Source: Dugong dugon (lineage: Eukaryota; Chordata; Mammalia; Sirenia; Dugongidae). From it: a stretch of DNA of 64,000 bases. The stretch spans positions 69,738,941 to 69,802,940 of the forward strand of contig CM057467.1 in NCBI GenBank assembly GCA_030035585.1, in the 5' to 3' direction. Of the stretch, positions 1 to 64,000 are shown one piece after another (positions within the stretch are counted from its first letter, which is position 1; the number at the start of each line of letters is the position of its first letter). Made by a program: the position numbers and the translations under genes. A model generated the notes under the pieces. It worked only from the letters and a program-made list of their open reading frames with translations. It searched no databases and was not told where the DNA came from.

Positions 1-1640
1 GGGCTGCGTCTTCACAGTTTAATTAGACTACTGCCGACACCCAATGGGGACGAGAGCAATCGCAAAGATCATGATACAAATACAAGGGTGTGCTCAACCT
101 GAAGACACATTTTGGTTCTCTTTGCACAGGACATTTTATTTCTTTGTGGAATTGTTCAACTCCCATGTTTGGATTACGTACATAATTGATGTAACAATAA
201 GACCACTTCTTGACAAGTTTGTTTCGCGAGTCGTAACAATATCAATTTCTTAAAAGAAATTTTAAGGGAAATGGAAAATACATTTATATAATTTTTATTA
301 CCTAAATATTCATTTGATTTATTTCCTTGAGGAATTGTTCAGTTTTCTTACATGGAGATACGTAAATATTCTGATGAAATATAAATGTAATATTCTGATA
401 AACTTCCTGTGTGGCTTTCTTGGGAGATGACGTTAGAAGCACACTAATTGTTACAAAACAGAAATATATTTTGCATGATAAATATTGAATTTCGCATCCT
501 CTTAATGTGCCTAATATCTCATTTATTAGCACATATAGAGTAATATCAAGCACTGTGTCCCTCACAACAGACAATAAAAATGAAACTTACTTGATACATA
601 AATTAAAATCTTTTGTGTTAGATAAATATTACTATTTCTAGTAGTTTTTGGACTGTGCTGTGTTAATAATATATTAAATTATTACCCATGTAAGTATTAC
701 ATTAAATGCATGCAAGATTGCATCTACGTGTATGCCAAACATATTTTAAAGTTAAAGTTATAAGTATTATTGTTTACAAAACTTAGGACATAACTCTGTA
801 CATAAATGCTATACAGTTAAAAAGTAGCTTGATTGAATTCATTGCTATGGTCAACTTATTTGAGTTCCTTTGCTTTTGTGTGTCATCTGGGACTGTAGTT
901 CCCATTGGTTGTTTACTAGGATGTGTGCAAGAGCATACTTTTGTGTTTGTGTCATAGCAAAGAACATTGCTCACCTCCTGGCTGGAGTTGCTGAATCAGC
1001 AGATGTGAGTGTACAAGAAGGTTCTCTCAAAATGGATCAGAGACCTGTTATCTATTAATATAATCTATCCTTGCCCAGTAACTGCTCATGTTGGATCCAG
1101 TTGCATATTGAGTGTAACAAGAGTCAGATTCAGCAGCCCACCCCCATCTCTTATTTATTAGAAAGAAATAGTATACTCCCAAGAGACCTGCTATAATAAG
1201 GAAGGGACTCTAGGATGCAGATGTCAACAGAGGTGTCAAAGTGGTAGGGGCCTCATAGCTTAAACAACCTTGTGCGTGGGTGCCCTTGTGACCCTGTGTG
1301 AACTTTATTTCCAGCTGGCACATTCTCATGCACTGAAGCTGGTATCAATTTCATTTAGCGCCCTGCCAGTTTCCTTCCACTGCAGCACTTGCTTTTCCTT
1401 GTGTCCTGTCAGCTTGGCATCTGTCAGTCTTTGCTTTGGACAACTGGTGCCCCTGTTTTGTTGATGCTCTAAGAATGTGTTTACTTTACTTATTGGGGTA
1501 ATCTGTCCCTGATTAAAAGCATCTAGGAATAAAATGGTAACTTTGTATTTCATATCCTTCCTCTTAGAATTAAGAAGAATTTTTTCAGGTAATTATAAAT
1601 GTTCCAGAGACAAAGTCTTCCTTGGAGATAGATGTGTATA
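1..1640. other. AT-rich non-coding stretch, nothing recognised
   Basis: This is AT-rich sequence with only short open frames (under 75 codons), none with splice-site context or protein-like composition that I recognise. No clear interspersed repeat is visible. It is probably intron of GDPD4 or the flank upstream of the exon at 11084, but which of these cannot be told from the window. Confidence 0.5.
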
Positions 1641-1642
1641 CA

Positions 1643-1672
1643 TTATATATATATATATATCTCTCTCTCTCT
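1643..1672. repeat. (TA)n(TC)n microsatellite
   Basis: A run of TA dinucleotides passes directly into a run of TC dinucleotides. Compound microsatellites like this are usually length-polymorphic. Confidence 0.9.
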
Positions 1673-1679
1673 CCAAGGT

Positions 1680-2252
1680 GTGATCATTAAGGTTGTGTGT
1701 CAACTTGGCTGCACTGTAATTCTCAGAGGTTTGGCAGTTATGACGTAGTTTGGCAGTCATATGATGATGTGATCGCTTCCATGATGGATTTGATATAATG
1801 TGATCAACTCCATGATGGAATCTGCTGTGAATAGCCAGTCAGTTGAAAGGGAGTTTCCTTGTGGGTGTGGCCTGCATCAGATATAAGTGGACTTTCTGGC
1901 AAGGCTTGTGGGCTTTTGCTCGTACTGGATCCTGCAGCTGGCTCCTGTTCGTCTGACCTCCAGTTCTTGGGACTTGAGCTAGCAGCTTACCTGCCATGTT
2001 GCCTGCCGATCTTGGGATTCATTAGTCTTCACAGCCTGTGAGCCAGAGCCCTGCTGTCTGACTTGCTGAGCTTGTGTTCACCAGCCCCTGCAGCTGTGAA
2101 TCAAGAGAAGCCTCCAGCCTGACCCACAGATTTGGGATTTTCCAGTCTCTACAACTACATGAGCCATTTCCTTTATATAAATCTCTCTATATAGATATTT
2201 ATACGCTTTACTGGTTTTGCTTCTCTAGAGAACCCAGCCTAAGACACAAGGT
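1680..2252 (+). repeat. Old interspersed repeat, class uncertain
   Basis: It starts near a TGTGTCAACTTGG motif and ends near AGAGAACCCAGCCTAAGACAC, with a short T/A-rich microsatellite just before the end (about 2180-2205). I recognise this start/end pairing from a widespread mammalian repeat but cannot place the class (LTR or DNA element) with confidence. It has no coding content. Confidence 0.45.
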
Positions 2253-2569
2253 CTTCCTGGGCTTCATAAAAATTCCCGTAGATACTTTTCTGCATTCCAA
2301 GCCATGAAGCAGGTTATTGGGTATACCTCTGTTCCTGCATTTCCTGTCTCTCTGGCCATGGGGAGGTTAATCATATGTCTTTTTTTCTTTTAGCATTGGA
2401 AAATGATGTGTGCTTTACTGTCTATTTCTCAATCAGAAGATTTTTCTTTATTCAATTACCCCTCTATTTTGAGTACATTTCTATCTTACTTTTTTCAAAT
2501 AGAAAATGACTCTAAAGTTATTTCCTTCCCTCCTAATCATAACTTAGATTGATCTAGTGGTTGAAAAAT

Positions 2570-2860
2570 AATTATATTTTTTATAGCTTCCATTTATTGA
2601 GCCTTTATTATGTGTAAATTTCTGTGGTTAGTACAACACAGATTCTGTTTCAAATCCTGGCCTACCCATCGTTACATATGTGACTTTGAAAAGTTTCTAA
2701 TCATCAGTTTTCTCATTTGTAAATTAAGGATAACAATGGTGCCTACTGGATGGGATGGCTAAAAGACTAAGTGAGTTAATTCTTATAATGCACATAGCAG
2801 AATGCTGGGCAAATGTAAAAGCACAATAAATGTTAGCTGCTGCTTTTATCATCTCCATCC
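2570..2860 (+). repeat. MIR SINE (sense)
   Basis: It has the MIR layout. A degenerate B-box-like part and a core with the CTCATTTGTAAATTAAGGAT-type segment are followed by the 3' end with GCACATAGCAGAATGCTGG and CAATAAATGTTAGCTG. It is interrupted downstream by the SINE at 2875-3040. Confidence 0.7.
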
Positions 2861-2874
2861 TTACATACTATGTA

Positions 2875-3040
2875 AAAAACTGAAAACCTGTTGCCGCTGA
2901 GTCGATTCCAACTCATAGCGACCCGGTAGGACAGAGTAGAACTGCCCCATAGGGTTTCTGAGGAGCGGCTGGTGGATTCAAACTGCTGACCTTTTGATTA
3001 GCAGCTGAGCTCTTAACCACTAGGCCACCAGGGCTCCTAT
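2875..3040 (-). repeat. Afrotherian tRNA/RTE SINE (AfroLA-type)
   Basis: Read on the - strand it opens GGAGCCCTGGTGGCCTAGTG, a tRNA-like A-box region. A B-box-like motif follows, and it ends in the RTE-type tail ATGAGTTGGAATCGACTC. It is flanked by a 10-bp direct repeat, ATACTATGTA, at 2865-2874 and 3041-3050, which I read as the target-site duplication. This family is a strong lineage marker for elephants and relatives and is mobilised by the RTE LINE also present here. Confidence 0.85.
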
Positions 3041-3050
3041 ATACTATGTA

Positions 3051-3205
3051 GTGGGCATTATTATCCCATGTTTTTAATGAGGAAACTAAAGCTCAGAGAG
3101 GTTAGGTAATCCATCACTGACAGCTTGTCAGTGGTGGACCTGGGATTTAAACATAGGGTCTGACAGATGCCAGAGTCCAAATTCTTTTACCACTATGCCT
3201 TTAAT
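3051..3205 (-). repeat. MIR SINE (antisense)
   Basis: It carries the antisense MIR signature: ATTATTATCCCATGTTTTTA, then GAGGAAACTAAAGCTCAGAG, and a degenerate B-box end at CACTATGCC. It lies just right of the younger SINE insertion. Confidence 0.7.
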
Positions 3206-3780
3206 GTTATTCCCTTGGCCATCATTATATAGGCAGAGTCTCAACTTGTCTCAGGGTTAACAGGGAGCATATCCTGAGTTCTAGTATAAAGTTAAGCAGC
3301 TTCATTTAGCTCTACAGATATTTACTGAATAGTAATATGTAAATGCACCATGCAGGTTTTATGTGAAAGGTCAAAATTAGCAAGGCATCATCCTTTTCCT
3401 TAAGGAAGGTATATACTCTAGTAGGGAGAATAAGTCTTTCTTCCACATAGCTGTAATACAAAGCTGATTGCAGTAAATTCATGAACAGGACTTTATTCGA
3501 AATCATTCCCCTCAAGTATCTCTAAATTTTAAGAAATGAAGCAGTTATACATTAAGTATTTCTGTAATGTTCATGACCTGATTACAATCACATTTTCAGT
3601 ACATTTTCTGTGATCTAGTCTATCGGACCACTGGTAGCAGACATTGTAACCTTGCCATTTTGACTCTGAGAATGTTTTAGATATATTATTTTAATCAAAA
3701 TTATATAAACATTGAGAAAATATTTTCCAAAGAGGTATCTGTTGTCTTATTTAATTTCTCAATCAATTTTCTATAAACTG
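3206..3780. other. Non-coding, nothing recognised
   Basis: No gene, RNA or recognisable repeat was seen. A short - strand open frame (3312-3515) lacks any supporting feature. Confidence 0.4.
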
Positions 3781-3782
3781 CA

Positions 3783-3900
3783 GTTGTTGTTGTTAGTTGC
3801 CATCAAGTCGATTCGGCGATCCCATGTGTACAGGGGTTTCTAAGGCTCTGACCTTTCCAAAGCAGATTGTCAGGCCTGTCTTCTGAGAAAGTGCAGTGAT
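3783..3900 (-). repeat. Truncated AfroLA-type SINE fragment
   Basis: GTTGCCATCAAGTCGATTC is the complement of the RTE-like tail of the afrotherian SINE. It is followed by a shortened body with a CAGATTGTCAGGCCTGTCTTC segment. The tRNA-like head is missing. Confidence 0.6.
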
Positions 3901-4135
3901 CTTGTCTCAATTTTTTTTTCTGTTTTTAACTTACAGAAGTTATTTTAATAGGATTATTTCCTGTGCAAATTTTATAATAAATGATTGATTGATCAATTTT
4001 TTGTCCTTGTCATGTTTTATAAATTGTAACTTTTACCATTGTGAGTTTTCATTTGTACCATATTTTTATCATGTCTAATTTTCTCAAGCCCAATTTTACA
4101 AATTCAGATTTTGTGGAGAATATTTTAGCCTCACA

Positions 4136-5125
4136 ATTTTATTTACAGCTTTATTGAGGTAAAATTGACATATAATAAGCTGCACATATTTGAAGTTTAC
4201 ACATTAAAAAATTCTAACATATGTCTACACGTGTGGAACCATTACCCCAGTCAAAATAATGGACATGTCCATCACTCCTTTGCACTCCCTCCCTACTGCC
4301 CTGCTCATTCTCCCCAGCCCTATCCACAGACAAACATGCATCTGCTTTCTGTCACTATAGATTTCTTTGCATTATATAGAAATTTCTATAAATGAAACCA
4401 CGCAGTATGTACTCTTTTTTGTTTGTGTGTTTGGTCAGCTTCTTTCACTTAGCATAATTATTTTGAGATTCATTCATATTTTCCATGTATGAATAGTTAA
4501 TTTTTATTACTGAGTGATATTTCATTGTATGGTACAACAAAATTTGTCTATATAGTCACCTATTCATAGACATTTGGATTGTTCTCAGTTTGGAGTTATT
4601 TCAAATAAAGCTGCTAAGAACTTTCATGTAAAAGTTTTGTGTACACATAAGTTTTAATTTTTCTAGGGTAAGTACCTGGGAGCGGAATGACCGTGTGATA
4701 TGGTAAGTATATGTTTAACTTTTTAAGAAACTACCAAACTGATTTTCAAAGTGGTTGTACCATTTCTTATTCTCACCAGCAGAGTATGAGAGTTCCACTT
4801 GCTCTCAACATCCTTAACATGCGTGACATTTTGAGGAAGTGCCAAACTGTTTTACAAGGGAGTTGAACACCAGCAATGTATGCTAGTTGCTCTGCATCCT
4901 CAGCAACTCTTGGTAGTGTCAGGTGTTTTTGTTTTACTTTTCTTTGTTTTGTTTTTTCCATTCTAGCAGATGTGTAATGGTATCTCACAGTGGTTTTAAT
5001 TAGCATTTACCTAGTAGCTAATGATGTTAAATATCTTTTAATGTGCTTATTTGCCATTCTGTGTCCTCTTTGGTGAAGTGTCTGTTGAAGATTTCACCTT
5101 TTTTTTTTTTTTACCTTTTTTAATT
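4136..5125 (-). mobile_element. Old L1 LINE, 3' UTR and end of ORF2 (antisense)
   Basis: The segment begins with the complement of an old mammalian L1 3' UTR (TTTATTGAGGTAAAATTGAC). It passes into the complement of the ORF2 C-terminus. It is broken near 5100-5130 by a younger L1 and resumes at about 7165-7640. It is a decayed fragment with no intact frame. Confidence 0.75.
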
Positions 5126-7164
5126 CGTTTCTCTCTCTCTCTTTTTAATTTTATTGTGCTTTAGGTCAAAGTTTAGTTTCTCATTTGTTTGCAAATTAGT
5201 TTCTCATTCAAAAATTTATCCCTGCAATCTGTCAGCACTCTCCTCCTTTCCCTTTACACGCCAGGTTCTCAGTGTCCATTCATCCAGATTTCCTGTCCCT
5301 TCCTGCGTTCTTGTTTCTGTTGAAGGACACTTAGATTTTTCCATCTTTTGGCTATTGTGAATAATACTGCAATGAACATGGGTGTGTATGTGTCTATTTG
5401 TGTGACAGCTCTTATTTCTCTGGGATATATTCCTAGGAGTGGGATTGCTGGATCATAAGGTATTTCTATTTCTAGCTTTTTAAGGAGGCGCCATATCGTT
5501 TTCCATGGTGGTTGTACCATTTTACATTCCCTCCTGCAGTGCATAAGAGTTCCAGTCTCCTCGCAACCTCTCCAACATTTGTTATTTTCTGGTTTTTTTT
5601 TTTTTTGTTTTTTTTTTTGGATTATTGCCAGTAATGTCAGGATGAGATGTTATCTCATTGTAGTTTTGATTTGCATTTCTCTAGTGGCTAATGACCATGA
5701 GCATTTCCTCATATGTTTGTTAGCCACCTGAATGTCTTCTTTGGTGAAGTGTCTGTTCATATCCTTTGCTCATTTTTTAATTGGGTTATTTGTCTTTTTG
5801 TTGTTGAGGTGTTGAAGTATTCTATAGATTTTAGAGTTTACACCCTTGTCAAATATGTCATCACCAAAATTTTTTCCCCGGTCTGTAGGTTCTCTTTTTA
5901 CTCTTTTGGTGAAGTCTTCAGTGAGCTGAGCATAAATGCTTAATTTGTATGGGCTCCCAGTTATCTAGTTTCTCTTCTGGTGTTTGTGCATTGTTAGTTA
6001 TGTTTTATATTATATTTATGCCATGTATTAGGGCCCTTAGCATTGTCCCTATTTCTCTTCCATGATCTTTATTGTTTTAGGTTTTATATTTAGGTCTTTG
6101 ATCTATTTTGAGTTAGTTTTTGTATATGGTGTGAAGTATGGATCCTGTTTCATTGTTTTACAGATGGACATCCAGTTTTGCCAGCACCATTCGTTAAAAA
6201 GACTGCCTTTTCCCCATTTAATGGATTTTGGTTCTTTGTCAAATATTAGCTGGCCATAGGTGGATGGATTTTCATCTGGGTTCTCAATTCTGTTCCACTG
6301 GTCTGTTGTCTTCTTTCTACCAGTACCAGGCTGTTTTGACTACTGTGACTGTGTAGTAGGTTCTGAGATCAGGTAGTGTGAGGCCTCCTACTTTGTTATT
6401 TGTCTTCAATAATGCTTTGCTTATCTGGGGCCTGTTTCCTTTTCGTATAAAGTTGGTGATTAGTTTTTCCATCTTGTTAAAGAATGCTGTTGGTATTTCA
6501 ATTGGGATTACATTATATCTGTAGATTGCTTTGGGTAGTATTGACATTTTTACAATGTTGAGTCATCTTGTCCATGAGCGTGGTGTGTTTTTCCATTTAT
6601 GTAGGTCTCTTTTGGTTTCATGCAGTAGTGTTTTGTAGTTTTCTTTGTATAGGCCTTTTACATTTCTGGTTAGATTTATTCCTAAGTATTTTATCTTTTT
6701 AGGGGCTATTATAAATGGTATTGTTTTCCTGATTTCCTCTTCAAAGTTCTCTTTCTTGGTGTATAGGAATCCAACTGGTTTTTGTATGTTGATCTTGTAT
6801 CCTGCTACTCTTCTGAATCTATTAGTTCCAGGGGTTTTCTTGAGGAATCTTTGGGGTTCTGTATGTATGGGATCATATCATCTGTGAATAGGGATAATTT
6901 TACTTCTTTCTTCCCAATTTGGATGCCCTTTATTTTTTTTCTTGCCTTATTGCTCTAGCTAGGACTTCCAGCACAATGTTAAATAGGAGTAATGATAAAG
7001 CGCATCTTTTTCTTGTTTCCATTTTCAGGGGGAATACTTTCAGCATCTCTCCATTGAGAATGATGTTGGCTGTTGGTTTTGTATAGTTGCCCTTTATTAT
7101 GCTGAGGAATTTCCCTTCTATTCCTATTTTATTGAGAGTTTTTATCAGGAATTGGTGTCCATTA
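5126..7164 (-). mobile_element. Young elephant-type L1, 5'-truncated (antisense)
   Basis: Conceptual translation of the - strand gives L1 ORF2 C-terminal segments. One is at 5269-5544 (a cysteine/tryptophan-rich end with KMVQPPWKTIW). Another is at 6317-6547 ([20 protein letters not shown]), downstream of the reverse transcriptase domain. The frame is broken by stops and T-rich tracts near 5590-5620. The 3' UTR is much shorter than in the copies at 30.1-30.95 kb and 40.3-41.3 kb: only its last part is joined directly to the ORF2 end, an internal deletion. The element sits inside the older L1 at 4136-7640. Confidence 0.8.
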
Positions 7165-7640
7165 TTTTTAAAATTGGGTTGTTTGTTTTCTTACCATTGA
7201 GTTTTAAGAATTCTTTATATGTTCTTGATACAAGTCTGTTGCTCAGTATATGATTTGAAAATATTTTTTCCCTTTCTGTAGCTTGTCTTTACATTCTCTC
7301 ACCAGTGTTTTTGGAAGAGGAGATGTTTTTAATTTATGAAATGCAATTTATCAGTTTTTTTTCCTTTTATAGATCATGTTTTTAGTATCATATTTAAGAA
7401 CTCTTTGCCTACTCCAAGGTCACAATGATTTTCTTATGTTTTATTTTAAAAGTATTATACCTTTGCATTTTACATTTATATGTGATCTGTCTTCACTCAT
7501 TTTTATATAAGGGCAAGTTTAGGTCAAGGTTCATTTTCGTAGATATGGATATCCAGTTGTTTCAACACTATTTGCTGAAAAGACTATACTTTCTCCATTA
7601 AATTGCCTTTGTACCTTTGTCAAAAACAATTTGGCCATAT
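7165..7640 (-). mobile_element. Old L1, continued ORF2 segment (antisense)
   Basis: This continues the element interrupted at about 5125. The complement of L1 ORF2 picks up at the AATTGGGTTGTTTG motif, where the left part stopped. It has no intact frame. Confidence 0.7.
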
Positions 7641-7964
7641 CTGTGGGTCTATTTCTTTTTTCTTTTTATTGTGGTAACAAAATCTACCATTTTAACATTT
7701 TGACTGTACAATTCAGTGGTGTTAAGTCCATTCGTAATGTTGTGTTACCATCACTTCTATCTATTTCCAGATCTTTTTGTCATCCCAAACAGAAATTCTA
7801 TACCCATTATACAATAACTCCCCTTTTTCTCCTCTCCCCAGCCCTTGGTAACCTCTATTCTATTTTCTGTCTCTATGAATTTGCCTATTCTAGGTGCCTT
7901 GTATAAGTGGAATGAAACAGTATTTGTCCTTTTGTGTATTTTACTTAGCATAATGTCTTCAAGT
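7641..7964 (-). mobile_element. L1M-type 3' UTR fragment (antisense)
   Basis: It carries the complement of a second old L1 3' UTR: TTTTATTGTGGTAACAAAAT, TGTACAATTCAGTGGTGTTA and CCCTTGGTAACCTCTATTCT. Similar 3' UTR segments recur at about 10020-10690 and 18740-19060. Confidence 0.7.
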
Positions 7965-8837
7965 TTATTTTTGTTAAATTTATCTCTAGGTTTGGTGAAG
8001 GGACTGAATTGCTGGGCAGAGGGCTGTGGGGACCATGGTCTTGGGGAACATCTAGCTCAACTGGCATAACACAGTTTATTCTACCTTGGTTCATTCTACC
8101 TTGGTGAGTAGCGTCTGGAGTCTTAAAAGCCTGTGAGCAGCCATCTGTCTTAGATACTCCACTGGTCCCACCCCTTTGGGAGCAAGGGAGAATGACGAGA
8201 ACAGGATACAAGGAAAAGATTAGTCCAAAGGACTAACGGACCACAGCTACCAAGGCCTTCACCAGACTGAGGCCAGTACAGCTAGATGGTGCCCAGCTAC
8301 CACCACCACTTACTGCTCTGACTGGGATCACAAAAGAGGGTTCTGGACAGAGCTGGAGAAGGATGTAGAACAAAATTCTAACACACAAAAAAAAGGACCA
8401 GCTTCTGGCCTGACAGAGACTGGAGAAACCCTGAAAGTATGGCCCCCAGACACCGTTTTAGCTCAGTGGTGAAGTCACTCCCAAGGTTCACCATTCAGCC
8501 AGGGATTGGACAGCCCCATAAAACAAAACGGGACTAATGAGGCACAGCAGTCTAGGGACAAGGACTAAAAGGCAGAAGGGGACAGGAAAGTTGGTGATAG
8601 GGAACCCAAGTTTGAGTAAGGACAGTGTTGACATGTAGTATGGTTGTTAACCGTTGTCATAGGGCAACATGTGTACTGTTTAATGAGAAACTATTTTGTT
8701 CTGTAAACCTTCATCTAAAGTGAGAATAGCAGCACACCTGGAAGAATGTAATTGATGTCACTGAATTGTACACGTAGAAATTTTTGAAATGGTGTACCTT
8801 TGGCTATGTATATTTTCACCAAAAAAAAAAAAAAAAA
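7965..8837 (+). mobile_element. Elephant-type L1 3' UTR with extended tail (sense)
   Basis: It matches the 3' UTR of the L1 copy at 30.2-30.95 kb (GGGCTGTGGGGACCATG, CATCTAGCTCAACTGGCATA). It then runs past the usual GTAAACCTTCATCTAAAGT end into an extra segment, ending TATTTTCACC plus a poly-A run (8821-8837). The same extra segment ends the small element at 31440. It is 5'-truncated and non-coding. Confidence 0.8.
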
Positions 8838-8976
8838 GGTCCTCCAAGGTCAAGAAGGGAGCATATTGACATGTCGTGGGGTTGTTAACCAATGTCTTAA
8901 AACAATATATGTACTGACTGTTCAATGAGAAAATATTTGTAAACCTTCACCTAAAGTACAATAAAAAAAAAATTTA
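8838..8976 (+). mobile_element. Second L1 3' tip, tandem to the previous one
   Basis: Only the last part of the 3' UTR is present, from AGGTCAAGAAGGGAGCA to AAAGTACAATAAAAAAAAA. It directly abuts the poly-A of the copy to the left, so two L1 3' ends lie head-to-tail. Confidence 0.75.
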
Positions 8977-9310
8977 CCAAAATTGGACATTAATCCATCA
9001 AGTGGTTGGAAATTGCCAGGGTGTTCCAGGTTACTTTTCAGCAGTTCATATTTTATAATATTACTGCCTCCACATTACTAACATTAAGCATAATTTCATG
9101 GCAGAAGACAATTAGATTATGAATGACTTTTGTGTTGTCAAATCCCATGAAAGCCATTTCTGCAAAACGAACTGGAAAATCTGTTCTGTGGTTTAGAATA
9201 GGTGACAGCTAAGGCCAACTTTTGTACTCAGTTACCAGCATATCATTCTGGCCTGGAATTCTACCCTCAGAAAACAGATCAATAAATTCATGTCCAACAT
9301 AAGTTAAAAA
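8977..9310. other. Non-coding, nothing recognised
   Basis: No gene or clear repeat was seen between the L1 tip and the L1 fragment starting near 9315. Confidence 0.4.
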
Positions 9311-9314
9311 AAAA

Positions 9315-9483
9315 ATTTATCTCTACGTACTTTATAACTTGGATGCTATTATGAATGATACTGTTTTTAATTTCTTTTTCCATTTGTTCATTGTTGGCAT
9401 ATAGAAATTTATTTTTGCATATTAGATTTATGTTTTACAATCTTACTGAATTTATTTTAGTAAGCTATACTAAATTTATTAAT
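9315..9483 (-). mobile_element. Old L1 ORF2 fragment (antisense)
   Basis: The complement of the L1 segment around CATATAGAAATTTATTTTTG is visible. The fragment is strongly diverged and ends where the RTE fragment begins. Confidence 0.55.
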
Positions 9484-10016
9484 TCTCATGAGGAACCTAT
9501 ACATAGGCCAAGAGGCAGTCATTCAAACAGAGCAAGGGGATACTGTGTGGTTTAAAGTCAGGAAAGGAGTTTGTCAGGGTTGTATCCTTTCACCAGACTT
9601 ATTCAATCTGTATACTGAGCAAATAATCTATATGAAGAAGAACGAGGCATCAGAATTGGAGGAAGACTCATTAACAACTTGTGTTATGCATATGACACAA
9701 CCTTGCTTGCTGAAAGAGGACTTGAAGCACTTACTGATGAAGATCAAAGGCCACAGCCTCAAGTATGGATTACACCTCAACATAAACAAAAAATTCTCAC
9801 AACTGGACCAATAAGCAACATTATGATAAATGGAGAAAATATTGAAGTTCTCAAGGATTTCATTTTACCTGGATCCACAATCAACACTGATAGAAGCAGA
9901 ATTCAAGAAATCAAACAATGCATTGCATTGGGCAAATCTGCTGCAAAAGACCTCTTTAAAGTGTTAAAAAACAAAGATGTCACTTTAAGGACTAAGGTGC
10001 ACCTGACCAAGCCATA
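9484..10016 (+). mobile_element. RTE (BovB-like) LINE internal fragment
   Basis: This is a reverse transcriptase fragment of the RTE clade. The frames at 9488-9814 and 9679-10017 together show KVRKGVCQGCILSPDLFNLY and, after a frame change, CYAYDTTLLAERG, a decayed version of the YADD catalytic box. The LLMKI..HSL..GLHLNI..K motif and ISNIMINGENIEV follow. Frameshifts and stops make it inactive. Its 3' end is missing. Confidence 0.85.
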
Positions 10017-10397
10017 GTGTTTTCGGTTGTCATCATCCCAAACAGAAACCCTGCATTCATTAAGCAGTCAGTCCCCATTCCCCCAGCACCCTAACCCCTG
10101 GCAGCCACAAATCTGCTTTTTTTTCTATAGATTTACCTATTCTGGGTAATTCATATAAATGGAATCTCACAATATGTGGTCTTTTGTGTCTTGGCTTCTT
10201 TCACTTAGCATAATGTTTTTGAGGTTCATCCACATTATAGCATGTGGCAGTACGTCATTCTTTTTTATGATTGAATAATATGTATCCATCCATTATATGG
10301 ATATACTACAATTTCTTTATCCATTCATCCATTGATGGACATTTGTGTTGTTTCCACCTTTTGGCTATTTTAAATAGATTTTGTTTGAATAAACCCA
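10017..10397 (-). mobile_element. L1M-type 3' UTR (antisense), left part
   Basis: It carries the complement of an old L1 3' UTR, with CATCATCCCAAACAGAAACC and CCCTGGCAGCCACAAATCTG, and passes into the ORF2 end (TTGGCTATTTTAAATAGA). It is split by the SINE at 10398-10557 and continues to about 10690. Confidence 0.7.
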
Positions 10398-10557
10398 AAC
10401 CAAATCCATTGCCATGCAGTCAATTCAGACTCATAGCAACCCTATAGGACAGAGTAGAACTGCCCCATAGGGTTTCCAAGGAGTGGCTAGTGGTTTCAAA
10501 TTGCTGACCTTTTGGTTAGCAGCCGTAGTTCTTAACCACTGCACCACCAGGGCTCCA
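10398..10557 (-). repeat. Afrotherian tRNA/RTE SINE (AfroLA-type)
   Basis: It belongs to the family at 2875-3040 and is again on the - strand. The tRNA-like head is at the right (GGAGCCCTGGTGGTGCAGTG read in reverse) and the RTE-like tail at the left. It is inserted in the old L1 3' region. Confidence 0.85.
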
Positions 10558-10690
10558 AATTTGTACTGTCAGGAGTGGGATTTGAATACCTGTTTTAAAT
10601 TCTTTTGGGGTATATACCCAGGAGTGGAATTGCTGAATCATATGCTAACTCTATGTTTTCTTTTTTAAGAAACCACCAGACTGTTTTCTA
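10558..10690 (-). mobile_element. L1M-type fragment (antisense), right part
   Basis: It resumes the L1 interrupted by the SINE, with the complement of the ORF2 end (GGTATATACCCAGGAGTGGA). Confidence 0.7.
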
Positions 10691-10810
10691 ATGATTTAAT
10701 ATTCAGGAATTTTGCAAACTGGTTTTACCAGTAGTAGCTTGAAATTGGCCATCATAGGAGTATTTACACCATGGAAATTGGCAAATGCCACAAATAAGGA
10801 TTTCGTTTCT

Positions 10811-10876
10811 CTCCTTCCCTCCCCCCACCTCCCCCCACCCCCCACCTCCCTTCACCCCCCTTACCACCCCCCCGCT
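10811..10876. repeat. C-rich low-complexity tract
   Basis: This is a pyrimidine stretch dominated by runs of 4-8 C, with scattered A and T. The complementary strand is G-rich enough for quadruplex formation. It lies about 200 bp upstream of the GDPD4 exon at 11084. Confidence 0.85.
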
Positions 10877-11083
10877 TAGGAGATCCGGTTTAGCAGCACA
10901 CCATTGCTGCTAAGGGAGCAGAGGCACTAGATTCAATCCTTTATCCCACTGCAATGTGAGCCTATTCTGTCATGTCCCATCATAACTCATCCCAGGACCC
11001 ACTGCTTTTGGTGATTTAGGCAACAGCCTTTAATGAGAGTGAGACTAGATCTAAATCCCCTGTGGGTTCTGTTTTTATTTCAG

Positions 11084-11231
11084 AGATTATAAAGAAGCTA
11101 ACATCACCATCAACTTATATATCGTCAATAAGCCTTGGCTCTTCTCATTGGCCTGGTGTTCCAGAATTCATTCAGTTACCACAGACAACGTTAAGCTCCT
11201 GAGTGAGATTGATCACCCTTACTTCTTCATG
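11084..11231 (+). CDS. GDPD4: GDPD4 exon: end of the GDPD barrel
   Basis: The acceptor is TTTTTATTTCAG and the donor ATG|GTGAGC. The 148-bp exon encodes one split codon plus 49 residues. It includes [18 protein letters not shown] and [10 protein letters not shown], which match the last beta strand and helix of the GDPD TIM barrel in GDE2-type proteins. It ends with HPYFFM just before the membrane segment. The upstream exon must end with 2 bases of a codon. Confidence 0.88.
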
Positions 11232-14200
11232 GTGAGCTGGTTGTCCATATTGTTCTTCCAAGCCCGGTAAAATAGGGATCTGTGTCCTCCCACCTCACCC
11301 TACATTGCCCACTGTGCGGTCCACCAGGGAGCTATTTGAGAGTAGAGATTTCTTTGGTATTGGAGATATACCATTTTCCCTTCTCTCACCTAGATCCTTC
11401 TGTGATTTTCAGGGAGAGATTAATTAGTATTGTTATAATTATTGCTATTTATTGAATCCTTATAACGTACTTTAGATGCATTATATAATATAATCCTCTG
11501 AGTTAGCTACTGTTATCATTCCCATGAGGAAATTGAAGCTCATAGATACTAAGATCCTTGTGCAAGGTCACATGATATGGGATTCAGAATGAGGTCTGAC
11601 TCCAGACTTTTGTTACTTTCCTAAAAGCATGGCAACAGTGAATAACGGCATGGAGTATGGGGAGAAAACCACGTGTACGAACAAAAGTGAAAACTGACTA
11701 TCACAATTTGGTTTTGCACCTCTATCAAAAATCATTTGGGCATATTTGTGTGGGTCTATTTTTGGGTGTCTACTCTGTTCCATTGATGTAAAAACTGTGT
11801 ATACTGAACAAAACACTTCTGAAGAAGGAAGCAAGTGTCTAGTCACCTAACTTGGTTTTCCCTTCTGACCCTACTACTGCTCATTGCCAGAGGCTTGGGA
11901 CCTGAAGGAGCTGGGTTATAATACCAGCTAAATCCCATCAGTAATTATCAATGGAGGGAGCCCCAGCTAACCAGTTAACTGCTACAGAGTCCTTTTAGCT
12001 TGTCTGGGTAGAGAGTAGATTGACCAGATGGGACACAATAGCATACAAGTAGGAAACAGTTTAAATTTTCCTCATTGACTTTTGAAAGCTGCTTTGTGAG
12101 CTAGGCCTTTCCCTCCTCTGAATGCAATATCCCTTAGGTCCCATAGCTTTTCTAGTCACTCTTAGATAATTTTTTAATGTTTACTTTTAGTCACAAAAAA
12201 AAAGCCTCATTTCGGAATTAAAGTGCCTGGTCTAGAGTAATAACCCATAAACTGCCATGAAGTAAAAGCTTTAGGCAGAGAAGCCTGCAGTGGGGAGCAG
12301 TCTCTGGTTTCCTTCTCCCTTCTCCTACCTCCCTAATCCCCCTGACCTGTCAAGGGTCAGGACCAGTGTAGAGGGGATCAGGGTGAAGAGCGCCGTCTCA
12401 GGGCCCATACTGCAGCAAGGCCCTCTGGTGGCAGATGTAACATCTCTGAGCTCTTTTTTCTCTGGTGGTTTTGCATGGGTTTCTGGAGATGACCTGCAGG
12501 GAACCTTGGATGGCAGGTGTCTTGGCCCAGGTAAAGCTTCCTCACCCACCTGTCCGCATATAACTCCCCTCTCAGCCCTCTAGGATTCTGCAGTTTATCC
12601 CACCCAAACTGCCTTTACAGGAGTCACGTCACTCCTTTAATCATAGCCCCAACCTCCAAGTCAGGAAAGTACAGCCATCTTTCCCTTTTTGCCCAGATGC
12701 TTTAGGCTGAAATTCTAGGAAACACAGGCCAGGGGCTCACCAGGCAGTCTCCTGGAAGTTCTTCTTAGTTGACCTGAGGTGAGAGGGAAGCAACCTGTTC
12801 CCATCACCCAAGGGTAGGATGGGGAGCACAACATGTAGAAAACTCTAAGAAATCCTCCACAGGAACTACAGCACAGGCCTGTGGAGGTGGCCTAGCCCCT
12901 CACTTTGGAACATGGGCTTCTTGGCATCCCTTGTTCTGTCCTGACCTGTGGAGCCTTACTTGAAACACAGCAAGAAAGAGGCCCACTTTAACATCCTCTT
13001 ACTACTTACTGTAAAGCAGGGACAACAAAGTCCACCTTGCAGGTTTTCTGTGTCAGAATTAAATGAAATATTATGAGTTATAGTGCTGTTATTCTGAGTA
13101 CTTAGTAAAATGTGAGTTGTGGGTGAGAGCCCAGGACAGGGACCAGTCAAGGCTGGAAATCAGGACTGGAGGCAAAAATGTGTGTTCAACCCAACTCCAG
13201 TAGGTAGGGTCTGTGGTCAGAGCTTTTTTTATATTATTATTTAGAATTAGTATATATTTTTCTAACTTTTTGCTCTTTTTAACGGGTTATAAGTTTGTTC
13301 ATTGTATAAAATTCAATCATTAAACAAAAATGCATAATTTTGAAAGCAACACACTCCTCCATAATCCCATTCCCCCAAATCAGTAATGTCTCGTTCGAAG
13401 TCGTCCCCTTGGGAGGCGACACATTTACTTAAATGCTACCACTGTTGCTGAAGGCGTTGTTTTTCTTTTTAATGTTGGAATTGGAAATAAAGTCATGTGT
13501 TTCAGAATTCAAAAAGTATAAAAAGATACAAGTGGAAAATCTTCCTTCTGCGCCTGGCCAAGGCTTTTTTAAGGGCCCAATATACAGTTCCTGGCTCTTG
13601 CTGGTGTGTCACTGGTTCAGGGAGGTGGGGCCAACATCTCACACTCCGGAGTCAGACTGTGCAGATTCAGACCTTGGCCCCGCTACTTATACTGTGAACT
13701 TGGAAATGTTAGTTAACCTGTTTATGTCTCAGTATGTTGTTTTGTAAATTAAGAGAAAATAAAAGTCCAATAGAAGTACTTTCATCCAACACAATTGGAC
13801 TGATCATTGGTCTGTTAATTGAAAAAGTTAGTTGAAGCAGGGATTCATTAAAAAAAAAAAAAAATTAAAAAAAAAGATATACACACTATCGGTTAGCTTT
13901 TACTGCTTTGGAAAAAAAAAAAAAAACCCTCAGAACTTAGTGGCTTAAAACAGACAAAATATATTATTTCTCATAATTCTGTATGATGGCTGAGTAGTTC
14001 CTCTGATCTAAGCCAGTGTCGCTGGGCTGGATGGTCTAGGATGGCCTCATTCATATGTCTGGAGTCTCTCCAGGATGGCTGGGACAGCCAGGATGACTGG
14101 GTCTCTCTCCATGTGGTCTCGAACCCTCAAGGAGGCTAGCCTGGGCGTGTTCACCTAGTGGCAGAGGGTTCCCAGCCTCAAGGGAAGGCAAGTCCCAATG

Positions 14201-17200
14201 CCTACACACTTTTCCAGGTTCTCTCAGTGTTATGTTTCCTAATGCCTGACTGGCCAAAGAAAATCACATGGCCAAGTCCACATTCAAGGTGAGGGAGAAA
14301 CAGCACCTCATGATGGTGAGGAGCAGCAAAGTCACATTGCAAAGAAGCCTGCATATAAGCTTGGGAGGAATAGTGTGGTTGTTTTTTGTAAACAGTCTAC
14401 CACACACGTGCCTTACACATTTTAATTTTAAATATTCGTTAATTCACCTTTTGATACAGAGTCAAGGTCTTTTCTTTGAGGATACTTCAGCTGATTGAAT
14501 TCTGTGTTCTCTTGCTTATTTAAACACCAAATGAACCAGCTACGATTTCTAATTTTTGTTCCTTTAAAGTGGAATAAGAAGGTCTTTGGGAGAAAAAAAA
14601 AATGTGAATGAGGAATTCATCTAGTTTTTTATAATTCCCCCACCCCAGTCTCTTACAGTATTCCACCCACACCTAATTCAATTTCAGTTTTTTATAGTGA
14701 CCTATTCTGTCTTCACTGAATTTTTCAAAGCATTTGACTTAATTTTCTTGAAAATAGCATACTTTTTTTTCACTTAGATTTTGTAGATTTAAGCCATATT
14801 TAATTACATTGCGCAATTACAGTAATAAGTACTACTGACCCAACTGAGCCATCTGAAGACAAGGGCAACTGATTCTTGGTGAACATACTGCTCACCTAGT
14901 GGGTGTCCTGAGCAGTCAGTAGGCCAAGGCGTCAGTCAGAGGGAATTAAGAGCCTCGGTTTAGAGGAGGTTCATTAAGAGCTTCTATTATACCTGCCTCC
15001 TAGGGCTGTTGCAAGGATATAAAAATACCCTCAAAGTTCTTAGAACACTTGCCTGGCTCCTAATAAATACTCATTAAATGTTAGTTGTTATCATTATTAT
15101 CACGATCATTAGTGTTATTATTATTCAGACCAAGGAAAGACCTCGAGACAGGGTGGAGAGTGACCTGAGAAATAATAAAATGTGCCAGCCCCAGTGGTAT
15201 CTAGTGAAATTGGAGGGGAACGTTGGAGCTGGAAAGGGAGGATCAAATGAAAAAATTGTAAAACTCAACACAGAAGGATCCAGGAGATAGGACTATCAGG
15301 AATTGGGTGATTCGGGCAAGGAGCATGGAGAAGGGGGCATGTAAGGTAAGGGGAGATTATAATTTCAACGTATTTATTTGAAGCATGATAATTTAGAACA
15401 GTGGTTCCCAAGTGCTGGTTCACAGACTAGTTGCTTCGGCATCATCTGGGGAGCTTGTTAAAAATGCAGAGATTCTGATTCCTTAGGTCTGTGGTGAGAC
15501 CCAGGAACCTGTATTACTAAAAGCTGCCCAGGTAGATCTGGACAGCTATGTTTGGGAACATATGCCATGAAAACACAGGAATGGAAGTCAGGAAACCTGG
15601 GCTGTAGTCCTGGTCCAGAATAGACTTGTGATGGGACTTTTTTAGGACCCAGCTTCACATCTGTACAATAGGAAAAATTTCTGTGAAGTGACTTTCTCAG
15701 ACCTCTGTCTTGAGGGTCCAGGGAGATAAAGGGTATGAAGTGTTTTGTCCCTTGTAGGGCTCCCTGCATGTGTAAGGGGTAAGTGTTCAGATAGCAGCAG
15801 GTGCTGTCTGTGTTTGAGACCACCATGTTAATCAGTGCTCCTCCACCTGGTCTAATGCCCCTTTTGTCCCTCTCCTAGCCCTTGTAGCAGAACAAGGGAC
15901 TTGGCCCACATGATCTAAAATCCCATCCAATGGCAAAGTGCTTTAACTGTGATTTGTTTCATGTTTTACAGACACCAAGGTACTATATGTTCATATGGCT
16001 TCTCATAGATGGTATTTCTGCAATTTTAATTTTTGCCATATTTTATTTTCACTGGTAAGTATATATTTATATATTTTAAATGACTTATTTCCCAAAATAA
16101 AAATAACAAATGGTTTTTATAGAAAGTTGAGGGGGAAAAAAGGAGTTACATTCTTTTTGTAATCCCACTTGGGCAAATTCTCAGGAAGATGGGGTTTATA
16201 ATCTGAATTTCTTGTTTCTTCTCATGCCGCCTGCTATCCTTACTCCTCTACCTTCTCCCCAACATTAGAAAATATTTTAAGGATAAAGACTCTCACTAAA
16301 GCTTAGTCAGTGCCACTTACCATGGGTTCAATGCATAGCTGTTGGAAGAGAGCGGGAGTTGAAGGTTGTCCGGAACAAGTGCCTCCATAGTCCCATGTTA
16401 CATGAGACTGAATATAGCGAAGTGCTGTGCAAAGAGCAAGTTCACCAACTGGGAAGCCTGGGTTTTAGCTCTGGCTTTACCCCTTAGTTGTTGAGTGACC
16501 CTGGGAAAACAACTGCTGCTTTCTGGGTCATAGTCTTTTTATCTGTCCAGGAAAATTACATTTGAGAGACATTTCAGGGAAAGTCCTACGGGACTTCAAG
16601 GTTCGAGGTGAAAAGGGAACATCCTGGTTGAGGAAGGTTAGCTTGAGGTGAGTGTGGTAGTTCAGACCCCATCATGGCTTGTCATTTCTTGATTTGTGAC
16701 TTATCCTTTAAAGGGGGGAAGCATAAACCCTCTGCTTAAATGAGAATTTGGCTTGGTAATGTTTCTTTCCAGGCCACTGCCTTGAATTATTGCCTTTTTT
16801 CAAAGAAGCCTGTGAGGTTCATGAATGATGTGCTTTCTTTCCAGGTGGAAAGGGAAACAAAGAGACCAAGAGTACATAAGCACCAACATTCGCAAAGGTA
16901 AAGTAAGACACCTAGCCCACTCCTGTTTCTCCACTTCTACCCATTTCCTCCTTTAGAAAAAGTAGAGCTTAACCTGACCCCAACCCCCTACCATATTGAA
17001 ATAGTGAAAAGAAAATAATATAAGTAGAAAATAAAGATTTTTTCCTGGTTTTAAGAGTTCTTAGTTGCATGCTACAGAAACCAATTTGCCTGATCTACAC
17101 AGAAAGAGAATTTATTGAAAAGCTATTTGGGTACCCCCAAGAGACACCTAGAAGGTACAGGACCAAGTTTAGACCCAGGGAAAGAACAAGGAAAACTGGA

Positions 17201-20200
17201 CAGAAGCCAGGACCTCAGCCAATACCACAGCCCAGCTCCATTCAGGTTGAGGAGAATAGAGCTTTGAACGCTAAGCACAGAGTGCCACATCTTGCACCAC
17301 AAGTACTTTCAGGATGGGCACGTACTGCTGCACCGGCTGCTGCCACTTCTGCCACCAGAAAGTATTCATTGCCTCTCTACCCCTGAGGGTGCATTTTTCA
17401 GCACGTTAAAGGAATCAGTCCTTTGTCTTCTTTCTTACATAGTTCTTTATGAAGGTTTTAATGTTCTTTTCTTTGTCCTTGTGTTCATGGTGATTGTTCC
17501 GTTTATTACTGGTTTTTCAGTAATTTGATTCTGGTTTATATTGGTATGTGTGTATATATGAGAGAGAATGTGTGTATGTGTTTTCATCCTGCTTGGGTTT
17601 GTTGAGCTTCTTAGGTCTGTTAGAGTATAATTTTCATCAGATTTGGAAAAAATTTCAGTCTTTATTTCTTCAAATATTTTTCTGCCGCCACCCCGTTAGG
17701 GATTCCAATTACATGAATGTTGAACAGTTTGATATTGTCCCACAAGTACTGAAACTCCATTTGTTTTTCTTTCTAGCCTATTCTGTTTCTGTACTTCATT
17801 TTGGATCGATTCTGTTTCTGTGTATATTTTTTATTGTTATGTAACAAATTGCCACAAACCTAGCTGCTTGAAACAACACAAATTGATTATTTCACAGTTT
17901 CTGTGAGTCAGTAGTCCAGGCATGGTTAGCCTGGTCCTCTGCTTAGGGTATCATCAGGCTAAAATCAAGGTGTCGTCTAGGGCTGCAATCTCATCTGAGG
18001 CTCAGGGTCCTCTTCCAGACTCACTGATTATTGGCAGAATTTAGTTCCCAGCAGCTATAGGACTGAAGTCACCCATTTTCTCGCTGGCTGTTGGCAAAGT
18101 TTTGTTCTCAGCTCCTAGAGGCAGCCTTCAGGCTCTAGCCACATGGGCCTCTCAGAACATGGCACCTTTACTTCAAAGTCAACAGGAGAATCTCTCTCCA
18201 GTCCAGTATGATGGAGTCTTATATAATGTAATCGTGGGAGTGACTATCCTCATCACCTTTGTTATATAGTGTAACCTAATCAAGGTCTCAGTCACATTCA
18301 AGAGAAGTGGATTATCCAGGGCATGTATACCACAGGGTGGGAATCTTGGGAGCCATCTTAAAGTTCTGCCTCCCATACTGTCTGCAACTTCACTGATCTT
18401 TTCTTCTGTAATATCTAACCTGCTTAATCTCAACCAGTGAAATTTTCATTCAGATAATTTATTTTTCATCTCTGGGAGTTCCATTTGGTTCTTTTTTTTT
18501 TATATCTTCCATTTCTCATGTTGATGTTTCCTTTAAATATCTGAACATCGTTTAGTTACAATACTTGCTTTAATATCCTTTTCTGCTAGTTCCATCATCT
18601 GTTATTTCTGGGTCTGTTTCTACTGACTGACTTTTCTTCTTGATATGGATCATATTTTCCTGATTCTTGGCATGTCTAGTATCTATCATTATTTATCATA
18701 TAAGAAATTAAAACCAAGAAACCCTAAAAATATTTATTTACTGATTCATTTTTAAAAGTTATATTGTAGTGAAATATATATAACAGTTTTTCATGTTAAC
18801 CATTTTTAAGTGTACCATTCAGTGACTTTGATTTACATTCACTATGTTGTGCTGCCATTACCACTATCCATTTCCAAAAGTTTTACATCACTCCAGACAG
18901 AAACTCAGTACCCCTTCAGCAATAACTACATTTCCTCCTCTGCTCAGCCCCTGGTAACCACTAAGGAACTTTTGTGTCTGTGTATTTGCCTATTCTAGAT
19001 ATTTCATAAAAGTGGGATCATACAGTATTTATTCTTTTGTGTCTGGCTTTTTTCATTCAGCATAATGTTTTCAAGGTTCATCCATGTATCAGAATTTATT
19101 TCTGTTTATGGCTGAATAATATTCTACTGTATGTATATACTGTATCTTGTTTATCTGTGTATCTGTTGATAGACACTTGAGTTGTTTTTCTACTTGTGAA
19201 TAATACTGCAGTAAACATTGCTGTACGTGTATCTGTTTGAGTACCTGCTTTCAAATCTCTTGGGTATATACCTAGCAGTGGATTGCTGGGTCATATGGTA
19301 ATTCTATGCTTAACTTTCTGAGGAACTGCCAAACTGTTTTCTGTAGCAGTTACACCATTGTACATTCCCACTAGCAATGCACAAGGGTTTCAATTTCTCC
19401 GCATCCTCGCCAACACTTGTTTCCATTTTTCTGATAATAGCCATCCTAGTGGGTGTGAGATGATATCTAATTGTGGTGTTGATTTACATTTCCCTAACGA
19501 CTGATGACCTTGAGTATCTTTTCATGTGCTTATTGACAATTTGTATATCTGCTTTGCAGAAATATCTATTCAGATTCTTTGCCCATTTTAAAATTGAGTT
19601 GTTTGTCTTTTTGTTGTTGAGTTATAAAGTTATTTATATATTCTGGATATTAAACCCTTATCAGATATATGGTTCCCAACTATTTTCTCCCATTCAATAG
19701 GTTGTATTTTCACTTTCTTGATAAAATCCTTTGATGCACGTTTTTTTCGTTTTCATAAAGTTAAATTTATCTATTTTTGTTGTCTTAAAGTTTTACCTTT
19801 ATGTTTTCTTCTAAGAGTTATACAGTTTTAGCTCTTATGTTTAGGTTATTGATCCATTTTGAGTTAATTTTTGTATACAGGCAGCCCCTTGGTTATGAAC
19901 ATCCAACTTACGGACAACTCGTACTTGCTATTTAATGTTACATAAATTTCCCCTCACTTTGAAATGACTGACCAACCCTACTCACAACAAATTCTTCATC
20001 ACAATCACCTTCACTTGCTGCATGTGTAGCTTTTAAATCATTGAAAAGGCTTCAAGCTTTTTCTTGCACTAAAGTAAGGCTAAATAAGAACCATGTGGAC
20101 CTGTTCCGACTTACCTACAAATTCTTAAAGACACACTCAGGAACAAATCTTGTTAATAACCTGAGGACTGCCTATATATCATGAGGCATAAGTCCAACTA

Positions 20201-23200
20201 CATTCTTTTGCATGTGGAGATCCAGTTGTCCCAGCACCTTTTTTTGTTTTTTATTGTACTTTAGATGAAGGTTTACAGAGCAAATTTGTTTCTCATTAAA
20301 CAGTTAGTACACATTTTGTTTTGTGACATTGGTTGCCAACCCCATGACATGTCAACACTCTCCCCTTCTCGACCTTGAGTTCCCCATTACCAGCCTTCCT
20401 GTCCCCTTCTGCCTTCTTGTCCTTATCCCTGGGCTGGTGTGCCCATTTAGTCTCATTTTATTTTATGGGCCTGTATAATCTTTGGCTGAAGGGTGAACCT
20501 TAGGAGTGACGTCAGTACTGGGTGTCTTGGGGCCATACTCTCAGGGTTTCTCCAGTAGAATTTTGTTCTACATTTTTCTCCAGCTCTGTCCAGGACCTCT
20601 ATTATGATCCCTGTCAGAGCAGTCAGTGGTGGTAGCTGGGCACCATCTAGTTGTGCTGGACTCAGTCTGGTGGAGGCTGTGGTAGTTGTGGTCCATTAGT
20701 CCTTTGACTAGTCTTTCCCTTGTGTCTTTGGTTTTCTTCATTCTCCCTTGCTCCAGACAGGGTGGGACGAGTGGAGTATCTTAGATGGCAGCTCACAAGC
20801 TTTTAAGACTCCAGATGCTACTCATCAAAGTAGAATGTAGAACATTTTCTTTATAAACTATGTTATGCCAATTAAGCTAGATGTCCCTCGAGACCAGCAC
20901 CACTTATTGAAAGGCAGTTCTTTCCCCATTGAATGGACTTGGCACCCTTGTCAAAAAGCCATTGGCTATAGATGTATGGGCTTATTTCTGAAGCCTCAAT
21001 TCTGCTTCATTGCTCTATATGTCTATGCTTATCCTGTACCACACAGTTTTGATTACTGTCGCTTTATAGTATGTTTTGAAATTGGGACGTATGAATTCTC
21101 CTACCTTATTCTTCTTTGCAATATTGTTTTAGCTATTCAGGTCTCTTTGCAATGCTATATGACTTTGAGGATCAACTTTTCCATTTTGCAAAAAAGAATC
21201 TTGATAGAGATTGCATTGGATCTGTAGATCATTTTGGGTAGTGCTGACATCTTAACAAGATTGTCTTCCAATCTGTGAAAACAGGATGTCTTTCCATTTA
21301 TTTAAAATTTCTTTAAGCAATGTTTTACAGTTTTTAGTGTATAAGTTTTTCACCTCCTGGTTAAATTTATTCCTACATATTTTATTGTTTTAGATGCTGT
21401 CATAAATTGGATTGTTTTCTTGGTTTCCTTTTCAGATTGTTCATTGCTGTTGTATAGAAACACAACTGATTTTTCCGTGTTGATTCTGTACTCTGAAACT
21501 TTGCTAAATTCATTTATTAGCTCTAGTAGCTTTTTTTGTGGACTCTTAGGAATTTTCTATATATAGAATTATGTTGTCTGCAAACAGAGATAGTTTTACT
21601 ACTTCCTTTCCACTTTGGATGCTTTTAATTTCTTTTTGTTGCCAGATTGCTCTGTCTAGAATTTCCAATACAATGTTGAATAGCAGTGGTGAAAGAGGAT
21701 ATTCTTATCTTTTTCCTGATCTTAGGGGGAAAGCTTTCAGTCTTTCACCATTGAGTATGATGTTTGCTTTGGATTTTTCATAAATGCCTTTTATCATATT
21801 GAAGGATTTCCCTTCTATTCCTAGTTTGCTGATCGTTTTTATCATGAAAGAGTGTTGGATTTTGTCAAATACTTTTTCTGCATTAATTGAGATGATCATG
21901 TGGTTCTTTTCATTCTTTCTATCAGTGTGGTACATTACATTGATAGATTTCCTTATGTTGAGCCACCCTTGCATTCCCAAGGAAAATCCCACTTGGCCAT
22001 GGTTGGTAATGCTAATATTTTGTTGAGGATTTTTGCATCTGTATTCATAAGGGCTATTGGTCTATAATTTTCTTTCCTTGTGTTGTATTTAACTGGTTTT
22101 GGTATCAGAGTAATGCTGGCCTCATAGAATGAGTTAGGAAGTGCTCCCTCCTCTTCTATTTTTTTAAATAGTTTGAGCAGAAATGGTGTATTTCTTTAAA
22201 TGGTAGAATTCACCAGTGAAGTCATCTGGTCATGGACTTTTCTTTGTTGGGAGATTTTTTTATTACTGATTCAGTCTCTTCAATTGTTATAGGTCTGTTG
22301 AGATTTTCTTTTTCTTCTTGAATCTATTTAGGTAATTTGTGTATTTCTAGGAATCTGTCCATTTCATCTAGGTTATCTAATTTGTTGGCATACAGTTGTT
22401 CATAGAAATTGCTTTTAATCCTTTTCTATAGGGTCAGTAGTACTGTAGCCTTTTTCATTTCTGATTTTAGTTATTTGCATCCTCTCTCTCTCTTTTTTTT
22501 TTCCTTGTCAGTCTAGCTAAAGATTTGTTGACTTATTGATCTTTTCAAAGGACTAACTTTTGGTCTTGTTGATTCTCTCTATTGTTTTTCTATTCTCTAT
22601 TCCATTTATCTCTGTTCTAATCTTATATTTCCTTTTTCTGGTAGCTTTTGGCTTACTTTCTAAAGTTAGGTTATGGATTTGAGATCTTTGTTGTCTTAAT
22701 GTAGGTGTTTACAGCTATAGATTTCCCTCTGAGCACTGTTTCTACTGTATCCCATAGATTTTGGTATGTTGTTTTCATTTCCATTTATCTCTAAGTATTT
22801 TATAATTTCCTTGTGATTTCATCTTTGACCCATTGGTTGTTTTATTTCCATATATTTGTGAAATTCCCAATTTGCCTTGTGTTATTAATTTCCAGTTTTA
22901 TTACATGGTGGTCAGAGAAGATAGTTTGTTTACATTCAATCTTTTAAAATTTATTGAGACTTCTTTTGTGACCTAACATGATCTATCCTCTACTGATTCA
23001 TTTTTAAGTAATTAAAATAAGCCTATTTACATGTAACATAAATACCTTTTTTGAAAAATAATTATATTTTACAAAACAAAAAAAATATATAAGAGGAGTG
23101 GAATTGTTTACACTTTTACAAATCTCTTTAATGCCTTTCTTAATACATGACAGTAGATTTATGTCATGTGATCTCTGAAAAATGCCACGGTACATTGATG

Positions 23201-26200
23201 AAGAGAACGGGAATGAAAAAGTGCAAATATTAGTATCATTATGAAAATAATTTTGGCCTATGCTTCCCTTGAATGGATCTCAGAGGCCTCTAGGCGTCCT
23301 CAAATGATACTCTGAGAACTGCTGATCTAAATCTTCACATTCATTGGCAAAATGATGTACATAATGTCCTTTTTATGAGGACATTCATTGTTGTAAATGA
23401 ATGCAGAATCTATGGTAATGTCCATTATTGGTATCTTCATTTTGAAAACATTTATCAGTCTTCCCAGAGAGTTTTCAATTTTGTTAGCCTCTTCAAAGGA
23501 CCAGCTTTTGGCTTTTGCCAAATCTTTCAGTTATATACTTACTTTCTATTTAATTAATATCTGCTTTTAGCTTTATTACTTCACCCTTCTGTTTACATTG
23601 GATTTAATTTGCTGTTTATTTCAAACTTCTTGAGATTAATTAATTTTCAGTCTTTTTCTATTATAATAAATTGTATAATGCTATAAAATTTCTTCTAAGT
23701 ACTGCTTTATTTGCATCTCAAAAGTGTTTGTTGGTTTGTAGTATTTTTGTTACCATTCAATTCAAAATATTTTCTAATTTACTAATTTTTTTCTTTAATC
23801 CACAGGTTATTTAGAAGCTGTATTTCTTAATTTCAAATATATGAGGAATTCTAGTTATTATTTTGGAATTTACTTTTAGCTCAATTATTTTGTGCTAATA
23901 AAACACATTTGTATTATTTCAGTCTCTTGAAATGTGGTGGGATTTGCATTCTAGGCTAGTATATGATTAAAAACAAGTAAATATTTATTAATTACAGATT
24001 CAGTTTCTTGAACAGATATAGAACTAGTAATGTTTTCTATTTCTTTTCATGTCTGTTTTTGTAAATACTGTTTTGTTGATTAATTAACAACCTTCCAACA
24101 AAAATACTCTAAGCCCAAATGGCTCCACTGATAAATTCTTACAGATACTTATGAAAGAAATACACTAATTTTTCACACATTCTTTTCACAGAAAAGAGTA
24201 AGAGGGGATATTTCCCAACTCATTTAATGAGGTCAGAATAACCCTGAAAATAAACCTGATAGAACAGGACAAGAAAAGAAAGTTATAATCACAAATGACC
24301 GTAGATGCAAAAATCATACAAAAATTAGCAAATTGATTCCAGTGATATGGAAAGGGATCATTACCAAATGGAATTTATTCCAAGAATACACGGTTCAGCA
24401 TTCAAAAATCAATCAGTGTAATCTACCACATTAACAAAATAAATGAGAAAAACTATATGATTGACTCAATATTTGCAGGAAAAGCATTTGATAAAATTAT
24501 CATTCATTTATGATAAAAAAAAAACTCTTAGAAAAAACAGGAATAGAAAACAATTTCTTTTATCTGATAAAGGGTACCTACAAAAACACAATAGCTAACA
24601 TCATACTTAATGGTGAAATATTAAAAACTTTCCCCTTGAGTCAGGAACACAATATGTCTACTCTCACTACGTCTATTCAATGTTGTATTTGCGGTTCTAG
24701 CCAGTGCAATAAGACAAGAAAAATAAAAAGCATAAAGATTGGAAAGAATTAAAACTTTCATTATTCATAGGTTAAAATGATGTGTAAATGACACAACTGT
24801 GTAAGTAGGAGGTCTAAAAGAATATAAAACAAACTATTGTAATCAGTAACTGAATTTAGCAAGATCGCTGGATATGTGGTCAGTATACAAAAATCAATTA
24901 TGCATCCATATAGTAGTACCAATCAGGACGTGAAATTTAAATAAAAAATGCTGTTTACAACAGCATAAAAACAGAAAACAGAAAATTCCTAAAATAATTC
25001 TTATGAAAGACCTCTATAATCAAAACTACATTACATTGTTGAGACTGTGGCCCCCAGATCAGAACTTAAGCTACTCCCAAAGTACACCTTTCAGCCAGAG
25101 ATTAGACAGGCCTATAAAACAACGACACGTGAAGAACGTGCTAATTCTTAGTTCAGTCAGGTATACGAGACCAAATGGGTATATATCTGATAAGGGTTTA
25201 ATATCCAGAATATATAAATAACTTTATAACTCAACAACAAAAAGACAAACAACTCAATTTTAAAATGGGCAAAGGATCTGAATAGATATTTCTGCAAAGC
25301 AGATATACAAATTGTCAATAAGCACCTGCCCAAAAGCAAAGACAAGAAGGCAGGAAGGGACAGGAAAACTGGACAAATGGACACGGAGAACCTGGGGTGA
25401 AAAGGGGGAGAGCGATGACACATTGCAGGAATTGCAACCAATGTCACAAAACAATTTGTGTATAAATTTTTGAATGAGGAACTAATTTGCGCTGTAAACT
25501 TTCACTTTTAAAGCACAATGAAATTTTAAAAAAGGATATTATTGCATTATACATAATAACAGAAAAGTGAGAACTATTCAGTATGCATCAACAGAATGAA
25601 TAATTTATTGTGATTTATTCATATAATGCAATGTTGTTGTTTTTAGGTGCCATTGAATTGGTTCCAACTCATAGCGACCCTACATACAACAGAATGAAAC
25701 ACTGCCCAGTCCTGCACTATCCTCACATTCATTGCTACATTTGAGCCCATGGAGCCACTGTGTCAATTCGTCTCATTGAGGGTCTTCCTGTTTTTCTGTG
25801 ACCCTCTTCTTTATCCAGCATGATGTCCTTCTCTAGGCACTGGTCCCTCCTGATAACATGTCCAAAGTATGTGAGATGAAATCTCTCCATCCTCCCTTCT
25901 AAGGAGCATCCTGGCTGTACTTCTTCCAAGACAGATTTGTTCGTTCTTCTGGCAGTCCATGGTATAGTCAATATTGTTCACCAAAATCATAATTCAAAGG
26001 CATCAATTCTTCTGTCTTCTTAGTTACTGTCCAGCTTTCACATGTGTATGAGGTCATTGAAAATACCATGGCTTGGGTCAGGTGCACTTTTCTTGTCAAA
26101 GTGACATCTTGGCTTTTTAACACTTTAAAGAGGTCTTTTGCAGCAGATTTGCCCAGTGTAATATTTTGTTTGATTTCTTGACCACTTTTTCCATGGGAGT

Positions 26201-29200
26201 TGGTTGTGGATCCATGGGAGTTGGTTGTGGATCCAAGTAAAATGAAATCCTTGACAACTTCAGTATTTTCTCTGTTTATCATGATGTTGCTTATTGGTCC
26301 TGTTGTGAGGCTTTTCGTTCTGTTTATGTTGAGGTGTAATCCATAGTGAAGGCTGTAGTCTTTGATCTTCATCAGTAAGTGCTTCAAGTCCTCTTTGCTT
26401 TCAGCAAGCAAGGTTGTGTCATCTGCATATCGCAGGTTGTTAATGAGTCTTCCTCCAACCCTGATGCCTTGTTCTTCTTCATATAATCCAGCTTCTCAGA
26501 TTATTTGCTCAGCATACAGATTGAAAGGTAAAAGGATGCAACCCTTATGCACACCTTTCCTGATTTTAAACCATGCAGTATCCCTTTGTTCTGTTTGAAC
26601 GACTGCCTCTTAGTCTATGTACAGGTTCCTTATATAGTGCAATAGTTCACAGAAAAATAGAACAAACTATGTTGCTACACAACAACAGAGATTAATCTCA
26701 CAGATACTAAATTGAGTTCAAGAATAGGCAAAACTAATTAATGATAGCAGTCAGAATAGTGATTACCCTTGATATGGGGGGTGGTTTCGTATTGACTACC
26801 TAGGAGCATGAGGGAACCTTCTATGATGCTGGAAATTTGTATATATTGATGTTCACACTTGATGTTAGTGCTTTTTGTGCACTTTCTGTATTATGTTTTA
26901 CCTTAATACAAAATTTTAAGCTAACTGTGGGAGTTCCTCTACCAGTAATGGCACAGTAGCTTTCTAGAATTAGCTCCTCAGAGATAAAAATTACAAAGAC
27001 TGAAAAACACTTTAGAAAAATGTATTTGAAAGCACTAGTGAGTTGCAAAATCTGAGGTAAATCTAGCCTTGAAACAGAGGACCTTCAACAAGTGAGATTT
27101 GCAGTATTGCAGCTTTATGCCTTAGGGTTCTCCCTAATTGTGTGTGGTTCAAGGCAGCAGAAAGCCACAAAATTACTGGCTTATGGTGTGAAAGGAAAGA
27201 ATTCAGGTTTGACAGAGCATCTGTAAAGGTATAGGGCTATCCGGGAATAGAAGGAGCTCAAAGCAGGTAAATCCCAAGAATCTGCACATAAATTCTACGC
27301 CAGTCCTTGGGAGACCATTAAACTATCCATGTATAGTGGATACCCCAGAGATTCTGGTGAAAAAATAGGCATCTGCAAGTTGAAAGAGCTGAGCATAAAT
27401 TACAGCTGCTGCCCATAGCAAGGGAGACAAAGGTTGGACTTTGAGTCCAGCCAAAATAACTGCCTACTCGAAAAAAATTTTTTTTCAGGGTAATATTAAA
27501 AAATCTGTATTTACAATATATATTTCATAATATCCAATATACAGTCAAAATTCATTAGGTATGAAGAAACAGGGAAATATGACCCATACTCAAGAGAAAA
27601 AGCCCTCAACAGGAACTGATGCTGAGATGACCTAAGTGTTACAATTAGCAGACAAAGACTTTGATGAATGATGGGTGTTTTCTCCTCAGAAGTAATAGAG
27701 GCCATAACAAAGAAATAACAAGTTTAAAGTGCTGGAAGAAGAAAACTGTTAACCTAGGATTCTATCCAACACAACTATCTTTCAAAAATGAAGTTGAAAT
27801 AAAGGCATTTAAGATAAACTAAAATGGAGATAATTCCATCACCAACAATCCAGCATTTAAAGAAACCATGATGATAATGATGAAGGAAATTTTTCAGGCT
27901 GAAAAGAAATCATATCAGATAGTAATCAAGATCTAAAGGAAGGGATGAAGAGCACTGGAAATGGTAAACATATGAGTAAATGTTAAAAACAGTTTTAAAT
28001 ATTTTCTTCATTTCTCCTAATTTATTTAAAATACATATGATATCTACATATGTTATAGACCCCACATAAAGTGTTATGTATTTTTTGCTTCCCACCACCC
28101 ATTTGTCAGTTTGTCATACCGTGGTGGCTTACATGTTGCTTACATGTGATGCCAGACGCTATGCCACTGGTATTTCACATATCAGCAGGGTCACTCATGG
28201 TGAACAGGTTTCAGCAAAGCTTCCAGACTAAGATAGACTAGGAGGAAAGGGCTGGTGATCTACCTCCAAAAATTAGCCAATGAAAACCTTAATGGATCAC
28301 AAGAGAACACTGTCCCATTGTTTGCTTTGGACACATAACCAGGAGGAATCAATCAGTGGAGGTGGACATCATGTTTTGCAAAGTAAAGAGCTAGAGAGGG
28401 TAAGGGAGACCCTCAGTGAGATGGATTGGCACTTTAGCTGCAGCGATGGACTTGAACATGCCAGCAATCATGAGGATAATGCAGGATCAGGCAACATTTT
28501 GTTCTGTTGTGCATAAGGTCACCATGAGTTGGAGTCAACTCAATGGCAGCTAGCTGTATCTGTCTTTCTGTCTGTCTTTTCTTCCTTCCTTCTCTCTCTC
28601 TCTTTCTTTTACTTTAAACAATCCATAAATTTTTCCCAAAGTAGAAGGAAGGAAATGATAAAGAGCAGAAATCAATGAAATAGAAAAGAGACAAACAATT
28701 GAGAAAATGAACAAAGTAAAAACTTGATTCTTTCAACCAAAAGAGACCTACATAAATGGAAAAACATGCCATGCTCATGGATAGGTAGAAGTAACATTGT
28801 GAAAATGTCAATTCTACCCAAAGCAATCTACAAATACAGTGCAATCCTAATCCAAATGCCAACAGCATTCTTTTAAGGAGATGGAAAAACTAATCATTAA
28901 CTTTATATAGAAAGGGAAGAGGCCCCGGATAAGTAAAGCACTAGTGAAGAAGAAGAACAAAGTAGGAGGCCTCGTGCTACCTGACTTTATAACCTACTAT
29001 ACAACTACGGTAGTCCAAACAGCCTGGTACTGGTACAATGACAAACACATTGACCAGTGGAACAGAATTGAGAACGCAGATGTAAGTCCATCCATGGATG
29101 GTTACCTGATCTTCGACAGAGGCCCAAAGTCCATCAAATGGGGAAAAGACAGTCTTTTTAACAAATGGTGCTGGCAAAACTGGATGTCCATCTGCAAAAA

Positions 29201-32200
29201 AAGAATGAAACAGGACCCACACCTCACACCATACACAAAAACTAATACAAAATGGATCAAAGACCTAAATATAAAACCAAAAACTGTAAAGATCATAGAA
29301 GGAAAAATAGAGTCAATGCTAGAGGCCCTAATACATGGTATTAACATAACATTAACCATAACTAGCAATACACAAACACTAGAAGATAAGCTAGATAACT
29401 GGGATCTTCTCAAAATTAAACACACTCATTAAAACACTTCACCAAAGAAGACATTCAAGCTCCTAATAGATACATGAGGAAATGCTCGAGATCACTAGCC
29501 GTTAGAGAAATGCAAATCACAGCTACAGTGAGATACCATCTCACCAATATTACTGGCACAAATCAAAAAAACAGAACAAATGTTGGAGAGGCTGCGGGGA
29601 GATTGGAACTCTTATGCTCTGCTTGTGGGAATACAAAATGGTACAACCATTTTGGAAAACGATATGGTGCTTCCTTCAAAAGCTAGAAATAGAAATACTA
29701 TATGATCCAGCAATCCCACTACTAGGAATATACCCTAGAGAAATAAGAGCCGTCACATGAATAGACATATGCACACCCATTTTCATTGCAGCATTGTTCA
29801 CAATAGCAAAAAGATGGAAACAACCTAGGTGCCCATCAACAGATGAATGGATAAACTATGGTACATACACATAATGGAATACTCCACAGTGATAAAGAAC
29901 AAAAGAACAATGATGAATCTGCAAAGCATCTCAACATGGATGAATCTGGAGGTCATTATGCTGAGTGAAAATAAGTCAGTCACAAAAGAACAAATATGGT
30001 ATGAGACCACTACTATAAACACTTATGGAAAAGTTAACACACAAAAAGAAACAATCTTTGATGGTTATGAGGGAGGGGAAGGGTGGGTGGGAAAAACACT
30101 AAATAGACAATAGATAAGTAGTAACTTTGGTGAAGGGTAAGACAGTACACAGTACTGGGGAAGCCAGCACAATTTGTCCAAGACAAGGTCATGGAAGATC
30201 CATAGACGCATCCAAACTCCCCGAGAAACCAAATTACTGGGCTGAGGGCTGTGGGGACCATGATCTTGGGGAACATCTAGCTCAACTGGCATAACATAGT
30301 TTATAGAGAAAATATTCTACATTCTACTTTGATGAGTAGCATCTGGGATCTTAAATGCTTGTGAGCGGCTGTCTAAGATATTCCACTGGTCTCACCCCGT
30401 CTGGAGCAAGGGAGAATGAAGAAAACCAAAGACACAAGGGAAAGATTCGTCCAAAGGACTAATGGACCACAACTACCACAGCCTCCACCAGAATGAGTCC
30501 AGCACAACTAGATGGTACATAGCTACCACCACTGACTGCTCTGACAGGGATCACAATAGAGGGTCCCGGACAGAGCTGGAGAAAAATGTAGAACAAAATT
30601 CTAACACACACACACACAAAAAAAAAAGACCAGACTTACTGGTCTGATGGAGACTGGAGAAACCCTGAGACTATGGCCCCAGGACACTCTTATAGCTCAG
30701 TAATGAAGTCACTTATGAGGTTCACCCTTTAGCAAAGATTAGACAGACGCATAAAACAAATGAGACTAAATGAGCACATCAGATCAAGGGCAAGGATGAG
30801 AAGGCAGGAGGCGACAGGAAAACTGGTAATGGGGAACACAAGGTCAAGAAGGGGAGAGTGTTGACATGTTGTGGGGTTGGTAACCATTGTCACAAAACAA
30901 TATGTGTTTGCTCTGTAAACCTTCATCTAAAGTACAATAAACAAAATAATAAAAAAAAGTTGGTTCTTTCATTTTGATCAAAGATTCTATAGAAGAATAC
31001 TGACCAAAAGGGGGAAAATCAGAACCAGATTTCAAGTTCTCAGTGGAATTCAGACTTTCTGGAGCCATTGAGGGTGGATGAGCCCCTGAAATTATTGTCC
31101 TGAGATGATCTTTAAACTCGTAAAGCTTAAGCCAAAACTACCCCTGAAGTCTTTGAACAAAAATAGCTTATTTTAATTAGTAAAGTACACCTACTTTGAG
31201 CATTGTGCTCTTTTAAAGAATTATCTATGTGAGATCAAATTGACAACGGCAACTGGGAATGTTAGATGGGAAGCTTGGGGCCAGTGAGTTTAAGATAATG
31301 GTGGTAGAATAATGTGGAAAAGGATAGTGAGCATAGTATCACAACTTGAAGAATGTAACCAATGTCACTCAATTGTACATGTAGAAATTGTTGAAATGAT
31401 GTATCTTTGGCTATGAATATTTTCACCAAATTTTTTTTGAAAGTTGGTTCTTTGAAACTATTAGTAAGACTGATAAACTCTTATCAAGAGAGGAACAGGT
31501 GGACATATATCTGTAAAACAGGTAAATATAGACATATATGTAGATATACAGAGATTGATTACCAGATGTAAGAGGGACTATCTCTACAGATCCTAGATAT
31601 AAAAGGAAAAGTAAGGGAATATTATGAACATTTTCATGCCATTAAACCTGAAAAATGAAATGGACAAATTCCTTGAAATGCACAATATACCAGAACTGAG
31701 AGAAAAATAGAAAATTTAAATAACCCACTATCTATCAGAATTGAATTCCTGTATCAAAAGTGTCACCACAAAGAAATTCTAGGTCCAGCATTGGTGAATC
31801 ATATATTTCAGGAAAAAATAATACCAATCTTACAGAAAATCAGAAAAAAAGAGGAGAAAGGAACACTTCTCAGCTAATTCTTTGAAGCCAGCAATACTCT
31901 GATATAAAAAACCTGTCAAAGACATTGTAAGAAACTGAATTTACAGGTTAATACCACTCATGAACTTAGACATAAAAATTATTAACAAATATTAACAAAT
32001 TGAATCTATCAGTATATAAAAAGGATAATACATCATGAGCAAGTGGGATTTATCCCAGTAGTGCAAGATGGGTTTATACATTTGAAAATTAATCAATATA
32101 ATCCACCGTATTAAAATACAGGGAAAAAGCATAAAATACAGGGACAAAATTCAACACCCATTTATGATAAACGCTCCTGGCAACCTAGGAATAGAATCGA

Positions 32201-34292
32201 ACTTCCTCAGTCTGATAAGAGGTACCACAGCTCCTGGCAACCTAGGAATAGAATCGAACTTCCTCAGTCTGATAAGAGGTACCACAAAAAAACTATAGCC
32301 AATATACTTAATGATGAAACACTGAATATTTTCCTTCAATAATCAGAAATAAGGCAGGGATAGATCTACTTTCACTACTTCTGTTCAGCCTTGTCATGGA
32401 GATCCTAACCGGTATAATAAGGCAAGAAAGAGAAATAACAGGCATAAAGATTGAAAAGGAAGAAATAAAACTGTCCTGATTCACAGTTGATAGTGATTGT
32501 TTACATAAGAAATTCTAAGGAATCAAACAACAACAAACAAACCTATTGGAACTAAGAAATGAGTTAGATATAAGGTCAATTTACAAAAAATCAGTTGTAT
32601 GCCTACATATTGGCAATGAATTATTGGAAAATTACAAAATTTTGAAATAACGTCACTTAGAATAGCAATAAAAGCATACGCTACTTAGGAATAAATTTAA
32701 TGAAAGCTTTGGAAGCCCTCACAAAGGAATATATATAAAGGGTCACTGAAAAGTACAAAACCTGAAAGAAAGAGACACAAATAAATGGAGCAATATACCG
32801 TGTTCATGAATTAGAAAACTCAGTATCATAAATATATTAATTGTCATGGAATTGACCTTACAGACTCAAGTCCAATAAAAATCTCCTCCAGTGAAGCTGA
32901 CAAAAATGCAGATTATATGTGTAGATGTGTCTTCCAGATTGAAATTACACTCAAGAGTAAAAATAATTTTGAATCCTGGATTTTCTTCTTTGGGTTCTCA
33001 CATTCTTTTAGATTTTGGCCCCACAGTTCCTCACTATATTAACTCTTGGATAATTTTAAGATGTTTTATTATTTTTAATTTGTTTTAAGTAAGAGGATTG
33101 GTCCCAAGTTCCATTATTAGAAGTCTCTATCATATATTTTTTCCATCAGTCAGACAAAAAAAATTTTTTTTCTCTGCCTTCAAGCCGCCATTCTGTTGAG
33201 GAGTGCTCATGTTTCTATTTAAATTAATTTGGAAGCAATGGTTGTAAAATGCATGAACTTTAAGCAAATGTCAGTCCCTGCCTTTTGAGAGCTTCCTTGG
33301 TGAGCTAAAGCCTCACTCAATGGACTCTTCAGTCCCAGGCAGAATTGGAGGACCTTAATAACATCTGCACAAAATCTTGGGGTGGGTGAGTTTGGAGGAA
33401 ATAACCTGGGAGGGTAAGGGGCTAATTGACAGCTGACTAGATTTCAATCACATGGCAAACAGAGTTTGGAGAAGACATTTGAGGAGTCTGTGTTTCTATC
33501 TTTTTTATCCCACAGATACTCAGAGTAGGGGCCCCCAAGAGAGAAAGATTCGAGAAACTTTATCCACACAGCCTCTTGACCGAGTCTCAGAAAGTCCTTG
33601 GACTCCAAAAGCCCTCTACCCGGGTTTAGCCAGCAGCACAAGTGACCATTCAGGTGCTTTCCATTTCACAGTACCCCCGAAGAATAAAGCCAAAAAACAA
33701 CTATTCAAGCAAAACATCAAACCTCTGACGCCTGCCAAGGATAACATTAAACCACCAGAGCCCAAAGAGAAGCTCTTTGAGCCAACCAAAACACCTGTCT
33801 CGTGCGCCACCAGACGGTCCACCCTCCAAACTGCCTTGCCTGTCTTAAAGGTGCATGAATGTAAAATTCCCACCAACGTGGCCCTCCATCCTAGAACAAA
33901 CCCCATAGAGGCCCCCATCGTTCAATCTTCCTCCCAGGAATCCTTTGTAACAGCAGATACCAGCTTTAGGATGTCCTGGATAGAGAAATAGCCACACCTT
34001 ACCCCCTTCTTCCTCTTCCTCTCTGTCTCTATGGGTGGTGATGGTGGGGAGTGGTAAAGAGAGGAGTGCGGAAGGACCATTGAGGCTCTCGGAGTCCATT
34101 TTGGTCCAGCCTTTCTATAAAGAATGCCTCTCAAGGGCAAGGGGAGAACAGTTGTGTGTGGTCTTGGAGATGGTGATGGTGGTTTTCTGGGTATTGGAGG
34201 GTTTTTCTCATCCTAATCCTTCTATAGTAGTCCCTGCTAAAGGAGTGACTGTGGTGAACATCAGCCTGTAAATAAAGGCAACCTCTCAGGAA
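11084..34292 (+). CDS. GDPD4: GDPD4, 3' part of gene (gene-level span, introns included)
   Basis: The gene encodes glycerophosphodiester phosphodiesterase domain-containing protein 4, a predicted multi-pass membrane member of the GDE family. Its relatives GDPD5/GDE2 and GDE3 cleave glycerophosphodiesters or GPI anchors, with the catalytic barrel outside the cytosol. Only the last part is here: the final strand and helix of the TIM barrel, a membrane segment and the C-terminal tail. The metal-binding and catalytic residues would lie upstream, outside the window. The exons are 11084-11231, 15972-16054, 16845-16897 and 33516-33991 plus 3' UTR, and all phases match. The identification rests on the [12 protein letters not shown] and SVTTDN motifs and on the known tail-to-tail neighbour MYO7A. 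An extra exon inside the 16.6-kb last intron cannot be excluded. Confidence 0.85.
11430..11612 (-). repeat. MIR SINE (antisense)
   Basis: It has the antisense MIR signature: TTATCATTCCCATGAGGAAA, then AAGGTCACATGATATGGGAT. Confidence 0.6.
11700..11790 (-). mobile_element. Old L1 ORF2 scrap (antisense)
   Basis: It is a short complement of L1 ORF2 (TCAAAAATCATTTGGGCATA, then TCTGTTCCATTGAT), with no open frame of note. Confidence 0.55.
11840..13600. other. GDPD4 intron, nothing recognised
   Basis: No exon with matching splice sites was found. The open frame at 12290-12583 (97 codons) and its antisense partner (12325-12549) have no recognisable domain, and the stretch is GC-richer than its surroundings by chance or age. 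A weak L2-like patch is possible around 12600-12760. Confidence 0.4.
13640..13760 (+). repeat. MIR SINE fragment (sense)
   Basis: GGAGTCAGACTGTGCAGATT, then GTTAACCTGTTTATGTCTCA, follows the MIR order (B box, then the TTAACCTCTCTGTGCCTCAG-type core). Confidence 0.6.
13885..14400 (-). repeat. Old interspersed repeat, class uncertain
   Basis: AACTTAGTGGCTTAAAACAG, then TTATTTCTCATAATTCTGTA, identifies a common mammalian repeat whose relative lies at 17830-18385. A poly-A run (13911-13926) interrupts its left end. I do not assign a class. The - strand open frame at 14051-14257 is part of it. Confidence 0.45.
14400..14985. other. GDPD4 intron, nothing recognised
   Basis: It is AT-rich, with no exon or clear repeat. 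Confidence 0.4.
14990..15125 (+). repeat. MIR SINE 3' part (sense)
   Basis: CTAGGGCTGTTGCAAGGATA, then AATAAATACTCATTAAATGT, is the standard MIR 3' end. An ATT/ATC-rich simple stretch follows (about 15085-15125). Confidence 0.7.
15393..15565 (+). repeat. MER5A-type hAT DNA element
   Basis: It opens CAGTGGTTCCCAAGTGCTGG. It has ATCATCTGGGGAGCTTGTTA followed by AAAATGCAGAGATTCTGATT, the fixed order of the non-autonomous Charlie-group element MER5A. The right terminus is decayed. Confidence 0.75.
15972..16054 (+). CDS. GDPD4: GDPD4 exon: transmembrane segment
   Basis: The acceptor is ATGTTTTACAG and the donor TG|GTAAGT. The 83-bp exon encodes 27 residues plus two bases. The peptide [20 protein letters not shown] continues with FAIFYFH and is uniformly hydrophobic, so it is very likely the last membrane helix. 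It follows the barrel as expected for the GDE2/GDPD4 group. The phase fits both the upstream exon (phase 0) and the next exon (TG|G gives Trp). Confidence 0.87.
16845..16897 (+). CDS. GDPD4: GDPD4 exon: juxtamembrane segment
   Basis: The acceptor is CTTTCTTTCCAG and the donor G|GTAAAG. The 53-bp exon encodes [17 protein letters not shown], a basic stretch right after the membrane helix, consistent with a cytosolic face (positive-inside rule). It ends one base into a codon, matching the start of the exon at 33516 (G|AT gives Asp). Confidence 0.82.
17050..17395 (+). repeat. Repeat-derived stretch, class uncertain
   Basis: The segment with GCATGCTACAGAAACCAA and AGAGAATTTATTGAAAAGCT looks like a dispersed repeat. 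Its open frame (17069-17386, 105 codons) is basic and proline-rich. It has no splice sites in phase with GDPD4, so I do not call it an exon. Confidence 0.35.
17400..17760 (-). mobile_element. L1M 3' UTR fragment (antisense)
   Basis: The complement of an old L1 3' UTR is visible near TTTATTTCTTCAAATATTTT, followed by GATTCCAATTACATGAATGT. Confidence 0.5.
17830..18385 (-). repeat. Old interspersed repeat, relative of 13885-14400
   Basis: It starts TGTAACAAATTGCCACAAAC, followed by AGCTGCTTGAAACAACACAA, and ends near GGGAGCCATCTTAAAGTTCT. The layout matches the copy at 13885-14400, but this one is more complete at its right end. The class is not assigned. Confidence 0.5.
18440..18720 (-). mobile_element. 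Old L1 3' UTR fragment (antisense)
   Basis: It carries the complement of an L1 3' UTR (GGGAGTTCCATTTGGTTCTT, then CTTTAATATCCTTTTCTGCT). Confidence 0.55.
19878..20173. mobile_element. Tigger-like (TcMar) non-autonomous DNA transposon
   Basis: The left terminus is CAGGCAGCCCCTTGGTTAT. The right terminus, read in reverse, is AGGCAGTCCTCAGGTTAT, giving imperfect terminal inverted repeats. A TA dinucleotide flanks each end (19876-19877 and 20174-20175). Removing the element restores a normal L1 sequence across the site, so it inserted at a TA as mariner/Tigger elements do. It is about 296 bp with no transposase frame, hence mobilised in trans. Confidence 0.75.
20239..20893 (-). mobile_element. 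Young elephant-type L1, 3' UTR only (antisense)
   Basis: The element begins with a T-rich run (the poly-A tail in antisense) and carries the complement of the L1 3' UTR seen at 30.2-30.95 kb. It is flanked by an 8-bp target-site duplication, CCAGCACC, at 20231-20238 and 20894-20901. It is heavily 5'-truncated and contains no ORF2. Confidence 0.85.
22991..23425. other. AT-rich intron, nothing recognised
   Basis: No exon or clear repeat was seen between two L1 fragments. Confidence 0.4.
23430..24105 (-). mobile_element. Old L1 ORF2 fragment (antisense)
   Basis: The complement of the L1 ORF2 middle is visible (CTTCAAAGGACCAGCTTTTG, and later ACTGCTTTATTTGCATCTCA). It is decayed. Confidence 0.6.
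24106..25034 (+). mobile_element. Old L1 ORF2 fragment (sense)
   Basis: Sense ORF2 sequence includes the frame at 24510-24752 with [16 protein letters not shown], a block downstream of the RT active site. It is opposite in orientation to the fragment on its left, so the two are separate insertions or an inversion. Confidence 0.65.
25035..25535 (+). mobile_element. Elephant-type L1 3' UTR (sense) with an internal foreign patch
   Basis: The left part (25035-25180) and right part (25326-25535, ending near AAAGCACAATGAAATTTT) match consecutive pieces of the L1 3' UTR at 40.98-41.29 kb. Between them lies a 145-bp segment of L1 ORF2 (25181-25325) that does not belong there. It is an inverted near-perfect copy of 19526-19670; see the findings. 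Confidence 0.75.
25632..26638 (-). mobile_element. RTE (BovB-like) LINE, 3' half (antisense)
   Basis: Read on the - strand, the reverse transcriptase core and the 3' region are present. The frame 25968-26411 has [20 protein letters not shown], then a [10 protein letters not shown] block, and ends with [12 protein letters not shown]. The frame 25735-25971 has [20 protein letters not shown], typical of the RTE C-terminal end. The 3' tail (ATGAGTTGGAACCAATTC in reverse) lies at 25640-25680. Stops and shifts inactivate it. A 21-bp tandem duplication sits at 26191-26232. Confidence 0.85.
26640..28095 (+). mobile_element. Old L1M 3' region (sense)
   Basis: The block around 27750-27815 (AACCTAGGATTCTATCCAAC, then CTTTCAAAAATGAAGTTGAA) is characteristic of the 3' UTR of old L1M families. 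The 5' part of this stretch is weaker. No coding content remains. Confidence 0.55.
28097..28555 (+). mobile_element. Internally deleted RTE derivative
   Basis: The left part resembles the RTE 5' region (CATTTGTCAGTTTGTCATAC, and TCAGCAGGGTCACTCATGGT). It is joined directly to an RTE 3' end (CATGAGTTGGAGTCAACTCA). The reverse transcriptase is absent, so this is a short non-autonomous form. A TCTG/TCTT simple repeat follows at once, as is usual for RTE tails. Confidence 0.6.
28556..28612. repeat. (TCTG)n/(TTCC)n/(TC)n simple repeat
   Basis: A pyrimidine microsatellite is attached to the 3' end of the RTE derivative. Confidence 0.85.
28613..28735 (+). mobile_element. Old L1 ORF2, left part of interrupted copy
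   Basis: Sense ORF2 sequence (AGCAGAAATCAATGAAATAG, then ATGAACAAAGTAAAAACTTG) stops at the target site TTGATTCTTTCA (28724-28735). It resumes at 31444. Confidence 0.7.
28736..30959 (+). mobile_element. Young elephant-type L1, 5'-truncated (sense)
   Basis: ORF2 C-terminal half plus the full 3' UTR are present. The frame 28944-29432 runs 162 codons, with [20 protein letters not shown] and [20 protein letters not shown]. Further pieces follow to 30113. It is flanked by a near-perfect 12-bp target-site duplication (TTGATTCTTTCA at 28724, TTGGTTCTTTCA at 30960). The tail is an A-rich AATAATAAAAAAAA. Relative to the copy at 38745 it has more frame breaks, so it is inactive. It is nested in an older L1. 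Confidence 0.85.
30972..31443 (+). mobile_element. Short insertion ending in the extended L1 3' tail
   Basis: The right half (about 31340-31440) matches the extra 3' segment at 8725-8820, including GAATGTAACCAATGTCACTC and TTTTCACCAAA. The left half is not recognised. It lies between two copies of TTGGTTCTTT (30960 and 31444), indicating a separate insertion at the same site as the L1 to its left, or a 3' transduction. Confidence 0.55.
31444..32955 (+). mobile_element. Old L1 ORF2, right part of interrupted copy
   Basis: It continues the ORF2 cut at 28735, through the reverse transcriptase (TCAATATAATCCACCGTATT, the block after the catalytic site) to its C-terminal part. A perfect 57-bp tandem duplication (19 codons) lies at 32173-32286. 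No long frame survives. Confidence 0.75.
32960..33500. other. GDPD4 intron end, nothing recognised
   Basis: No repeat is confidently assigned. The last 40 bases form the polypyrimidine tract and acceptor of the GDPD4 terminal exon. Confidence 0.5.
33516..33991 (+). CDS. GDPD4: GDPD4 terminal coding exon: C-terminal tail
   Basis: The acceptor is CTTTTTTATCCCACAG. The preceding exon ends one base into a codon, and G|AT gives Asp here. The frame then stays open for 158 codons to a TAG at 33989-33991. The tail is hydrophilic and low-complexity, rich in Pro, Lys, Thr and Ser (for example [20 protein letters not shown]), with no membrane segment or domain I know, so it is probably a disordered cytosolic tail. 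I cannot confirm from memory that other mammals have the same tail. The call rests on phase, length of open frame, splice site and the polyadenylation signal downstream. Confidence 0.72.
33992..34292 (+). other. GDPD4: GDPD4 3' UTR
   Basis: About 300 bp runs from the TAG to just past the AATAAA at 34271. Short - strand frames that cross it are shadows. Confidence 0.65.
34271..34276 (+). terminator. GDPD4: Polyadenylation signal AATAAA of GDPD4
   Basis: A canonical hexamer lies 280 bp after the GDPD4 stop codon. Cleavage would be expected 15-25 bp further on. Confidence 0.75.
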
Positions 34293-35677
34293 GACAAACA
34301 GTAATGGTGTATTCTTTGGGACCCTCTCTGATCACCCAGGACTGGGGGACAAGTACAATAGTGATGTCATCCTGAGCCAGAGGGGGAGAGGTGGCATGGG
34401 CATGAGTCAGGGACAATTATCCCATCCCTCATATACATTCCGTGCTCCAGTGTGCAGTGGGATGCTTCCTAATAGCTTGTCATTGGCTGATTCCTCACTG
34501 GGATGGTGGGCACAATCCCATGCTTACCCTTTGGCATTGAAGGGAAGCTAGAGCTTTGAACAAGCATCTGGAGCCCTTTCGTCTGGGGGAGCCCAATATT
34601 AGCTGTGAATTGAGTTTCACAGTGTGACCATTACCCATTTACACTCTCTCTCTGGGCCTTAGCATTTGTATGATGATGCTGTAGAGGCAGGTCACCACAG
34701 CACCTTCCTTCTAGTTCAGATTTTATCCTGGGCTGACTGTTGAGTCATATAAACATTGATGGGGCTGAGATGCCTCCTTAGACAGCCAAATTATCATCCC
34801 AGAAATCAGGGCCAACCTGTTTGGGCCTCCAGTTCCCAACACACCTCCCTCTCCCACTCCTACCTAGGCAGCTGGGGAGAACAGGAATAGCACTCCCTAT
34901 TGAGTTGTTGAGCACAGAGATGTGAATAACTCCAGCCCTTGCGTGTGTGAGAGGAAGCAGGACTTGACTGCTGAAGTCTCAGGAACTTCAAGGGCAAACA
35001 GATTGAGATTTTGGGGTCGCAAGCACTCCTACCTCAAGGGTATTATTTACTGTCACTTCTCCGGGCAATCATCCCAACGACATCCCAGGAGGATCCCCTG
35101 ACCCCTACGCCTGAAGTCCCCCATCCCCGGACCTGCCCAGGTCATGCCCAAACTTGTTTTTCCCATCCCAGTCATGAAGTTAACACTTTACAGACACCTT
35201 CTGGATGTAAGCCTTTAACCCAATGCAGCATCGTTCTTAGGGTTCTTGAATGTGTCTTGATGAGCAAGAGAGATATTTCTGGAAAGATGTAAGGACCACT
35301 ATGACTTCACTGGCCCTAGTTAAGGCCCAGAAACTCGTTCCTCCTCTATATCCCCATCTCATGCACACTTAGCTCCCTGCTCTCCAGGTTGACTCCCACT
35401 GACTCCCAGCATTTCCCCCAACCTACCCTGGTCCTGGCATCCTTTAAACCACTTGCAAGCACACCTTCGGCTCAGGCACCCCAGCCCCCAAACCCAGACC
35501 ACCTTGGCCTGGGCTCAGGCACCCTGACCCCTAAACAGACTAGTTTGGCCCTGCAGACACCAGGTCAAGGAAGTAGTTATGCAGGCCGCTCCCCTAAGGA
35601 TCCTGTCCTGGCCCCACATGCACACCTTCCCCTTCCCCCAGGAAAGAGACTGTAGGGCCAGAGGATAAAACACATGC
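34293..35677. other. Intergenic gap between GDPD4 and MYO7A 3' ends
   Basis: About 1.4 kb separates two convergent genes. Proline-rich + strand frames at 35011-35292 and 35389-35655 have no domain and no splice context. No repeat is confidently recognised. Confidence 0.5.

Positions 35678-64000
<28,323 letters not shown>

What the first reader, a model, noticed from the sequence alone, without database searches (positions are those of the whole stretch)
25181..25325. 145-bp near-perfect inverted copy of an old L1 segment inside another element
Positions 25181-25325 are the reverse complement of 19526-19670 with one mismatch in 145 bases by my reading. Both share private differences from usual L1 sequence (for example GTTATAAAGTTATTTATATA), so this is not family consensus similarity. 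The patch interrupts an elephant-type L1 3' UTR (25035-25535), has no poly-A tail, and joins at GCAC, which the L1 UTR would also have there. This looks like a recent templated insertion (copying of a sequence 5.7 kb away during break repair or fork switching) rather than retrotransposition. The source is old and decayed, which makes 99% identity striking.
Basis: partly seen in the sequence, partly recalled or inferred. Interest (0 to 1): 0.75.

Follow-up and report, generated by a model that had tools for sequence, protein, structure and literature searches.

The report
Repair patch copied from nearby DNA
A 145-base stretch of an old mobile-element copy was copied, flipped, into another mobile-element remnant about 5.5 thousand bases away, most likely while the cell mended a DNA break; this is a neat example of a kind of event already known in vertebrate genomes.

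Summary
Window 25181-25325 is the reverse complement of 19526-19670 at 144 of 145 bases, ungapped, and the match stops at both ends. The 19.5-kb block is the source: it lies in an uninterrupted old L1 stretch that two other window copies match right across. The 25.2-kb block interrupts an L1 3'-UTR-like element that four other window copies carry without it. At 25 of 144 comparable sites both blocks share a base where those two paralogues agree on another, so this is not subfamily resemblance. No poly-A or target-site duplication was found at the patch. The junctions show a few bases of microhomology. The best reading is a templated, repair-mediated duplication. That class is described: Pace et al. 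2009 list 824 human cases inside transposable elements with the donor within 5 kb, median insert 147 bp. This one, 5.5 kb away, is just past their cut-off. It is a new member of a known kind. Not tested: genome-wide copy number (the genome search did not complete, eight tries), orthologous empty sites and read support. The age is only loosely bounded, about 0.04-25 million years under assumed rates.

The parts
25181..25325 (-). Patch: inverted copy of 19526-19670, inserted in a 3'-UTR-like element
   Evidence: 144 of 145 identical to the reverse complement of the source; edges abrupt
19526..19670 (+). Source block, inside a continuous old L1 fragment
   Evidence: Two window paralogues align without a break over 19185-19728 and 19158-19728, at 109 of 144 in the block for each and 285 of 394 and 316 of 423 in the flanks
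25035..25180 (+). Left half of the interrupted UTR-like element
   Evidence: Joined with the right half, it aligns in one piece to the copy at 41046-41299; homologous matches begin at 25040
25326..25540 (+). Right half of the interrupted UTR-like element
   Evidence: Matches at 5.2, 8.9, 20.3, 30.8 and 41.1 kb
25177..25182 (+). Left junction: GGG-T-AT; T at 25180 where the source and 4 of 4 UTR copies have C. Either a CA microhomology with a later change, or a one-base filler
25322..25328 (+). Right junction: GCAC shared by the patch end and 3 of 4 UTR copies; CACC in register in the 20-kb copy
19158..19728 (-). Old L1 stretch that carries the source (strand by recall of L1 coding sense)
   Evidence: Continuous alignment to window paralogues near 39.6 kb and 5.8 kb
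20237..22259 (-). Facing L1/UTR matches, the other arm of an imperfect inverted repeat with 24086-25535
   Evidence: 690, 198 and 86 bp inverted matches at 67-77%
24086..25535 (+). Arm of the imperfect inverted L1/UTR repeat that holds the patch

Best explanation
A DNA break or stalled fork arose inside an L1 3'-UTR remnant at about 25.18 kb. A free 3' end paired through a few bases with the opposite-strand sequence of an old L1 at 19.5-19.7 kb, about 141-145 nt were copied, and the new strand then annealed back to the other side of the break at a second microhomology. The result is a short inverted duplication inside a transposable element: a repair-mediated templated duplication (SDSA, MMBIR or polymerase-theta type). 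Shown here: identity, direction of copying, abrupt edges, absence of poly-A and target-site duplication, short junction homology. Inferred: the break, the pathway and the enzyme.
For: 144 of 145 identity to a block 5,510 bp away; source native to its L1, patch foreign to its UTR; 25 of 144 sites shared privately against two paralogues; flanks at 25-50% ungapped identity; no poly-A/T and no abutting flank repeat; microhomology at the right junction in 3 of 4 UTR copies; size close to the median of the published class, 147 bp.
Against: The spacer of 5.5 kb is just beyond the 5-kb limit of the published proximal class; in that study's other group, 17 of 29 examined events (those sampled there had donors on another chromosome) looked like retrotransposition. 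Short microhomology can arise by chance. Uniqueness of the pair in the genome is untested (genome search did not complete). The T at 25180 needs a filler base or a later mutation.
Confidence: 0.85

Rival explanations
1. The patch was made through RNA: a transcript over the 19.5-kb L1 was reverse-transcribed and used as filler at the break (class 2 templated sequence insertion), or the L1 enzyme switched templates and back while the UTR element was being inserted.
For: Class 2 insertions also lack poly-A and target-site duplications and show microhomology, and RNA is proposed as their template (PMC5110952, passages).
Against: The donor is close by, where an RNA intermediate has no need to be local. 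Switching during UTR insertion would make the patch as old as the UTR copy, whose relatives in the window differ by about 20-30%, against 1 in 145 for the patch.
Confidence: 0.07
2. Both blocks belong to a family of near-identical copies elsewhere, and the patch came from a third copy.
For: The genome-wide copy number was not tested (genome search did not complete).
Against: The source decays like its own L1 surroundings, and the best other match in 64 kb is 76-80%. A closest match that happens to lie 5.5 kb away would be a coincidence.
Confidence: 0.04
3. Assembly artefact.
For: The length is near that of a short read; no reads could be examined.
Against: Both junctions lie at internal UTR positions where the host element goes on without evident loss. 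The patch differs from the source at one base and 25180 differs from both parents. The window has no N.
Confidence: 0.03
4. Ectopic gene conversion between two L1 copies.
For: High identity between repeats of one broad family.
Against: Conversion needs homology on both sides; the flanks are unrelated and the acceptor is UTR, not the source's L1 region.
Confidence: 0.01

Closest known systems
Repair-mediated duplications (RDs), Pace, Sen, Batzer and Feschotte 2009, PMC2671141 (abstract, sections 6 and 12, and passages of others read)
   Same: Insert inside a transposable element, nearby donor on the same chromosome, about 150 bp, microhomology or filler, no poly-A in the near class. An inverted case, an ACSBG2 exon, is mentioned.
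   Different: Spacer 5.5 kb, just over their 5-kb line. The donor is itself a repeat. Elephant is not in their species table, and the word does not occur in the text.
MMBIR-linked templated insertions, PMC8421209 (passages read)
   Same: Inverted copy of a nearby template with microhomology at the junctions; found as human germline variants.
   Different: That search covers templates within 100 bp of the insertion; here 5.5 kb.
Short-range template switches in great apes, PMC7954356 (section 8 part 1 and passages read)
   Same: Inverted templated copying and return to the first strand.
   Different: Median copied length 12, maximum 128 in the gold-standard set, modelled within one replication fork.
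Class 2 templated sequence insertions, PMC5110952 (abstract and passages read)
   Same: No target-site duplication, no poly-A tail, microhomology at the junction.
   Different: Those derive from distant regions, with RNA proposed as template; here the source is nearby.
Local copy in pig Tex14, PMC3248578 (passages read)
   Same: Short segment copied to a nearby site with little damage to the target.
   Different: 51 bp, 360 bp away, same orientation.

Membership tests
Repair-mediated duplication (Pace et al. 2009) | Insert of at least 50 bp that interrupts one transposable element | tested here: met
   145 bp between two halves of one UTR-like element; the joined halves align in one piece to the 41-kb copy. 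No repeat library was used.
Repair-mediated duplication (Pace et al. 2009) | Exactly one other copy in the genome | not tested
   One near-identical copy in the 64-kb window; the genome search did not complete.
Repair-mediated duplication (Pace et al. 2009) | Donor within 5 kb (their ad hoc cut-off for the proximal class) | tested here: not met
   Spacer 5,510 bp, start to start 5,655 bp. The authors call the limit ad hoc; 58 of their 1,136 lay over 5 kb on the same chromosome. So by their strict list it would fall in the distant group, while it works like the proximal ones.
Repair-mediated duplication (Pace et al. 2009) | Junction microhomology, filler or small deletion | tested here: met
   GCAC in 3 of 4 UTR copies at the right; CA or a one-base filler at the left. 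Short enough to be partly chance.
Repair-mediated duplication (Pace et al. 2009) | No poly-A/T tail | tested here: met
   Edges printed and inspected, no run of A or T at either edge.
Retrotransposed copy (LINE-1 mediated) | Poly-A tail and target-site duplication | tested here: not met
   No tail; the longest repeat shared by the 25-base flanks is a 5-mer that does not abut the patch.
Gene conversion tract | Homologous sequence on both sides of the tract in donor and acceptor | tested here: not met
   Flank identity 5-10 of 20, ungapped.
MMBIR / template switching | Dependence on a replicative polymerase switch | not testable with these tools
   One product cannot separate SDSA, MMBIR and polymerase theta.

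The most novel reading that the evidence does not exclude
The facing L1 and UTR copies (20.2-22.3 kb minus, 24.1-25.5 kb plus) formed a fold-back or inverted-repeat fork structure that placed the 19.5-kb L1 next to the break. Decayed, roughly 70%-identical inverted repeat pairs would then steer where repair takes its template over more than 5 kb, and facing pairs would be predicted to carry an excess of inverted templated insertions genome-wide.
Probability: 0.12. Interest if true: 0.5.

Novelty: new member of a known kind. Interest (0 to 1): 0.22.

Why it matters
It shows how a repeat remnant serves as a marker for such events. If facing L1 copies steer the choice of template, old repeats would shape where new duplications arise, which a genome-wide survey could test directly. 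I saw nothing that suggests a function for this locus, but did not test for one.

Tried and rejected
Retrotransposition of the patch was rejected: no poly-A and no target-site duplication. Gene conversion was rejected: no flanking homology. Copying in the other direction (25.2 kb to 19.5 kb) was rejected: the 19.5-kb block sits in continuous L1 that aligns across it to two paralogues. A patch from several donors was sought: exact 14-mers of the two UTR halves against the whole window gave none for the left half, and for the right half only other UTR copies and one isolated 14-mer at 17189.

That was wrong: 3 of 4 hold it. It also quoted fourth flank steps that had run off the extracted stretch; one search replaces them. 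A target-site duplication around the whole UTR element was sought and gave only 5-mers, so I cannot say how that element arrived.

Dating: under assumed rates of 1.0e-9 to 2.2e-9 per site per year per lineage (my assumption, from no call), 1 difference in 145 gives about 0.04-19 million years over the two 95% ranges, and counting the junction base (2 in 146) about 0.4-25. This cannot place the event before or after the split of living elephants.

Full report
Observation. Window 25181-25325 is the reverse complement of 19526-19670 at 144 of 145 bases without gaps; BLASTN extends it by three bases to 146 of 148. Outside the block the sites are unrelated: 5, 7, 10 and 8 of 20 on the left and 6, 9, 5 and 6 of 20 on the right in successive ungapped 20-base steps. 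In a self-comparison of the window, 6 pairs had at least 30 bp at 92% or more, and this is the only one of at least 100 bp above 95%. Under a simple binomial model with 77% expected identity (about that of the best other match) 144 or more of 145 has a probability of about 1.5e-15; at 93%, the identity of the next most similar long pair, it is 3e-4. The model ignores correlation between sites and is only a guide.

Which is the source. Two other L1 copies in the window align to the 19.5-kb stretch over 19185-19728 and 19158-19728, across the block and both flanks. Identity is 109 of 144 in the block for each, and 285 of 394 and 316 of 423 in the flanks. The 19.5-kb block is therefore native to an old L1 fragment and decayed to the same degree as its surroundings. 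The 25.2-kb block lies between two halves of an L1 3'-UTR-like element (25035-25180 and 25326-25540). With the halves joined, the 41-kb copy aligns to them in one piece (183 of 265 columns), and the copies at 20, 30 and 8 kb also span the site in a multiple alignment. A further copy at 5 kb covers only the right half. Copying went from 19.5 kb to 25.2 kb.

Not family resemblance. At 25 of the 144 sites where both paralogues could be compared, source and patch share a base while the two paralogues agree on another. The only source/patch difference is at 19576: source T, patch C, paralogues split, so its direction is open on window evidence.

Junctions. The four UTR copies read GGGCAGTTTCTG (41 kb), GGGCACACCAGCCC (20 kb), GAGCACATCAG (30 kb) and AGGCACAGCAG (8 kb) at the site. 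The acceptor reads GGGT-ATATATC...AATAAGCAC-CTGCCC, and the source reads CCATATATC...AATAAGCACATG. At 25180 the acceptor has T where the source and 4 of 4 copies have C: either a CA microhomology followed by a change, or a one-base filler. If the acceptor once read like the 20-kb copy, the in-register overlap is CAC and about 141 bases were added without loss; if it was two bases shorter, the overlap is GCAC. I cannot decide between these. There is no poly-A or poly-T at the edges, and the longest exact repeat between the 25-base flanks is a 5-mer that does not abut the patch.

Surroundings. 24086-25535 and 20237-22259 face each other as inverted L1 and UTR matches of 690, 198 and 86 bp at 67-77%, apart from the patch itself. 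Of 22 overlapping 10-kb tiles of the window, each split in two halves, the tiles beginning at 17501 and 20001 hold the most inverted match, 1,122 bp (148 of it the patch pair) and 710 bp; two others hold 231 and 76 bp and 18 hold none. Direct matches occur in 6 of 22 tiles, none of them the two named. This layout could have brought the donor near the break, but the source lies some 0.7-0.9 kb off the mirror position of the UTR pair (my arithmetic from the centres). One locus proves nothing.

Mechanism. The best account is copying from a nearby opposite-strand template during repair of a break or stalled fork, with microhomology at entry and exit. Which pathway (SDSA-like, MMBIR or polymerase theta) cannot be told from one product.

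Known class. Pace et al. 2009 (PMC2671141; abstract, sections 6 and 12 and passages of others read) found 1,136 human transposable elements interrupted by a sequence with one other copy in the genome. For 824 the donor lay within 5 kb, with mean insert 162 bp and median 147 bp. Of 39 near events examined, 0 had poly-A/T; of 29 others examined, 17 did. They report the class also in chimpanzee, orangutan, macaque, cow, dog, mouse, rat, chicken and zebrafish. One copy in opposite orientation is mentioned, an ACSBG2 exon. The present case lies just beyond their 5-kb line, so by their strict list it would be in the distant group, which they do not classify confidently; its junctions are those of the near group. 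MMBIR-type inverted templated insertions occur as human germline variants (PMC8421209, passages). Shorter switches are common in great apes: 4,017 events, gold-standard median 12 and maximum 128 bases (PMC7954356, section 8 part 1). A 51-bp same-orientation copy from 360 bp away causes a pig infertility allele (PMC3248578, passages). My literature searches did not aim at this exact locus, and I make no claim about whether it is in print.

Limits. Orthologous sites and reads are not available here. The dating range is wide.

Verdict.

Noticed in passing
32173-32286: A perfect 57-bp tandem duplication (two identical units) in L1-like sequence, a second recent-looking duplication in the window.
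   Followed up: partly
20556-20884 and 30273-30603: Two inverted L1 stretches 92.7% identical over 331 columns, with a 35-bp perfect match near their 3' ends (20250-20284 and 30907-30941): probably two copies of one younger subfamily.
   Followed up: no
25034-25045: The UTR-like element that holds the patch joins what looks by recall like an internal L1 coding region directly, with only 5-mers shared between its flanks. It may be an internally deleted L1 rather than a separate insertion.
   Followed up: partly
20237-22259 and 24086-25535: Imperfect inverted L1/UTR pair; the tiles that hold it have the most inverted match of the 22 tiles tested.
   Followed up: partly
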